Below are positions 1-64,000 of a stretch of 64,000 nt of DNA, in pieces. Each line of letters starts with the position of its first letter. Position 1 is the first letter of the stretch. The position numbers were made by a program, and so were the translations under genes. The stretch comes from an uncultured Vicinamibacterales bacterium (lineage in GTDB: Bacteria; Acidobacteriota; Vicinamibacteria; Vicinamibacterales; UBA8438). The stretch spans positions 62,001 to 126,000 of the forward strand of contig CATQHG010000001.1 of the NCBI GenBank assembly GCA_958295905.1. The letters run 5' to 3'. The notes beneath the pieces are model-generated. The model saw only the letters and a program-made list of their open reading frames with translations, did no database searches and was not told the DNA's origin.

Positions 1-423
1 CCGAGGTCGGCTCGACCGTTCCGACTTTCTGGCGTTGTCACGGAGACTGTTCGCGCGTTGAGCGTTATTCCCGGTACGCGCTCGGGCTTGTCGCTCTGCA
101 TCGTCAGGTTCGGTCGTCTCGACATCAGTACCCGAACCCCCGCTGTTTTGCCGTCAGCCTCCTGTTCCCCTGCCAGTACGTGCGCCGCGGTAAGCACAGC
201 AAGCCTCCCGCTATGGTTTACCAGAACCCCTGCGGCTGTGATCGCCGGTTCATCCCCTGCAGGTCCACCGACGAGTACTGGCACTACGGCGCTTGTCCGA
301 AGGCGGGTGATGTACCTCTCCGCAGCCATCAGCGGGATCCCGCTTATCCTTGACAGCTTTTCCTCGTCCTTCTCTTGGTCTATCGACCATTTCAGGTGGT
401 GCACCGAAAAGACTTCCCGCCAG
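1..423 (-). pseudogene. trypsin-like serine protease, 3' part (split by IS66, runs off left edge)
   Basis: Read on the minus strand, this is an open frame that continues past base 1. It encodes a hydrophobic strand, then GVLVNHSGRLAVLTAAHV and, near the edge, GRADL. These fit the catalytic His (TAAH) and Asp regions of a chymotrypsin/trypsin-like (S1 or HtrA-type) protease; the Ser motif would lie beyond the window. There is an in-frame stop just upstream, at the IS66 border. If the IS and one copy of its 8-bp target repeat are removed, the frame continues into 2397-2427 and reaches an ATG at 2427 preceded by AGGAGAGCGGG. The restored N-terminus reads MIHKATDYWREVFSV. There is no signal peptide, so the product may be cytoplasmic. 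The family call rests on two short motifs. Confidence 0.6.
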
Positions 424-2396
424 GTCTTCGGTTAGCGGGTCGTGCCGAGAAAATCCACGAAATGGTGTGCAGGTACGGCGGACTCGTGCCGATACGTGAT
501 GTATGGCGCGCAAGAGCGATGACCACGACGGTTCGAAGGGTCCTGGGCCGCAACGGGATCCACAGGACGTGCGGCGCATCGAACGCCTCGAACGAGACAA
601 GGCGAAGCTGATCGAGGAGCGGGATCACTGGAAGCGCCGCAGCGAGCATCTGGAGAAGGAACTCGAGGCCGCGCGGCGCGCCGGCAAACGGCAGGCGGCC
701 CCCTTCGCCAAGGACCGACCGCAGGGAAGCGGCCGGCGGCCGGGGCGGCGAGCCGGCGCGGAGTACGGGAAGCAGGGACGCCGCCGGGAACCGACACGAG
801 TTGACGAGACGTATGCGGCGCCGACCCCCGACGACCTGTCCGGACTGCGGCGGCGCGGTCGCGCTGGACCGTGTGGCGTCGCAGTATCAGGAAGACCTGC
901 CGGAGGTGCGTCCCCTCGTGCGGCGCTTCGACATCGAGGTGGGCCACTGCTCGCAGTGTCAGCGGCGCGTGCAGGGCCGGCACCCCTTGCAGACCTCCGA
1001 CGCGTTGGGCGCGGCCAGCGCGCAGTTGGGTCCGAACGTCGCCGCGCTGGTCGCCGAGTTCCACACCGAGCTGGGCATGCCGGTGGAGAAGGTCGTCCGC
1101 GTTCTGCAGACCCAGTTCGGCCTGCACGTGACCAAGGGCGGCTTGGTCCAACTGCTGCACCGCACCGCCGACGCGGCGGCGCCCGCGTATGCGGCGCTGC
1201 GCGAGCAGGTCCGCCGCAGTCCGGTGGTCACGCCGGATGAGACGGGCTGGCGTGTGAACGCGCTCCGCTACTGGCTGTGGGCATTCGCCACCCCGGAGAC
1301 GACGGTGTACGCCATCTGCGACGGCCGGGGGTTCGCCGAAGCGGCGGCGGTGCTCGGCCCCGACTTTGCCGGCGTACTGGTGCGGGACGGGTGGGTGGCC
1401 TATCGCGGCTTCAAGGAAGCGCCGCAGCAGACGTGCTTGGCTCACCTCTTGCGACGGTCCAAGGACTTGCAGGCCGCTCATCCCGACAGTCCCTGGGCGG
1501 GGGAGGTGCAGGCGGTCCTGCAGGACGGTCTCGCCCTGCGGGACCGCTCGAACGCGGGCGAAATCAGCGGGCACGGTCTGGCGTCGGCCCGCGGCCGACT
1601 CGCCGCCCGGCTCGGCCGGCTGATCGACGCTGCGCCGCCGTTGGCCGCCGCCGAGCGCTTCGCCAAGCACTTGGCCAACGAATTCCCCGCGGTGTTCCTC
1701 TTCTTGTGCGACCCGTCGATAGACGCCACCAACTGGCGGGCCGAGCAGGCCATCCGCCCCGCCGTCGTCACCCGCAAGGTCTGCGGCGGCAATCGTACCC
1801 GCAAGGGCGCCGACACCCAGCAGGTGCTGGCCAGCGTGATGCGCACCACCCGCCAACGCAACCTCGACCCCCGTTCGCTGATCACCACGATGCTGTGCGC
1901 CCCCAAGCCCGTCGTACCCGAAGCGCTTGCGCTGCCGCCACCCTCTTGACGGCGGGCAAGCCGGCCCCCTGCGGCCGGTCCGCACTCACGCCGAGCCGGC
2001 CGCAACCGTCCGCGGCCACGATCCGTGGGGTTTCGTCATCGGACCGAACGGGACGCCCACAAGACGCTCGCCGCAGTTCGCATTGTCCGTCCGGCCGCGT
2101 GCCCCGTTCGCGGCGCTGCCACCCGAAGAAGACCGGCGGAGCTCGAGCCTCCCCCGCCGGGGGGACGCCCGAGGGGGCGTCCCCAGGGGTGGACGCCGGC
2201 CGTACGCCCCCGCCCGACCCGCTTGCAGGCCATGCCAACCGGCAGGCTGACCTTCCCCCGACCGCGCAATCGGCCCGCCACAATCGACAATCTGGTAAGG
2301 CGCAACTTGGCTACCGTCGTAACTTCCCGATAGTTCGGTCGATTTCAGTCCCATTTTCACTGGCGAAAACCGATCGAGCACCCGGTAACCGAATAC
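424..2396 (+). mobile_element. IS66-family insertion sequence (ISBst12-like, single-gene type)
   Basis: The ends are imperfect inverted repeats: left GTCTTCGGTTAGCGGGT, right (reverse complement) GTATTCGGTTACCGGGT. The 8-bp direct repeat CCCGCCAG flanks both sides (416-423 and 2397-2404), and 8 bp is the target-duplication size typical of IS66. The only recognisable gene is the TnpC-type transposase. No tnpA or tnpB is seen, as in the ISBst12 subgroup. About 430 bases between the transposase stop and the right end hold no convincing gene. Confidence 0.8.
503..1949 (+). pseudogene. IS66-family transposase (TnpC type), one frameshift
   Basis: The first about 110 codons (ATG at 503) give a coiled-coil leader (RIERLERDKAKLIEERDHWK) and a basic Pro/Gly-rich linker. 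A shift of reading frame near 830 then leads into the main transposase: zinc-binding CPDCGG, a middle domain, the DDE segment starting DETGWR, and the C-terminal IS66 signature TNWRAEQAIRPAVV followed by CGGNRTRKGA. The two frames overlap and together match the family architecture end to end. The shift lies after a short C run, so it could be an indel, a sequencing error or (less likely) programmed frameshifting. Everything after the shift is open to the stop at 1949. Confidence 0.85.
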
Positions 2397-2427
2397 CCCG
2401 CCAGTAGTCTGTTGCCTTGTGTATCAT
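2397..2427 (-). pseudogene. 5' end of the IS66-split protease gene
   Basis: This holds the ATG at 2427 and the first ten codons (M-I-H-K-A-T-D-Y-W-R) of the protease-like gene whose remainder lies at 1-415. A strong Shine-Dalgarno sequence, AGGAGAG, sits 5 bases upstream. The 8 bases next to the IS (2397-2404) duplicate 416-423. Joining the two sides gives one uninterrupted frame, which is why this short piece is assigned to that gene. Confidence 0.6.
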
Positions 2428-3044
2428 CCCGCTCTCCTGTTGCTGATCCGCGGTTCGCTGCGGAGCAGTGTCCGCCATTCTACCCCCGTCTTCGTCGGGA
2501 TTCCCATGACCTCGGCTGCCGCGGGTGCACGCCAGATTCGTGGTGCGCCGTGCGAAGGCGTCATTCCTAAGCGGGTGCGAATCCCGCCCGGCAACTGTCG
2601 CTCCACCCGGTAGCAGTCGGAGCGGACGATGGAGGCAACGACATCTGCTCGGTTGCGGTGAGCTTGGCTGCGGGGCCGCAGTGGCACGCACTGCGTTTGG
2701 AGTTGTTGTCCGACCGCGCCGCAGCCGGTTCGCGGCTGGGAGCCGTCGCCCGCGTCCGGAATCTGAATTGTCGCCGGTCGGCGCCGCGGGCCGGCGTCAC
2801 CTTCTTCCGGCACCACGTTCAGGATGCGGATGCGTTTCAAAGTGGCCGCGGCCGCGCCGGTCCCGTCCCTGCCCCGTTCGCAGAGCCGATCGTTCAATTG
2901 GCGCACGGACCATCGGGTCCGGGTTTCGGCGGGATCCGGCGTCGTCTACGCCTGCGTCCATCCGGCGGACCGCTCGGCCCCCAATCCAAGTTCGATCGCT
3001 GGGGTAACGAAACGCCGCGCGTTGGGTCGGGCGATCGGGACCGC
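2428..3044. other. gene-free stretch upstream of the protease and methyltransferase scraps
   Basis: Several frames are open by chance, but none has a recognisable domain, a convincing start or consistent composition. The part next to 2427 must contain the promoter of the protease gene. A tRNA T-arm-like string near 2573-2590 lacks the rest of a tRNA. Confidence 0.4.
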
Positions 3045-3306
3045 CTGCGAGGAGCAGGGGACGATTATCGTAGAAGTGCTGCGGCTCGTTGAGCACCGTA
3101 AGCCCCGGGTAGTGGTTTTCGAGAATGTCCGGAACCTCGTCGGAATCGAACGGGGTGCGGTCTTGCGGAACATTATTGGAGTGCTTGAGAGGCTCGGCTA
3201 CGCCGTGTCGTGGAGGGTTCTCAACTCCGCGGCGTACGTGCCGCAGAACCGGCGGCGGGTGTACATCGTTGGGGTTCGCGAACCGCAGAGGAAGTTCTCC
3301 TTCGAC
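3045..3306 (+). pseudogene. DNA (cytosine-5) methyltransferase, internal fragment
   Basis: The frame contains EVLRLVEHRKPRVVVFENV, the ENV motif IV of C5-cytosine methyltransferases, with the catalytic PCQ loop missing upstream. It then reads LNSAAYVPQNRRRVYIVGVR, the conserved motif VIII region. Upstream residues do not fit the family, and downstream the frame runs straight into an IS end at 3307. Only about 85 codons of a protein usually over 300 residues long survive. It lacks motif I, the target-recognition domain and motif X, so it cannot be active. Confidence 0.75.
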
Positions 3307-3749
3307 GGGTCTCCACCGGGAACAGCCGACGCGTCCGCGAAATCGTCGAATGGTCCGGGGGCGCCGCCGGCGCCGCCAAACGCAGAAACGCCCGCATGCT
3401 CAGCGAATCCTCCGCGCGCCACGCGATGCCCCGCTCCGAGTCCAGCCCTTCGAAGTACCCGATGAGCAGCAAATCGGAAGTAGCGTCCGGGAGCCAGACT
3501 CGGCCGGCCCATCATCGCGTAGAACGGCGCGCACAGACCTTCGACGAACGCGTCGAACCCTGCCGCCTCCAGAATCCGGTTCAGTCGCTCGTAGAACGGA
3601 TGCCCCGCGCTCTGCGGCAGATCCGCCGTCGCGACCCACATCGATTGCTGCGACCCATCGTCGCGCACCCTGCCCATTGCCATGCCCGCCAGTGTAGTAC
3701 ATGAGGGCCGCCCTGTCGATCCCTGGACGCCGACTTTCACCACGGGCTG
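3307..3749 (-). mobile_element. IS5/IS1182-like element, right-end fragment
   Basis: These 443 bases match 5095-5537 of the fuller copy nearby at about 95 percent or better by eye. They encode the transposase N-terminus (MGRVRDDGSQQSMWVATADL, then YERLNRILEAAGFDAFVEGL). One extra A in AGCAGCAAATCGG shifts the frame relative to the other copy. The right terminal repeat (reverse complement CAGCCCGTGGTGAAAGTC) is intact at 3749. The rest of the element is missing and the break abuts the methyltransferase scrap. The terminal repeat sits inside an ISAzo13 transposase, so this copy inserted there before being truncated. Confidence 0.8.
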
Positions 3750-4043
3750 TTGAGGGTGACCGTCGCCCACTACCCGCCGGCCACGTCGAAGTGGAACCCC
3801 ATCGAACACCGCCTGTTCTGCGAGGTCAGCAAGAACTGGGCGGGGTGCCCCCTCGACAGCTACGAGACCATCCTGAAATACCTCCGCACCACACACACTT
3901 CCACCGGACTGCGTGTCCGCGCGCATCTGGTGCGGAAGACCTACATGACCGGCGTCGAGGTCACCGACGCGCAAATGCGAGAGCTGCGCATCACACCGAA
4001 CAGCGCCATGCCCAAGTGGAACTACACCATCGAACCCATGTAG
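3750..4043 (+). pseudogene. ISAzo13-family transposase, C-terminal fragment
   Basis: The frame reads VTVAHYPPATSKWNPIEHRL, then SKNWAGCPLDSYETI and a terminal LRITPNSAMPKWNYTIEPM. This is the characteristic C-terminus of ISAzo13 (Rhodopirellula-type) transposases, including the last catalytic region around NPIEH. It ends normally at TAG 4043. The N-terminal three quarters are missing because an IS5/IS1182-like end (3749) directly abuts the fragment. The AT-rich GTCGACCCC tract at about 4066-4075 is probably the ISAzo13 right end. Confidence 0.8.
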
Positions 4044-4078
4044 CGAAAACCGGAATTTATTTTTGCGTCGACCCCTAG

Positions 4079-5537
4079 CAGCCCGAGGTAGAAGTCCCCG
4101 GTGTTCAGATAGCTGGCTGAAGGGGCCGATGGCTCGATAGTGCGGCGACCCGCGCCGAATGGGGCCGGAATCGCGTCAAAAGCCGCTCCAGACCGCTCCA
4201 CAGGCCCACAAACCGCCCGATCAGCCCGCAGACCGCGGATGCCACCCCGCCCCGCAGGCCGCGGGGCGTGCCGGCGCCGATCGCCTGACGCAGAAGCAGC
4301 CCGAGGTTGAGGCCCGCGACGTGAACCAGCAGGCGCTTCAGAATGTTCGAATGCCCCCGAAGGTGCACCCGGCGCATCCCGCCGGTCTCAAACAGGTGCG
4401 CAAACGGACGCTCAACCAGCTCGCCACGACGCCGCAGCAAACGCCGGCCCGCTTGCCCCGGACCCGGCGCCGGTTCCCATACACCGCGTCCCGAGCCTCC
4501 GGCGCGTGCTTCCAGCACCGCCGGCCCCGGTCCGGCTCCGCAATGTAGCTCCGAACCTCCACCGCCGCCAAATCCACTATCGTCTCGTTGCTGTGGTAGC
4601 CCTTGTCCGCAACCACCTCCGAAACCCCCGCCGCCTCCGGCAACACCGTCTCCACCTGCTCCGTCGCCGTCACGAGGGTCTCGGCCATCGTCGCCGTATC
4701 CCCCTTGTCCGCCCCCTGGATCGTCACACCCACCACCGCACCCGTCTCCAGATCCACCGCATGCTCCACCTTGTGGGCCAGGTGGGTGCTGCCGTCCTTC
4801 ATCTTCGCGACCTTCGCGTCCGGGTCGTGGGGGTGCGTCCAATCCTTGTTCGATGTCTTCTTCTTCCGCTTCCGGTCAAAACGCGCCAACTCCTCCGCCG
4901 TCGGCGTCTCGATGCCGGAAGCTTTCGCCAAACGGGTCAGGAACGCCGTGTAATCCTCGCCCGTGTCTCGACGAACGATGCTCCGCATCGCCGCGTTCGC
5001 CTCCAGCGTCGTCGCATCGACGCCCAACGTCTTCCCCGCCACCAAGCCCGACGCCGCCAACTGCTCCAGCACCCACGTGAACACCGCCTGATGGGTCTCC
5101 ACCGGGAACAGCCGACGCGTCCGCGAGATCGTCGAATGGTCCGGCGGCGGCGCCGGCACCGCCAAACGCAGAAACGCCCGCATGCTCAGCGAATCCTCCG
5201 CGCGCCACGCGATGCCCCGCTCCGAGTCCAGCCCTTCGAAGTACCCGATGAGCAGCAATCGGAAGTAGCGCCCCGGTGCCGGACTCGGCCGGCCCATCAC
5301 CGCGTAGAACGGCGCGCACAGGCCTTCGACGAACGCGTCGAACCCTGCCGCGCCTCCAGAATCCGGTTCAGTCGCTCGTAGAACGGATGCCCCGCACTCT
5401 GCGGCAGATCCGCCGTCGCGACCCACATCGATTGCTGCGACCCGTCGTCGCGCACCCTGCCCATCGCCATGCCCGCCAGTGTAGAACGTGAGGGCCGCCG
5501 GTGTCGATCCCTGAATGCCGACTTTCACCACGGGCTG
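4079..5537 (-). mobile_element. IS5/IS1182-like insertion sequence, near-complete copy
   Basis: The two ends are related inverted repeats: CAGCCCGAGGTAGAAGTC at 4079 and, as reverse complement at 5537, CAGCCCGTGGTGAAAGTC. The flanking bases are CTAG (4075-4078) and CTAA (5538-5541), a one-mismatch 4-bp repeat of the YTAR kind known for IS5-type insertion. The element is about 1.46 kb and carries one transposase gene on the minus strand. It landed at the outer end of the ISAzo13 remnant, making a nested insertion. Confidence 0.75.
4105..5470 (-). pseudogene. IS5/IS1182-like DDE transposase, two frameshifts
   Basis: The ATG at 5470 begins MAMGRVRDDGSQQSMWVA. The N-terminal DUF772-like domain (GRYFRLLLIGYFEGLDSERG, AWRAEDSLSMRAFL, DHSTISRTRRLF) is followed by a DDE domain (LGVDATTLEANAAM, DKGYHSNETI) and the C-terminal segment VERPFAHLFETGGMRRVHLR. 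A two-base insertion near 5353 (CCGCGCCTCC against CCGCCTCC in the sister copy) and a second shift near 4440 break the frame. The catalytic domain itself is intact in sequence. No intact source of transposase exists in the window. Confidence 0.8.
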
Positions 5538-7470
5538 CTAACGATCCGCGCAGGGCCAAGGACGAGGTGCAGCAGCTCACGCCAGAGGGCCCGATCCGGC
5601 GGCAGCCGGCGGTACCCACCGATGACCGAGAAAAACCTCAACGAAAGCTGCTGGGGATCAGATGGGCGGGTCTCCTCGCCCGCCCGGTGGGCGGATATTT
5701 CTGGCATCGGCTTGTTCCCCGGCCGCGCTCCGCGTCCACGGGTGCAACCCCGGCCGGGTAGCTACTCCCGGCCGGAGGCTGCGGACGCTGGGAACAAGCG
5801 CGACCATGGGGACATCGTAGTGCAGCGGGGAGCCCTGAGACAAGAGCAGCCACAGCGGGGGGGTTGCGCGTCGCGACGGGGCGGGCACTCGGTGCAGGGA
5901 GATGACCATCCGATCGCCCGGGGCGGGCCGCTGCCGTTCGGCCCATCGGTGGGCGGTCGGGCCGGGCTGGCGAGCCGCTGCGCAGTCATCGTTGAAGATC
6001 CGCCCCCCGATCGGAGCCAAGCGTGGAAGTGCGTTGGTTTCACGCACTGGTTTATTGGCTGGACTTGAAATCATCCTTTCACTGCTGGGCGCAGGAGCGA
6101 CGATCTCAGGCGACCCCATACCTGAGGCCGTGGGCGGGTCTAATTGCCGTACAGGCCGGGCTGGTGCCGACGGGGTTGGTGACCCGGCGCGGGACGGTCG
6201 CGGCTGGGGGCCGCCCCGCCCCATCCATCAGTTCAGCTCGTCCAGGGGTCGGGGGGCCGCAGGACTCCCGCAGAGGTCCCGTTGCCTTCCTTCCGCGGAG
6301 CGCGGGTCCCGGTCCCCCGTCCGCCGCCCCCCCTCCCGCCGGGGTTCGCCGCCCCCCCTCCCGGCGCGCCCCCCCCGCGCGGGCTCTTGTGCGTCCATCG
6401 AGCACCGCGCGCCGATTTCCCAGCGTTCACGCTGCGGGGAGCGGGTCAGGCGGTGCCGCGGTCCCGATCCGCGAGCAGGACGGCGTCGATTCTCGCGTTC
6501 ACGCCGGGCGATGTCGGCGCGCAGGTCGCGGACCTCGACCGGAGTCCCGGCAGCGGCGCGGCGGTGATGAACTGCCGGCCGACCGGGGCCGCACGGTCCG
6601 GAAACCTGCACGGGTTCAGCCGGGCTCTCTCGAGCGGAGGCTGTAGACCGCATCCTCTTCGAGTTGCGCCGGAGTACGGCGCGGCGGTCCGCGCCCAGCG
6701 GTCCGCGCGGTCCGCCGGCGAAGCGTTGAGTTCCTGGGCGCCGCGGTTCCGAGGCCGTCGAGGCTGCTGGGCGTCGGCAGCGCCGCCGGTGCGTTCATCA
6801 ATCCGAAGCTCGCGCTGGACCGCGGCCACGTCGCCCCGTCTTCGCCGGCGGGCTGGCGTACGCCCTGGGCAGGTTGTGCCGGTGCCCGCGTGGGGGCCGC
6901 AGTTCTCGTTGGCCGCAGCCCTGGGCACCCCGGCACGTTCTTCAGCCGGCTGCGGGGCAGTGATTCCCGTGCTGGACACCGGTTCGCAGTCCCCCCGTGG
7001 TGCCGTCCGGCCCTTTCCACAGAGCCCCTACCCGCGGGCCGTTCTGTACACAGAATTGGGGATGCCGCGGAGCGTGGAAACGGCAAGTCCTTGAACGGGC
7101 CGGGCTTGCCTCCGGTATTCGTCTTCCCACCGAGCCCCCGAAAACGCCCGAGCGCCAACTCTAGCGTTTCACTTTTCTGTATGGGGCAGCGCGTGGTATC
7201 CTCCACGCTATCACGGCCGACCGCGGTGGGGCCTCTGGGCGGCAAGGTCAAGCCCCCCCGTGGAAACCGCGGTTTTTCCGCAAGTACTCGGTCCGGTCCC
7301 CCGCCGGGCCGTTGCATCCGAAAGGGGTGGCTGTACCCCCCCGATGCGGGCCCCGGGTCGATCAACCGAGTCTGCTGTCGCGGCTCAGGTGGCGGCGGGG
7401 GTAACACGGTTGAGGCCAGATCTCGGTGTCTTTCGATGTCGGGTCCGAACCGCGGGATGGGGGTGAAGGC
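5538..7470. other. 1.9 kb without a supported gene; contains repeat block A
   Basis: Next to the IS (about 5541-5690, minus strand) is a short frame reading LRFFSVIGGYRRLPPDRALW, probably the tail of a gene destroyed by the insertions; I do not recognise it. Block A at 5888-6127 is duplicated at 9754-10001. The G/C-homopolymer-rich stretch 6230-7430 has many long open frames on both strands, but all look like composition artefacts. Confidence 0.4.
5888..6127 (+). repeat. dispersed non-coding repeat, copy 1
   Basis: About 240 bases match 9754-10001 in the same orientation. The last about 105 bases are almost identical and include the hairpin GTGCGT-tggtttc-ACGCAC and a second inverted repeat CTCAGG...CCTGAG. 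No shared reading frame explains the conservation. A weaker third copy of the first part lies near 8508-8560. Confidence 0.7.
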
Positions 7471-8052
7471 ATGACGTTCCCGATTCGGCCGGTCGGCGTA
7501 CTGGTATTCGTCCTGCTGGCCGCTGCGGCGCAGGCTCAGGATGCTCCGGAGCCGCAGCTTCATGCGTTGGGCGGGACGTTCGAGTGTTCGGTCTTGCAGA
7601 CGGCGCAGGGCGACGTCTTGCAGCTCACTTGCACCGAGACCGAGAGCCCGCTTGCCGATGACTTCGACTTCGAGGTCTACCGGGTGACGCGGTGGCAGTA
7701 CAGCAACTACAACATCCAGATCGGGATGCGCGCCCACGCGGCCATAGCCGAGCTGCGGCTGGAGGTCGTCTTCCGTCACTCGGGCGACCCGTACGTCGAC
7801 CGTGAGCAGGCGTGGGAAGTAGATATTGCTGCTGGCGATACCTGGAATGAGTCCGTGATTCCCGATTTCCGCTGGACGCACGTTGATATCCATCCGGCTC
7901 CGGGATATCAAGGGTGGGAATGCCGCGGCTGCGGGACTTTCGTCTTCGCGGACATTCCGATATCGAGCTTGGTGGATCCATCGTCGATCCGCCCCGAAGA
8001 CGCTGCGCGGTTCCTGCGGGAGATTCAGGACGTTGTGATGCCCCGTCGGTAG
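7471..8052 (+). CDS. secreted hypothetical protein
   Basis: The ATG at 7471 follows GGGGGTGAAGGC and starts a classic signal peptide (MTFPIRPVGVLVFVLLAAAA, cleavage near AQAQ-DA). The mature protein of about 170 residues is polar and acidic. It has one Cys pair (CxxC in GWECRGCGTF) and two further Cys residues, suggesting a disulfide-stabilised periplasmic or secreted fold. I recognise no family. Codon use and the strong start make it a believable gene, although its neighbours are decayed mobile DNA. An upstream start at 7426 would add 15 residues ahead of the signal peptide and is less likely. Confidence 0.65.
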   Translation: MTFPIRPVGVLVFVLLAAAAQAQDAPEPQLHALGGTFECSVLQTAQGDVLQLTCTETESPLADDFDFEVYRVTRWQYSNYNIQIGMRAHAAIAELRLEVVFRHSGDPYVDREQAWEVDIAAGDTWNESVIPDFRWTHVDIHPAPGYQGWECRGCGTFVFADIPISSLVDPSSIRPEDAARFLREIQDVVMPRR

Positions 8053-8079
8053 ACGGGGCACCCGCCCCTAACCTTCGTG

Positions 8080-8180
8080 GCCGCCGTCCCGCCCGCCCCC
8101 TTGCTCAAGCCGCATCCCTGTCCCGGCCGCGCCAGCCGGCCATGAAGCCCTCGATCGAGCCTTCGAGCTTGGCCATGCGT
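8080..8180 (-). repeat. remnant of a small gene 3' end, duplicated at about 9505-9590
   Basis: Both places read, on the minus strand, a tail of the form KLEG(S/A)(I/V)EGFMAGWRGRD. The two DNA copies differ at few positions over about 75 bases. Neither copy has an intact upstream gene. They lie in the same relative order as other mob-module duplicates. Confidence 0.5.
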
Positions 8181-8279
8181 TCGCGGGGGAGATCACCGAC
8201 AAGCGCCCCGAGCCCGTCGTGGCCTGGACCCCGTCGCCGTGGCCCGGCGGGCGTGCCGGTCGGGACGACACCGCCCCGG

Positions 8280-8560
8280 CGCTTCCTCCCCCAGCATCGA
8301 GGGGTTCGGCGTCGGTCTACCGCCGGCGGGGGCGGGCTACCCGACGCGCCGGGAGCGGGCTCGGCGGGGTGCCATCGATGCGGCGCGGATCCGCGAAGCC
8401 CCCTTTACTTGGACCTCTCGCCACGGCAAGCCCGGGCCGGCTGGCGCGCCGCAAGATCAGCTGCGGGCCGGCTCGAACGCCGGGCAGCCGGCGGGGGCGT
8501 CGCCGGCCCGCTGCCGTTCAGCCCACCGGGTGGGCGGTCGGTCGGGCTCGCGAAACGGGC
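8280..8560 (-). pseudogene. scrambled remnant of a second MobA/L relaxase copy
   Basis: Short blocks here match separate parts of the relaxase gene at 10095-12293 in the same order and orientation: GTCGGTCTACCGCCGGCGG (compare about 10091), GGCTCGGCGGGGTGCCATCG (compare about 10564) and CCGGCTGGCGCGCCGCAAG (compare about 10765). The intervening relaxase sequence is missing, and no frame is open across it. A further piece lies at about 9315-9375. This is most simply a second copy that suffered several internal deletions. Confidence 0.55.
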
Positions 8561-8582
8561 TACCGCACCGGCCGTGGGCAAG

Positions 8583-9293
8583 TCAGCAGATGTACTCGTA
8601 GATGGTGGTAAGCCGCTTCCCCGCTAGGTTTAGCGTGTGGCACGTCGCGCCAATGACATTGTGGGCGGTGGCGACTCCACCGGCGCGGCGAATGAACTCT
8701 ATGTAGTCGTCGTCGTTGGCTTCGCCTTTCGCTGGATCGTAGGCGTCCGCTACGAAGACGGCTACGTAGAACACCGAAACATCGGCGGCCGCTTCCACGG
8801 TTCCAGCCGTGCCATGCATTAGCTGATAACGGACGTCGTCGGTCTCGGAGATGCCCGGGCCGTCTTGGAATCGGCCGCACAGTTCGAGTATGCGGTCTGG
8901 CAAACCTGTGTGCTTGCCTCGTGCGATGGTTTGCTGTCCTTCTTGCCACTTCTCGGCGACGGTTGCGCCGAACGGCTCGTCCACCTTCGCTTCCACACCG
9001 ACGAAAAGGCTCTTGCCGGACGAGGTTTCACCCCGGATGCCGAGGTCGTGGAATCTGCCTTTGCCGTAACAGTCGAATCGCACTTCGTACTCGGCCGTAA
9101 TCTCCTTGAACTGCACCCTGTTGCCGAGCACCTGCGAGACTCGTCCGGCGAGCTTGTCCGCACCGTTTCGGTTAACGATGAAGTTCGCCACCTCATACGC
9201 GCTTCGACCGCGTTTCCAATGCGTTGGCTCATGGATGGCTTGCCAGTCGTCCAGCGTATCGAGCCGGTTGCCGTCCTTGTCTTGGATTCTCAT
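8583..9293 (-). CDS. DUF6946-like protein, possible nuclease-fold
   Basis: The frame of 236 residues starts at ATG 9293 (MRIQDKDGNRLDTLDDWQAI). An upstream start at 9353 would add 20 residues of poor composition. The centre reads SLFVGVEAKVDEPFGATVAEKW, which I associate with the DUF6946 family; E-x-K in GVEAKVDE would suit a PD-(D/E)XK-like core, but that is inference. The C-terminal half is conserved in style (FYVAVFVADAYDP, AHNVIGATCHTLNL). Lower GC and balanced codon use compared with the flanking repeats suggest separate acquisition. It stands alone, between two relaxase remnants. Confidence 0.65.
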   Translation of the reverse strand: MRIQDKDGNRLDTLDDWQAIHEPTHWKRGRSAYEVANFIVNRNGADKLAGRVSQVLGNRVQFKEITAEYEVRFDCYGKGRFHDLGIRGETSSGKSLFVGVEAKVDEPFGATVAEKWQEGQQTIARGKHTGLPDRILELCGRFQDGPGISETDDVRYQLMHGTAGTVEAAADVSVFYVAVFVADAYDPAKGEANDDDYIEFIRRAGGVATAHNVIGATCHTLNLAGKRLTTIYEYIC

Positions 9294-9617
9294 GGCGATT
9301 CGGTGCCCCCCCAAGTGATCGGCTGCGGCCGGCTCGATAAGCGTCGTGGGCACGCTCTGCGACGACGTCGGCGACTGCGTGAACGCCGACCGGAGGACGT
9401 CCCGCCCGGCGGCGGGGGTCGCCGGGGCATCGGCCGGCCGTTCACGCTCAACCCGGACCGCCGCATCACAGTCCGGACCGCCGCCATCCGAGGTCGGCCC
9501 GGGAGAGACTCAAGCCGCATCCCTTGTCCCGGCCGCGCCAACCGGCCATGAAGCCCTCGACGGCACCCTCCAGCTTAGCATGACGGAGTCCATGCCCCGC
9601 ACGGTATCACGCGCCGC
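9294..9617. other. no gene; holds relaxase scrap and duplicated tail
   Basis: About 9315-9375 matches part of the relaxase gene at about 10780-10845 (GATCGGCTGCGGCCGGC...GACGACGTCGGCG), and about 9505-9590 repeats the tail found at 8080-8180. No independent gene is visible. Confidence 0.45.
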
Positions 9618-9690
9618 CTAGCGCTTCCGGTCCTTCTCGGTCTTCAGAGCCTCGTCCAGCGCCTCGCGCAGCTGCTCTGCCGGCACGCCG
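9618..9690 (-). repeat. inverted repeat, left copy (partner at 13336-13408)
   Basis: Read on the minus strand, it encodes PAEQLREALDEALKTEKDRK-R and a stop. The same about 70 bases occur in the opposite orientation at 13336-13408, so the pair brackets the relaxase module (about 3.7 kb between them). A few mismatches separate the copies. Confidence 0.75.
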
Positions 9691-9753
9691 ACGGCCGCGG
9701 CGACGGTCCGGGCGACGGTGGCCCAGCGCGGCGGTCGGCGCCGGGAGGGCCGT

Positions 9754-10001
9754 GACGGCGGGCACTCGGTACAGGAGAGGACCATCCGATCGCCTGGGGC
9801 GGGCCGCTGCCGTTCGGCCCATCGGTGTGCGGTCGGTCGGCTGGCGAAACGCTTCGTCGCCATCGTGAAAATCCGCCCCGATCGGAGCCAAGCGTGGAAG
9901 TGCGTTGGTTTCACGCACTGGTTTATCGGCTAGACTTGAAATCATCCTTTCACTGCTGGACGCAGGTGCGACGATCTCAGGCGGCCCCATAACCTGAGGG
10001 T
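9754..10001 (+). repeat. dispersed non-coding repeat, copy 2
   Basis: This is the same block as 5888-6127. The conserved end (about 9888-10001) contains the hairpin GTGCGT-tggtttc-ACGCAC and the inverted repeat CTCAGG...CCTGAG just before the 3' end of the relaxase gene. It could be a small RNA, a transfer or replication signal, or the end of a mobile unit. Confidence 0.7.
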
Positions 10002-10094
10002 CGGATTGCCGTCCTAACCCATCTGAAGCGGTTGTTTCCGGCCGGGGCGACACCCCCCCCGCGGATGCCCGCCTCAAGGGGGTTCTGCGTCGGT

Positions 10095-12293
10095 CTACCG
10101 CCGGCGGTCGGGTGCCGGCGCGTCGCCGGTCCGCTGGTCGCCGCCGCGCACGACGCTATCGGGATTCGCGTACAGGTCCCCAGGGGTCGGTGCGGTCGGT
10201 GTAGAAGCGGGCTCGGCGGCGGGGGGTGCCGGGACATCGGTCGCCTGCAGCGGTGCGGTCTCGGTGCGGGTGCTGTCGGTGACCCGGGCGACGAACCTCC
10301 TCCAGAAGCCCGGGCGCGCCGGGGGCGTCTCGGCCGGCGCGGTCCCGCCGGCGGCCGGGCTCGGCGGCGGCGGGGGCGGCGCTGCGGCCGCGGTGTCGGC
10401 CCGGCCGGGCGCAGCGGAAGGTTCAGCCGCGGAGGGTGGTCCAGAGGGGAATCCGGCCGGCACTCGGCCGCGGGCCTGGTCGATGATTCGGTCGACGGTG
10501 TCCTGAACATCGCACACGGCCGCGGCGGTCGCCTCCCCGACCCTGCGGCCGCGGAGCGGGGCGGCTCGGCGGGGTGCCATCGATGCGGCGGTGTCCGCGA
10601 CCCGTTCCTCCAGCTCGCGGCGTAGTCGTCCAACGTCAAGGGTGCCGGCGTAGCCGGCCGTGTGCACGTCGTCGAGCCCGTCGATCTCGATGTACCGGTC
10701 ACCCCCGCCCGTTTCGTGCTCGCGCCCGAGCGCCTTCCGCACCTCGCGCCACGGCAGCCCCGCCGGCTGGCGCGCCGCAAGATCGGCTGCGGCCGGCCCG
10801 ACAGCGTCGTGGGCACGCCCCGCGACGACGTCGGCGGTCGGGAGCGGCGGCGGTGCGGCCGGCTCCGCCGGCGGTGGGGTCGGGCGCTGGTGCCGCTCGG
10901 CCCGGCGGTCCCGCTCGGCGACCAGGGCGGCGCGGTCGAACGCCGGCCGCGGTGGAGGCTCCGCCGGCGGTGCGGCCGCAGTCCGGCGCGCCTCGGCCCG
11001 GACGGAGGGCGGGACGGCCGCGACGACCCGGTGCCGCTCGGCCCGGCGGTCCCGCTCGGCGACCAGGGCGGCGCGGTCGAACGCCGGCCGCGGCGGAGGC
11101 TCCGCCGGCGGTGCGGCCGCAGTCCGGCGCGCCTCGGCCCGGACGGAGGGCGGGACGGCCGCGACGACCCGGTGCCGCTCGGCCCGGCGGTCCCGCTCGG
11201 CGACCAGGGCGGCGCGGTCGAACGCCGGCCGCGGCGGAGGCTCCGCCGGCGGTGCGGCCGCAGTCCGGCGCACCTCGGCCCGGACGGAGGGCGGGACGGC
11301 CGCGACGACCCGGTGCCGCTCGGCCCGGCGGTCCCGCTCGGCGACCAGGGCGGCGCGGTCGAACGCCGGCCGCGGCGGAGGCTCCGCCGGCGGTGCGGCC
11401 GCAGTCCGGCGCGCCTCGGCCCGGACGGAGGGCGGGACGGCTTCCAGAACCCGACGCTGCTCGGCCTGGTGCTCGCGGGCCAAGCGGTCCAGCGCTTCGG
11501 TCCCGCCGGCGACGCGGGCCTCGATCCGGATGATTTCCTCCGCCCGGCGGACGGCCGCGGCGCGTTCAGCCTCGGCGTCGGCGAAGACGACGCCCCGGTC
11601 CGGCGCCGCCTCGGGGCGGTGGGTCAGGACCCGGCCGCGCTTCATCGTCGGTGGTCGGTCGAGCCGGATCGCGGTCTCGCGGTCTCCCCGGGTCTCCGCA
11701 TCGATCCGTTGGGCCTCAAGCGTCCGGTGGTCGATCCGCTCGGGGCTGCCGTGCTCACCAAGCGCGCGGTTGGCGAGATCAGACCATGCCTCGCGCCACG
11801 CCATCAACGCGGACTTGTCATTCCAACTCCTATCCTTCCGCTTCGAGAAGCCGTCACGGTCGCGGTCGATCGGCCGCATCGTCAGCAGTAGGTGGGCATG
11901 GGGATTCCGGCCCCCCTCACCGTGGAACCCGATGTCGGCGATCATGCCCCGGTCGACGAACTGCTCCTCCGCGAACTTCCGGACGAGGCCCCGTCCGGCG
12001 GACGCGGACAGCTCGCCGGGGATGGCGACGCGGACCTCGCGGGCGACCTGGGCGTCGGCTCGGCGTTCGGCGGCCTCGGCGCGGTTCCACAGTTGCGCCC
12101 GGTTCCGGGTCCACGCGGGGGCCCCGGCCGGCGTGAGGATCACGGAATCGTCGACGGCCTTGCGGCGGTAGTCGTGGACCTCGCCGGTCCGCTCGTCGAC
12201 CAACCGCTCGCCGGCGCGGTAGGCGGCCCCGGCGACGGCCGACGCGCCTGCAGACCGTTTCACGATCTGCGCGTTCAAGTGGTAGATGGCCAT
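10095..12293 (-). CDS. MobA/MobL (MOBQ) conjugative relaxase
   Basis: This is a 732-residue relaxase that would nick oriT and pilot the strand during mobilization. The N-terminal catalytic domain (about residues 1-200) begins MAIYHLNAQIVKRSAGASAV with AAYRAGE and DERTGEVHDY. It carries the His-rich metal motif GRNPHAHLLLT (H132, H134). Residues about 285-475 are four nearly identical 47-residue repeats rich in Ala, Pro, Glu and Arg, followed by a Pro/Ala-rich tail with no helicase domain. The frame is intact, in contrast to most neighbours. The start lies 32 bases from a candidate oriT, and the accessory gene at 12414 is divergent, the usual MOBQ layout. Confidence 0.88.
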   Translation of the reverse strand: MAIYHLNAQIVKRSAGASAVAGAAYRAGERLVDERTGEVHDYRRKAVDDSVILTPAGAPAWTRNRAQLWNRAEAAERRADAQVAREVRVAIPGELSASAGRGLVRKFAEEQFVDRGMIADIGFHGEGGRNPHAHLLLTMRPIDRDRDGFSKRKDRSWNDKSALMAWREAWSDLANRALGEHGSPERIDHRTLEAQRIDAETRGDRETAIRLDRPPTMKRGRVLTHRPEAAPDRGVVFADAEAERAAAVRRAEEIIRIEARVAGGTEALDRLAREHQAEQRRVLEAVPPSVRAEARRTAAAPPAEPPPRPAFDRAALVAERDRRAERHRVVAAVPPSVRAEVRRTAAAPPAEPPPRPAFDRAALVAERDRRAERHRVVAAVPPSVRAEARRTAAAPPAEPPPRPAFDRAALVAERDRRAERHRVVAAVPPSVRAEARRTAAAPPAEPPPRPAFDRAALVAERDRRAERHQRPTPPPAEPAAPPPLPTADVVAGRAHDAVGPAAADLAARQPAGLPWREVRKALGREHETGGGDRYIEIDGLDDVHTAGYAGTLDVGRLRRELEERVADTAASMAPRRAAPLRGRRVGEATAAAVCDVQDTVDRIIDQARGRVPAGFPSGPPSAAEPSAAPGRADTAAAAPPPPPPSPAAGGTAPAETPPARPGFWRRFVARVTDSTRTETAPLQATDVPAPPAAEPASTPTAPTPGDLYANPDSVVRGGDQRTGDAPAPDRRR
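10890..11441 (-). repeat. four tandem 141-bp repeats inside the relaxase gene
   Basis: The period is exactly 141 bases (GTCCGGCGCG-type landmark at 10981, 11122, 11263 and 11404), so the reading frame is kept and each unit adds 47 residues (VPPSVRAEARRTAAAPPAEP, then PPRPAFDRAALVAERDRRAE). Units differ by only one or two bases, which implies recent expansion or ongoing homogenisation. Confidence 0.95.
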
Positions 12294-12324
12294 AGCCCGA
12301 CCGGTCTGTTATTGTACCGCACCA

Positions 12325-12362
12325 CAAAACCCGATTTCCAGGGTTTTGTATAGGTGCGCTTT
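12325..12362 (+). other. oriT: candidate origin of transfer (oriT) of MOBQ/IncQ type
   Basis: A perfect 8-bp inverted repeat, CAAAACCC-gatttcca-GGGTTTTG (12325-12348), is followed after TA by TAGGTGCGCTTT. In IncQ-type oriTs (R1162/RSF1010) an inverted repeat precedes TAAATGCGCCCT, with nicking just after the GCG. The present core differs from that only by A/G and C/T changes. It lies between the divergent relaxase and accessory genes, where oriT is expected. The assignment rests on similarity to that known layout. Confidence 0.7.
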
Positions 12363-12413
12363 CCTCACTTCGTTCTGAAAGGTTGGATGTCATGATAGTG
12401 TATACTTCAGTCG

Positions 12414-12722
12414 ATGGACAGGATCAAGCAAATCGAGGACAGAATCAGCCGGGGACTTGAGGAAGTCCGCCGCCAAAAGAAGACGCTGGACGCCCTGAAA
12501 GCCCGCCAGCGCGCCCGGGATCAGCAGGCGAATCGGAGGCGGGAGGCAAGGCGGAAGGCCGTCCTTGGCGCGGTCGTGCTCAAGGCCGTTCGGGACAGCA
12601 AGACGGATTCGGCTTTTCAGCAGACTGTCGGGCGGCTGCTCGGTGAAGCCCTGCATCCGCGCGATCGGGACCTGTTCGAGGACCTGCTTCCTGAACCCGG
12701 CGATGAGGTTGAAAGTCGATGA
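12414..12722 (+). CDS. small relaxosome accessory protein (MobC/TraD-like)
   Basis: This is a basic 102-residue protein. The first half is a coiled coil (MDRIKQIEDRISRGLEEVRR and onward), then an Arg-rich stretch and ARRKAVLGAVVLKAV. That last feature resembles the short hydrophobic K-x-x-L-G-x-x-V segment of small accessory proteins next to MobA/L and TraA relaxases. It starts at the first ATG after the oriT region, with a TATACT box at about 12399. Its stop overlaps the next gene by 4 bases (ATGA). The assigned role in oriT recognition is inferred from size, charge and position, not from a firm family match. Confidence 0.6.
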   Translation: MDRIKQIEDRISRGLEEVRRQKKTLDALKARQRARDQQANRRREARRKAVLGAVVLKAVRDSKTDSAFQQTVGRLLGEALHPRDRDLFEDLLPEPGDEVESR

Positions 12723-13183
12723 TCGGAGGTGATCTCGTGTACGCGCGCGGGTATGCGCTGCTGCATGCGGTCGCAGCGGGCGATCAAGCCGGCTTTTCGG
12801 ATTCGGATATCGAGTGGGCGAAGCGGGCGGCGGAGGTAGCCTGGCTGTTCACTCCGGATCAGCTGCAGCTCGACGGATGGAGACGAGATCCGGTGCGGCA
12901 CGTCTGGATTCCGCCGGTCCGGGATGACATGCCCGTGGACCCGATCCGATCGGTCGGCCGCGATCCAGGGCCTCGGGACGGCGGGGGCGGCCGCGGCGGT
13001 GTTCGGCCGGCGCCGTCCCCGGCGGCGCCGGCCGACCTGGCTGGACTCTCCGATGCCGAGCTCGAACACGAGATTGAGGCGGCGGACATCTGGGATCGTT
13101 GGATGTCGGACCCGGAGGGTTGGCGGCACCGGTGGGATCGGCGCGCCGTGCTGCTCGCCCGACGGCGCGCGGAGGCGCAGTAG
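12719..13183 (+). CDS. hypothetical protein, co-transcribed with the accessory gene
   Basis: This is a 154-residue acidic protein. Its start overlaps the upstream stop (ATGA), indicating translational coupling. The N-terminal half is compact (YARGYALLHAVAAGDQAGFS, then WLFTPDQLQLDGWRRD), a Gly/Pro linker follows, and the C-terminal half is helical (LSDAELEHEIEAADIWDRWM). I do not recognise the family. Its position suggests a mobilization or maintenance role. Confidence 0.6.
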   Translation: MIGGDLVYARGYALLHAVAAGDQAGFSDSDIEWAKRAAEVAWLFTPDQLQLDGWRRDPVRHVWIPPVRDDMPVDPIRSVGRDPGPRDGGGGRGGVRPAPSPAAPADLAGLSDAELEHEIEAADIWDRWMSDPEGWRHRWDRRAVLLARRRAEAQ

Positions 13184-13321
13184 GGGCTGGGACCGAGCGA
13201 CACGCCTGAGATGAACGCCTGCAGCGCCGCTAGCGCGCAACGGGGGCGGGCGGCGGCGGTGACCCGGTGGGGGCATCGTGGCGGGGCAGACCCCGGTCAA
13301 GGTGGTCGAGGGGGTATACTC

Positions 13322-13405
13322 GTGACTCGTTCAGTCGGCACGGCCGAGCAGCTACGCGAGGCTCTGGACGAGGCTCTGAAGACCGAGAAGGACCGGAAGC
13401 GCTAG
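13322..13405 (+). CDS. 27-residue ORF ending in AEQLREALDEALKTEKDRKR
   Basis: The GTG at 13322 gives VTRSVGTAEQLREALDEALK, then TEKDRKR. A GTATACT box lies just upstream (13313-13319). The same tail is encoded in inverted orientation at 9618, there fused to a different upstream sequence, so at least one copy is a fragment. It may simply be the end of a repeat rather than a functional peptide. Confidence 0.35.
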   Translation: MTRSVGTAEQLREALDEALKTEKDRKR

Positions 13406-13408
13406 GAG
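13336..13408 (+). repeat. inverted repeat, right copy (partner at 9618-9690)
   Basis: This is the reverse-complement match to 9618-9690, with a few substitutions. Together the two copies bracket the relaxase, oriT and accessory genes. Confidence 0.75.
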
Positions 13409-13529
13409 TCTGCGCCGCAGGAAGTTCGCGGAATCCCGGTGGCTTGCGTCGTGACGCACGGCGTCAAGGTGTCTTCCGCGGTCAACGAGCAGGTGATTTC
13501 GACCAGCCGGCGGCGTGAACCGAAAAAAT

Positions 13530-13627
13530 AGCCGTCCTCCAGTTCCTTCGTCCCGTCCGCCTTCACCCCGACGGTTGTCTTCCAAACGGATGTTGAAGTG
13601 GATCCCGTCCACCCACACGTACACGTA
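13530..13627 (-). pseudogene. IS256-family transposase, short fragment
   Basis: On the minus strand it reads YVYVWVDGIHFNIRLEDN followed, after a frameshift, by a V-K-A-D-G-T-K-E-L-like stretch. This is the start of the IS256 (mutator) catalytic domain, with the first catalytic Asp in VDGIHFN. About 30 codons remain. A longer remnant of the same family lies at 20745-21134. Confidence 0.7.
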
Positions 13628-13639
13628 GGTCACACGCCG

Positions 13640-14212
13640 ACAGCGAGGAGCCACCGAGGCTTCGCGGGCACGGTGAGTTCCTCACCCTCCGGCGATCAGA
13701 ACACCCGGCGACGGCGTAAAACGCTTTGGGCCGGGCCGCCGCGGCCAGACCAGCCACCCCTCGCGGCGCGCGCCGGCGCTCGCGGTCGGGAGGGGCGTTC
13801 GCCTCGACGCTGCGCTGCTGACGGCGGTCCGACGCTGGCGGCGAGCGCCGGCCGCTACGGTCTCCGCGGCCCCGACGCCAGCGCACAGCTCAGGCATCCG
13901 AGCGGCGCGGCGAGCTCGTCGACATCGGCCACCACCGCGGCGAGTGTTCCGGGGACGAACAGGCGGAGAAACGCCGGGATCGAAGCCCTCGGAGGCCTCG
14001 GCGCGTTCCTCTTCGGAGCCGATCCCGGCGCGGTGCCACCGAGGCGTCCGCCGTTCGAGGTCATACGCCTCGGTCGGCTCCACAACCATCGCCCGCGATC
14101 CAACCCCGACGGTGCACCGCGAGCTCTTGCCGTCACGGACTCGAAAGTTAGGCTGTCACATAGGCTGTCAACAGGGCCGTCGATCACGGCTTATGTCAAT
14201 GAATACGGGGCC
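13640..14212. other. no supported gene
   Basis: On the minus strand a fragment (MVVEPTEAYDLERRTPRWHR and about 20 further residues, from 14089 down) has protein-like composition but degenerates into frameshifts. It is possibly a decayed gene that I cannot name. Nothing else is supported. Confidence 0.35.
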
Positions 14213-14295
14213 GTTAGGCGGAAGTTTCGGGGCTTATAGCGTATAAGTCGCCATTATTGTAGCAGTTACGGTGTTTCGTGAGGTGTCAGTCCTGG

Positions 14296-16023
14296 CTACA
14301 CTCGCGGCGTCATCCCCAATAGCTCGAAGCAGCGCTCCTGCACCGGCGTCGGCTGCGTCTGCAGCGTGAAAGTGGCGCCGTCCTCGGAGACCTGCATGGT
14401 GTTGGCGGTCAGCGTCCCCAGGTCGGTGAGCAGCGTCCGAAAGCTGTGCACCGGCAGATCGTCTTCGGTGCGTTTGCGCCCGGCCTTGGCCCGCGCCGCG
14501 GGCGAGCGCTTCGCGGGCTCTACGACGGAACGGCGCTGCTGCTCGGCCGCCGCCGGGTCGTGGTCGTCGAACAGCAGCGGCGCCAGGGCGCGTCGCATGT
14601 GCCACTCGACGTAGTAGGCCAGCATGCACAGCAGGACATGCGCCCGCACCCGGTCAGCCCGCCGGTGGTGAATCGGCCGCACCTTCAGGTCCACCGACTT
14701 CAGGCTCCGAAACGCCCGCTCCACCTTCGACAGGTCCTTGTAGGCCCGCACCGTCTGCGCCGCATCGAACCGTTCCGGCTCGACGTTGGACCGGACGATG
14801 TAGATCCCATCGAGCGCCTGCTCGGCTGCGATCTTCTCTTCGTCCCGACGGAAGGTGAAGACCTCGTCGGTGATGGTAGTGACGACATGCTTCGCCATCT
14901 TGTAGCGATTGATCACTTTCCCGACGCGCAGGCCGATCTCGGCCGCCCCCTGCAGCGGCCGGTTCTTGCGCATGGTCGCGGCCGCGATGGGTGCCAAGTC
15001 CTTCTCGGTGGCCGCCAGCAGCTCCTGCCGCTTGCGGTGCCGTTCGGCCGCCAGCAGTGGATTGCGGCACACGATCAGCCGCTCGCCGGGGAACTCCCCG
15101 CTGGTCACCTCGGCCGGGTGCCGCTCGTCGAACAACGAGGGCGTCACCGTGCCGGCCTTCAGCAGCTTGCGGATCGTCGGCGCGCGCAGCGTGGTGATCC
15201 AGCGCAGCCCGTCCACCCCCTGCAGGTCCTCGCGGATGCGCGCTGCCGTCAGCATGCCCCGGTCACCCACCAGCACCACGCGTTCGAGCCCGAACCGCCG
15301 CCGGATCTTCTCCACTTGAGAGGCCACCGTCTTGGGGTCGCTCGTCGAACCCTCGAAGACCTCGACCGCGACCGGACAGCCTTCGGCCGTGCACAACAGC
15401 CCGAAGACGATCTGCAGGGTGCCCTGCTTGCGGTCGCGGCTGTGTCCGCGCCGGGCGAGCGGGCAGTGGGTCCCCTCCAGGTAGCTGGAGGTCAGGTCGT
15501 AGAGCACCAGGGTGTGTTCCCGCAGGTGCCGTTTGGCCAGCCGCTGCTCGATCCCCGCCTGGCGGTCGAACAGCCAGTCCATCGCGGCGTAGAGCTCATG
15601 CTGGTCGACGGCGCCGAGCCCGAGCACCCCGCCGAGGGTGGAAACGGCGCTCTCGGGGGTGAGGGCGCGGGCGGTGGCCAGCTTCGACTGCGCGTCAATG
15701 ACGCGGGCGACGACGAGGGCGAGGACGAGGTCGCGGAGGCGGCTGGCGCCCGTGGCGATCAGGGTGTGGAGTCCGAGCTGCTTCAGGGTGCCGAGCACGG
15801 CGGCGACATGGCCGTGGGGGAGGCTTCGCACGCAGGTGAAGGCCTCCGCCGGGGCGACGAGGCGCTCGCCGCGGAGGACCCGGCGGAGCGTCTCGACGGC
15901 GGCGGCGGGCAGTTTGGAGAGGTTGGCGAGGGTGCGCTTCTTGATTCGCCCCGCCTCGCGGTAGGACTCGCGCAGGAGCACGGCTGGGGGCGAGTTCCGG
16001 TTGGGCACGCGCTCGATATACAT
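14296..16023 (-). CDS. IS1634-family transposase, intact
   Basis: This is a 575-residue DDE transposase starting MYIERVPNRNSPPAVLLRES at ATG 16023. An upstream ATG (16074) would add 17 residues that overlap the regulatory hairpin. Features include LYDLTSSYLEGTHCPLA (first Asp region), VLVGDRGMLTAARIRE (second Asp), and the C-terminal YKDLSKVERAFRSLK and VRPIHHRRADRVRAHVLLC, all typical of IS1634. Although its GC resembles the surroundings, it is one of the few uninterrupted long transposases here and is probably still functional. Confidence 0.92.
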   Translation of the reverse strand: MYIERVPNRNSPPAVLLRESYREAGRIKKRTLANLSKLPAAAVETLRRVLRGERLVAPAEAFTCVRSLPHGHVAAVLGTLKQLGLHTLIATGASRLRDLVLALVVARVIDAQSKLATARALTPESAVSTLGGVLGLGAVDQHELYAAMDWLFDRQAGIEQRLAKRHLREHTLVLYDLTSSYLEGTHCPLARRGHSRDRKQGTLQIVFGLLCTAEGCPVAVEVFEGSTSDPKTVASQVEKIRRRFGLERVVLVGDRGMLTAARIREDLQGVDGLRWITTLRAPTIRKLLKAGTVTPSLFDERHPAEVTSGEFPGERLIVCRNPLLAAERHRKRQELLAATEKDLAPIAAATMRKNRPLQGAAEIGLRVGKVINRYKMAKHVVTTITDEVFTFRRDEEKIAAEQALDGIYIVRSNVEPERFDAAQTVRAYKDLSKVERAFRSLKSVDLKVRPIHHRRADRVRAHVLLCMLAYYVEWHMRRALAPLLFDDHDPAAAEQQRRSVVEPAKRSPAARAKAGRKRTEDDLPVHSFRTLLTDLGTLTANTMQVSEDGATFTLQTQPTPVQERCFELLGMTPRV

Positions 16024-16030
16024 GGTTAAT

Positions 16031-16067
16031 ATTATACCAAATATATCCTGTAAATAAAGGGATATAT
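16031..16067 (-). promoter_or_regulatory. transposase promoter and operator-like palindrome
   Basis: Reading toward the transposase, a perfect TATAAT sits 7 bases before the ATG (plus-strand 16031-16036). Just upstream is the 8-bp inverted repeat ATATATCC...GGATATAT (16041-16048 and 16060-16067). The A/T-rich block stands out from its GC-rich surroundings. Transcription would give a nearly leaderless message, and the palindrome could bind a repressor. No clear -35 is seen. Confidence 0.45.
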
Positions 16068-16430
16068 GCAACAAAAAGCACTTATTACATGGCTACAAAT
16101 CAGGGCTCGCACCACACCCAAAAGCCCCAAAACCCTTTATAATCTATGGATTAGGGGAAATGGGCCGCTGAAACTTCCGGTTAGGCAGGCATTGATCCTG
16201 GAACAACCTCTTTGTAGTCTTCCGGGTCGGCTACGGCCTAGGACGAAGGGGCGGCGTGAAGCCGATCCGATGAACCGCCGGCGATGACGCTGCCATACAG
16301 GCGGTTGACGGCGTTCACGCGGCGGTTGGCGGCCGTTCTGCGCTCGCCTGCCGAGCGACTGACACTGTGCACCGTCACTCACTGAGGCTGGCGCACGGGG
16401 GCGCTCGTGGCCCTCTGGCGTCGGTCGGAT

Positions 16431-17141
16431 TCACGGTGATGCCAACGTCAGCCACGGCGGTGGACACTTGTCGTCATGCCTGACACCCACGCGCGGGAAC
16501 GGCAGTTGTCCCCAGTCCTCGTCGAGGTTGGACGCGATGCTGTCCCGGAAGCAGGGGATGAGGGCGTGAAGCAGTTGGGCGCCCAGTTGAACCTGCGTGC
16601 GGCCGTAGCTGTCGGAACCGGCGCTTGCACCGTGCACGATCTGGTGGCGAACGACAGCCAAGTTGCGGAAGAGGCCGTTCAGCGAATTCTCGGTTCGTTC
16701 GTTGGCACCTCCAAGGCGCCAATCCTCAATAGCCCGCCGTAGCGTCTCCTTGGCCTTGCGTGTCCGTTCATCGAAGATGCGCTCCCAGTCTTCGGGGCTC
16801 TTCACCCGCGCATCCTCGTCCCACTTTTGCCAGAAGGATGGATGCGCCTGCCGCAGCTCGAGGACCTCGGCGACGCGTTCTCTGTGCCGCCGCAAGGTGT
16901 CCCGCAGACGCCCTCTGTCGTATCGAGCGATCTTCCGATGGAAGTGTTGACGGGAAGAGGACGAGCCACTGCCGTCCACCTTGTAAGCCGCCTCGTACGC
17001 GATCCAGTAGAAGACGAACCGAACGTGGGCGCAATCGTCGTCATCGGAGGTGGCGAGGTCGATCCATACGTTCATGCGCGCGGCGCGACGCTCGTTGTCG
17101 CGGCGACGCGTTTCGTCAGTGGTCATGACTGTCGCCATCAT
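16431..17141 (-). CDS. HEPN-like protein, possible ribonuclease toxin
   Basis: The start is at ATG 17141 (MMATVMTTDETRRRDNERRA), 26 bases inside the upstream gene; ATG 17126 is an alternative. The 236-residue protein has AHVRFVFYWIAYEAAYKVDG in the N-terminal part, typical of MAE_28990/Apea-like HEPN proteins. Near residue 175 it has NLAVVRHQIVHGAS, in which R-x4-H is the HEPN ribonuclease motif. Charged helical sequence links them. Coupling to a small acidic upstream protein suggests a toxin-antitoxin or abortive-infection pair. The family-level call is good; the activity is inferred. Confidence 0.65.
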   Translation of the reverse strand: MMATVMTTDETRRRDNERRAARMNVWIDLATSDDDDCAHVRFVFYWIAYEAAYKVDGSGSSSSRQHFHRKIARYDRGRLRDTLRRHRERVAEVLELRQAHPSFWQKWDEDARVKSPEDWERIFDERTRKAKETLRRAIEDWRLGGANERTENSLNGLFRNLAVVRHQIVHGASAGSDSYGRTQVQLGAQLLHALIPCFRDSIASNLDEDWGQLPFPRVGVRHDDKCPPPWLTLASP

Positions 17142-17319
17142 GCTCGCGCACGTCATCCTTCGACATGGAGCCGTCGGGGTACTGCCCGTAGGCCCACGAT
17201 ACCCGCTGCTCGAACTTCTCCTCCGGGGTCCAGCCGCGACTTGCTGCCTCCTGCAGGATCCGGTCGATGTCATGCAGCGACGGCTCGTTGCTAGAGTTGC
17301 TCTTGGAGACTTTCGTCAT
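17116..17319 (-). CDS. 67-residue partner of the HEPN protein (antitoxin candidate)
   Basis: The ATG at 17319 is preceded by a near-perfect AGGAGGGGGAGGG. The protein is MTKVSKSNSSNEPSLHDIDR, then ILQEAASRGWTPEEKFEQRV and an acidic His-rich tail. Its 3' end overlaps the HEPN gene by 26 bases, so the two are translated in tandem. It is small, acidic and first in the operon, as antitoxins usually are. I do not recognise a domain. Confidence 0.6.
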   Translation of the reverse strand: MTKVSKSNSSNEPSLHDIDRILQEAASRGWTPEEKFEQRVSWAYGQYPDGSMSKDDVREHDGDSHDH

Positions 17320-17525
17320 CCCTCCCCCTCCTGGTCTCCGGTGCCTCGGCGATGTTGATCTGCCAAGCCGTGGAGCGCTAGTCTGGGGCGGTCTCTGCCC
17401 CACAGGGTGGGGGAATAGCGCCAGTCTACCACGGTTGTCGAAGGACAATCGCGGCCTCTCCGTGCCGACCGTCCGGGAGCCGATCAAGAACCACGCCAGA
17501 AAACGGGCGATCGGGCGGCGGAGAA

Positions 17526-18305
17526 GTGGCGTTCGTCGTCTCGTTGAATCTGACGCGGTGCCACTTGACGCCCTCGCAGCGTGCCGCCATCGCCGCCGAA
17601 CTTGCCCCGGCCGGCCCCGGCCGGCCGAAAACAGGGTCCACGGACCCGGTTTCTCCGGGCGCACTTCCGGGTTCCGAAAAAAACCCGCCGGATGGCGGGG
17701 TTTCCGGCGGCGGGGAAACTCCGCCATCTGGCGGAGTTACGCAGTCCGATGCGGCGGACAAGCTCAATGTCGGCCTGCGCAGCGTCCAGCGCGCGGAGGC
17801 GGTCCGGCGGACGTCCCCCGAGCTCCACGACGCCGTCAAGCGCGGCGACATCACGGTCGCCGACGCGGCCGACGCCGTGAAGACGATCAACGAGCTGCTG
17901 CCGGAGAAGCGCGCCGGGCGGCCGCCAAGGTGGTCGAGGAGGTCGTCGAACGGTCCTCGGCGAAAGCGGCCGCCCCCGCGGCCGGCGGGAAACCCAAGCC
18001 GTCCGGCCGGGCGGCCAAGGCCGCCCGAAAGGCGGCCGGCAAGCCGGCGCCGTCGAGGAAACCGCCCCAGGCGGACCACGACACGGACGCGGCGCTGCCG
18101 CCCCTGCCGTCCCGCCAAACCCGCGGGCGCCCCGCCGGCCGCCGGATCCGCGCAACCTCCCGCCCCCGGCGACGATCCTTCTTCGACTGTCGAGATCGTC
18201 GTTTCGGGCCCGGACGCCACGCGCATCGACGAGCTGCGCCGCTTTCTCTCCAGCGCCCGCTTGAACCCTGCCTGTACGCATCGTTGGCTACTCGACCAGG
18301 GGAAC
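17526..18305 (+). pseudogene. ParB-like partition/DNA-binding protein, 5'-truncated, two frameshifts
   Basis: The frame starts VAFVVSLNLTRCHLTPSQRA, the junction between the ParB N-domain and its helix-turn-helix region in plasmid and phage ParB-like proteins. It continues DAADKLNVGLRSVQRAEAVR and ELHDAVKRGDITVADAADAV, the second conserved block. Upstream sequence does not encode the ParB nuclease/CTP domain, so the gene is truncated. Frame shifts near 17918 and 18110 lead through an Ala/Lys/Pro-rich tail to STVEIVVSGPDATRIDELRR. It would fit a plasmid or integrative element partition gene lying with the mob module. Confidence 0.65.
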
Positions 18306-18698
18306 AAACCTGCGCCATGGCCGCCACTCCGTTTCCCCGTCCGCCCGCAGCCGGAACTCGTGGGTGGCGCATACCTCCGGCACCGGCGTGTCCCAGCGCA
18401 GCACGAAGCTGCCGTCGCGGTCCGGGACCGCGGTGACGACTTCACTGTATGCCACCTTGCCGTTCGCGCCCCGCGTACGGAGTTGCGCGGCGTATTTTTC
18501 CATCCGGGCGTGATGCCTGCGATCCGGTGGGCGAGGATCCGGCCCCCGCGCCCGTCCGTCCGCTCTTCGGCGCCGACACGGGAGATCCTCGATGGTGCCG
18601 GGGTCGCCGCCGATGAGTCCCACGATCTGTCGGGCCTCCTCCGCGGTGACCGCAGGGCCGGTCATGGTCGTTCCGGGAGCGAACTCCTGCGGGTCCAT
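18288..18698 (-). CDS. hypothetical protein of 136 residues
   Basis: The ATG at 18698 follows AGAGGTACCTC. The two ends look protein-like (TAEEARQIVGLIGGDPGTIE, and SEVVTAVPDRDGSFVLRWDT with HEFRLRADGETEWRPWRRF), while the middle is Arg/Pro-rich and may hide compensating frameshifts. The C-terminal half suggests a small beta-rich domain. It begins 9 bases from a solo IS end. No family is recognised. Confidence 0.45.
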   Translation of the reverse strand: MDPQEFAPGTTMTGPAVTAEEARQIVGLIGGDPGTIEDLPCRRRRADGRARGPDPRPPDRRHHARMEKYAAQLRTRGANGKVAYSEVVTAVPDRDGSFVLRWDTPVPEVCATHEFRLRADGETEWRPWRRFVPLVE

Positions 18699-18707
18699 GA
18701 GGTACCT

Positions 18708-18744
18708 CTGTCGATCCCTGGACGCCGACTTTCACCACGGGCTG
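18708..18744 (-). mobile_element. solo end of the IS5/IS1182-like element
   Basis: These 37 bases are the same as the right end of the IS at 3749 (and nearly that at 5537), ending in the reverse complement of CAGCCCGTGGTGAAAGTC. No other part of the IS is present. It interrupts a small reading frame coming from 18829; the bases next to the end (ATAG) match the 4-bp target size. Confidence 0.75.
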
Positions 18745-18829
18745 ATAGGGACAGCGGCAGCAGCCCGCACCGCTTCACCATTGCCCGGTACTCCAACTCG
18801 TTCACCTTGGCGATCTGCTCGGCAGTCAT
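18745..18829 (-). pseudogene. small gene truncated by the solo IS end
   Basis: The ATG at 18829 with GGTGGAGAA upstream starts MTAEQIAKVNELEYRAMVKR, then CGLLPLSL. After that the frame passes into the IS end and is no longer meaningful. The strong ribosome binding site argues that this was a real gene start; its family is unknown. Confidence 0.45.
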
Positions 18830-18849
18830 TTCTCCACCCTTCTCCGCAT

Positions 18850-20042
18850 CATGCCCCGGTCACCCGCCGCTCCGCCACGGCCGCGCACGGGGGGCCCTGT
18901 CCATCCGTGTGATCCGCGAGCGCCAGCGAGCGCACCGGCGGAGTGTGTCGTGGATGGGCGGAGCCGCCGGCGCACCCGTCGACGACCGCCCCGCCCCCGC
19001 CCCACGTCCATATGATCTTCTCACCCTCCCGCTCTTCCGCTGTGGGCTCGTTCGTCGTTCGCCGGGGTAGGCGTCGGGGGGTGGGCTGCTCTTCGCCCCT
19101 GCCGCGCGTCGGGGTCTTTGCGGGCCGCCGGCCCGGACGCGGGGGCGCCCGGCGGGGTCACCCGCCGCGGTCGGACCGCCGGGCGGCCTCGACGATCTCG
19201 TACGCGGTCTTGACGCGCTGGAAGCCGGCGGACGCCCCGACCAGCGTCCCCACTTCGGAGACCACGCCGGTCGCGGCGCCGACCGCCTTGACACCGACCC
19301 CGACCGTTTTTGCCGGGTTTGCGCATCAACTGCCCCCTCCGTTCTGTGCATCCGGTGCCGGCATCCAGGGCGGCCCGCGGCAGTGCACCGCGTAGCGCTG
19401 CTCCCGCCCGGAACACCTGCTCCGCAGTACTCGTCGGAACGCCTTGAGAACGACACCCGCGCACCGCCGGTGTGCAGTACCGCCAACCGACCGTCCGGCA
19501 TCCACGCCATATCCCGGAGTCGCCCCCGGCCGGCCCCGGCAGCGATCCGCCCGGTTCGTTGCGGCCGCTGGCGGGTTCAGCGCACCCTCTGTCGGCGCGG
19601 GCTTGCCGGCCGTGCAACGCAAACGGACGGTCTGCCCGGCTGCCTGGCGCGCGCATTTCGCGTTTCGCAGCGCGTCGGCTCGCGCGTGGTATACTGGCGG
19701 GAAAGGTGGCGACGCCGGTAGCAGCCGGCGTCGCCTAGACAAGGCGAGCAGGTTGGAGCCCATTCGCCATGCCCGGTCGAATTGTAACGCAGACCCACGA
19801 GTGCGGCGCATCCGCGCCACGGGCTGTTCCTGACTCGGCGACGACCGCCCACGGGGCGTTCGTCGTCCGGTCGGAGCAGGCCGTTCGTGGGTCGTGTTGC
19901 GTACCCTCCGACGCGGACGTGACCGGGGCCGCCCGAGCGGCCCTCCCCCTCCAGTCCTCGACTCGCCGCCACCCGCCGCCGATCGGACGCACCGGCGGAC
20001 GAACGGTGTGGATCTCGTACGCGCGTTCGAGGAGTAGACGTC
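18850..20042. other. 1.2 kb with no firm gene
   Basis: On the minus strand a short open piece ending at 19158 reads VVSEVGTLVGASAGFQRVKT, then AYEIVEAARRSDRGG. It lacks a start codon, and a neighbouring piece (about 19326-19510, MAWMPDGRLAVLHTGGARV) changes frame. Both may be remains of small element genes. A GGTATACT box lies at about 19686. Long open frames on the plus strand here have no support. Confidence 0.35.
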
Positions 20043-20693
20043 ATGTCCCGATTCCTGAGCCCGCCGCCGGGCTTGGCTTCGCGCATCCCGTTCGCGCGCC
20101 GGGTGTACGGCCCGGGGTATAGGCGGGCGCGCGCCGAGGCGTTTCGCCGCTCCGGCGGCGTCTGCCAAGTCTGCGGCCGCCGGCGGGCCGAGGAGGCCCA
20201 TCACTGGGCTCTCCGCTATCCCGCCGACGCGGACGTCACCGCCGACGATCTGACCGCGGTCTGCCGGCGGTGCCACGGGGCGGCCACGTTCCGCCGGCTG
20301 CTCGACCGCCTGGACAGCGCGGGATTGTGGGTGGTCCTGGCGATCGGGTCGCGCCCGGCACCGCGGGCGCCGCGCGGCGCCCGGCCCGCCCGTCAGCCCG
20401 TCCCCCGGCGCCAGCCGCGCCACTGTCACGCCCCGGAGCGGCCGGCGCCGCAGCGCGCCGCAGCGGACCTGCGGGTGCTGGTGGAACAGTGCCGGCTCAC
20501 GCTGTTCGTCGGCTGCCTCGCGTGCGGGCGGTTCGTCCGGCTCGATCGCGTCGCGTACTTCCAGCAGCGCGGGTGGGACATGTCGGTCGCGGCTCTCCAC
20601 CGCCGGCTGTGCTGTTGCAAGTGCCGTAGCCACACCCAGTGGGTGCTTCTGGGCGGGTCGCCGGTGGCGCCGTCCGGCCCGCGGCATTCATAG
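20043..20693 (+). CDS. HNH-type endonuclease-like protein
   Basis: The protein has 216 residues. The N-terminal 90 carry a zinc-finger HNH pattern: GVCQVCGRRRAEEAHHWALR followed by DLTAVCRRCHGAATF. That is C-x2-C, the His pair that takes the catalytic place, and C-x2-C-H. A Pro/Arg linker leads to a C-terminal cysteine cluster (FVGCLACGRFVRL and RLCCCKCRSH), a second likely zinc site. Such proteins nick or cleave DNA and are common in mobile elements and next to terminases. It starts with ATG following a GGAGTAGACGTC ribosome site. No terminase or capsid gene is nearby. Confidence 0.7.
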   Translation: MSRFLSPPPGLASRIPFARRVYGPGYRRARAEAFRRSGGVCQVCGRRRAEEAHHWALRYPADADVTADDLTAVCRRCHGAATFRRLLDRLDSAGLWVVLAIGSRPAPRAPRGARPARQPVPRRQPRHCHAPERPAPQRAAADLRVLVEQCRLTLFVGCLACGRFVRLDRVAYFQQRGWDMSVAALHRRLCCCKCRSHTQWVLLGGSPVAPSGPRHS

Positions 20694-20744
20694 CCGTCGG
20701 GTGGGGACCGGTCGTGAACCGGCGCCGGAGTCGACACCGGGCCG

Positions 20745-21134
20745 ATGCCGCGAAGGCGCCGATCGCCTTCGCGGCATCGGCCCGGGTCGGCGCATACATG
20801 AATTTCGCGCAGCGACCGCTTCGCCCGCGGACGCAGCGCTTCGGCAGCTTGTCCAGCACGTTTCGCCATCTTGTGGCGCCAGCCGCTCTGCGGCGCCGTC
20901 TCCGGCCACACGTCCCGCATCGCCACCAGAAGCCGAGCGCCCCGTCGCCGACCGCCACCGCCCGCAGCCCCGGTCCCGCAGCACGCTCGCCCAGCTCTCC
21001 CGCCAGCCGTCCTCCAGCGCCGCCAGCTCCTTCGTCCCGTCCGCCTTCACCCCGATCATCACCAGCGTGCACAGACGGCCGGCTTCCAAGCGGATGTTGA
21101 AGTGGATCCCCGTCCACACGTACACTATACACAC
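20745..21134 (-). pseudogene. IS256-family transposase remnant, several frameshifts
   Basis: Over three minus-strand frames one can follow VYVWTGIHFNIRLEAGRLCT, LVMIGVKADGTKELAALEDG, WASVLRD, AVGDGALGFW, RDVWPET, NVLDKLPKR and APTRADAAKAI. This is the order found in IS256/mutator transposases from the first catalytic Asp region to beyond the second Asp. The first catalytic residue has changed (V-D-G-I-H to W-T-G-I-H), and at least three frameshifts are present. A shorter relative is at 13530. Confidence 0.8.
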
Positions 21135-21159
21135 CCTTGGGAAGGGGAAATTCGCTTCG

Positions 21160-21402
21160 ATGAGTAGCCGGACGACAGCCGGCGTCTCCCGGCCCCACGT
21201 CGCGGTGATCGGCGGCGGCTTCTGCGGATTCGCCGCGGCTTACGAGCTCGGCCGGCGCGGCGTCCGCGCCACGGTGCTGGAGCGCGGGGCCGAAGTGGGC
21301 GGCCTCGCCGGCAGCTTTGCCGCCGGCGGCGAGCGGCTCGAGAAGTTTTACCACCACTGGTTCACCGGCGATGTCCGCCGCCGACTGGCGGGGCAGGAGT
21401 AG
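21160..21402 (+). pseudogene. FAD-dependent amine oxidoreductase, N-terminal fragment
   Basis: The ATG at 21160 begins MSSRTTAGVSRPHVAVIGGG. A dinucleotide-binding Rossmann start (VAVIGGGFCGFAAAYELGRR), VLERGAEVGGLAGSF and RLEKFYHHWFTGD follow, as in protoporphyrinogen-oxidase-like flavoenzymes of sugar or carotenoid metabolism. The frame stops at TAG after 80 residues where some 400 are expected, and no continuation is seen downstream. An IS256 scrap lies directly upstream. Confidence 0.75.
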
Positions 21403-21883
21403 CTCTGGGCCGGCCGGCGTGTCAACGCGCTACCCCCGCGGCTCCCGCCCGGATCGCTGTCGCCGCGGAAGCCCGGGGCGCGGCGGGCGGCGCTTCGCAG
21501 GACCGCTTGACTCGGCGTATGACAGGCTGCGTTCTACGGATGCGGGTGGGGTCGTTGGCGCGATGGCGGCGGTCTGGGTCGCGCGGGGGGCGCGTCGTGG
21601 CCGCGATCGGTTCCCCGCTCGGACCAGGGCGCCGAGATCCGGGGCAATCCGGCGGCTTGATGACCGCGGCCGCGCGGTGGAGGTCGCAATCGCGTCGTAT
21701 CACGACCGGCAAGGCGACGCGACAACCGCGGCGACACAGCCCGCCCGTGTGGAAGCGAGTCGAATCCGGGCGACTGTCGATTGTACGCCGGGTGGCCGTT
21801 GGCGACTGTGTTGGGGGGCCTCCCTTCACGTGGTAAAAATCGTGGTATACGTGGATCTGTGTTCTGATAAACTCTTTAGACAC
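21403..21883. other. no supported gene
   Basis: Frames here lack start signals and known motifs. The stretch just before 21884 (21830-21883) becomes A/T-richer (GTGGTAAAAATCGTGGTATAC) and could contain the promoter for the Sel1 gene. Confidence 0.35.
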
Positions 21884-22297
21884 ATGCATTTATTGCGCCA
21901 CTTCGAATCCTGCCGGGCGTGCCAACCCTTTTGGGGGCCGTGGCCGTTTGCGGATCCCGCGGAGGCGCTGCGCAGGGCGCGGCTCGCCGCCGAGCAGGGA
22001 GGCGCGCGCGGACAGAGCGTCTTGGCCTTCCTGTACAGCAACGGGCGCGGCGTGCCGCAGGACCACGGGGAGGCGTTGCGCTGGGCGCGGCTCGCCGCCG
22101 AACAGGGAAGCCCTTCCGCACGGAGTCTCTTGGGGATGAATGACATGGCGGGCCGAGGTGTGGAGCAGGACTTTGTCACCGGTTACATGTGGCTTACTTT
22201 GGCCGGGGACACCAACGCCCGGACGCGTCTGGCCGAGTTCTTGACGCCCGAACAGATTGCGGAAGCCGAGGCGCGGGCCCGCGACTGGGGGAAGTGA
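21884..22297 (+). CDS. short Sel1-repeat (TPR-like) protein
   Basis: The ATG at 21884 starts MHLLRHFESCRACQPFWGPW. Three Sel1-type helical repeats follow: ADPAEALRRARLAAEQGG, YSNGRGVPQDHGEALRWARL and MAGRGVEQDFVTGYMWLTLA. The last ends in LAEFLTPEQIAEAEARARDW, the usual C-cap. Full-length family members have a signal peptide and more repeats; this one of 137 residues has neither, so it may be 5'-truncated. Sel1 repeats mediate protein-protein contacts. A DNA duplication between the repeats (GGCGCGGCTCGCCGCCGA, twice) shows how they multiplied. Confidence 0.7.
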   Translation: MHLLRHFESCRACQPFWGPWPFADPAEALRRARLAAEQGGARGQSVLAFLYSNGRGVPQDHGEALRWARLAAEQGSPSARSLLGMNDMAGRGVEQDFVTGYMWLTLAGDTNARTRLAEFLTPEQIAEAEARARDWGK

Positions 22298-22535
22298 GAT
22301 TAGTCCAGACACGGCGCGTTCATTGACGAACGCCGCGATCGCCGACGACCGCGACGCGGAGCAGCCTGGAGTTTCCGCCCCGGTACCCTCCACGCCGGGG
22401 GGCGCCGCCCTCCGCCGCCGGTACTTCGGATTCGTCACGGTCGAAGTAGACTGCGGCGGAAGTCAGGCGGATCGTCCCGGATGCTCAGGTCTTCGGCCAG
22501 TTTTCGGGCGTGGATGCAGGAAGCGGGTGTTGGGC

Positions 22536-25351
22536 ATGTTCGAAATGACCGGGACATGGCGGCCAGTGGCGGCAACCATGACCATCACGCGGACGCTGAC
22601 CTTGGCGTCACTGGCGCTGGCCGGCCTGGGTCTCGCCGCGCCGGCGGCGGGTGCCGGCCAGGAGACCGCGATCGCCGGGACGGTGACCGACGAGACCGGC
22701 GGCGTGCTGCCCGGGGTGACCGTCGAGGCGCGCGGTCCCGCGGCCGGCGGGCCGCCGCGGATCGCCGTCACCGACGGCGCCGGCCGGTTCTCGTTCACCG
22801 CGCTCGAACCGGGCGCGTACGACCTGACCCTCATCCTCCCCGGCTTCGTCACTGTCGTGCGCGCGGGGGTCGAGCCGGGCGCCGAGGTCGAGATCGAGCT
22901 GCAGGCGCAGTTCGAGGAAACGGTGGTCGTGGTCGGCACCCGCGCGGCGCCGCGGTCGGCCACCGCGTCGCCGGTGCCGATCGACGCCATTCCGTACCAG
23001 GACATCGTCAGCCAGGGGGCGACGGATCTGAGCGATCAGTTGCGGAACGTCGTGCCGTCGTACAACGTCAACGCACAACCGATCAGCGACGCGGCGACAG
23101 ATCGTGCGGCCGGTGAACCTGCGCGGTCTGGCCCCCGACCACACCCTGGTGCTGGTCAACGGCAAGCGCCGGCACCGCTCGGCGGTCATCAACTGGCTCG
23201 GCAACGGGGCGGCGGACGGCGCCCAGGGGCCGGACGTCTCCGCCATCCCGGCGATCGCGCTGCGGCAAGTCGAAGTGCTGCGGGACGGGGCGTCGGCGCA
23301 GTACGGGTCGGACGCGAATCGCCGGCGTGCTCAACTTCCAGTTGAAGGACGACCCGTCAGGCGGGAGCCTCGAGTTCCGCACCGGCGCGCACGGCGCGGG
23401 TGACGGCGGGTCGTACGCCGTCGCCGGCAACGCCGGCCTGCCGCTCGGCGCGACCGGATTCGCCAACCTCAGCCTGGAGTACGGCAACGCCGGCGCCACC
23501 AGCCGCAGCGTGCAGCGGGACGACGCCCAGGCGCTGATCGACGCCGGCAACACCGCGGTCGCCGACCCGGTGCAGATCTGGGGGTCTCCGGCGATCGACG
23601 ACGACCTGAAGCTGTTCGGCAACTTCGGCCACCTGTTCGACAACGGCGTGCAGCTCTACGGGCACGCCAACTACGCGAGCAAGACCGTGACCGGCGGTTT
23701 CTACTTTCGGAACCCGAACACGCGCTGGGGGATCTACAGCGCCGACGGGGGCGGGACGCTGTTGATCGGCGACGCGCTCGACGCGCAGGACGGCGTCCTC
23801 GACGGGTCCGCGAACTGTCCGACGGTGGCGGTCACCGACCACCGGCCGGACCCGGCGGCGCTCCGGGCCGTCTTCGACGATCCGAACTGCTTCTCGTTCC
23901 AGGAGCTCCTGCCGGGCGGCTTCACGCCGCAGTTCGGCGGCGATTCCGCGGATGCGTCGGTGGTCGCCGGCGTCCGCGGACTGGCCGCGAACGGTTTCGT
24001 CTGGGACGCCAGCGCGAGCGTCGGCGCCCACGAGGTGGACCTGTTCATCACCGACACCGTCAACGCGTCGCTGGGGCCGCAGACCCCGCTCGACTTCCGG
24101 CCCGGACTGAACCGCCAGCGGGAGGTCAACCTCAACTTCGACGTCTCCCATCCCGTCGCCGACCGGGTGAACGTTGCGGCGGGCGGCGAGTGGCGGCAGG
24201 AACAGTTCACGACCGGTCTCGGCGATCGCGGGTCGTGGGTGACCGGCCCCTACGGCGTCCAGGGTTTCGCCTCCACCTCCAACGGATTCCCGGGTTACGG
24301 CCCGCTCTCCGCGGGCGTCTGGAGCCGCGCCAACGCCGCGGTCTACGGCGACGTCGAGGTGCGGGACGCGGAGGACGCCTGGACCGTCGGCGGCGCCCTG
24401 CGGGTGGAGCGCTTCGACGACTTCGGCGTCACGACCAACAGCAAGGTCTCCCGCGCGCTACCAGGTGGCCCCCGCGCTGGCGCTGCGCGGCAGCGCCAGC
24501 ACCGGGTTCCGGGCGCCGACGCCCGGCCAGGCCAACGTGTTCAACACGTCGGTCGAGTTCGATCAGGAGACGAACGACTCCGTCTTCAACGTCACCCTGC
24601 CGCCGACCTGGACGGTCGCCGGCCTGTACGGGGGGCTGGCGCTCCAGCCGGAACGGTCAGTCAACATGACGACCGGGGCGGTGGTCGAGTCCGGGCCGTT
24701 CACCCTGACCGCGGACTACTTCCACATCGATCTGCGGGATCGGATCGGCCTGTCGCAGAACTTCCGGTTCACGTCGCGCGAGGTGAACATCCTGCTCGCC
24801 GAGGGGGTGGCAAGCGCCCGCGACCTGCGGAACTTCCGGTTCTTCACCAACGCCTTCGATACCCGGACGCAGGGCATCGACCTCGTGGCGACGTGGACGC
24901 CGCCGGGGCTCGGCGGCGGCACCAGCCTCAGCGCCATCGTCAACCGGACCGTCAGCCGGGTGACCGACTTCGATCCGGGCACCCTCGACGACGCGCGGAT
25001 CCGGGAGCTGCAGGAGGCGGTGCCGCAGACCCGCTGGAACGCCGCCGTGACGCAGGCTGTCGGTCCCCGTGCTCCTGCGCGGCCGGCTGCACTTCTACGG
25101 CGGCTGGTGGGACACGGAGGACTTCCTGCGCTATCGCGGGAAGCACCTCCTCGATCTCGAACTCGAAGTCCCCATGGGCGGGGGCGCCACGCTGGGCCGT
25201 CGGCGGGCAGAACGTGCTGAACACCTACCCCGACGAGCATCCGTTCGCGCGGCAGCGGCTCGGGAACCGCTACAGCCAGTTCACGCCGTTCGGCTTCAAC
25301 GGCGGCTACTACTACGTCCGGATCGCCCACGCCTGGCGGACCGGCGCCTGA
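22536..25351 (+). pseudogene. TonB-dependent receptor (Oar/CarboxypepD_reg type), about five frameshifts
   Basis: This outer-membrane receptor of about 938 codons starts at ATG 22536 (AGGAAG upstream) or 22578. It has a signal peptide (TLTLASLALAGLGLAAPAAG) and a carboxypeptidase-regulatory-like beta domain (IAGTVTDETGGVLPGVTVEA). The plug is PIDAIPYQDIVSQGATDLSD, NLRGLAPDHTLVLVNGKRRH, IALRQVEVLRDGASAQYGSD. A long beta-barrel ends in QRLGNRYSQFTPFGFNGGYY with a C-terminal aromatic region. Frames change near 23097, 23320, 24455, 25065 and 25195, yet residues are conserved on both sides each time. That looks more like sequence errors than decay. The res gene starts 17 bases downstream. Confidence 0.88.
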
Positions 25352-25367
25352 ACGCGCGAGGGAAGTT

Positions 25368-28300
25368 GTGGTGACAGACGCCGGCAGCACCAGCGACGGC
25401 GTCACGGATCCGGAGCCCGACGCCTTCTACACACGGCCGATCCTGAACTCGCCCTACGAGTACCCGGGGCGCCACTGGGAGCTGGACGAGAGCCACCGGC
25501 CGACCAGCCGCGTCGTCGACGCGCGGCGGCCCTCGTCGTACGTCTCGCCGATCCCCGCCCCGCGGAAACGCCGCGCCCGGCAGTTGGAACTGGTCGCCGA
25601 CGAGACCGCGAAGTCGGTCGGGACCGGCGGGCAGCAGTACGACCTGACCGCGTTCATCACCGGCGTCCGCAACGCCGTCGACGACTGGCGGGCTCTGCCC
25701 GAGAGCGCGTGGCGGGTTACGCCGGAGACCGCGCGCCTCCTGCGCCACTGGCGCCACCACGCCTTCGGCGACGTCCGGCCGTTCTTCTGCCAGGTCGAGG
25801 CGGTCGAGACCCTGATCTGGCTGACCGAGGTCGCGCCGCGCCTCGGCAGGGACGGACGCCGGTACCTCGATCATCTGGCGAACGCGAACGCCGGCGCGGC
25901 GGCGGACCCGGCCTCCGTGCTGAACCGGGCCGCCCTCAAGCTCGCGACCGGCGCCGGCAAGACCACCGTCATGGCCCTGCTGATCGCGTGGCAGACCCTC
26001 AACGCGGTCCGGCGCCCCGGCAGCCCCCGCTTCACGCGGGGCTTCCTGGTGGTCACGCCCGGCGTGACGATCCGCCGGCGCCTGCGCGTGCTCCAGCCGA
26101 ACGATCCCGACAGCTACTACGCGAGCCGCGAACTGGTCCCGCCGGACATGCTCCGCGACCTCGAACGGGCGAAGATCGTCATCACCAACTACCACGCGTT
26201 CCAGCCGCGCGGGACGCTGGCCGTCTCGGCCGTGGGCCGCGCGCTGCTCCAGGGCCGGGGGGCCCCGTTGCGGACGCAGGAGACCGACGGGCAGATGCTG
26301 CAGCGGGTGATGCCCGAGCTGATGGGGCTCAAGCGGATCTGCGTGCTCAACGACGAGGCCCACCACTGCTATCGGGAGAAGCCGGCCGAATCGGCCGAAG
26401 GCGCGCTCGAGGGCGACGATCGGAAGGAAGCGAAGAAGAACCGCGAGACCGCGCGCATCTGGATGTCGGGCCTTGAGGCCGTCCAGCGCAGGCTCGGTGT
26501 GCAGCGCGTCGTCGACCTGTCGGCGACGCCGTTCTTCCTGCGCGGGTCGGGCTATGCCGAGGGGACGCTGTTCCCGTGGACCGCGAGCGACTTCTCGCTC
26601 ATGGACGCCATCGAATGCGGCATCGTCAAGCTGCCGCGGGTGCCGGTGGCCGACAACATCCCCGGCGCCGAGATGCCCGAGTTCCGCGAGCTGTGGAAGC
26701 ACATCGGCAAACAGATGCCGAAGAAGGGCCGCGGGCGGACCGCGGCCGACCCGCTGCGTCTGCCGACGAAACTGGTGACGGCCCTCGAGGCGCTGTACGG
26801 CCACTACCGGCGGACCTTCGACGAGTGGCGGGCGGCCGGCATCCGCGTCCCGCCCTGCTTCATCGTGGTCTGCAACAACACTATCGACCTCGAAGCTGGA
26901 CTACGACTACGTCTCCGGTTTCCGCCGCGATCGCGGGGACGGCTCGACCACCTTCGAACAAGGTCGCCTGGCCCTCTTCCGGAACTTCGACGAGCACGGC
27001 CGGCCCCTCGCCCGGCCCCGGACGCTGCTGATCGACAGCGAGCAACTCGATTCCGGCGAGGCGCTCGACAAGCATTTCCGCACCGCCGCGGCCGACGAGA
27101 TCGCACGCTTCCGGCGCGAGATCGTCGAGCGGACCGGCGACCGGCGGCAGGCCGAGAAGCTCTCCGACGAGGACCTGCTCCGCGAGGTGGTCAACACGGT
27201 CGGCGTCGAAGGCCGCCTGGGCGCGCAGACCCGCTGCGTCGTGTCGGTCTCGATGCTCAGCGAGGGCTGGGACGCGCGGACCGTCACCCACGTCCTGGGC
27301 GTGCGGGCGTTCGGAACGCAGCTCCTGTGCGAGCAGATCGTCGGCCGCGCGCTGCGCCGGCAGTCGTACGCCGTGAACGAGGAAACCGGGCGCTTCGACG
27401 TGGAGTACGCCGACGTGCTCGGCATCCCGTTCGACTTCACCGCCAAGCCGGTGGTCGCGCCGCCGCAGCCGCCGCGCGAGACGGTGCAGGTCCGGGCGGT
27501 GGTCCCGGACCGCGACGCGTGCGAAATCCGCTTCCCCCGCGTCCAGGGCTACCGCGTGGAGCTCCCGGACGACCGGCTGGCCGCCCGATTCGACGACGAC
27601 TCCACGCTGATCCTCACGCCCGAGCTGGTCGGCCCCGCCGTCACCCGCAACGAGGCGATCATCGGCGAGGGGGTCGACCTGACGCTGGTCCACACGAACC
27701 GGATACGGCGCGCCACGCTGCTGTACCACCTGACCCGCCATCTGCTGCTGACCGAATGGCGCGACCCGAACGAAGAGCCGAAGCTGTATCTGTTCGGCCA
27801 GCTCAAGCGCATCGCCCGGCAGTGGCTGGACGGGCATCTGGTCTGCGAAGGCGGCACGTATCCGGCGCAACTGCTGTTCGCCGAACTCGCGGACGTCGCC
27901 TGCAAGCGCATCACCGACGGCATCGTCGAGGAGCACCGCGGGACCCGCCCGATCAAGGCCGTGCTCGATCCGTACAACCCCGACGGGTCCACGCGGCACG
28001 TGCGGTTCACCACGTCGAAGCAGACCCGCTGGGAGACCGATGCGCAGCGTTGCCACGTCGACTGGGCGGTCTGCGACAGCGACTGGGAGGCCGAGTTCTG
28101 CCGCGTCGCCGAGGCGCATCCGCAGGTGCGGGCGTACGTGAAGAACCACAACCTCGGACTGGAGGTCCCCTACCGTTTCGGCGGCGCGAGCCGGCGCTAT
28201 CTGCCCGACTTCGTCGTCCTCGTCGACGACGGGCGCGGTCCCGACGACCCCCTGCACCTGGTCGTGGAGGTCAAGGGCTACCGCCGCGAAGACGCGAAGG

Positions 28301-28470
28301 AGAAGAAGGCGGCGATGGAGACGTACTGGGTCCCGGCCGTCAACCACCTGGGGTCGTACGGCCGCTGGACGTTCCGGGAGCTGACCTCCGTCTACAAGAT
28401 GGAGACCGACTTCGCCGCCGCCGTCACCGCGGCCTTTCAGCAGACGATCGAGTCGGTCCTGGACGCATAG
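25368..28470 (+). pseudogene. res: type III restriction enzyme Res subunit, one frameshift
   Basis: The GTG at 25368 (or 25371) follows GAGGGAAG. The SF2 helicase part has Walker A LATGAGKTTVMALL (about residue 193), DEAH box VLNDEAHHCY (about 326), motif III DLSATPFF and motif VI QIVGRALRR (about 658). The C-terminal nuclease domain has the PD-(D/E)XK pattern LPDFVVLVDDG...LVVEVKGYRR (about 944-968). Total length (about 1,033) and domain order fit type III Res, which translocates on ATP and cuts with Mod. One shift near 26895 (after NNTIDLE) breaks an otherwise clean frame. The partner mod gene is at 29344, separated by toxin-antitoxin-like remnants. Confidence 0.9.
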
Positions 28471-28539
28471 AGGAAAGGAAGGAGAACGCCGTTTTCGAGG
28501 CCGGCCACGCCTGCGGACGGCCCCGGCTCGCTGGAGACC

Positions 28540-28700
28540 GGGATACCCGCGTGACCAGTACTCGCCCAGTTGCCTGTTTGCCAGGATTCACACGGGCGGG
28601 ACGCCCGCTGCGCGTTCAGGTGTTCAGGGCGGACACGCCGCTGGTCAGGATCGTGACAATATAGGAGCCCACCGCGGGCGGAGTGGGTCGATGACCGCCG
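28540..28700 (+). pseudogene. possible decayed DUF4258-like toxin partner
   Basis: A piece reading RPLRVQVFRADTPLVRIVTI just ahead of the YgiT-like gene resembles the end of DUF4258/MqsR-type toxins. With one base added, the frame continues as RSPPRAEWVDDRRRR and stops, like many such toxins. The N-terminal half is not recognisable. Gene order (toxin then YgiT-type antitoxin) supports the idea, but the similarity is short. Confidence 0.35.
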
Positions 28701-28712
28701 GCGGAGGTGAAC

Positions 28713-28959
28713 ATGCCGGTGTGCCCGGCCTGCGGCGCCGACCGAAGCCGCGAAGAACGGGGCGACGACGTCTTCCACGTCGATGAGCGCTACGTGCTTG
28801 GTCGGCCGCATTCCGGCTCGTGTCTGCGTCCGGTGTGGAGAACCCTCGTTCAGCCGCGAAACGGCGGAACGGGTCCGGCGCATGGCGCATGGACGCGCCG
28901 AACCGACTCGCTCCGTTCCGCTGGGGGTGTTCGAGTTCACCCGGGATGGAGCGGCCTGA
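28713..28959 (+). pseudogene. YgiT-type zinc-finger antitoxin-like protein, one frameshift
   Basis: The ATG at 28713 sits after GGAGGTGAAC and starts MPVCPACGADRSREERGDDV. After one base is skipped near 28799, the frame reads VGRIPARVCVRCGEPSFSRE, then TAERVRRMAHG. Two C-x2-C pairs, the second followed by GE-x-x-F-S-x-E-T, are the YgiT/MqsA N-terminal zinc-finger pattern. The product would be about 81 residues, ending at TGA 28959. These antitoxins normally pair with MqsR or DUF4258 toxins encoded next to them. Confidence 0.65.
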
Positions 28960-28969
28960 ACGATGCCTC

Positions 28970-29102
28970 GGACACCCCGGTCACGGACCCGGACGGTCGC
29001 AATCCTCGAGTACGGACGGTCTGGATTGTCGAGAATGAATGCGACGCGCCACGCGTCATGACCGCGCATCCGCTGAGGAGACGGGATGCTGCAGGAGCTT
29101 GA
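28970..29102 (+). pseudogene. DUF6883-like protein, C-terminal remnant
   Basis: The frame reads DGRNPRVRTVWIVENECDAP, then RVMTAHPLRR. This is the typical C-terminus (TVWIVE...PRLVTAYPL) of small DUF6883 proteins that are usually encoded directly upstream of DUF4926 proteins. That is exactly the arrangement here, with overlap of the next start. The first two thirds are missing; the break coincides with the end of the YgiT-like gene. Confidence 0.6.
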
Positions 29103-29319
29103 CCGTATCGTGCTCACGGAAGACCTGTCGAGCGTGCGCTTGAAGGCGGGCGACGTCGGTACGATTGTCCACGCGCATCGGGGCGGCCAGGCTTTCGAGG
29201 TGGAATTTCTGGCCCCGGACGGCAACACCGCGGCGTTGGCCACGGTGCCGGCGTCCCGGCTTCGTCCCGTAGCCGCCACCGACCCGACCCCTGCGCGGGC
29301 GCTCGAGAGCGTCGGGTAA
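29086..29319 (+). CDS. DUF4926 protein
   Basis: This is a 77-residue protein starting MLQELDRIVLTEDLSSVRLK after GAGGAGACGGG. It contains AGDVGTIVHAHRGGQAFEVE and ends TVPASRLRPV plus a short tail, matching DUF4926 over its length. DUF4926 proteins are small SH3-like beta-barrels that occur with DUF6883 partners in suspected toxin-antitoxin pairs. Here the partner is truncated. It lies 24 bases before mod and may be co-transcribed with it. Confidence 0.75.
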   Translation: MLQELDRIVLTEDLSSVRLKAGDVGTIVHAHRGGQAFEVEFLAPDGNTAALATVPASRLRPVAATDPTPARALESVG

Positions 29320-29343
29320 CCGACCGGCAAGGCAGGCTGATCC

Positions 29344-32300
29344 GTGGCGCGAACACCGAAGAAACCCAGGACCGTCGAGACCCTGACCCACGGCGCGGCC
29401 TCCCGGAAGAACATCCCGACCGCCGAATTCGAGCCGGTCATGGACCGGGCCGATCAGGACCCGGTCCGGGCCGCTTACGAGCGCCGCAACCGCGACCTCG
29501 ACCCGCAGCTCGTCTGGCGCGGCAAGGACCTGCAGGACTGGTCCGACCTCGTCGTGCCGGCGCCGCCGCTCTTCATCCAGGAGAAGGTGCACCCGAAGGT
29601 CCTGGTCGACGACCTGCAGCGGGAGACGCGGCGGCGCCGGGCCGGCGCCGAGTCCGGCGGCCGGCAACCCGACCTGTTCGCCGATTTCAACGGCCTGCCC
29701 GACGACGACGCCCGGACCGAGTTCTACCGGCACGACGCCAACTGGTCGAACCGGATGATCCTCGGCGACAGCCTCCAGGTGATGGCGTCGCTGGCCGAGC
29801 GCGAGGGCCTGCGCGGCAAGGTGCAGTGCATCTACCTCGACCCGCCCTACGGCATCAAGTTCAACTCGAACTTCCAGTGGTCCACCACCAGCCGCGACGT
29901 CAAGGACGGCAAGGCCGAGCACATCAGCCGCGAGCCCGAGCAGGTGAAGGCGTTCCGCGACACGTGGCGGGACGGCATTCACTCGTACCTGACGTACCTG
30001 CGCGACCGCCTGACCGTGGCGCGGGAGCTCCTGACGGAGAGCGGGAGCATCTTCGTGCAGATCGGGGACGAGAACGTTCACCGGGTGCGGGCGCTGATGG
30101 ATGAGGTGTTCGGACGAGAGAACTCGATTTCGCTTATTTCCTTTTCAACAACGACCGGATCGACAGACAGGTATCTCGGGCAGACTACAGACTACCTCTT
30201 GTGGTATGCGAAGAATCAGGTCGCAGTCAAATATAGCCCCATTTATCAAAACAAGACACCGGGCGGGAAGAGCGGCAGCAGTTACAATCGCGTGTGTGAT
30301 ACAGGTGTTAACGAAGTGATCTCGGATGACCAGTTGTCCAGTTCGCTCAGTTCCGCAGGGAGCCGTCCGGTCAGTTACCCCAGTTACCCAGGGGTTTATT
30401 CTCTCGATAATCTGACATCTCAGAGCATTGGGCGCCAGAAGGGCGAAGGGGCCGCATGTTGGTTTGGCGTCAAGTTTCGAGGATCAGTGTACAAACCCAG
30501 CTTGTCTGCTCGATGGAAAACGAACTATGAAGGCATGACACGGCTACAGGCCGCAGACCGACTGGAGCCTACTAAGAATCGTCTGCGGTACGTCCGATAC
30601 CTTGACGACTTTCCGGTGGCTCAAATCGTAAACCGTTGGGACGACGTTGGTCTATCGGACAAGTCGTATGTGGTCCAAACATCGCCGACCGTTGCGAAAC
30701 GCTGCATCCTGATGACCACCGACCCAGGCGACCTCGTCCTCGACCCAACCTGCGGATCCGGCACCACCGCCTACGTCGCAGAGCAGTGGGGCCGGCGCTG
30801 GATCACCATCGACACGTCCCGCGTCGCCCTGGCGCTCGCCCGCGCCCGCGTCATGGGCGCGCGCTACCCGCACTACCTGCTCGCCGACAGCCCGGAGGGA
30901 CAGCGGAAGGAAGCCGAAGTTACCCGCAAGGCCCCGTCCGAGACGCCCACGCACGGCGACGTCCGGCAGGGGTTCGTCTACGAGCGCGTGCCGCACGTCA
31001 CGCTCAAGTCCATCGCCAACAACGCGGAAATCGACGTCATCTGGGAGCGGTGGCAGGAGACGCTGGAGCCGCTCCGCAAAGACCTGAACGCCGCGCTCGG
31101 CCGCTCGTGGGCAGAATGGGAGATCCCGCGGGAAGCCGGCGAGCCGTGGCCTGCCGCCGCAGCAGCAGCCTGGAAACGCTTCGCCGCCGCCGAAACGGAC
31201 CGCGATCGAACCGCCGCCCTGCAGGCCGTCAACGCCGAGTTGGACCGCCGCTACACGCCGGCCGACCCGCCCGACGGACCGCGCGATCCGTGGCCGGCCG
31301 AGGTCACCGGCACGCACCGCCGGTGGTGGGAGGCGCGCATCGCCCGGCAGCAGGAGATCGACGCCTCCATCGCGGCGCGGGCCGACGTCGAGCACCTCTA
31401 CGACAAGCCGTACGAGGACAAGAAAAAGGTGCGCGTCGCCGGTCCGTTCACCGTCGAGAGCCTGTCGCCGCACCGCCTGCTGGCGCTCGACGAGCACGAC
31501 GAGCTGATCGACCGGGTCGCCGAAGGGGCGTCCGCGTACGGCGCGGCGGAAGACTTCACCGGCATGGTGCTCGGCCACCTCGCCACCGCCGGCGTCCAGC
31601 AGGCGCGCAAGGCCGACCGCATCCAGTTCACGGCGCTGGAACCGTGGCCGGGCGAGCTGATCTGCGCCCAGGGCCGCTATCTCGAGGGCGAGGCCGACGA
31701 CGACGAGACCGAGCGGGCCGAACGGCGCGCCGGCGTCCTCGTGGGGCCGGAGTTCGGGACCGTCGCCAGACAGGATCTCGTGCGGGCCGCCCGCGAGGCG
31801 GGCGACGCCGGCTTCGACGTCCTGATTGCCTGCGCCTTCAACTACGAGCCGCACGCCACCGAGTTCAACAAGCTCGGCGCGCTCCCGGTGCTGAAGGCGC
31901 GCATGAACGCCGACCTGCACATGGCCGACAACCTGAAGAACACCGGCCGGGGCAACCTGTTCGTCGTCTTCGGCGAGCCCGACGTCGAGATTCTGCCCGC
32001 CGCCGAAGACGCCGAGGACGGCGACGACCCCGAGGCCGGCCGCATCCAGGTGCGTATCAACGGCGTCGACGTCTTCCACCCCAACACCGGCGAGGTCCGC
32101 AGCGACGGCCCCGACGGCATCGCCTGCTGGTTCATCGACACCGACTACAACGACGAGAGCTTCTTCGTCCGCCACGCCTACTTCCTGGGCGCCAACGACC
32201 CCTACAAGGCGCTCCGGACCACCCTGAAGGCCGAAATCGACCCCGACGCCTGGGCGACGCTCCACAGCGACACGTCGCGGCCCTTCGACCGGCCGGCGTC

Positions 32301-32367
32301 GGGCCGCATCGCCGTGAAGGTGATCAACCACCTGGGGGACGAAGTGATGAAGGTGTTCCAGGTGTGA
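29344..32367 (+). CDS. mod: type III restriction-modification methyltransferase Mod subunit
   Basis: This intact protein of 1,007 residues is an adenine-N6 methyltransferase that recognises DNA for the Res/Mod complex. Catalytic motif IV is IYLDPPYGIKFN (about residue 165), and SAM-binding motif I is VLDPTCGSGTTAYVAEQWGR (about 465). IV before I is the beta class, as in type III Mod. About 500 further residues downstream give the long form seen in large type III systems. Residues about 257-458 (bases 30115-30715), the target-recognition part, are clearly A/T-richer than both flanks, as if exchanged by recombination. The start is GTG 29344. It needs res at 25368 for restriction; alone it would still methylate. 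Confidence 0.92.
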   Translation: MARTPKKPRTVETLTHGAASRKNIPTAEFEPVMDRADQDPVRAAYERRNRDLDPQLVWRGKDLQDWSDLVVPAPPLFIQEKVHPKVLVDDLQRETRRRRAGAESGGRQPDLFADFNGLPDDDARTEFYRHDANWSNRMILGDSLQVMASLAEREGLRGKVQCIYLDPPYGIKFNSNFQWSTTSRDVKDGKAEHISREPEQVKAFRDTWRDGIHSYLTYLRDRLTVARELLTESGSIFVQIGDENVHRVRALMDEVFGRENSISLISFSTTTGSTDRYLGQTTDYLLWYAKNQVAVKYSPIYQNKTPGGKSGSSYNRVCDTGVNEVISDDQLSSSLSSAGSRPVSYPSYPGVYSLDNLTSQSIGRQKGEGAACWFGVKFRGSVYKPSLSARWKTNYEGMTRLQAADRLEPTKNRLRYVRYLDDFPVAQIVNRWDDVGLSDKSYVVQTSPTVAKRCILMTTDPGDLVLDPTCGSGTTAYVAEQWGRRWITIDTSRVALALARARVMGARYPHYLLADSPEGQRKEAEVTRKAPSETPTHGDVRQGFVYERVPHVTLKSIANNAEIDVIWERWQETLEPLRKDLNAALGRSWAEWEIPREAGEPWPAAAAAAWKRFAAAETDRDRTAALQAVNAELDRRYTPADPPDGPRDPWPAEVTGTHRRWWEARIARQQEIDASIAARADVEHLYDKPYEDKKKVRVAGPFTVESLSPHRLLALDEHDELIDRVAEGASAYGAAEDFTGMVLGHLATAGVQQARKADRIQFTALEPWPGELICAQGRYLEGEADDDETERAERRAGVLVGPEFGTVARQDLVRAAREAGDAGFDVLIACAFNYEPHATEFNKLGALPVLKARMNADLHMADNLKNTGRGNLFVVFGEPDVEILPAAEDAEDGDDPEAGRIQVRINGVDVFHPNTGEVRSDGPDGIACWFIDTDYNDESFFVRHAYFLGANDPYKALRTTLKAEIDPDAWATLHSDTSRPFDRPASGRIAVKVINHLGDEVMKVFQV

Positions 32368-32469
32368 CGAACCCGACGTCGCTATGGCCACAGAGCTGAA
32401 GATGTCCGCGCCTTCGAGACCGAAGGACCGGCCCGGCTTCCCCACGAACGTGAGGAGTGGAGTTTCTTC

Positions 32470-33051
32470 ATGGTTGACTGGCAGATCCTTACGAATATAG
32501 CGGCTCCTATGCTCGCCCTCGTCTTCGGCGTATGGATCAATCGTCGGTTCGAGAATCGCCCCGTGCTGCTGTCTCACTGGGGACACGTATCTTCATTCAA
32601 CTATCAGCAAGGTGACGGCACCACGGGGGTTGTTAACACCCATTCGGTTGTCATTCGCAACGCCGGCAGGCGCGCGGCCACAAACGTGCGGCTGAGCCAC
32701 AACGTTCTACCGGCGAATTTCAATATCTGGCCTGCCGCGGAGTATCAAGTCAAGGACGTACCAAATTCGGGTGCCGACATCGTGATCCCCAAGCTAGTTC
32801 CCGGCCAGCACCTTACCATATCCTATCTCTATTTCCCGCCCGTCACTTACGCCGATGTCAACGCGAACGTGAGGTCTGATGAGGGTTTCGCCACTCCGAT
32901 ACCCGTCTTGCTGCAACGAGAGCACTCCAAGTGGTGCAAGGTTGTCGTGGGCACGCTCATGATTCTGGGGACCGTCTCATTGATTTATGGACTGTTCGAA
33001 GTCGGCTCATTTATCGCGGAGGCGGTATCAAACGCCAACGGGCGCACTTGA
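32470..33051 (+). CDS. small membrane protein downstream of mod
   Basis: This 193-residue protein has ATG 32470 after GAGGAGTGGAG. One membrane segment lies near the start (ILTNIAAPMLALVFGVWI, residues about 6-23). A soluble domain of about 120 residues rich in beta-strand sequence follows (HSVVIRNAGRRAATNVRLSH), and a second membrane segment lies near 158-180 (VVVGTLMILGTVSLIYGLF). The soluble part resembles a beta-sandwich. Two-helix proteins of this kind are frequent hitchhikers in defence islands, but I cannot assign a family. GC is lower than in mod. Confidence 0.7.
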   Translation: MVDWQILTNIAAPMLALVFGVWINRRFENRPVLLSHWGHVSSFNYQQGDGTTGVVNTHSVVIRNAGRRAATNVRLSHNVLPANFNIWPAAEYQVKDVPNSGADIVIPKLVPGQHLTISYLYFPPVTYADVNANVRSDEGFATPIPVLLQREHSKWCKVVVGTLMILGTVSLIYGLFEVGSFIAEAVSNANGRT

Positions 33052-33129
33052 CAAAGACGCGCGACCGTTCGGTGGTTCGATCCTATCTCGAAATTGAGAT
33101 CGAGGCTGACCTGAGTTATTCTAGTTGTG

Positions 33130-33213
33130 ATGGTGAAGTTGACCGACGAGCAATGGGAACGGATTCGGAAGCATTTCCCTGAAAGTAATAGTGCGCGAAT
33201 GGCCAACTCATGA
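33130..33213 (+). pseudogene. IS5-type transposase, N-terminal scrap
   Basis: The 27-codon frame MVKLTDEQWERIRKHFPESN starts like IS5-group transposases (L-T-D-E-Q-W-E-R-I-R-x-H-F-P-E). It then leaves the family after 18 residues. Its stop overlaps the PIN gene start by 4 bases, so it could now serve as a translational leader for that gene. Confidence 0.55.
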
Positions 33214-33713
33214 AGCCACGCGTATACATCGAAACCACGGTCATCAGCTATTTGGCTGCTCGTCCAGCGCGCGACGTGGTTGTCGCCGGACGGCAGCAGA
33301 GCACCAGGGACTGGTGGGTCACCGCGTCGAAGAGGTTTGATCTGGTCGTTTCCGCTTTGGTCCGTCAGGAAGCCGAGGCCGGCGATCCTGATGCGGTTCG
33401 CGCTCGGCTTGCTTTGCTTGACCCGCTTTGGTCACTCGACTTGGATGCGGAAGCGCACGAACTGGCCGAACGACTGGTCAGCGAGGGTGCCGTGCCCGCA
33501 TCCGCGCAACGGGATGCTGCGCATATTGCCGTCGCGGCGACCAATGGGGTTCAGTACCTGGTGACGTGGAACTTGCGCCACATCGCCAACGCGGTCGTGA
33601 GGCCGCGGATCGAGTGGGCCTGCCGGCGGGCGGGTTTTGAACCTCCCGTAATCTGCACACCTGACGAGTTGTTGGAGGATGTCGAAGATGAAGATCGACC
33701 CTATCGTCGCTGA
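33210..33713 (+). CDS. PIN-domain (VapC-type) toxin
   Basis: This 167-residue protein begins MKPRVYIETTVISYLAARPA. In this PIN subgroup, YIETTVISYL replaces the usual LDTN, with Glu as the first acidic residue. Further acidic positions lie in VVSALVRQEAEAGDPDAVRA and AQRDAAHIAVAATNGVQYLV, and TWNLRHIAN is the typical later motif of this group. PIN toxins are metal-dependent RNases. The antitoxin gene follows immediately and overlaps, reversing the common antitoxin-first order. Confidence 0.8.
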   Translation: MKPRVYIETTVISYLAARPARDVVVAGRQQSTRDWWVTASKRFDLVVSALVRQEAEAGDPDAVRARLALLDPLWSLDLDAEAHELAERLVSEGAVPASAQRDAAHIAVAATNGVQYLVTWNLRHIANAVVRPRIEWACRRAGFEPPVICTPDELLEDVEDEDRPYRR

Positions 33714-33903
33714 GGTTCGGGCGGTTCGGGACCGGCTCGCCGCCGAGTGCGGAAACGACCTCCAGAAGATATTTCGGCACGCTCGAGAGTACCAAGCGAA
33801 GTCCGGCCAGCGGTACGTACGCTACCGGCCACGCCAGGTACGGGTTCCGGACGACGTCACGGGCCCAGTGCCGACGGACGAGTCGCCGAAAGAGACCGGA
33901 TGA
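33688..33903 (+). CDS. antitoxin partner of the PIN toxin
   Basis: This is a 71-residue basic protein. ATG 33688 (MKIDPIVAEVRAVRDRLAAE) is chosen because GGAGG lies 8-9 bases upstream; ATG 33679 would leave no spacing. Sequence CGNDLQKIFRHAREYQAKSG is common to short proteins found next to such PIN toxins. It overlaps the toxin gene by 26 bases. Confidence 0.7.
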   Translation: MKIDPIVAEVRAVRDRLAAECGNDLQKIFRHAREYQAKSGQRYVRYRPRQVRVPDDVTGPVPTDESPKETG

Positions 33904-33984
33904 GAGGACGGGCACGAACGTGAGCCGTCGAAACACCTGCGGTCCGACTGTGCGCTGATCGCGCGTGGGCGCGGAGGTGTTCAG

Positions 33985-34190
33985 CCTGCTCTGCTTGGCA
34001 ACGTGAGCAACTACGTCCTGTGGTATTCCAAGCCGCCTGCGCCACCCAGTGCCGGATGGCCTGCGGGTGGGCTCGAATTCCCGGGCCAGATCCGCCGGCG
34101 ACCGCCGGATCGAGCTAACTCGACCATCTGGTCTCGGAACGCTGGCGGATACGGCCGTCTCGATTTCGCTACCGTGGACACCACCTCATC
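33985..34190 (-). pseudogene. IS3-family OrfA remnant
   Basis: On the minus strand the sequence reads AKSRRPYPPAFRDQMVELAR-SG, then after a frameshift ADLAREFEPTRRPSGTGWRR. This is the N-terminus of IS3-type OrfA (helix-turn-helix, R-Y-P-x-E-F-R-x-Q-M-V-E-L-A-R-x-G). No OrfB or IS ends are visible. Confidence 0.65.
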
Positions 34191-34428
34191 TCGCAACAGC
34201 ATCCAGTGTTCACAAAACCGGGTGAACTCCGAACACTCAAAGTGGCTCACTCTTCTTCCCAGCTTGCACGAGTTTGTCGTGCCACTTGCGCGTTCGTGGC
34301 AGCGTAAGTTGTTGATTCTAAATCTCTACGTTTTTGGGTTGTTAAAATTCGGCTAATCCTTACCGCCGCACCGCTGGCGGCCGAATAGCGAGGACGGCGG
34401 CGGTCCCGGCTCCACACCAGTTACGACC

Positions 34429-37400
34429 ATGATGCTAACGTCCGCTCATCAAGGGTACGAATACCAGGACTTGCTGGTTGCTGCACGGCTGGTAGACGTC
34501 ATGCTCGGGGACATCGTGGAAATCCGCGTCGACACAAAACTGGTCCAGAACGATGTCTTCGATGACCTGACCACCGTCGATGCAGCAGGCCGTCGAGAGC
34601 GCACACAGGTCAAGCATACCGCAAACGACGATCGCGCATTGACACTCGCCACATTCACCGGCGATGGGCGTAGTCTTCGACTGGACCGTGTGATTGCCAC
34701 CGCCCTTGCAGACCGCGATGGGCCGGGCATCCAAGCCCGCGCCTTTTCTTTTCGGATCGTGTTGCGTGACACACCGCCGACGGACAGGCATCTGCGTGCG
34801 GTTCTCGAACTGGCAAACCCTGACCCCGGACCTCTCGTGCCAGGAATGGACAGCCAGCGCATGCGTTTCCGTCCCGACGCTCTCTGGGACGGCAACGGGC
34901 GCTTTGCGCCCGATCTCGCAGACGCCACCAATCCTTTCGCTTTCCTTCGTCTCGGCAAGAATGCCGTTGAACGCGCCGATTTGGATTGGGTTTGCCAACT
35001 GCTCATCCTTGAGCTTGCGGCGCCAGCTGCGAGCCTGGACCTGACCAACCCGGGTCCCGCAGAGCAGCTCTTGCTCCAACGCGCCCGGAGCGAAGTCGGT
35101 GCCGGAGCCTACCCGAACGGCGACCGTTCGGCCGTCGATGTTGCCGAGGCGCTCATCCGTTGCGCTCGCGCCGCGCGTCAGGGTTCAATAACGGTCACCA
35201 CAGCGGAACTTCTGCGTCGGACTCAACTTCGTAGCGACTTCGGCGCCGTCGCCCGTGCCAATCCCGTTGACACAGCCATCGAGGTACCGCGCTCCACGAC
35301 GGTAGACACACTTGTTCGGCAAATGACCACAGCCGCCGACAGCGGCCAGATCGCCTTGCTCGTGGGTCCGCCAGGCCAAGGGAAGTCCTGGATTTGCAAG
35401 CAGCTCATCGACCGCCTTTCTGACGACGAGTGGCTCGTCGCCGAACACTTCTGCTACCTCGGCGAGGCCGATAGATACCCGCTTCCACGGGTCCGGGTGG
35501 AATCAGTAATCGGAAGTCTCCTGGGTCGGGTCGCCGAGTACGATCCCGACTTGGTAGCCGGCCAACGGCCACGATTCGCCGCCGACGAGCGCGCGCTCGA
35601 AAACGCAATCGTTAAGGCACTCCGGAAGACGCCTCACCGCCGTGTCGCCCTCGTCATCGACGGGATAGACCACGTTACTCGCGTCATCCGCGAGCCCTCC
35701 CACGCCGACCCCTCCTTCCTCCTTGCAGACGCGCTAGCAGCTCTGGCTCTACCGCCTCGCAGCGCCTTGATCGTCCTTAGCCAGCCCGGTCAGCATTTAC
35801 AGCCTCTCGAGGCGGCTGGGGCCGTTACGCTCGAAATTCCGAGGCTCACGGATTCCGAGTTGCGGCAACTGGCCATACACTTGGACGTCGTTGGCGACAC
35901 TTCAGATGCTCCCCGCCTGTCCCACCACTTACCGCTACTCGTAAATGAGCAGGCCATTGAGGAATTTCTGGCGGCCTTAGCGGATCGTTCTGAGGGCAAT
36001 GCCCTCTACGCCACGTATCTCTGTCGAGAAGCCCGTAGAAGTGCGATGACACCCGCTGCGCCGGCGGCAACCATCCGCAGTCTGCCGCAATTCGATGAAT
36101 CTCTTCGTGGGTACTACCAGCACATTCACGCCTCGCTCGGCGACGAGGGCGCATGGGTAGCTGACGTCATCGCACTACTCGATTTCCCCGTTTCGAGAAG
36201 CGACCTGAAAGCCATCAGGCCCGATATGGCACACCGAGTAGATCCGGCCTTTGAAGTGCTGCGACCGGTTCTCTTGGAACGCGCTACCCAGGGTGGCGCT
36301 CGCGTCTACCACGAATCTTTCGCTCGATTTCTTCGGCTACCGTTTCACGGCAACGTGGCCGCTAGAACGGCACTCCTTGACCGGATTATCGCGTGGCTCG
36401 AACGCAGAGGTATTTTCGAGGACTCGCGCGCCTTTCGGCATCTGTTGCCTGCTCTTTCCGACGCCAACGACAACGAAAGAGTCGTGAGTGCGGTGGGTCG
36501 TGATTTTGTCGTCAAGTCAATCGCGGCGGGATTCCCAGCGTCAGCCATAGTCGAGAACCTCGCTACAGCGGTCCGATGTGCCGCACGTATCGGCGACTGG
36601 CCCGTAGTCGCCCGTTACGTGGAAATGAGCCGGTCGACCGAAACTTACAAGGGGGAACGATTCGATTCAGCAGTCGTGTGCTTCGTGGATGTCATTGCAA
36701 GGCTATTGGGCGCAGACACTTTAGCGAACAGACTTCTCCACGATGGGACTCCCATCATGGCCGCCCGATCCGGACTAAAGATGTGTGCCGCTCTCGATGA
36801 GCTGGGCACCGTTGTTCCATGGCGAGAGTACATGGAGGCATTCCTACGCGAGTCTGAGGACAACACGGTCTATGGCGAAGCGTCGGATCGCCAAGTAGCG
36901 GTTGCATGGTTACGCGGACGACTTCGCTTGGCGTCCTTACACCATCGCGCCACCGCCGACTCTCGGCAAGCGGCCGGGTTTCTTGGTACTGATAACGATA
37001 GTGCTCTCCTTGGGCAACTGAACTGGGTCGAACTCGGGAAGTACGTGCATGACCACGGGCTCCCGCCGGCCACTGTGATCCAAGCGATTCCTCGACACCC
37101 ACGGACACGCGCGGATTATCGAGCTTCTTCCGAAACTCCCTCAGCCGGGCGACTTTTGTCTCGCACTCGCCGATAGAGTTTCGCGGCGAGGCGTTCCAGA
37201 CACCGAGAACAACGCCCTTCCAACTGGGCCTCGCGAGCCGCTGCCCCTGGTGTTTCTCCAGGTAGCACGTGCCACGTGATTGCCCTCGGCGTACCGCTCG
37301 ACGAAGTCGACCGCCGCCCAATTGAGGAAGCGAGGGAGCACCTGCTCGAACTGACAAGGGCAGTGCACAACGCGTACCGAGAGACGGGAAAAGTCGGCGA

Positions 37401-40400
37401 ATGGACAGATGCGTGTGCTGTTGCAGCGAGAAGGGACTCCTTGGGTCTTGCCACAGCGGAGGCATTAACTTTCTTCGGGTCCAGGGTGGTACACTTGCTG
37501 GCTCCGATTCACGATCGCTCTTGCGCGAGCCGAGGCCGGGAGGCGGAGCGAACGCTCCACGTCCGCCTTGGCGGCACTTCATATCCTCACAGAGGTCACG
37601 AATCCCTTTGTGGCGACCCCAGGGCCTGCGACCTCGATCCAATCCATGGCCTCATTGACCAAACAATACGCCGGGCGGTTTCTATGCTCGACGACCGTGC
37701 CTGGGAAAATGGACTCGAAGCACTTGATCGGGTAAGTAGAAACATTTCCACCACGATCTGGGGCGAACTCGGCGGTCCACTAGGCCGTAACACCTTTCTC
37801 CACTTGGTGGTCGACACGGCGACGCCGGCTATCTCAAGTTCGTCATGCGAGTGAGTTGGAGCCTTCACCGGATGCTGCAGGTGCTCCAGCTCAACGTGTT
37901 CGAACGTCGCCTACTCCAGGAGCTCTTCACGACGCCGTCGCCACCCGGTCCTTCCAGCCCTCCCGGCCCCCAACTGCCGCTGATGTGGGCCTAGAATCGC
38001 CAAAATTATGGGACACTAGTGCATTACTATCTACGAGGTTCTGGACCCACTACCCCACTCTAATCGCCATCAATCCTCGTCGCGGCCGTGAGGCCGTTGC
38101 CGAGCTGCAACCGTTGTGCGAGCGCGTGCCGCGGCACACGGATGGGAAGGGAACACGTCAGGCGTGGAGCCGGTGGTGGCACCTGCTCGCGGCAGCGGAT
38201 CCCGTCGCGCTTGGTCGATTAGTCCAGCGAAGATTGTTGAAGTCCTGTAACGATCCCAATCCTGTACTGCACGGCGCCCGCTCGGATTTATGGCGCGCGT
38301 GGCACCGACGAGCTGACCCTCTCGTTGCCGCAGCTCTTCGACTGACCCTTGACATCCCGCTCGAGGACACGGATGTTGCAGCGTTCCCTTCACTTGCCGC
38401 CAACCTTGAAACAACAGGCGACGCGCGGCTCTCCCGCCTGCTGGTCGCCCTACTGGCCCGGTTCGACGAACGGCCCTTCAAGTACAGCGTCAGCAACAGC
38501 AGTGATCTCTTGGAGCACGATCACGAGCGGGTATGCGCGCTCAACGCCGTTGCTGAGCGCGCCAATACGCCACGGATCACGGCTCTTCCCCGGCCGCCAA
38601 CCGAAAAGGAGGACCTCAACACTCCGCCTATTCAGAAGAAGACGCCACAATCTACACCGTACCTGCCGGAACGCAATGCCCCGATGTTTCGTCCCGGTGC
38701 CGCCGGCATTGCCGATGCAATCCGTGGCTGGCGGCAGCGAAGGTACGACGAAACAAGACCCGGCTGGTCCGTCGAACGGTTTGCCACCTGCGTTGGCTAC
38801 CGGCTCGTTGAACTTTTGGATCGTGGGCAGAATCGAGACGCAAAGGCTGCCCTCGGGTTGATTACCGACATGCGTAGTTTCGACGACAGCCCCGCCCTGC
38901 TGAAGGCACTTGGAGAAGGCCTGGAACGCCATCACCGGGGCCCTTTGGCAACAATAGCCTACACGCTTGCGTGGACACGCGCGCGCGGTGGCGGTGGCTG
39001 GTTGACATTCGGCGGTGAAACTGAGGTAGATTCACTTCGGCAGGCGGTGAAGCTTGATAGGGCGCTCGTGCTAGAAACCATTGCTAATGAAATCGAACGC
39101 GTTGTATCGCGTGGCGACGCCACGACCGGCATTGGTCAGGCGCTCATCTACGGCTTCGCAAGAGGCGGTCTTCATACCGACAGTTCGATTGCGTTCGACA
39201 TTTGGAAAGAGATGTTTGCCGTGATCTCTGACAGGGCACCGCGGGTCGCTGACGCTGACGATCCAGAGGACATCTACCACGCGCCAGATCCAGATTGTGA
39301 TGAAGATCTTCCGGGGGACCTTGATGTCGCCTTCGCCGCGGCGACGGTCGCGGCCTTAGCCCATCCCGGCAGAGAGCAGAAGCGACGGTCCCTCTTGGCA
39401 ACTGATGTGCTCATCACAGAACGCCCGTCTACGGTGGCGACCGTCATCGGACCTGCATTGCTGTCGCTGTCCGATTCAGCGACGGTGACGTGGCTGCTTC
39501 GCGTAATGGAACTCCGCCGAGAGGAAGCGGCACCCCTTGTCTTTCAGTGTCGTAACGTTCTCACCGAGCTGTGTCAACGGCCCCATCTTACCGTTCGGGC
39601 GCTTGCTCGGCGGCTCATCAGCAACGACGATGTATTGCCCATTGCTCCTCGGGAACTGGATCCGGAATTGCTTGAGCGAACCCCCGCCAGTTTTCTGTTG
39701 TCCGCCGGAACCAACAGCGCACCGCCCAATTCTTCCGCTTCGAACGATCTCGTCGAGTGGGTAGCCGGTATTCGACTCGCGCGCGCGGAACAGCTACTTC
39801 CCGGCTTAACGCGAGCAGTGCTCAGGCGGGTCGATGAAGCGCGTAAAGAGGACGCGCACAGGCACCGAATGGACGTGCAACGGCGGGCGTACGCAGACAA
39901 ATCCAGGAAGCGCTTGCCGGATGCGTTTCTGGCATCTGTTGAGGCAGTCGAGGAGGCCATACAACGGGCCGCAGCAGGTGCCCGAGGGGCTCGGTTGATG
40001 AACGGACAACTGGCCGCCGATCCCCTTGCATTGGAGGAATCGCTCGCGCAGGCCCTTTTAAATGATCCAGAGTTTCCATTAGCGGTGGAGCGCACTCGTC
40101 AATCGCGACCGGAGATCCCGCGGCCACCGGGGCGCGGTGACTCCCTGTGGTCCCACATGCGCGCTCGCGCTGCCGATGACAGTGTTGAAGCGACTGGTGT
40201 CGAAGCGGCCAACCATACGGGTGACGAGCTTCGTGGTACCGTAGCGATTCTGGCACCTCGCATCGTGCCGACCGTAGTCGGTGGACCGTATGACAAGTGG
40301 AGATTGGTGGCCACCGTCGAACGACGCGTGGTCCCTTCACGGAACTGGCGGGCTGATGACGACATCGCTGTTCGTCATAGGGCTATCGAATTGCGCGTGA

Positions 40401-40855
40401 CTGGAGACCGCGAAGCGCTCGATTTGACGCCAATTGCACCGGCCGACATTGCGCTATGGAGCGCCTCCTCTGCGCTGGAACGTTCTGCGTGCCGCGGACG
40501 AACGCAAGCAGTTGTTGGCTGTGACTACTCGGTGCCGACCGCTGGCGACGGACGTCATGGGGTGGGAATCCAGCGCCAGCTATTGACCCCCAGCCCGTGG
40601 CTAATTGCGGCGCTAGGCCTCAATCCGACGGACTACTTCACCCTGGATGACGACCGAGGACCGGCAGCGGCGCTGATTTCGTGGCGAACGGAATATGAAA
40701 CTAACGACTACTATCTCACTTGGCCACGGTTGTGCGGCACGGGTTTGGTTGTTCGGAGTGATGCCTTCGATCTCTTGGTTCACTTGGCTCCGGGCGGGTT
40801 GGTATATCGCGACTTTCTTGCTGGGTCGTCGAATTTGTGCGCGGTGCGGGAATGA
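34429..40855 (+). pseudogene. giant STAND ATPase with N-terminal nuclease domain, frameshifted (Avs-like)
   Basis: About 2,140 codons are readable as one protein. Residues 1-65 (SAHQGYEYQDLLVAARLVDV, DVFDDLTTVD, RTQVKH) fit the Cap4/DUF4297-type PD-(D/E)XK nuclease: D-D-L then Q-x-K. The STAND core has Walker A LLVGPPGQGKSWICKQLIDR (about residue 312) and Walker B RRVALVIDGIDHVTRV (about 405). A very long helical-repeat C-terminus would be the sensor. 34429 to about 37085 and about 37930 to 40855 are clean; between them the frame changes at least four times (near 37090, 37262, 37510 and 37900) while protein-like sequence continues. The layout is that of Avs-type phage-sensing proteins. Whether it is one broken gene or hit by assembly errors is open. 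Confidence 0.7.
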
Positions 40856-40883
40856 CCGGCGCTACTGATGTGGCGATCCTGTC

Positions 40884-41111
40884 GTGCGCATCGAAGCCGA
40901 GATCCCCTGGCGGATCGACCGCGCCGACGGTGAGCATTGCGTCGGGATTTGCGATCCGCTCGGCCTCACGGTAGAGTCCGAGACGTGGGCGGAGTTGATG
41001 GAGGACGTCGCGCTGACGCTTGATGCCATGCTGAACGACCTGCTCTCCAACAACGATCTGGACTACTTCCTGCAAGACCGTCCTTTGTTCCTGGCGGAGG
41101 ACAAACAATGA
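40884..41111 (+). CDS. HicB-like small protein
   Basis: The GTG at 40884 starts a 75-residue acidic protein, MRIEAEIPWRIDRADGEHCV, with DPLGLTVESETWAELMEDVA, then LTLDAMLNDLL. A short beta-beta-alpha pattern with a helix that sorts acidic and hydrophobic residues resembles HicB-type antitoxin folds. The usual HicA toxin is not adjacent; instead a 38-residue frame follows with an ATGA overlap. It sits 28 bases after the giant STAND gene. Confidence 0.55.
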   Translation: MRIEAEIPWRIDRADGEHCVGICDPLGLTVESETWAELMEDVALTLDAMLNDLLSNNDLDYFLQDRPLFLAEDKQ

Positions 41112-41224
41112 AGCGGTCGCTGACGGCAGGGTGCTTGCCCGATGACGCTCTGCTCATTTACCTGTTCGAGTCACGAGGAGAGGTGCAAGGGTTTCGTGTC
41201 CCGGTCCGGGAGCTGGTCGCCGGG
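41108..41224 (+). CDS. 38-residue ORF coupled to the HicB-like gene
   Basis: The ATG at 41108 overlaps the upstream stop (ATGA). The peptide is MKRSLTAGCLPDDALLIYLF, then ESRGEVQGFRVPVRELVAG. The overlap and acceptable composition favour a real gene start. It may be a truncated gene, since the next frame (41142) overlaps it. No family is recognised. Confidence 0.4.
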
Positions 41225-41522
41225 TGAGGTGGTACTCTTCCACTACGGCGGCGGCGGCGACGACGACGACGATCCGATCCGTGAACGGAACCACCGTCAC
41301 CTGGAATCCGCGTTTCGGACGATGGGTTGCCGGTTGACGGTTCTTGGGTTCACGGAGGCGGATGCGGCCACCAGCCTTCGTGACAACATGCAGGACCTTC
41401 GATGCGCGGTGGACCGAGCGCAGGGCGCGGCGGTCGTGATCGATATATCCGTGTTCACGAAGCGGCACCTGCTGATGATGCTGAGGTGGCTCGACGACTG
41501 CGGTTTGTGGAACAGACTGTGA
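41142..41522 (+). CDS. conserved hypothetical protein, probably 3'-truncated
   Basis: The 126 residues include CSSHEERCKGFVSRSGSWSP, EVVLFHYGGGGDDDDDP, LTVLGFTEADAATSLRDNMQ and VVIDISVFTKRHLLMMLRWL. I remember a family of about 300-residue proteins with S-x-E-E-R-C and V-V-D-I-S-x-F-T-K motifs found in defence islands, but cannot name it. The stop at 41522 comes where the protein should continue. The following bases read into the methyltransferase frame, consistent with a deletion joining two genes. The start is uncertain because of overlap with the 38-residue frame. Confidence 0.5.
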   Translation: MTLCSFTCSSHEERCKGFVSRSGSWSPGEVVLFHYGGGGDDDDDPIRERNHRHLESAFRTMGCRLTVLGFTEADAATSLRDNMQDLRCAVDRAQGAAVVIDISVFTKRHLLMMLRWLDDCGLWNRL

Positions 41523-41552
41523 GACCTGGATACTGAAGGCGGCTGGCGACCC

Positions 41553-42283
41553 ATGAGGCTGGCTACGAGACTGGACTGCTACCCGGGAAAAATGGTGTCC
41601 AGGCTGGCGGATCGTCTGATTCAACGATATGCCGGCGGGGCGGATTCGGTACTCGATCCGTTCTGCGGCTCGGGGCGATCCTTGCTGCCGCCAATAGAGC
41701 CGGCGTTCGGGTGGCGGGCATTGAATCCGATTTCGGAACTGTTTACCGGGTGAAGGTCCGGGGATTCGATTCCGCCCGCGCCAAGGAACTTGACAGGGCG
41801 TGGGTCGCCGCCGCTCAGGGGCCAATCGAACGGCTGCCGGATGACTGGAGCCGCAAGGGCTACTGGTTTACGCCGCGCACTCTCGAGAAGTTCGAGCGAT
41901 TGAGAGCGGCCAGCAAGATCGTCGTCCTGACGGGTACCCCGGAGGGCTGGCCGGTTCTTTTCAGCTACGTTCTCGCAGTCAGGCTGTGCTCCCGTGCCGA
42001 TCAGCGGAGCCCGAAGCCTTTCATTTTGCAGCAGGCGCGGCGTTCGAGAGCCGGCCGGCATTTCGATCCGAATCGGACCATGCTGGAACTGCTGCGCCGA
42101 TTGCAGACATCCACCCATATGAAACGAGAGTCGACGTTCTCTCTGCAACCGCCTTATCACCTCGGTCGGGTCACGAAGAAGACCGGGCGGCACCGCCGAC
42201 TCGACCTGCGAAGAAGGCGCGGAGAAACGTCAGGGAGTGCCGCGGGCGATCCGCCCGGCACCGCGATCGAGATCGGGAGATGA
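41553..42283 (+). pseudogene. DNA methyltransferase, decayed
   Basis: Frame 1 gives YPGKMVSRLADRLIQRYAGG and SVLDPFCGSGRSLL, a SAM-binding motif I of DNA methyltransferases. From about 41690 the sense moves to a second frame (NRAGVRVAGIE), briefly back (LNPISELFTG), then on (VKVRGFDSARAKELDRAWVA, GYWFTPRTLEKFERLR, RTMLELLRRLQ). At least three frameshifts lie within 60 bases. No D/N-P-P-Y/W motif IV is seen, and the end fades after about 42130. It was probably partner to the protein encoded at 41142. Confidence 0.65.
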
Positions 42284-42582
42284 AGGGCAAGGGGCGGTCG
42301 CCCAAGCCTGCCGCGACCGCGTCGGCGCCTGAACCGGCAGCCACCGCCGCCGCGTGGATATTCGTTGGACTTTCGCCCCGGGGATTCCGTACAATGGCGG
42401 AAGGGCGGGGGGAGCACGAACGGAGCAGCGCGGAACGGCCCTTCGCCTGCCTGCCGGTCACGGTGCCGGTGGCCCGTTGACAATCGCGCAACGCCGGGCC
42501 CGCCGTGACGATCGCCATGCCGGCGAGCGGGACTCGGCGCCGCCCCATGGGTTGACGGCGGCGCGGCGCCGGAACAGCGCTG
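42284..42582. other. intergenic, no gene seen
   Basis: High-GC sequence with no plausible start signals. It must contain the promoter for the methylase operon; no clear -35/-10 pair stands out. Confidence 0.35.
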
Positions 42583-45500
42583 ATGGAGGCCAACGCGTCG
42601 AAACCGCTCGGCCCGGTCTGGAAAGACCGCCTCAGTCTCTCCGCCCGCGTTGCGCCGGAGTTCTACGAACAGTCGGACGACGTCGGCGACGTGCCGCATG
42701 CCGGCGCGTTGCGCACCGCGCTCGACGACCTGCGCGGGTCGGCCGTCTTCTGCGTTCAGGACGTCCCGACCGTCGTCATCCTCTCCGTCGACGAGTACGA
42801 TCCCGCCGCCGTCGCCCCGCTCCGCGCCGCGCTCTGGAACCAGGGCCTCGCCAGCCTGCTGCTGGTCGTTTCCGCCGACACCGTTCGCGTCTTCACGCTG
42901 GCTCGCGTCCAGCGCGGCGGCCACGAGGACGACGTCACCGGTTGCCTCGTCGAGGAACTGCACGCCGCCACCGACGCGCTCGCGCTCCGAAACCTGGTCT
43001 ACGCCGCCGAATCCGGCCGCTACTGGGATGCGCATTCCGACCACTTCAGGCCGGAAGAGCGCGTGGACCGGGTGCTTCTCGACAATCTCACGCAGTCGCA
43101 CAAGCAGCTTCGCGCCGCCGGCCTGTCCCCCGACGCGGCGCAGGCGCTGCTGGTGCAGACGATGTTCGTCGCCTATCTTGAGGACCGGAAGATCGTCGGC
43201 GCCGAGTGCTTCCGGGACGCCTCGAACGCGCGCGCCGACGGCTTCGAAGCGTTGCTGCGCTCGGGGGACGTCGAGTCGCTGGAGCGCCTCTTCGGGGCGT
43301 TGCGGAAGGACTTCAACGGCGACCTGTTCGTCGCCCCGTGCTCGTTCGACGTCGACGACCGCGGCCCGCGCCTCGGCCCTTCGCATCTGGAAATCCTGGC
43401 CCGCTTCCGTTCGGGCCGCGAGGAGATGCACGGGCCGGGCGGGCAGTATCGCTTTTGGCCGTACGACTTCAAGTACATCCCGGTCGAGCTGATCAGCGCC
43501 GTCCACGACCGGTTTCTGGGCGAACGGGAACCGGACCGCCGCGCCCGGGGCGCCTACTACACGCCGATGTTCCTGGCCGACACCGTGGTTTCCCACGTCT
43601 GGGACCGGCTGCCGCCCGCGGTCCGGGACGACGGGCGCTTTCTGGATCCGGCGTGCGGCTCGGGCATCTTCCTGGTGCGGCTGTTTCAGCGCCTGTGCGA
43701 GCGCCGGCGCGCCGCCCGCGGCGAACCCGCGATTCCCTGGGACGACCTGATCGACGTCATATCGAGGTTGCAGGGCCGGGACCTGGACGGCGGCGCCCTG
43801 CGCATGGCCGTGTTCTCGCTCTACGTCGCACTGCTCGAAGAGGTCACCCCGCCGGCCGTCCGGACGCTCATGAAGCGTGGCAGGATGCTCCCCCCGCTGT
43901 ACGGCAAGACGCTTCGCCGCGGGGACTTCTTCGCGGTCGAGCCCGACGACGCGCCGGCCGACGTGATCATCGGCAACCCGCCCTGGTCGAGCCGCCGCGG
44001 CGAACGCCATTCGCCTCTCGAATGGTGCGCGGGTGAAGATCTGCCGGCCCCGGGACGGGAGCAGGCGTGGCCGTTTGTCTGGAAGTCGTTGCGGCGCCTG
44101 CGGGAGAACGGCGTCGGCGCGTTGCTCCTGCCGGCGATGGGCTTCCTGCACAACCATGCCGGAGATGCCGTCGAGGCCCGCAAGCGCCTGCTGCGCGAGG
44201 CGCGCGTCCTCAGCGTCGTCAACTTCGCGGACCTGCGGTTCCAGTTGTTCGACGGGGCGGTGCGCCCCGCCGCGCTCCTCGTGTTCGGCCGCCCGCCTGC
44301 CGGCGGCGGCGCCTACCGGTTCGACTACTTGACGCCGAAGGCCGACCTGAACCTGAAGTCCCGGCGCCTGATCACGCTCGGCAGAGCCGATCGCTGCCGG
44401 CTCGACTCCCGCATGGTGGAGGCCGACCCGTCCGTCTTCAAGAAGCGCCTGTGGCTGAGCGAGCCGGAAGCCCGGCTGTTCAACTACCTGGAGCAGTTTC
44501 CCCGTCTCGGCGGCCTCGTGGCCCAATTCGGGACGCTGTCCCGCGGGAAGGAATCGACGCAGGGCCGCTGGATCGTCGGCCAGGGTTTCCAGCCGGCCAA
44601 CGCCGCGAGACTTCGACATGCCGGCCATGAACGAAGCCACGTCGTCGCCAGGACGCCCTACCTGCCGATACGCGAGTTCCGCGTCCTGGCGCGGACGTGC
44701 GACGGGTTGAATCCGTGGAAGGACGGCGTCGTGCGTCGGAGGGGATTCGAAGCGGGGTTCGAGGGGCCGCGGGTGCTGGTTCCGCGGGGCGTCGCCGCCG
44801 GCGCCGGTTCTGGAGGGCCGCGGCTGCGCGCGGTCTACGTCGAAGATCCGCTGACCTTCCAGCACATCATTCAAGCCATCGTCGTTCCGCCGGGAGACGA
44901 GCGTCGCGGCATGCTGCTCGCAGGACTCCTCAACAGCCGGTTGTTGCTGTGGTTCGCGTTCCACGGCACGTCGTCGTTCGGCGCGGATCGGCCCGAGGTG
45001 CAGCAGGCGGAGCTCCTGCGCCTGCCGTTTCCTGCGCCGGACGATCTGCCGGACCGGGAGCGGTCGCGCGCGGCGGCGGAGGCGCTGGCCGCCATCGTCG
45101 AGAAACAGCTTCGACGGCTCGATCCCGTCTCGGTGCCGCTCGATCCGGCCCTTGATCGGCGGCCGGACGAACGCGAACCACTCGCAGAGATCGATGATCT
45201 GGCGTGCGAGTTCTTCTGCCTGTCGGAAGAGGAGAGAGTCCTCGTGGAAGACACGGTGGAGCACGTGATTCCCGCCGCGCAACCGAACCGGGGGCGCTTG
45301 CCCGCGATCTGGCGGCCTTCGACCCCGGGCGACCGCCGCGCGTACGCCCGGACGCTGGCCGGCGCCCTCGCGGACTGGCTCGACGGCGACTGCGCCATCG
45401 GAACGCGTCTGGTGGCGCGCAACGACGATCTGGCCGTACTCCGGCTGTCGCTGCGGGACGGGCCGGGCGCGTTCGACTACGCCGAGGACGACGACGAGTC

Positions 45501-45732
45501 CGTGGCCGTGGCGTTGTCCCGGCTCGCCGAACACGTCCACCAGCCGCTGCCGGGCAACTTCCAGTCGTTGCCGGACTTCCGGGTGTTCGTCGGCCGGGAT
45601 CTGTTCCTCGTCAAGCCGGCCGGGAAGCGGTTCTGGCTCCGATCCGCCGCCTTGGCCGACGCCGACGCCATCGCGCTCGATCTGCATGCGGCCTCGGGCG
45701 GACGGGATGCCGGCGGGCGGGACCGGGCCTGA
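42583..45732 (+). CDS. N6-adenine DNA methylase, Eco57I/type IIG-like, intact
   Basis: The protein has 1,049 residues. The N-terminal about 300 (helical, MFVAYLEDRKIVGAECFRDA) resemble the first part of Eco57I/PglX-type methylases. RARGAYYTPMFLADTVVSHV precedes motif I FLDPACGSGIFLVRLFQRLC (about residue 354), and motif IV DVIIGNPPWSSRR is at about 464. The C-terminal part would carry target recognition (LLAGLLNSRLLLWFAFHGTS). The start is ATG 42583. No nuclease motif is obvious inside, but a nuclease-like gene follows with a one-base stop/start overlap. Together they look like a two-gene restriction-modification system. Confidence 0.85.
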   Translation: MEANASKPLGPVWKDRLSLSARVAPEFYEQSDDVGDVPHAGALRTALDDLRGSAVFCVQDVPTVVILSVDEYDPAAVAPLRAALWNQGLASLLLVVSADTVRVFTLARVQRGGHEDDVTGCLVEELHAATDALALRNLVYAAESGRYWDAHSDHFRPEERVDRVLLDNLTQSHKQLRAAGLSPDAAQALLVQTMFVAYLEDRKIVGAECFRDASNARADGFEALLRSGDVESLERLFGALRKDFNGDLFVAPCSFDVDDRGPRLGPSHLEILARFRSGREEMHGPGGQYRFWPYDFKYIPVELISAVHDRFLGEREPDRRARGAYYTPMFLADTVVSHVWDRLPPAVRDDGRFLDPACGSGIFLVRLFQRLCERRRAARGEPAIPWDDLIDVISRLQGRDLDGGALRMAVFSLYVALLEEVTPPAVRTLMKRGRMLPPLYGKTLRRGDFFAVEPDDAPADVIIGNPPWSSRRGERHSPLEWCAGEDLPAPGREQAWPFVWKSLRRLRENGVGALLLPAMGFLHNHAGDAVEARKRLLREARVLSVVNFADLRFQLFDGAVRPAALLVFGRPPAGGGAYRFDYLTPKADLNLKSRRLITLGRADRCRLDSRMVEADPSVFKKRLWLSEPEARLFNYLEQFPRLGGLVAQFGTLSRGKESTQGRWIVGQGFQPANAARLRHAGHERSHVVARTPYLPIREFRVLARTCDGLNPWKDGVVRRRGFEAGFEGPRVLVPRGVAAGAGSGGPRLRAVYVEDPLTFQHIIQAIVVPPGDERRGMLLAGLLNSRLLLWFAFHGTSSFGADRPEVQQAELLRLPFPAPDDLPDRERSRAAAEALAAIVEKQLRRLDPVSVPLDPALDRRPDEREPLAEIDDLACEFFCLSEEERVLVEDTVEHVIPAAQPNRGRLPAIWRPSTPGDRRAYARTLAGALADWLDGDCAIGTRLVARNDDLAVLRLSLRDGPGAFDYAEDDDESVAVALSRLAEHVHQPLPGNFQSLPDFRVFVGRDLFLVKPAGKRFWLRSAALADADAIALDLHAASGGRDAGGRDRA

Positions 45733-46412
45733 TGATTGGCGACCCCGCCGCTTGGGCGGACCGGTTCCGGTCGCTCGACGGGCGGTTTCTGGAGCGCGTC
45801 GTGGCGGTCTGGCCCCGGTGTCTCGCCGTTCTGCCGGAACGTCCGGGGGAAGACGTCATCACCATCAATCTCGTGGAACTTCTGAACCGCGACCCCGGGG
45901 CGCGGCGCTGGCGCCACTGGATCGAGTATCAGTACGAACCGTTCGGACACACGCCGGCAGGGACGGCGCACAGCAAGGGCAGGGTCGACGTGGCCGTGTT
46001 CCTGAACCAGGATCGCGACCGCTATCTCGCCTACGAGTGCAAGCGCCTCAACGACGTACGTGAAGACGGCAGACGGTCGCTGGCGGGGGAGTACGTGATG
46101 GACGGGCTGTCCCGTTTCGTTGCGGAGCAATACTCGGAGAGCCTGCCCATCGGGTGCATGCTCGGTTACGTCCTCGACGGCGACATGGCGTACGCGGCGT
46201 CGAGCGTCCGAGCGAAAATCATCGCATGCCGACGGAAGATCGCGCTGATCGGCGAGCCGAGGAACGAGGCCGCCGTCGGCGTGGCGACGCGCTTCTCCAG
46301 CCGTCACCGCCGGCGGCAGGGCGGCAGCGACATCGAAATCCGGCACGCGCTGCTGCCCGGGCGACTCCGCGCAGTAGCTTCGGAAGTCTCGGCAGATGCT
46401 CGCACGTCGTAA
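45732..46412 (+). CDS. PD-(D/E)XK-like restriction nuclease partner of the methylase
   Basis: This 226-residue protein starts within the methylase stop (TGATG), so it is translationally coupled. It has VITINLVELLNRDPGARRWR, HWIEYQYEPFGHTPAGTAHS and then GRVDVAVFLNQDRDRYLAYE-CKRL. Glu/Asp about 82-86 and E-C-K about 99-101 form a PD-(D/E)XK core. The C-terminal part (MLGYVLDGDMAYAASSVRAK) is conserved-looking. It most likely cuts DNA left unmethylated by its partner, or acts as part of a phage-exclusion pair. No toxin homolog is recognised. Confidence 0.7.
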   Translation: MIGDPAAWADRFRSLDGRFLERVVAVWPRCLAVLPERPGEDVITINLVELLNRDPGARRWRHWIEYQYEPFGHTPAGTAHSKGRVDVAVFLNQDRDRYLAYECKRLNDVREDGRRSLAGEYVMDGLSRFVAEQYSESLPIGCMLGYVLDGDMAYAASSVRAKIIACRRKIALIGEPRNEAAVGVATRFSSRHRRRQGGSDIEIRHALLPGRLRAVASEVSADARTS

Positions 46413-46696
46413 CGTCGCCACCGTCACGTCAACGCACAGGATTACTTCAGAACTTCAAGCTTGAATTCCATCTGTTGGAGGAGGCCGCCGCGTCCTTCCG
46501 AGCAGCACCGGAAGCGCCTCGCGGAAATCGCCCGTCGACCACCGCCGTGTGCCGACGCTGCGCGACCGGCGGCGTCGCCGCCCCGGGACGGCTGAACGGT
46601 AGCGGCGGCGTCACGCGGAGCCGGAAGACGATCGGTGGGAGGCTCCATTGGATCGGGACGGCGGCTTCGGGATAGGATGCCGCCCCTTGGGAGTCC
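46413..46696. other. intergenic, palindrome only
   Basis: Nothing protein-like on either strand. A perfect 12-bp palindrome, TTCAAGCTTGAA, lies at about 46454 just after the nuclease gene. Confidence 0.35.
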
Positions 46697-46906
46697 GTGG
46701 TGACTAGGGACAGCGATAGAGACAAGGGCGGCCCGGCGGGCTGCCGAACATCGTGCGGGCAGCTGGCGTGGCTCGATCGGCGCAGCGCCGCTCTCTACGG
46801 CCGCCGGTTCGCCGAGGCCGAGCCGCGGCAGCAGACGGCGCTGCTGGCGCGGCTGGCCGCGGAGCGGGCGGCCATGACGGGGGCGGGAAGGCCGGATGTC
46901 GGCTAG
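46697..46906 (+). pseudogene. gluconate 2-dehydrogenase subunit 3-like fragment
   Basis: The segment QLAWLDRRSAALYGRRFAEA, then EPRQQTALLARLAAER, matches the middle of Gluconate_2-dh3 family proteins (A-W-L-D-x-x-x-x-x-x-x-G-R-R-F-x-x-A-x-x-x-Q-Q-T-A-L-L). The family usually has a twin-arginine signal and about 200 residues; only about 45 remain, with no signal. It overlaps the start of the CoA-transferase gene by 11 bases. The usual partner flavoprotein gene is absent. Confidence 0.55.
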
Positions 46907-48185
46907 AAGTCCGCGCGTTGGCGGGGCGCGGAGGCCTGGAGGGTCGGTCGGGCGCCGGGCGGAGCCCTCAAGCGGCGATGGGCGGGCGGGTGCGGGGCCC
47001 GCCGCGCCGCTCGACGGCATTCGGGTCGTCGATCTCAGCCGGGTGGTGGCCGGCCCCTACTGCACGATGACCCTCGGCGACATGGGGGCCGACGTCGTCA
47101 AGATCGAGGAGCCGGGGCGCGGCGACGAGTCCCGCGCGTTCGGTCCGCCGTTCCTCGGGGGAGAGTCGCCCTACTATCTCTCCGTCAACCGCAACAAGCG
47201 CAGTTGCACCGTCAATCTGAAGCGCGAGGCGGGCCGGGCCATCGTGTGGCGGCTCATCGCGGGCGCCGACGTCGTCATCCAGAACTTCCGGCCCGGCGCC
47301 GTGGCCCGGCTCGGCCTCGACTACGAGGCGGTCGCGGCGCGCCATCCGGGGGTGGTGTACTGCTCGATCTCGGGGTTCGGCGACGGCGGGCCCGACGCGA
47401 GCCGGCCCGGCTACGACCTGATCGTGCAGGGCGAGTCCGGCCTGATGGATCTGACCGGCGAGGCGGACGGTCCGCCGTCGCGCATCGGCACCTCCATCGC
47501 GGACCTCACGGCGGGGATGATGGCCGCCCAGGGCATCCTCCTCGCGCTCTACGCCCGGCGGACGACGGGCCGCGGTCAGCACGTGAAGATCGCGATGCTC
47601 GACGCGGTAGCGTCGCTGCTAACCTACAACGCCGGCAACTACTTCGCGTCCGGCGAGAGCCCCACCCGCCGCGGGAACGACCATCCCTCGGTGGTGCCCT
47701 ACCAGACCCTGCGGGCCCGCGACGGCTGGATCAACCTGGGCATCGCCAACGACTCGCTGTGGTTGCGCTACTGCAACGCCGTCGGGCGGCCCGACCTGCG
47801 CGACGACCCGCGGTTCGCGACCGCCCCGGAGCGGGTGAAGCACCGGGATGCGCTGGTGCCGATCATCGTCGATCTCACCACCTCGCGCACCGTCGCCGAG
47901 TGGATGGACGTGTTGCGTGCGGCCGGGGTGCCGTGCGGCCGCATCCGCAACGTGGCCGAGGTCTGCACCAACCCGCAGCTCACCACCCGCGGCCGGGTCG
48001 TCGACCACCCGCACCCGACGGCGGGCCAGGTGACGATGATCGGCCAGCCCATCGAGCTGAGCGGGACGCCCTGCCGCATCGACCGCGCCCCGCCCCTGCT
48101 CGGCCAGCACACCGGCGAGGTGCTGCGCGCGGCCGGCTACACCGACGAGGAGATCCGGGCGTTCCGCACCGGCGGGGTCGTCTGA
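46896..48185 (+). CDS. CaiB/BaiF CoA-transferase family protein
   Basis: This intact protein of 429 residues is a family III CoA-transferase, moving CoA between acyl-CoA and an organic acid in the cytoplasm. Conserved features are GIRVVDLSRVVAGPYCTMTL, DMGADVVKIEEPGRGDESRA, the catalytic Asp in SRPGYDLIVQGESGLM, RRTTGRGQHVKIAMLDAVAS and the C-terminal LLGQHTGEVLRAAGYTDEEI. ATG 46896 has GGGAAGG upstream, though the first about 40 residues are low-complexity and the true start may be later. Its last codons and stop are tandemly repeated downstream (48171-48493). Confidence 0.92.
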   Translation: MSARSPRVGGARRPGGSVGRRAEPSSGDGRAGAGPAAPLDGIRVVDLSRVVAGPYCTMTLGDMGADVVKIEEPGRGDESRAFGPPFLGGESPYYLSVNRNKRSCTVNLKREAGRAIVWRLIAGADVVIQNFRPGAVARLGLDYEAVAARHPGVVYCSISGFGDGGPDASRPGYDLIVQGESGLMDLTGEADGPPSRIGTSIADLTAGMMAAQGILLALYARRTTGRGQHVKIAMLDAVASLLTYNAGNYFASGESPTRRGNDHPSVVPYQTLRARDGWINLGIANDSLWLRYCNAVGRPDLRDDPRFATAPERVKHRDALVPIIVDLTTSRTVAEWMDVLRAAGVPCGRIRNVAEVCTNPQLTTRGRVVDHPHPTAGQVTMIGQPIELSGTPCRIDRAPPLLGQHTGEVLRAAGYTDEEIRAFRTGGVV

Positions 48186-48493
48186 CGCGACGCAGCGGCA
48201 AGGACGCCGGCCGGATCCGCTTGGGATCCGTCTTGGGCAGGGAGCGGGTGGTATCGCCGGCTCATGGCGTGCCGCGGCGGGGTCGTCTGACGCGACGCAG
48301 CGGCAAGGACGCCGGCCGGATCCGCTTGGGACCGTTTCGGGGCGGCGGAGCGAAGTGGAATCGGCGGCTCATGGCGCGCGCCGGCGGGGTCGTCTGACGC
48401 GGCGCGGCGCAGCGGCAAGGACGCCGACCGGATCCGCTTGGGACCGTTTCGGGGCGGCGGAGGGAAGTGGAATGGGCGGCTCATGGCGCGCCA
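48171..48493 (+). repeat. three tandem copies (105-111 bp) of the CoA-transferase gene 3' end
   Basis: Units begin at 48171, 48276 and 48383. Each starts GGCGGGGTCGTCTGA (the last codons Gly-Gly-Val-Val and stop of the gene) and ends in CGGCTCATGGCGYGCC. Only the first copy terminates a gene; the others are non-coding. Units are about 85-95 percent alike by eye. Confidence 0.9.
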
Positions 48494-48538
48494 CGTGGTA
48501 GTCTGTTGACGGGTCCAGGTCGGAGATGGTGAAAAGAC

Positions 48539-49073
48539 ATGGACAAGGAAACGCTCACGCTGCTCTATAGCAGCCCGCGTGGCAAGACTCCGCGGCGCGC
48601 CGGCGGTGGTGGGGAAACGGCTCGGATCGGTCAGATTTCGGCGATTTCGACCGCTGGACGACACGTTCTTGGGCCGAGTACGGTCCCGGCCGGATGCAGC
48701 GCAACTTCTGCTGCGGACTGATAGGAGTAATCACCGCGATGATATCGTGGCGGCGGGGGGGAGTAATGCTGGTCACCGCCAAGGCGGATCGGCTCACGGG
48801 CAAGACCGTCCCACGCTCCGCCACCGCCGTGCGCAGGCGGAATCGTGGCGGGTCCTGGGGCTCCGGACGTGCGGCATCGCGGGTTCCCCGGCGCCGGTCG
48901 ATCGGCAAGACGGTGGCGACCCCTCGAATCGGGGGCGAGCCGTCACGCGCCGTCAGCGTGGGATGTCCCTGGCTCACGGGCTGGGTGGATGCGTTGCGGG
49001 CGGTGATTACGTCATTCGTGACCAAGTGAGGGCACGGGTGGGCGGGCAGGGAACGGACTCATCTTGTTCGTGA
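48539..49073 (+). pseudogene. small unknown ORF interrupted by a MITE
   Basis: The ATG at 48539 begins MDKETLTLLYS, then the frame enters the MITE. Removing the MITE and one ATAG repeat joins it to RSNHRDDIVAAGGSNAGHRQ and onward, open to TGA at 49073 (about 127 residues in all). Composition after the join is Gly/Arg-rich and I recognise no family, so the restored frame may be coincidental. Confidence 0.4.
48571..48720 (+). mobile_element. MITE copy 1 (150 bp)
   Basis: Starts CAGCCCGCGTGGCAAGACTC and ends GCAACTTCTGCTGCGGACTG, imperfect inverted repeats of each other. The 4-bp repeat ATAG flanks it (48567-48570 and 48721-48724). The body is near-identical to copies at 55841 and 63068, in the same orientation. 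Confidence 0.85.
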
Positions 49074-49089
49074 TTCAGGAGCAGGTCGA

Positions 49090-49983
49090 ATGACTTTCAG
49101 GCGGATGCGCGGGCTGGCATGCGGTCTGCTGATGCTCGCTGTCGGCGCGGCGGCGCACGGTCAGGCGGTGAAGCACACGGAAGTCGAAGGATGGCCCGAC
49201 CCGCCGACCTCGGCCGCGGGCACCCCGGCCGCCTGGAATTTCGGGCAGGTGTCGGGGATTGCCACGACCGCCAACGGGTACATCCTGATGCTGCACCGCG
49301 GTGCCCAGCCGCTGATGCTGTTCGACCCCGGCGGGCGCTTCGTGCGGGCGTGGGGGGACGGCCTGTTCGACAACGGGAAGGTCGCGGGCATCGCGCCGGA
49401 TGATCGCCGGCCCGGGCAGTCGGGCTACACCGCCGTCTATGGGGCGGCGGGCTGCCACAACTGCGGCGCCCACGCGGTGCGGGTCGACCCCGACGGCAAC
49501 GTCTGGGTCGTCGACGCGCCCGGGCACGTGGTCTATAAGATGGACTTCCAGGGCCGCGTGCTCATGGAGCTGGGCGCGAAGGGGGTCGCGGGCCGCAGCC
49601 GGAACACCTTCAACCTGCCGACGGACGTCGCCTTCGGCCCCGACGGCTCGATCTACGTCAGCGACGGCTACGGCAACGCCCGGGTCGTGAAGTACTCGGC
49701 CGACGGGCAGTACCGGCTGGAGTGGGGGAGCCGGGGCACGGGTCCCGGCGAGTTCGGCTTGCCCCACAACCTCGCGGTGGACGCCGGCGGGCGGGTCTAC
49801 GTCACCGATCGCGACAACCGGCGTGTGCAGGTCTTCGACGCCGACGGCGGGTTCCTGGCCGAGTGGCCGGAGATCGGCGGCAACTCGGCCCTGTTCATGA
49901 CCGCCGACCAGCACCTGTGGACCGGCGGCACGCTGCGGAGCCTCGACGGGGCGGCGGTGGCGACCCTGCCCGGCGGCGCCTGA
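49090..49983 (+). pseudogene. secreted NHL-repeat beta-propeller, C-terminus lost by 13-bp deletion
   Basis: The start MTFRRMRGLACGLLMLAVGA is a signal peptide. NHL/YVTN-type blades follow: GIATTANGYILMLHRGAQPL, AVRVDPDGNVWVVDAPGHVV, DVAFGPDGSIYVSDGYGNAR, NLAVDAGGRVYVTDRDNRRV. Such propellers act in the periplasm or outside. The frame ends at TGA 49983. The two repeats downstream show what was lost: GGCGGGCACGGGA is present there and absent at 49981, and with it the gene would end VTEDGAVFVAQLVGRVQKFV plus five residues at about 50063. The gene is therefore truncated by about 28 codons. Confidence 0.8.
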
Positions 49984-50404
49984 CGGTCACGGAGGACGGC
50001 GCGGTGTTCGTCGCTCAACTGGTGGGCCGCGTGCAGAAGTTCGTCGTCGCGGCGGACGAGTGACGGCCGGGGCCGGGACGGCGGGATGGGTGGCGGTGGC
50101 GACCCTGTCCGGCGGCGCCGGCGGGCGCGGGATGACGGTCACGGAGGACGGCGCGGTGTTCGCCGCTCAACTGGGGCCGCGTGCAGAAAGTTCGTCGTCG
50201 CGGCGGACGAGTGACGACCGGGGCCGGGACGGCGGGAGAGCGGGTTGGGCGGCGTTGGCGACCCTGTCCGGCGGCGCCGGCGGGCACGGGATGACGGTCA
50301 CGGAGGACGGCGCGGTGTTCGTCACTCAACTGGTGGGCCGCGTGCAGAAGTTCGTCGTCGCGGCGGACGAGTGACGGCCGGGGCCGGGACGGCGGGAGAG
50401 CGGG
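49957..50404 (+). repeat. three tandem copies (139-158 bp) of the NHL gene 3' end
   Basis: Units begin GTGGCGACCCTG at 49957, 50096 and about 50254. Each contains the end of the coding region (VTEDGAVFV...RVQKFVVAADE and TGA) and about 35 bases after it. Copy 1 lacks 13 bases; copy 2 has a shift (AAAGTTCG). Confidence 0.9.
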
Positions 50405-50622
50405 ATGGGCGGCGAACCAAGGATGGTGATCGACAGGGTCAACCGCGCCCCGGCGCAGCCGTTTTCTGCGGTTCGGCGCGCCTGACACACGGCAGGTTGA
50501 TTCTGTCGCCGTCCCGAGCCGCCGGAGCGGTTTCGGGAGCGGGGGGCTGCGCCGCGAGGTGCCGGGGGCATCCCGGATGGACCCAGACGGAACCGTGCAG
50601 CAGTGATGGAGGAATGGTCAAG

Positions 50623-51648
50623 ATGAGAGTACGAAGCTTTGCGGTGGCGGCGGCGCTTCTGGTGGCGGCGGCCTCGGCCGGCGCGCAGACCTACGAGCCG
50701 CCGCGGCTGCCCGACGGCAGGCCCGACCTGCAGGGGGTCTGGGACTTCCAGTCGCTGACGCCGTTGCAGCGGCCCGAGGACCAGGACAAGGCGGTTCTGA
50801 CGGCGGAGGAGATCGCGGCCGTCGAAGCCGCGGCGGCCGAGAACAACGCCGCGGCCAACGCCCCCAGCGAGCTGCGCGACGAGCCGTTGCCGGTCGGCGG
50901 CAACGTCGGCGGCTACAACCGCTACTGGGTCGACCAGGACGCCTCGGTGGTCGAAGACGGACGGACGTCGCTCATCGTCGATCCGCCGACGGGCCGCCTG
51001 CCGGCGCGCCAGCCCGGCGTCGATCTGATCGAACTGTCGCTGGGCGAGGACCGGCCCGGCACGCGTCCGGTGCGGGTGCGGGCGGCGGGCATCGGCGCCG
51101 ACAGCTTCGAGGACCGCGGCCTCGCCGAGCGGTGCCTGCTCGGGTTCAACTCGGGTCCGCCGATCGTGCCCGCCGGCTACAATCAGAACATCCAGTTGTT
51201 CCAGACCCCCGACCATGTGGTGGTGCTGCACGAGATGGTGCACGACGCCCGCATCGTGCCCCTCGACGGGCGGGAGCATCTGCCCCAGGGCCTCCACCAG
51301 TGGATGGGCGACTCGCGCGGCTACTGGGACGGGGACACCCTCGTCATCGAGACGACGAACTTCAGCGACAAGACGGCCAGCTTCAATCCCTCGGTGGCCA
51401 CCGCCGTCGGGTCCGGGACCACCCTGCATCTGACCGAGCGCTTCAGCCGGGTGGGCGACGACACCCTGCTCTACGAGTACACCGTGGACGATTCGAGCTC
51501 GTTCACCGCGCCGTTCACCGTCGCGCTGCCGATGAAGCGCGGCAACGGGATGTACGAGTACGCGTGCCACGAGGGGAACTACGGCCTGCTCAACATCCTG
51601 GCCGGCGCGCGAACCGCCGATCTCGACTCTGCCGGGCAGGACCAGTAG
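50623..51648 (+). CDS. secreted protein of a large Acidobacteriota-type family, function unknown
   Basis: ATG 50623 is best placed for the GGAGG at 50607-50611 and starts a signal peptide (MRVRSFAVAAALLVAAASAG, then AQT). The mature start YEPPRLPDGRPDLQGVWDFQ, the ERCLLGFNSGPPIVPAGYNQ region, NIQLFQTPDHVVVLHEMVHD and GDTLVIETTNFSDKT are shared by many secreted proteins of Acidobacteriota and marine bacteria that lack a named function. It ends NYGLLNILAGARTADLDSAG plus three residues. The last about 50 bases are part of a tandem repeat. Confidence 0.8.
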   Translation: MRVRSFAVAAALLVAAASAGAQTYEPPRLPDGRPDLQGVWDFQSLTPLQRPEDQDKAVLTAEEIAAVEAAAAENNAAANAPSELRDEPLPVGGNVGGYNRYWVDQDASVVEDGRTSLIVDPPTGRLPARQPGVDLIELSLGEDRPGTRPVRVRAAGIGADSFEDRGLAERCLLGFNSGPPIVPAGYNQNIQLFQTPDHVVVLHEMVHDARIVPLDGREHLPQGLHQWMGDSRGYWDGDTLVIETTNFSDKTASFNPSVATAVGSGTTLHLTERFSRVGDDTLLYEYTVDDSSSFTAPFTVALPMKRGNGMYEYACHEGNYGLLNILAGARTADLDSAGQDQ

Positions 51649-51870
51649 TCCGGCAACCGCCGCCCGGCGGCCCGTTGCCGCCGGACCGGCTGGCCGGCGC
51701 GCGAACCGCCGATCTCGACTGCCGGGCAGGACCAGTGGCCCGGCAACCGCCGCCCGGCGGCCTGTTGCCGCCGGACCGGCTGGCCGGCGCGCGAACCGCC
51801 GATCTCGACTCTGCCGGGCAGGACCGGTGGCCCGGCAACCGCCGCCCGGCGGCCCGTTGCCGCCGGACCG
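51598..51870 (+). repeat. three tandem copies (about 91 bp) of the 3' end of the secreted-protein gene
   Basis: Units start CTGGCCGGCGCGCGAACCGC at 51598, 51690 and 51780. The first contains the real stop (TAG 51648). Copies differ at a handful of bases (loss of CTCT, TAG to TGG). Confidence 0.9.
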
Positions 51871-51933
51871 AGCCGCCGGGCGTCCGCGTCGTCCCGCGGC
51901 GCGGACGCCGGCTCGTGCAGGCCCGTTGCGCTT

Positions 51934-51969
51934 GGCGTCGTCCCGCGCGGAAAACCGCGGGACGACGCC
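51934..51969. terminator. bidirectional hairpin terminator between convergent genes
   Basis: A perfect 14-bp stem GGCGTCGTCCCGCG / CGCGGGACGACGCC with loop CGGAAAAC lies between the plus-strand gene ending at 51648 and the minus-strand gene ending at 51972. There is no T-run, so it may act with Rho or as an mRNA end stabiliser. Confidence 0.7.
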
Positions 51970-51971
51970 CA

Positions 51972-52854
51972 TCACGCCTCCCGCGTGACCAGCACCTCGA
52001 CCGCCACGGTGTGGCGGCCCCCGCCGACCGTCACCCCTTTCAGGGGGCTGACGTCCTCGAAATCCCGCCCCCAGCCCAGGGTGATGTGGCCCCCCGCCGG
52101 CCTGACGTTGTTCGTGGGGTCGAAGTCCACCCACCCGACGCCCGGACAGTAGACCGACACCCAGGCGTGCGACGCCTGCGCGCCGACCACCCCGGGGTCG
52201 GGGACCAGATAGCCGCTGACGTAGCGGGCGGGGATGTCGTGGGATCGCAGGCAGGCGATCATCAGGTGGGCGAAGTCCTGGCACACGCCGTGCCGGCCGG
52301 CCAGGATCTCGGAGACCGGGGTCGAGACGGTGGTCGCGATCTGATCGTAGGTGAACTCGCGGTGGATGGTCTCCATCAGCGCGCCCACGCCTTCGAGGAG
52401 CGGCCGGTGGGGCGGCAGGGGCCGGCGCCGCATAGCGGGCGAAGCTGCCGCCCCGCGGGGCGAGCGGCGATTCCACCTGGAACTCGACCGCGGCCCGCTC
52501 TTCCGGGGTCTCGCGCGCCCGCAGCCGGCCGGCGGTGTCGGCCACCGAGGGAGAGTCGATTCCGGCGCGGTCGCGCCCCGACGCCGACACCAGGCTCTCG
52601 GCCGTCACCCGCAGGTGGCGGTGGGCATCCTGGATCGCGAAGGTCGTGGTCGCGTTGCCGAAGTAGTCGGCGCGGGTGATCGAGCTGGTCGCCGGCGGAT
52701 CGATCGCGAGCCGCGTCTCCCGTACGGTCTGCGTATCGCCCGCCCGCGGCGTCAGCCGCACTTGGTGCATCGAGAACGACACCGTCTCGGCGTACGCGTA
52801 CCGGCTCGTGTGCCTGACGCGGTAGTCGAGGGCCCGGGGCCGCGCGGCGTTCAT
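51972..52854 (-). pseudogene. transglutaminase-like cysteine protease family protein, one frameshift
   Basis: ATG 52854 starts MNAARPRALDYRVRHTSRYA with the N-terminal beta-domain (FSMHQVRLTPRAGDTQTVRE) typical of bacterial transglutaminase-like proteins. After one shift near 52430, the core follows: METIHREFTYDQIATTVSTP, the catalytic Cys in GRHGVCQDFAHLMIACLRSH, His in GAQASHAWVSVYCPG and Asp in GWVDFDPTNNVRP. Total about 294 codons, the normal size. It is the third gene of an ATP-grasp/alpha-E/transglutaminase operon thought to make or process a peptide-like product. The frameshift may be an error. Confidence 0.85.
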
Positions 52855-52861
52855 CGGCTCG

Positions 52862-53046
52862 CTAGGAGTCTGCGGCCGTAGAACGGCGCCGCCTCCCCCC
52901 GGAGGCGCCCGACTCCCTGGAGGGTTGGTTGGGCGGCGGGCGGAGCAGGCGACGCTCTCCGGGCCAGGAGTCTGCGCCGCAGAACGGCGCGGACTCCTGG
53001 AGGGTTGGTTGGGCGGCGGGCGGAGCCGCAGGCGACGCTCTCCGGG
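52862..53046 (-). repeat. two tandem copies of the alpha-E gene 3' end, with palindromes
   Basis: Each unit (about 80 and 97 bp) contains CCCGGAGAGCGTCGCCTG and CCAACCAACCCTCCAG and ends in a hairpin GAGTCTGCGCCGC-agaac-GGCGCGGACTC (52968-52996; the other at about 52866-52914 is more diverged). The alpha-E frame reads through both copies before stopping at 52862. Confidence 0.85.
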
Positions 53047-55547
53047 CTAGATGCCGGACCGGGGCGGCGTGCGTGAGATAGTCGCGGGTCAGCGCATCCG
53101 AGAGGCCGCGGAGGTCGGTCTGCACCCGGTCCAGCAGCGCCGTCAGGTGGTGACGCCGGCCGTCGCGCACATCGCACAGCTCGTCGAAATCGACGAGTTG
53201 AATCGCCGCCACCGCCGCGGTGATCCGCTTCGATTCGGGCGACGTCCGCCCCGGCGTCGGCGGTTCGGGCAGGTGCGCGACGTGCTGCTTCAGGTGGTCG
53301 AGCTGAAGGGCCACGCCCCGCGGGTTCGCGTCGTCGAGCAGCAGCAGATCGACGACGAGGTTGACGCGCATCGAGGTGAGATAGCGCGACCGATAGGTGA
53401 TCACGCTGTCGGTGGCGTCGAGCAGGAGCTCGATGCGGGCGCGTTCGTCGCCGGTGACCGTCGTCAATCCGTGCCGCAGCAACCGGATCACCTGCAGCGC
53501 GCGTTCGAGCCGGCGCCCGAAGGTCGAGCAGCCGCCACCCGTGGCCCCGGGTCATGCCCTCGCTGACGGCGCCGCTGAAGCTCGCGAGCATCATGACCAT
53601 CTGGTCGAGCGTGCGGCGCAGGCCGCCGCGCTCCCGCCGCCTGGACCGGCCCGACCGCAGGTCCGATTCGAGGCGGCTGATGATGCGCCACGAGTCCGCC
53701 GACAGGCGGTCGCGCAGCAGCCAGGCGGCGTTCCGGAGGCGTTCCACGTGCCACCGGAGGCTGCCGCGCTGCTCCGACTCGGACAGCATCGAGGAGATCG
53801 CCGCCTGCAGGGCTCGGGCGGGGCGGTGGATTGGCGGCGCCCGCTCCGTGCGGCACGTAGCCGAGGTCCGTGATGAAGCTCAGGGCGCCGGTCAACGCCG
53901 CCGTCGAGCGGCGCGACGATTCCTCGGACAGCAGCGGCATTGCGGCGCGCAGCAGCCGCACCGCGGCGTCGACCCGTTCGGCGTATCGGCCCAGCCAGTA
54001 CAGGTTGTCGGCGACCCGGCTCGGCAGGTCGAACGTGGCCCGGCTGACGGCGATGGGGGATACGCCGGCGGGAATCAGCGGGCGGTGGGGCTCGGCCGCC
54101 TCGCCCGCCACCCAGACGTCCTTGCTGCTGCCGCCGCCGAGCAGGGTCACGTCGAGGGAGCCGGTCGACGACGACACCCGCCCCAGCCCGCCCGGCAGCA
54201 CGTCGTAGCCGTCGCCGGCGGACAGCGCGTAGACGCGGATGACGAGGAAGCGCGGCGAGAGGGCCGCCGGCCACCCGAACCGGGGTCGTCGAGAGGGCGA
54301 TCTGCTCCTGCGCCACGTAGCGGTGGGGCTGGCGGGCGATGCGGTCCGCGAGCCGGGCGCGCCGCCCCTCGGGCAGGCGCCGTCCGAACGTCCGTTCCCG
54401 CCGCGCGCTGGGATAGGCCGGCTTGATCACCAGCTTGTCGAGGTGGTCGAGCACATGCGCGCGCGCCGCCTCGTCGCCGCACCACCAAGTGGCCACCGAG
54501 GGCAGCAGCAGCTCCGCATCCAGCAGCCGGCGGCACAGCGCCGGCAGGGAACGCCATCACCCGCCGGCGACTCGGCGACGCCGGCGCCCGGCGGGTTGAT
54601 GACGGCCACGTTGCCGCGCCGCACCGCTTCGACGAGTCCGGACACGCCGCTCTGCGACGCCCCCCCGAACTCGAGGGGGGTCGCAGGGCCTCCGACGGCT
54701 GGCTGCGGAGGATCAGATCGACCGGCTGCAGGCCGCCCAGCGTCTTGATGTAGACGCGGTAGTCGCGGACGGTCAGGTCCGTGCCCTCGACGAGGGTATA
54801 GCCCATGTAGCGGGCGAGAAACGCGTGCTCGAAGTAGTTCTCCGACGCCGGTCCCGGGGTCAGGACGACGATGCGGGGGTTCTGCCGGTGCCCCGGCGCG
54901 CTCGCGGCGAGCGACGTCCGGCGGGTCTCGAAGGTGCCGGCGAGGCGCCGGACCTTCGAGGCGACCAGCACGTCCGGCAGCACCGTGTTGACGACGATGC
55001 GGTTCTCGAGCGCGAAGGCCGAGCCCGGCCGGCGCTTCGGTGCGGTCGCCCAGCACCCGCCAGCCCCCCGTCGGGCGCCCGCACCAGATCGGCGGCATAG
55101 AGGGGCAGCCAGCGTCCGCCGGGAGGCCGCAAGCCGTCGCATGGCCGCAGAAAGGCCGGGTTCGCGTGCAGCCAGTCCGCGGGCAGTGCGCCCGTGCGTA
55201 TGAGTTGCCGCGGGCCGTAGAGGTCGCCGAGCACCGCTTCGTACAGCTCGGCGCGCTGGACGACCGCCCGTTTCAGGTGCGCCCACTCGGCGCCGTCGAT
55301 GACGCAGGGAATCACGTCGAGCGGCCAGGGGCGTTCCCGGGCGCCCCCGCGCTTCTGGACGTGGAACGTCATGCCGTTGTCGCGGATGAGCCGCCGGGTT
55401 TCCTGCGTCCGCCGGTTCATCTCGTGACGGCCGGCCGCGGCAGAGGGCGTTCGTCATCGCCTGCCAATGCGATCGGAGCGCGCCGTCCGCGTCCACCATC
55501 TCGTCGTAGTGGCCGGCGAGCGGGGTATAGGCGGGTGGTTTCGTCAA
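52862..55547 (-). pseudogene. circularly permuted ATP-grasp fused to alpha-E domain, several frameshifts
   Basis: A TTG at 55547 starts TKPPAYTPLAGHYDEMVDAD. ATP-grasp pieces follow in order over changing frames: NGMTFHVQKRGGARERPWPL, VIPCVIDGAEWAHLKRAVVQ, LENRIVVNTVLPDVLVASKV, PRIVVLTPGPASENYFEHAF, DHLDKLVIKPAYPSARRERT. The alpha-E domain begins LPSRVADNLYWLGRYAERVD and ends RDYLTHAAPVRHLARRAS. About 895 codons fits the fused form. Shifts occur near 55430, 55040, 54680, 54545, 54270, 53850 and 53520. This family is proposed to ligate amino acids in small peptide or metabolite synthesis. The density of shifts suggests sequence error as much as decay. Confidence 0.85.
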
Positions 55548-55549
55548 GG

Positions 55550-56160
55550 CCCCGGCTCCGGTGGCGGTCCGGCCGGCGCGGCGTCGACCCGCGGCGCCTG
55601 ACTCGTCGGTCCGATGAACAGCCCCGAGAACCGATACGAGAGGGACGGATGGTCGATCCCGTAGGCCGCGGGGCTGCGCAGCGGATCCGGACGGCGCGGG
55701 AACGGGGAGTCGGCCGCCGTCGGTCCCCCCGGCGCCACGGGGTTGCCGCCCCCGGCGCCGCGGTGCCGTCCGTCCGAAATGAAGGTCGCGGTTCCGAGCC
55801 GGGGGCGCGCGCCGCGTTGTAGAGGGCCGTCGGGGCCCAGCAGCCCGCGGCAAGACTCCGCGGCGCGCCGGAACTGGCCGGCAATGGCGCGGAAACGGCT
55901 CGGATCGGCCAGATTTCGGCGATTTCGACCGCTGTACGACATGTTCTTGGGCCGAGTACGGTCCCGGCCGGATGCAGCGCAACTTCTGCCACGGACTGCC
56001 AGACCAGCGCCTGCCGGGCGTGGGCGGGGTGGGGATTGACCTTGATGACCCCGGGGCGGCGGTGCGGCGCCGGCCGCAGCCGGATGGACTGCGGCGACAG
56101 GATGACCCGCCGGTCGTACTCGTAGCTTGTCCGATGGTTGATGGCGACCTGAATGCCCAT
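55550..56160 (-). pseudogene. transglutaminase/DUF2126 protein, large internal deletion and MITE insertion
   Basis: ATG 56160 begins [20 protein letters not shown] and [17 protein letters not shown], the start of the 1,100-residue transglutaminase-DUF2126 family. After 54 codons the MITE intervenes. Beyond it, in another frame, come [30 protein letters not shown] and [20 protein letters not shown], the C-terminal DUF2126 end. About 900 codons with the whole active-site domain are missing. The gene heads the ATP-grasp/alpha-E/transglutaminase cluster, so this copy of the pathway has lost its first enzyme. Confidence 0.8.
55841..55998 (+). mobile_element. MITE copy 2 (158 bp)
   Basis: Starts CAGCCCGCGGCAAGACTCCG, ends GCAACTTCTGCCACGGACTG, with flanking 4-bp repeats CCAG at 55837-55840 and 55999-56002. 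It lies inside the DUF2126 gene, at the deletion point. Confidence 0.88.
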
Positions 56161-56351
56161 GGAAATCGACGAACGTCGGCGCGCCGACCGCCGCCGGCCG
56201 TTCGTCAGAGCCCGTGGCGGAAGGCCCCGCCGCATTCGACCGGCGATGCCGCCGCCTGACGGCATCGCCGGCGCGCCGGACGGGGCCGGGAGCCCGTCGG
56301 GGAACGCGTCCCCGGCGCGGCTCCGTCCGGCGGTGGGGGCCGCCGCGCGGG

Positions 56352-57230
56352 TCAGTCGAGCTCGGCGTAGATCTTCTCCGCGTTGTCCTCGGCGCTGGTC
56401 AGGGCGCCCCGGCTCATCGCGTAGCCTGCGTAGCGCTCCGGTAGGTCGAGCGAGGCCGCGGTCTCCGCCGCCGACCGGCCGGCCGCCCGGCCTGCCTCGA
56501 CGGCCGCGAGGAAGTCGCGGTTGAACTCGCCGAACTCGCGGAAGTCGGCCCAGCCCATCACCGGACTGTGTCCGGGAATCACCGTGTCGACGCCCTGTAT
56601 GCCGTCGGCCGCGGCGAGCACCGTCTTCCCGTAGTTGACCCCGCTGCCGCCGTTGTTGACGTCGATGTAGGGCACGCCCTTCCAGGCGAACAGGTCGCCG
56701 GTGTGGGCGACGCCGAGGCCCGTGAAGACCACGATGGAGTCGCCGCTGGTGTGGCCGGCGCCGAAGTGGTAGAGGTCGATCTGGTTGGCCCCGTCGAGCA
56801 GGGTCAGGCGATCCTCGTAGGTTTGGCCCGGCAGGTACTGCCGGCCGCCGGCGGACTGGAACGCCGGCATGCGCTCCATGTTCGTCCGGGTGTTGACGTG
56901 GGCCGCCACTTCGACGGGCTGGGCGAAGTCGATGTTGCTCCCCACGTGGTCGCCGTGGGTGTGGGTGTTGATGATCATCGTGACCGGCTCGTCGGTCACC
57001 GTGCGGATCTGGTCGAGTATCGCCCCGCCCCACCCGGGATTCTTCGTGTCCACCACCACCACGCCCTCGCCGGTGACGAGCGCCGCGGTGTTGCCGCCGC
57101 CGCCCGTGATCACGTACAGGTTGTCCTTGACGTGCTCGATCTCGGCGACGTTCCCCTGCGCCGCGGGGCGGCTCATCGCCGCCGCGAGGCCGATCGCGGC
57201 CAGCGCGGCCAGAACCGTGATTCGTTTCAT
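56352..57230 (-). CDS. secreted MBL-fold metallo-hydrolase
   Basis: This intact protein of 292 residues begins [20 protein letters not shown], a signal peptide. The metal site is [20 protein letters not shown] (His90, His92, Asp94, His95). Further ligands follow in [20 protein letters not shown] and DLFAWKG, and [12 protein letters not shown] provides the last His. The shape fits periplasmic class B3-like/SoxH-type hydrolases of Acidobacteriota; the substrate is unknown. Nothing suggests that it is a clinically relevant beta-lactamase. It is convergent neither with a partner nor in an operon: the next gene upstream starts at 58760, on the same strand, over a 261-base gap. Confidence 0.88.
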
Positions 57231-57491
57231 GACATGCCTCCGTCCATTCCGCGGTTGAGAACTGCCGGCCCGCGGCGGAACGCTCCGCTTGCATTCGACC
57301 GGCGATGCATCCCGCCCGATTGCGTTGTTCCGCGGAGCCGGTCCCTTGCTCCGCGGTCGCGACAGGCTCGATAGGCTCCGTCGTCACGCCCGCCGCACGG
57401 GCGTTCTTCAACCTGCGGGCGCCCTTCGGCCCGCCGGCGCCCCCGCCGGTCTCGGCGCCGCTCGAGGTCTGCCGCCGACTGGAAGTCCCAA
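57231..57491. other. intergenic, no gene; short repeat
   Basis: Contains GCATTCGACCGGCGATG (about 57291-57307), also present at about 56232 on the other side of the MBL gene. Otherwise nothing is supported. Confidence 0.35.
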
Positions 57492-58760
57492 CTATACAAC
57501 GGTCCGCCCCGCCAGCCGGTGATCGAGCACCATCTCCTCGGTCAGGGTCGTCCCGAAGCCCGGGGCGGTGGGCGCCACGACGTCGCCGTTCTCGACCGGC
57601 GGCGACATCGCGTCGAGAATCGCCGATCCGGCCGGGAAGCTCTCGGCCATGGTGCAGCTCGGCGAGATCAGCGCGATGGGGAGCCCCCACGAGCTGCCGC
57701 CGCGGTGGGGGATGATCTCGAGCCCCGCCGCCTCGACGAGCCGCGCGATGCGCCGCCCCGCGGTGGTGCCGCCGCACCACGTGATGTCCGGCTGGAGGAT
57801 TTCGGCCGACCCGATCCGCACCAGCACCTCGAACCCGTGCTCGGTGTACTCGTGCTCGCCGCACGCCACCCGGGTCCAGCCCGGGCCGCCGCCTCCGATG
57901 CGGCGCACCAGCTCGGCGTAGCCGAAGACGTCGTCGGGCGAGAGCAGCTCCTCCATGAAGTACAGCCCGGCCGGCCGCAGCCGCTCGGCCAGGTCCACCG
58001 CCCAGTCCACGGTGCCGTTGCGCGAGACGCAGTCGGTCATCAGGTTGCCGTCCGGTCCCAGGACGTCGCGGGCTTCGAGCACCGAGGCGACCGCCCGGTC
58101 GAGGGCCGCCGGCGGGGTGGCGGGGTTCACGGGCAGGCTGCGCTTGAAGTTGCGGACCCCCGCGGCGGCGCCCGCCGCGACGTCGTCGCCGGTCTGGTAG
58201 AGGGCGATGCGGTCGCGGGGGGCGCCGCCGAGCAGTGCGTGCACCGGCTGTCCGGCGTGCTTGCCCGCGATGTCCCAGAGCGCGTTGTCGACGGCGCTCA
58301 GGGCCATGGCGAACAGGCCGCGCCGCCCGTAGAAGATCGCCGACTGGTACATCTGGTCCCAGAGCTGCTCGACGTTGAGGGGGTTGGCGTCCATCAGCAG
58401 GTGCTTCAGGTGCCCGTCGATGATCTCGACGGCGGCGCTGCCCCCGGCGCCCATGCCGAAGCCCGTCACCCCCTGATCGGTCTTGATGATCGCGATGATC
58501 GCGGACGGCAGTTGCTCGAACGGGCCGCCCCAGCGCCAGCGCCGGGGATCGTCGTCGGACGAGAAGGTCGGCGCATCGAGCAGCCCGTCCGAGCGCTGGT
58601 TGATGTAGATCGGGTAGGCGTCGACGGCGCGGATGCGCAGGGCGGGCGGCTGCGCGCCGGCCAGCGTCGCGGGCCGCGTCCCCGAAGCTGCGGCCATCGC
58701 CGTGAGCCCGGCGGTTTGCAGGAAACGTCGCCGACTCGGCAGCGGCAGGTCTTGTCTCAT
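57492..58760 (-). CDS. Tat-exported enolase-superfamily (mandelate racemase/muconate lactonizing) enzyme
   Basis: The protein has 422 residues. ATG 58760 starts MRQDLPLPSRRRFLQTAGLT, a twin-arginine signal (S-R-R-R-F-L). The N-terminal capping domain is RIRAVDAYPIYINQRSDGLL. In the barrel, metal ligands are probable in NLMTDCVSRNGTVDWAVDLA (Asp), YFMEELLSPDDVFGYAEL (Glu) and RVACGEHEYTEHGFEVL (Glu). The catalytic His is likely in LEIIPHRGGSSWGLPI. This fits an acid-sugar dehydratase or racemase such as L-rhamnonate dehydratase; the precise substrate is uncertain. The start overlaps the stop of a decayed vapC gene (ATGA). Confidence 0.85.
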   Translation of the reverse strand: MRQDLPLPSRRRFLQTAGLTAMAAASGTRPATLAGAQPPALRIRAVDAYPIYINQRSDGLLDAPTFSSDDDPRRWRWGGPFEQLPSAIIAIIKTDQGVTGFGMGAGGSAAVEIIDGHLKHLLMDANPLNVEQLWDQMYQSAIFYGRRGLFAMALSAVDNALWDIAGKHAGQPVHALLGGAPRDRIALYQTGDDVAAGAAAGVRNFKRSLPVNPATPPAALDRAVASVLEARDVLGPDGNLMTDCVSRNGTVDWAVDLAERLRPAGLYFMEELLSPDDVFGYAELVRRIGGGGPGWTRVACGEHEYTEHGFEVLVRIGSAEILQPDITWCGGTTAGRRIARLVEAAGLEIIPHRGGSSWGLPIALISPSCTMAESFPAGSAILDAMSPPVENGDVVAPTAPGFGTTLTEEMVLDHRLAGRTVV

Positions 58761-58906
58761 CTCAGGTCTCCGCGATCCAGCTCTTCGAGAACCGCCCCGC
58801 CCGCAACCAGCCGGTGCTCGGTGAGCACGCGCTGCAGGATGTCGAGGCGGAACCCGCGCGTGGCGAAGGCGGCGACGAGGACGTTGGTGCCCAGCAGGAT
58901 CCTCAC
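58757..58906 (-). pseudogene. PIN-domain toxin (VapC) truncated to 49 residues, active-site Asp lost
   Basis: The GTG at 58906 overlaps the antitoxin stop (GTGA). The product is MRILLGTNVLVAAFATRGFR, LDILQRVLTEHRLVAGGAVL, EELDRGDLR. A PIN domain would begin L-L-D-T-N-V-L; the catalytic Asp is Gly here. The protein stops after the second helix at a TGA that overlaps the next gene's ATG, where about 130 residues are usual. It cannot be an active RNase. Since the antitoxin is intact, the pair shows partial decay. Confidence 0.75.
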
Positions 58907-59118
58907 GAGATCTCGCGGAAGACATCCTCGTCGGTCAACCAGCCGTGGGCTTCGGCGAACGGCGCGACCCGGCGCCGCAGTTGATCGAGCCGCGCGAGCG
59001 CCGGTTGCCGCCGCACCGCTTCGCGCACGAACGCGCTCTTGCCCGTGCCTGTCCGCGCCGCCGCCTCGCGCAGCTCCGCGTCCAGCCGATCATCGACGCG
59101 AATGGTCAACGTCGCCAT
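58903..59118 (-). CDS. VapB-like ribbon-helix-helix antitoxin
   Basis: The protein has 71 residues. ATG 59118 starts MATLTIRVDDRLDAELREAA, the beta-strand and helix of a ribbon-helix-helix fold. GTGKSAFVREAVRRQPALAR and a short C-terminal tail (AEAHGWLTDEDVFREIS) follow. Such antitoxins bind their promoter as dimers and block the PIN toxin with the C-terminal tail. Its toxin gene overlaps downstream but is truncated. Confidence 0.8.
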   Translation of the reverse strand: MATLTIRVDDRLDAELREAAARTGTGKSAFVREAVRRQPALARLDQLRRRVAPFAEAHGWLTDEDVFREIS

Positions 59119-59211
59119 GCGCTGCAAAGTACTACACTCGGTGAGCCCAGTGCCAACCTTCGCCGTCCAGGGGGCGCACGTCAAGACAGTGAGACGCCGC
59201 CGCTGGAGTCG

Positions 59212-60146
59212 CTACAGCGGGAGATGGCCGCCGACGTAGCCGATCTCGACTTCTCGTACGCTCGCATCGAAGCGCAGATGGATGCGCCCGCCGCTCCCGA
59301 AGCGGGCGTGCCACTCGAACAGCACCCGTGCACCATCGCCCGAGCGGAACCGCCGAGCCTCACGGAGGCCGGGGCGGTTCATCACCCGGTCGCTCTCCGG
59401 CGTGACCTTGCACGTCCACGGAGGAGCCGCGCCATCCCGCCACGCGCCGGCCGCCTTGTCGAGATCCTTCAACCGGTTGACGATCGTCGACAGCATCCCC
59501 GCGTTCAACGCCGCGCACTGGTTCTCCACGTCGGGGCCGAAGGTCAGATGCGGGAACATCTGCTCCCGCCGCTTCCAGAACCCGGCGGCGTCGCGCGGCG
59601 TCGGCAGGCGTTCGCGGTGGCGTTGAACGATGGCTCCGCCGTGGTGCGACCGGGCCAGGTTGTCAACGGTTTCCGCTCCCTCCCCGAGAGAGCCGTCCGG
59701 CAGCAGTTCGTGGAAGTCGACCGTGACCCGGTCGCGGTCCCACACCGGTTCTGACGGGAGGCTGACTGCGATCGCGTCCGTGATGGCGCACAGGAGGAGC
59801 GGCGCTCCGTCGTCCTGCGGCAGTGTCTTCTCTTCGCATCTCAGGAATCGATTCCGCGAAGTCTTCCCCGACATCGCTCAGGAGCGGAGACTTCGCGGTC
59901 AAACGCTATGAGGAACAGATACTCCTCCCGCGCCCCCCGCTGCCGTAGTTCCTGGTACGTCTCGAACAGCGACCGATCGTGCGAACAGCGGATTTCGTGG
60001 ACCGACCGGCACATCCGAAGAGTCGGCGGCGCGGCGCGGTGCTCGACGAGCGCCGCCATCCCGGACACGGTGTCGGTCAGCCACGCTATCGCCTCGCCGC
60101 GCCCACAGGGGACGAGACTGGCATGGTTCAGGATCATCTCGCGCAC
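59212..60146 (-). pseudogene. unknown third protein of the DUF262-AAA operon, two frameshifts
   Basis: GTG 60146 (GGGGGA 5 bases upstream) begins VREMILNHASLVPCGRGEAI, AWLTDTVSGMAALVEHRAAP. The frame then passes through EYLFLIAFDREVSA, shifts near 59893 into PLLSDVGEDFAESIPEMR and near 59845 into CEEKTLPQDDGAPLLLCAIT. It continues to RVLFEWHARFGSGGRIHLRF, DASVREVEIGYVGGHLPL and stop, about 311 codons. The C-terminal W-H-x-R-F...G-R-I-H-L-R-F...I-G-Y-V-G-x-H-L pattern is distinctive and may be a small catalytic or toxin-like domain. I recognise no family for the rest. It lies 25 bases after the AAA gene and is presumably co-transcribed. Confidence 0.6.
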
Positions 60147-60171
60147 GTTGGATCCCCCAGCCCGGGTTTCG

Positions 60172-61586
60172 CTACAGCCAGTCACTCGGCTTCGTGATCT
60201 CGTCCCGGCCCGCCTTGCGGGCTTTGTCGGCGGCTGCTCTCAGCCGCTCCGGGTCCGCCATGCCTGCGAGTTTCTCGTCGGCGTCGCGCTGGTTTCCCTT
60301 CAACAAGGCGTTGATGGCGGACTTCGCTTTGGCCTCTGATCCGAGGCCTGCGAACGTCCGTCCGCTTCGCACCACCTGCCCGGTGACCGGGCACCGCCGG
60401 TCGGCGTTCGGGGGCGGTGGCGGGGTCGCGGTGTCTCGCGCCGCAACGGCATCCGGTCCGCCGGGGCGGCTCCGCGGGGCGAGCAGCCTCGCGAGGTTCT
60501 CGTCGTGTTGATCGAAGAAGCCGGACGGCCAGCGCGACAGGCGCCCGTCCGCGTCGACAGCCGGTGAAGAGACGACCGTGCGCCCGCCATCGCGTTCGAA
60601 ATAGTGGATGGCGGTGTCCGCGGGTTGCGATCAGCCCATCGCGCACGGCAATGCGCACGCCGTCCACGAAGTGGTCGCTGTGGGTCTCCACGAACACCTG
60701 AACCCCGGCGCCCGCCGCGCGAACCGCGAGCTCCGCAAGCCGGGTCTGCCCGCGGGGGTGGAGATGCGCCTCCGGGTTTTCGATGAGGCAGAGCGAGCCG
60801 CCCGGCGACAACAGCGCCAACACGACGGGCAGGACGTACGACAGCCCGAAGCCGACGTTCGTGGCGCGGTGGCGGCGCGTCGCTACGTCGCCCGGGCGAT
60901 CGAAAACAAAGCCGGCGATAACGGTATCGGCGGCCAGCACCGACTCGAGCTGGAGATGCGCGCCGGGGCTGACGTCTTGCAGCCAATGATCGACGACGTC
61001 GAGCAGCCGGTGACCCGGCCGGTCGCCGCAACGGGGATCGTCGGCCGGGAGGAGTTCGTTTTGGCGATCGTTCAGAAAGTTCCACGCGTACTCGCCGCCC
61101 GCGCCGAGGTCACGGCGGCGCGCCAGCATTTCCGACAACGGATAGGACTTGCGGGGGCCGATGCGTTCCGCCTGCACATAGTGGAACGGTCCGCCGAACG
61201 GGGGAAAGGCGCGCCAGACCGGCGGAACCCCGGCCTCGGTGGCGGGGCCGATCACCGACAGTTGATCGCCGGTGGGCGAGTAGCCGAACGCCTGCGCCCA
61301 CGGCTCGGGCGTCTCGTCGCGCCGCAGTTCGAACCCGACGACTTCTTCCTCGGCGTCCTCGAACAGCACGTCCGAGCCGGCGCCGAGGTCGGTCAACGCG
61401 CCGCCGAGCACCAGCCGCCCTTCCAGCAGGTCCCGCGTGTCGAACGATTGCCGCAGGACCAGCAGCGCCTGAATCACGCTGCTCTTGCCCATGCCGTTCA
61501 GGCCGCACAGCAGGTTCAGCGGCGCGCACGGCAGATCCAGCGCCTCGAAGCACTTGAAGTTCTTCAATCCGATTCGCCGCAGCATC
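60172..61586 (-). pseudogene. AAA/SMC-like ATPase with DUF3696, one frameshift
   Basis: ATG 61586 overlaps the DUF262 stop (TGATG). The N-terminus MLRRIGLKNFKCFEALDLPC and Walker A LLCGLNGMGKSSVIQALLVL (about residue 35) are RecF/OLD-like. Late in the protein come LSPGGSLCLIENPEAHLHPR (Walker B), VQVFVETHSDHFVDGVRIAV (His switch) and, after a shift near 60612, HYFERDGG and the DUF3696 end. No TOPRIM is present. Total about 471 codons. This architecture is common in defence islands, where the ATPase partners with a nuclease or a DUF262 protein. The one frameshift interrupts the C-terminal domain and may be an error. Confidence 0.8.
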
Positions 61587-62994
61587 AGAGGAATTCCTGG
61601 ACCAAGTCCCGAACGGCGGCGAAGCGCTTGAGTATGCGCCGCGAAGTGCCGGTCGACATCGAGATCGCCTTTTCGAACTCGGTGTCCTCGTTCAGTCGCG
61701 CCATGAAGCGGTTCCGCACCGCTTCCCGCTGGGCCACCAGCCGCTCGATCTGGTCGGGCGAGCAGCGCGCGAATTGCACCGCCCACGTTTCGAACAGGGC
61801 AATGCTGATCTGATTGCGGCCGGCATCCGGTCGGAAACGTTTACGGAACGCGTCGTCTCCGAAGATGCGCGCCGCGGCCACCATCGCCTTCCGGAAGTCG
61901 ACCGCGAGCGCATCCCGGCGGTCGGGGGCCATGGCGTTGAGCGCCTTCATGGTGGTTTCGAGATGGCTGTCGAGGGAATCGGCCGCGTATCGCTCCCACG
62001 GCTCCAGGTGGAAGGCGAGGAACCGGAGGACGCATTCGCGGTCTGACATGCGGTCGGGCTTGATCGATCCGTTCGTGGCGAAGATGAACTCGGTCGATCC
62101 GGCCAATGACTTCAGGTACCGACGGACGGGACCCGGGTTGAGGGCGTGGCGAATCTCCTGCCCGTTGAGCGGCATTCCGCCGGTATTGATGCGGCGGAAG
62201 ATGTTGAACATCACTTCCGGCGGCGTTCCCGGCTCGATGACGTTCACGACGAACTGGGTCTCGCCGATCCGCCGCTGCATCGCCCGCGGCAGACCGTCGT
62301 GCCGCTGGCCGTCGAGTTCGCCGCGGTACTCGAGTCGCGTCAGGGGAAACTTGCCGGTCACGTAGTCCCGTATCGTCGAGAGCCGCTGCACGCCGTCGAC
62401 CACCGCCCAGTTCTCCTCTTCGTCCGCCGCGACGTAGAAGACCGGGATCGGGATACGCAGCAGGAGGGATTCGATCAGGCGGCTCTGGCGTTCGGGGTTC
62501 CAGATGCCGGACAACCGCTGAAAGTCCGGCGCCAGATCGATCTCGCCGTGCTCGATGCGCGACATGAGCTGACCGACGACGATCTGAACGGTGTGGATCT
62601 TGATCCTGGCGGGGTCGAACGGACGTTCGACGGCCCCGGCTTCCGGATCGTCCCTTTCGGCTTCGACGCCGGTTTCCGGGCCGGCCCCGCCACGGGGCGC
62701 GGGTCGGGGGGCGGATTCCGCGGGTTCCGGTGTCGGGGTTTCCTGTTGAGCAAACTTCTTCCACTTCTGATATTGAGTGCTTGCCGTATTCTTATTGCCG
62801 CCCTCAGAGACTATACGAGCTATAACCTCTCGTCGCTGGGCCAATCGGCCCTGCTGAGCAGTAATTTCATCGGCAACATCCCACACTCTGGCGGTAGCCC
62901 CGGACTTTGGTCTTGTATACGGCTCAACCTCGACGGCATCCGGCGGGGCCGTGTCGGCGCGTTCCGATGCGGCGTCGGACTGGACGTTCACCAT
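61585..62994 (-). CDS. DUF262 (GmrSD/ParB-like) protein with N-terminal DNA-binding-like domain
   Basis: This intact protein of 469 residues starts at ATG 62994. The N-terminal about 80 residues contain ARVWDVADEITAQQGRLAQR and VIARIVSEGGNKNTASTQYQ, then KWKK. This helical domain is found alone or fused in many restriction-like proteins and is probably DNA-binding. DUF262 follows (about 125-360): DLAPDFQRLSGIWNPERQSR, LIESLLLRIPIPVFYVAADE and NWAVVDGVQRLSTIRDYVTG, with D-G-V-Q-R-L in place of D-G-Q-Q-R. DUF262 is the nucleotide-dependent part of GmrS. The helical C-terminus is unassigned. It is the first gene of the operon with the AAA ATPase. Confidence 0.88.
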   Translation of the reverse strand: MVNVQSDAASERADTAPPDAVEVEPYTRPKSGATARVWDVADEITAQQGRLAQRREVIARIVSEGGNKNTASTQYQKWKKFAQQETPTPEPAESAPRPAPRGGAGPETGVEAERDDPEAGAVERPFDPARIKIHTVQIVVGQLMSRIEHGEIDLAPDFQRLSGIWNPERQSRLIESLLLRIPIPVFYVAADEEENWAVVDGVQRLSTIRDYVTGKFPLTRLEYRGELDGQRHDGLPRAMQRRIGETQFVVNVIEPGTPPEVMFNIFRRINTGGMPLNGQEIRHALNPGPVRRYLKSLAGSTEFIFATNGSIKPDRMSDRECVLRFLAFHLEPWERYAADSLDSHLETTMKALNAMAPDRRDALAVDFRKAMVAAARIFGDDAFRKRFRPDAGRNQISIALFETWAVQFARCSPDQIERLVAQREAVRNRFMARLNEDTEFEKAISMSTGTSRRILKRFAAVRDLVQEFL

Positions 62995-63067
62995 GAGTTC
63001 CAGACACTGATCAGGATGAAGCTCCGGATGCCGATAGGCGCCTTCCCGGCGGCCGACATCCGCTTAC

Positions 63068-63226
63068 CAGCCCGTGGCAAAACTCCGCGGCGCGCCGGAA
63101 CTGGCCGGTAATAGCGCGGAAACGGCTCGGATCGGCCAGATTCCGGCGATTTCGACCGCTGTGCGACACGTTTCTTGGGCCGAGTACGGTCCCGGCCGGA
63201 TGCAGCGCAACTTCTGCCACGGACTG
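63068..63226 (+). mobile_element. MITE copy 3 (159 bp)
   Basis: Starts CAGCCCGTGGCAAAACTCCG, ends GCAACTTCTGCCACGGACTG, flanked by TTAC (63064-63067) and TTGC (63227-63230), a 4-bp repeat with one mismatch. It is 73 bases upstream of the DUF262 operon start and may carry or disrupt its promoter. Confidence 0.85.
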
Positions 63227-63317
63227 TTGCGCCGGACATCCCCTGACCAGCTCGGAATCGTCGCCGACGTCATCGCCGCCCCGAGCAGCCGGTGAGGAAG
63301 TCGGCGCCTTCTCACGC

Positions 63318-63346
63318 GAGTCGGCGCCGCTCTACGGCGCGGACTC
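63318..63346. repeat. REP-like palindrome at the end of the serine hydrolase gene
   Basis: GAGTCGGCGCCGC-tctac-GGCGCGGACTC is the same kind of hairpin as at 52968-52996; half of it recurs at 13406-13423. Its right arm overlaps the last codons of the hydrolase gene. It could terminate transcription or protect the mRNA end. Confidence 0.6.
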
Positions 63347-64000
63347 CGGCACGCTCGCCGGTATCGCCTCCATCAGCAGGGCCAGGGCGTTGCGCAGCGC
63401 CTGTCCGCCGGCGCGGGCCCCCGCATAGTGGCCCTGCCGCACGACGACGAGCTCGTGCGAGGGGACGATCAGCGTCGTCTGCCCGCCCGCCCCCGACATG
63501 TAGTACGCCTCGCGCGGCACCGGGAACGTGCCGGTGGTGTTGATCCAGAAGAAGCCGCCGTAGATCGGCCGCCCGTCCGCTTCCCAGGCGGGGGCGACGG
63601 TGCTGACGAACTCCGCGTAACCCTCCGGCAGGATCCGTTCGCCGTTCCACACGCCGTCCTGCAGGTAGAGGTTGCCGAGCCGGGCCCAGTCGCGGGCCGG
63701 GGCGAGCTCGTACCCCTGCAGGAGGTAGTTTCCGTAGGGGTCGGTCTCGAGGACCATGCCGCGGATGCCGATCTTGTCGAACAGCTCGCGCTGCGGGAAC
63801 GAGAGGTAGTCGTCGCCGCGGCCCTCGACCCCCAGGCGGACGAGGTAGTTGGTCAGCACCGGGTCCGAGTTCCGGTAGCGGCCGATGGTGTTCGGGGGCC
63901 ATTGCGGCGGGCGGGTGGCCGCCCACTCGAACGAGTTGACGGCGCCGGTGTACACGTAGAGGTGATCGGGATAGCCGAGGGCCGGATCGAGGTCGGGGTC
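63332..64000 (-). CDS. serine hydrolase of the beta-lactamase/class C-like family, C-terminal part
   Basis: The frame runs off the right edge; 222 residues are visible and the S-x-x-K motif lies beyond. It has GRYRNSDPVLTNYLVRLGVE (Y-x-N motif: Y-R-N-S), FDKIGIRGMVLETDPYGNYL, ARDWARLGNLYLQDGVWNGE and SGAGGQTTLIVPSHELVVVR (third motif, H/K-x-G type). The match is to the esterase/D-alanyl carboxypeptidase-like group common in Acidobacteriota. It ends VPESAP at the REP-like palindrome. Confidence 0.85.
   Translation of the reverse strand, partial: DPDLDPALGYPDHLYVYTGAVNSFEWAATRPPQWPPNTIGRYRNSDPVLTNYLVRLGVEGRGDDYLSFPQRELFDKIGIRGMVLETDPYGNYLLQGYELAPARDWARLGNLYLQDGVWNGERILPEGYAEFVSTVAPAWEADGRPIYGGFFWINTTGTFPVPREAYYMSGAGGQTTLIVPSHELVVVRQGHYAGARAGGQALRNALALLMEAIPASVPESAP

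Follow-up and report, generated by a model that had tools for sequence, protein, structure and literature searches.

How do neighboring genes come to carry tandem copies of their own 3' ends? The question is raised by a locus in an uncultured Vicinamibacterales bacterium, analyzed here within a stretch of 64,000 nucleotides (the window). A first-pass annotation reported that the tails of four adjacent genes were tandemly duplicated, each as a block that began in the last codons and ran past the stop. It took a mechanism acting at gene ends to be implied and knew of no described process with this pattern. Three of the tails, those of the CoA-transferase, NHL, and secreted-protein genes, are duplicated in that form by TRF and alignment, whereas the alpha-E tail instead holds copies of a dispersed element (Table 1). 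Taken as part of the best overall explanation, the three tails are probably young tandem duplications of the minisatellite type.

Table 1. Genes and repeat arrays at the locus (window coordinates)
Feature	Position	Strand	Basis and remarks
CoA-transferase family III gene	46896..48185	+	Pfam PF02515, E 6.9e-140; ORF; stop 48185; start uncertain
CoA-transferase tail array, 3 copies x about 106-112 bp	48165..48491	+	TRF
NHL-repeat gene	49090..50063	+	Pfam NHL, matched by main-contig protein
NHL tail array, 3 copies x about 150-160 bp	49949..50414	+	TRF, BLAST, alignment
Probable secreted-protein gene	50623..51648	+	Signal-like N-terminal stretch and start by eye; stop TAG 51648
Secreted-protein tail array, 3 copies x about 90-92 bp	51598..51870	+	TRF
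Alpha-E domain, 3' part of frame	52862..53491	-	Pfam PF04168, E 2.4e-25
Two copies (about 83 bp) of dispersed 88-bp hairpin element	52880..53046	-	Shared 14-mers, main-contig frame

Three duplicated gene tails

The CoA-transferase array (TRF period 112, 3.0 copies, 88% matches) repeats a unit that alignment resolves into the last ~7 codons, the stop, and ~85 bp of 3' flank. The NHL unit likewise aligns as the last ~38 codons, the stop, and 3' flank; TRF places its array at 49981-50414 (period 159, 2.8 copies, 92% matches), and BLAST moves the start to 49949. The secreted-protein array (period 90, 3.0 copies, 95% matches) repeats the last ~17 codons, the stop, and 3' flank. As first reported, the three units are unrelated to one another, and each is specific to its locus. 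Within its own genome, the CoA-transferase tail recurred only at the homologous place on the main contig, with a 39-base match at 85% as the one exception. For the NHL and secreted-protein units, a 1.68-Mb sample contained no further match extending over 60% of the unit length. Moreover, Rfam gave no match between 45000 and 57000 of the window, and the main-contig version of the secreted protein gave none in Pfam.

The copies have diverged. By eye, copies in the tail arrays differ, among other things, by indels and by substitutions at G, C, and T, and in the window TGG stands in place of the TAG of the secreted-protein gene in the second and third copies. Copy 1 of the NHL array in the window lacks 13 bp present in the other copies, and the frame stops at 49983; on the main contig the frame passes through copy 1 to a stop equivalent to window position 50063. 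We conclude that the frame break that creates the stop at 49983 is private to the window contig and due to the 13 bp missing from copy 1.

A second haplotype and sister species

The window lies on a minor contig of 147 kb that is homologous to a main contig of 6.13 Mb. The two haplotypes are 97.4 to 99.3% identical in 11 of 14 aligned blocks of at least 800 bases and 93.2, 91.4, and 85.4% identical in the others, and the window contig has frame breaks not found in the main contig. Copy numbers in the window and main contigs are 3 and 2 at the CoA-transferase tail, 3 and 3 at the NHL tail, 3 and 2 at the secreted-protein tail, and 2 and 2 at the alpha-E block. Variation among relatives, which had been suggested as a check, is thus present: two of the four tails differ between haplotypes, and two sister species of the same genus have one copy each at the CoA-transferase, NHL, and secreted-protein tails. 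Of four more stop-straddling arrays that were tried, three are single copy in the sister species as well (L020 has two of these and L015 one), and the fourth, L028, gave no information. To judge from these comparisons, the duplicated units are ancestral gene tails, the single-copy sister sequence being the gene tail itself.

The alpha-E block

Unlike the other three tails, the alpha-E block is a dispersed element and not a local duplication. It was missing from the TRF rows and was detected through shared 14-mers. The main contig has an open alpha-E frame of 651 codons, and there the two copies are both in frame, ahead of the stop. The 88-bp family to which they belong has 69 near-full copies in 1.68 Mb, and the element folds far beyond its shuffles (z = -3.9). 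The genome also has a MITE-like family of 173 bp, and 15 of 72 noncoding arrays have units that match at least three other loci. Y1 transposase (PF01797) had no match in the genome, and in this the element differs from REP sequences with a resident RAYT; 5 of 14 control genomes did match.

Arrays across the chromosome

Arrays were counted in 84 stretches of 20 kb, a sample of 1.68 Mb or 27% of the main contig, with genes called by our own codon-usage script, not a standard gene finder. The sample held 92 arrays, or 55 per Mb, with units of some 50 to 220 bp (median, 110), the shorter end of that range being set by the search; two complete genomes of the same order had 5 per Mb. By place, 24 arrays overlapped a stop codon only, 3 a start codon only, and 5 both, while 40 were intergenic and 20 lay inside ORFs; a stop codon was overlapped by 29 of the 72 noncoding arrays. 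The excess of stop-only over start-only arrays is real (24 versus 3, p = 5e-5) and persists without dispersed elements (20 versus 3, p = 5e-4). Three in-frame repeats at N termini (periods 51, 51, and 72) extend into the gene by more than a unit and were classed as inside; counted as start only, they leave a contrast of 24 versus 6 (p = 0.0014). Random placement that preserved the genes gave 11.8 stop-straddling arrays, against 24 observed, and 47.8 intergenic ones, against 40. Thus, repeats are enriched at stop codons genome-wide, as the locus had suggested, and the roughly twofold excess over random placement is not fully explained.

By itself, the local cluster is less remarkable, because a Poisson model of 72 noncoding arrays in 1.68 Mb predicts about 1.7 five-kb bins with at least three arrays over the whole chromosome. 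Arrays per stretch were somewhat overdispersed (variance, 1.44; mean, 1.08; 64 stretches). What takes the three window arrays beyond chance is their presence in the second haplotype together with the genome-wide contrast between stops and starts.

Within arrays, the stop lay in the first unit in 30 of 30 stop overlaps (at most 1.02 unit lengths from the array start), and its position within the unit was uniform (KS p = 0.78), as expected of randomly placed segments. The period was divisible by 3 in 19 of 20 arrays inside ORFs versus 29 of the 72 others. Divergent gaps (92.0 collapsed kb) had 6 unique arrays, tandem gaps (184.3 kb) had 38, and convergent gaps (68.3 kb) had 10. Start-only arrays were not younger than stop-only arrays (median identity, 87% versus 93%; n = 3 and 20), and there is therefore no sign of ongoing purging.

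Folding, terminators, and gene direction

The first-pass annotation had offered slippage at terminators or hairpins as a cause. The 3' folds of genes with tail arrays, however, were not stronger than those of other genes (median, -39.2 versus -38.9 kcal/mol, p = 0.37; 29 genes versus 603 controls), and no intrinsic-terminator pattern was found between 47900 and 53200. Stems of at least 10 pairs occurred in 2.7% of units and 3.2% of random noncoding segments. Against shuffles, the 3' flanks gave z values of -1.6 (secreted protein), 0.1 (NHL), and -0.1 (CoA-transferase). Per base, whole units did have slightly stronger folds than random noncoding DNA (-0.450 versus -0.403, p = 8e-4), a difference that we did not judge decisive, and terminators and hairpins were rejected as the cause. 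Replication direction was rejected as well: when GC skew was used to guess the origin and terminus, gene direction relative to replication was unremarkable (17 of 30 versus 600 of 1,120 genes). A mechanism at gene ends does not follow, since arrays also lie between and inside genes, the stop position is uniform, and none of the 3'-fold, terminator, and direction tests set the tails apart.

Junctions

Among 27 two-copy unique arrays, the junction was unusable in 9 (overlap below -3), and 8 of the remaining 18 had a junction overlap of at least 4 bp, versus 3.1% for random breakpoints; overlaps were measurable up to 15 only. When tandem copies of dispersed elements were mixed in, the count was 14 of 26. 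Ku, considered as a possible cause of the high array density, was present in 21 of 40 genomes searched, including this one and both low-density genomes (G027 and G039), and had no match in the array-rich sister G002 (97% complete).

Discussion

The explanation that we favor, and hold to be rather probable, is frequent microhomology-mediated duplication of short segments, on which selection later acts as a filter and leaves duplicated tails in place. A segment of some 50 to 220 bp would be duplicated head to tail when a strand in replication or repair re-pairs, most likely, with a direct repeat of about 4 to 15 bp roughly 100 bp off. Template slippage, template switching, and end joining with microhomology are candidate routes. 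Once lengthened, the repeat could change copy number through ordinary slippage or recombination. Duplication occurs chromosome-wide in the lineage, and the present-day pattern would be what selection tolerates: duplications within genes persist almost only as multiples of three, those crossing starts are rare, and those crossing stops would carry no cost, because the first copy still has the intact frame with its own stop. Copy structure, haplotype variation, the single-copy state of the sister species, junction overlaps beyond chance, the frame filter, and the 3'/5' asymmetry are observed; the slippage step, and selection rather than mutation as the source of the asymmetry, are inferred.

Duplication might instead be directed at gene 3' ends by a transcription-linked process (paused or terminating polymerase, R-loops, or collisions), which would make them a mutational hot spot. 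The contrast between stop-only and start-only arrays, the twofold excess over random placement, and the poverty of divergent gaps in unique arrays all point that way. Yet the convergent gaps, in which two 3' ends meet, are not the richest, the stop falls anywhere within the unit, neither 3' folds nor terminators give a signal (three of the four tail flanks fold like shuffles), and gene direction is unbiased with respect to replication. We consider such a process unlikely, and it is similarly doubtful that, throughout the genus, transcription-linked duplication prefers 3' ends, with tails as hot spots and the first copy shielding the gene.

That the copies are kept for a function, as extra termination or RNA-stability signals or as variable C termini, is improbable. 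Repeats near genes can affect expression, and PMC2734929 reports that the length of a repeat upstream of fpg1 in M. tuberculosis is linked to expression; here, however, the copies decay (the 13-bp loss and TAG to TGG), their number differs between haplotypes, one copy suffices in sister species, and array genes have 3' flanks with folds no stronger than those of other genes. Descent from mobile elements (MITE, REP-like, or target duplication) holds for alpha-E and for the 15 noncoding arrays with dispersed units, in a genome with both the 173-bp and 88-bp families, but it is very improbable for the three tails, given the confinement of the CoA-transferase tail, the lack of other matches to the NHL and secreted-protein units in the sample, and a sister sequence that is itself the gene tail. 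As far as the searches reach, we ruled it out for these three and accepted it for alpha-E. An assembly artifact, suggested by the minor status and private frame breaks of the window contig, is hardly credible when the copies match one another at only 88 to 95% and the main contig independently has the arrays.

The process need not be novel. Replication slippage and microhomology-mediated tandem duplication leave short junction overlaps and head-to-tail copies of ~100 bp. The overlaps here exceed chance, and the difference is that the events are frequent enough to mark a whole chromosome. Locus-specific arrays that vary between strains are, moreover, a described kind, the VNTR or minisatellite. 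Like these, the three tails have units of tens of bp upward in few head-to-tail copies, each at its own locus, with copy number differing between close strains (3 versus 2 at two of four tails). Section 16 of PMC2734929 similarly describes repeats between rnc and fpg1 restricted to the tuberculosis complex. The M. tuberculosis repeat begins 40 bp past the stop (PMC2734929, section 16), whereas units here span it, and the density of arrays and the share of noncoding ones on a stop codon set this genome apart. MIRU elements, described in PMC2734929 as units of 40 to 100 bp, partly in tandem, at 41 places, are related copies at many loci, unlike the mutually unrelated tail units; only the alpha-E element resembles them. 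MITE and REP-like repeats account for alpha-E and for some of the arrays between genes, not for the three tails. A literature search for tandem duplication of bacterial gene tails found none in titles and abstract openings among the matches listed.

Copying of this sort is familiar; what is unusual is how abundant it is and how strongly it favors gene ends over gene starts. Extrapolated from the sample, the whole chromosome would hold some hundreds of duplications, a natural record, in an uncultured lineage, of short tandem duplications sorted by selective tolerance. The asymmetry between stops and starts opens to testing a choice for which numbers are usually lacking, between even origin followed by filtering and more frequent origin at transcription ends. 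Tolerance alone should not favor tails over intergenic sequence that is free to vary; for it to do so, the intergenic sequence would have to be constrained as well, or underannotated. The arrays also differ between coexisting haplotypes and are usable as strain markers.

Tandem arrays at gene tails

The first-pass annotation described four neighbouring genes with tandemly duplicated 3' ends, and three of them bear the description out. At the CoA-transferase, NHL and secreted-protein tails, TRF and alignment gave an array unit that runs from the last codons through the stop codon into the 3' flank. The alpha-E tail is different in kind, as its unit is dispersed and both copies precede the stop in C1, the main contig. 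The other three arrays are also carried by C1, with copy numbers by alignment of 2 in C1 against 3 in C2 (the minor contig holding the window) for CoA-transferase, 3 in both for NHL, and 2 against 3 for the secreted-protein gene; TRF estimated 3.1 NHL and 2.0 secreted-gene copies in C1. Array copies decay separately from each other, and in C2 the first NHL copy lacks 13 bp and the secreted-gene TAG has become TGG in copies 2 and 3.

C2, in which the window spans bases 62001 to 126000, makes up 147 kb of a 6.30-Mb genome in three contigs (98.1% complete) and, judged by alignment, is most plausibly a second haplotype of a region also present in C1. From position 83902 (window 21902) onward it is mostly collinear with C1 at about 5.91 to 5.97 Mb, and the 14 aligned blocks of at least 800 bases were 97.4 to 99.3% identical in 11 cases and 93.2, 91.4 and 85.4% in the other three. 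Before 83902, no block of that size was shared with the C1 stretch compared (5895001 to 6055000). Frame breaks absent from C1 occur in C2, for example in alpha-E, and may be real changes or sequencing errors.

Two species of the same genus have no such array at the three tails. Every copy of the C1 NHL array aligns to a single place in L102 and likewise in L103, stretches of the two sister species; the same holds for the coding parts of the two C1 secreted-gene copies. In L102 the two C1 CoA-transferase copies share a single place of alignment; L103 is similar up to the stop and then again only further downstream. Three more stop-straddling arrays (two in L020 and one in L015, both C1 stretches) are single copy in the sister genomes G001 and G002 within alignable sequence; at another, in L028, the sister sequence differs. 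In one scan, the NHL protein was 90 to 91% identical to relatives in two metagenome genomes (Vicinamibacteria bacterium) and 80% in one (Acidobacteria bacterium). One sister species has a 110-bp tandem duplication across the start of a transglutaminase-type gene adjoining alpha-E (L102 6415-6623).

Placement of arrays across the genome

Arrays, defined as TRF matches with a period of 50 to 500 and at least 1.8 copies, were surveyed in 84 stretches of 20 kb (1.68 Mb, 27% of C1), taken at regular steps bar six fillers and leaving out L023 and L111 to L117, which had been chosen for matching C2. Genes were called with our codon-usage script (score at least 18). After cleaning, the 92 arrays found were intergenic in 40 cases, over a stop only in 24, over a start only in 3, over both in 5 and inside ORFs in 20; without units matching at least 3 other loci, the counts were 29, 20, 3, 5 and 20. 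Stop-only differed from start-only arrays at p = 5e-5 (all) and p = 5e-4 (dispersed units removed). A null model, in which units were placed at random but gene-preserving in a genome with arrays collapsed, predicted, for 75 arrays, 47.8 in intergenic DNA, 11.8 over a stop, 12.2 over a start and 3.2 over both; the observed counts before cleaning were 40, 24, 6 and 5, respectively (chi-square p = 4e-4). The stop lay in the first unit in 30 of 30 stop overlaps, and its place inside the unit was uniform. Periods were divisible by three in 19 of the 20 arrays inside ORFs versus 29 of the 72 outside.

The four-gene cluster is locally striking and, for this genome, unexceptional, because about 1.7 comparable bins are expected in C1 (probability of at least three arrays per 5-kb bin, 0.0014, from 72 non-coding arrays) and one was met in the 84 stretches (L124).

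Why arrays sit at gene tails can be explained in part by selection. A duplication containing the stop would leave the gene whole in its first copy at any duplication length, one inside a gene would be tolerated in frame only, and one across a start would add a second start copy, lying between the promoter and the gene. Such filtering accounts for the frame rule and for the scarcity at starts, but does not by itself explain the roughly twofold tail excess over random gene-preserving placement, which may come from constrained intergenic DNA or missed genes. A bolder alternative takes that remainder as a transcription-linked excess of duplications at tails. When tested, neither 3' folding nor terminators nor replication direction supported a specific 3' mechanism, although folding per base is slightly better in whole units than in random non-coding DNA.

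Duplication through microhomology, with selection then sparing gene tails, remains our preferred reading. Of 27 two-copy unique arrays examined, 18 were usable, and 8 of these had junction overlaps of at least 4 bp (random breakpoints, 3.1%), which fits slippage or joining with microhomology. Ku, found in 21 of 40 genomes with this one counted, does not seem to track array abundance, being present in the two low-density genomes and unmatched in array-rich G002.

Array abundance seems, from the genomes compared, to be a trait of the genus, though the loci differ, because density is low in two complete same-order genomes (one array each per 200 kb) and higher in the same-genus short-read genomes G001 (4 per 140 kb) and G002 (6 per 80 kb), the relatives' stretches having been picked from contigs with earlier matches rather than at regular steps and short-read assembly being liable to lose repeats. 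Two genomes of another genus in the family had 4 arrays per 80 kb and 2 per 100 kb; all but one of these six arrays had 77% matches or fewer. Strain-variable bacterial VNTRs with locus-specific units, limited to one species complex, are already known, and one in the M. tuberculosis complex, between rnc and fpg1, starts 40 bp past the stop (PMC2734929). Here the array type is the same and abundance and placement are unusual; we file the tail arrays as a variant of this kind, set apart by those two features.

Dispersed elements

The alpha-E unit has 84 matching places in 1.68 Mb, 69 near full length, and folds into a strong hairpin (z -3.9). Both C1 copies are read in frame ahead of the stop, in an open frame of 651 codons. 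Genes running into this 88-bp hairpin element can take their stop codon from it: the incoming gene's stop lay within 10 bp of the left edge in 20 of 107 cases (random non-coding points, 2.5%), 13 of the 20 at one fixed offset (9 bp), and 8 further stops share a second, 24 bp. Right edges had stops at 2 of 98. No Y1 transposase was found in its own genome.

Repeat features in the window and in sampled C1 stretches (L-numbers)
Feature	Location	Remarks
88-bp hairpin element	52958-53046	begins at TAG (by eye)
173-bp dispersed element, MITE-like by eye	48800-48972	terminal inverted repeats; several copies flanked by direct repeats of 9-10 bp
Third dispersed element, ~150 bp	48569-48722	13 near-full copies in 1.68 Mb
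Tandem arrays, 170-185 bp units	L010 14229-14596; L039 18120-18495; L062 5660-5973; L175 8839-9215	unit matches ~80 other places each
Tandem array within a gene, unit of 141 bp (47 codons)	10889-11441	3.9 copies at 99% (TRF); in minus-strand ORF call

The 173-bp element has 71 near-full copies per 1.68 Mb sampled, 70 of them intergenic; among the sisters, G001 gave no match and G002 a 22-base match only. It is matched by the arrays in L010, L039 and L062, and adjacent copies in the 170- to 185-bp arrays seem by eye to have flanking target duplications in common. Together with the ~150-bp element it breaks a small ORF that, by eye, is uninterrupted in L102 and L103.
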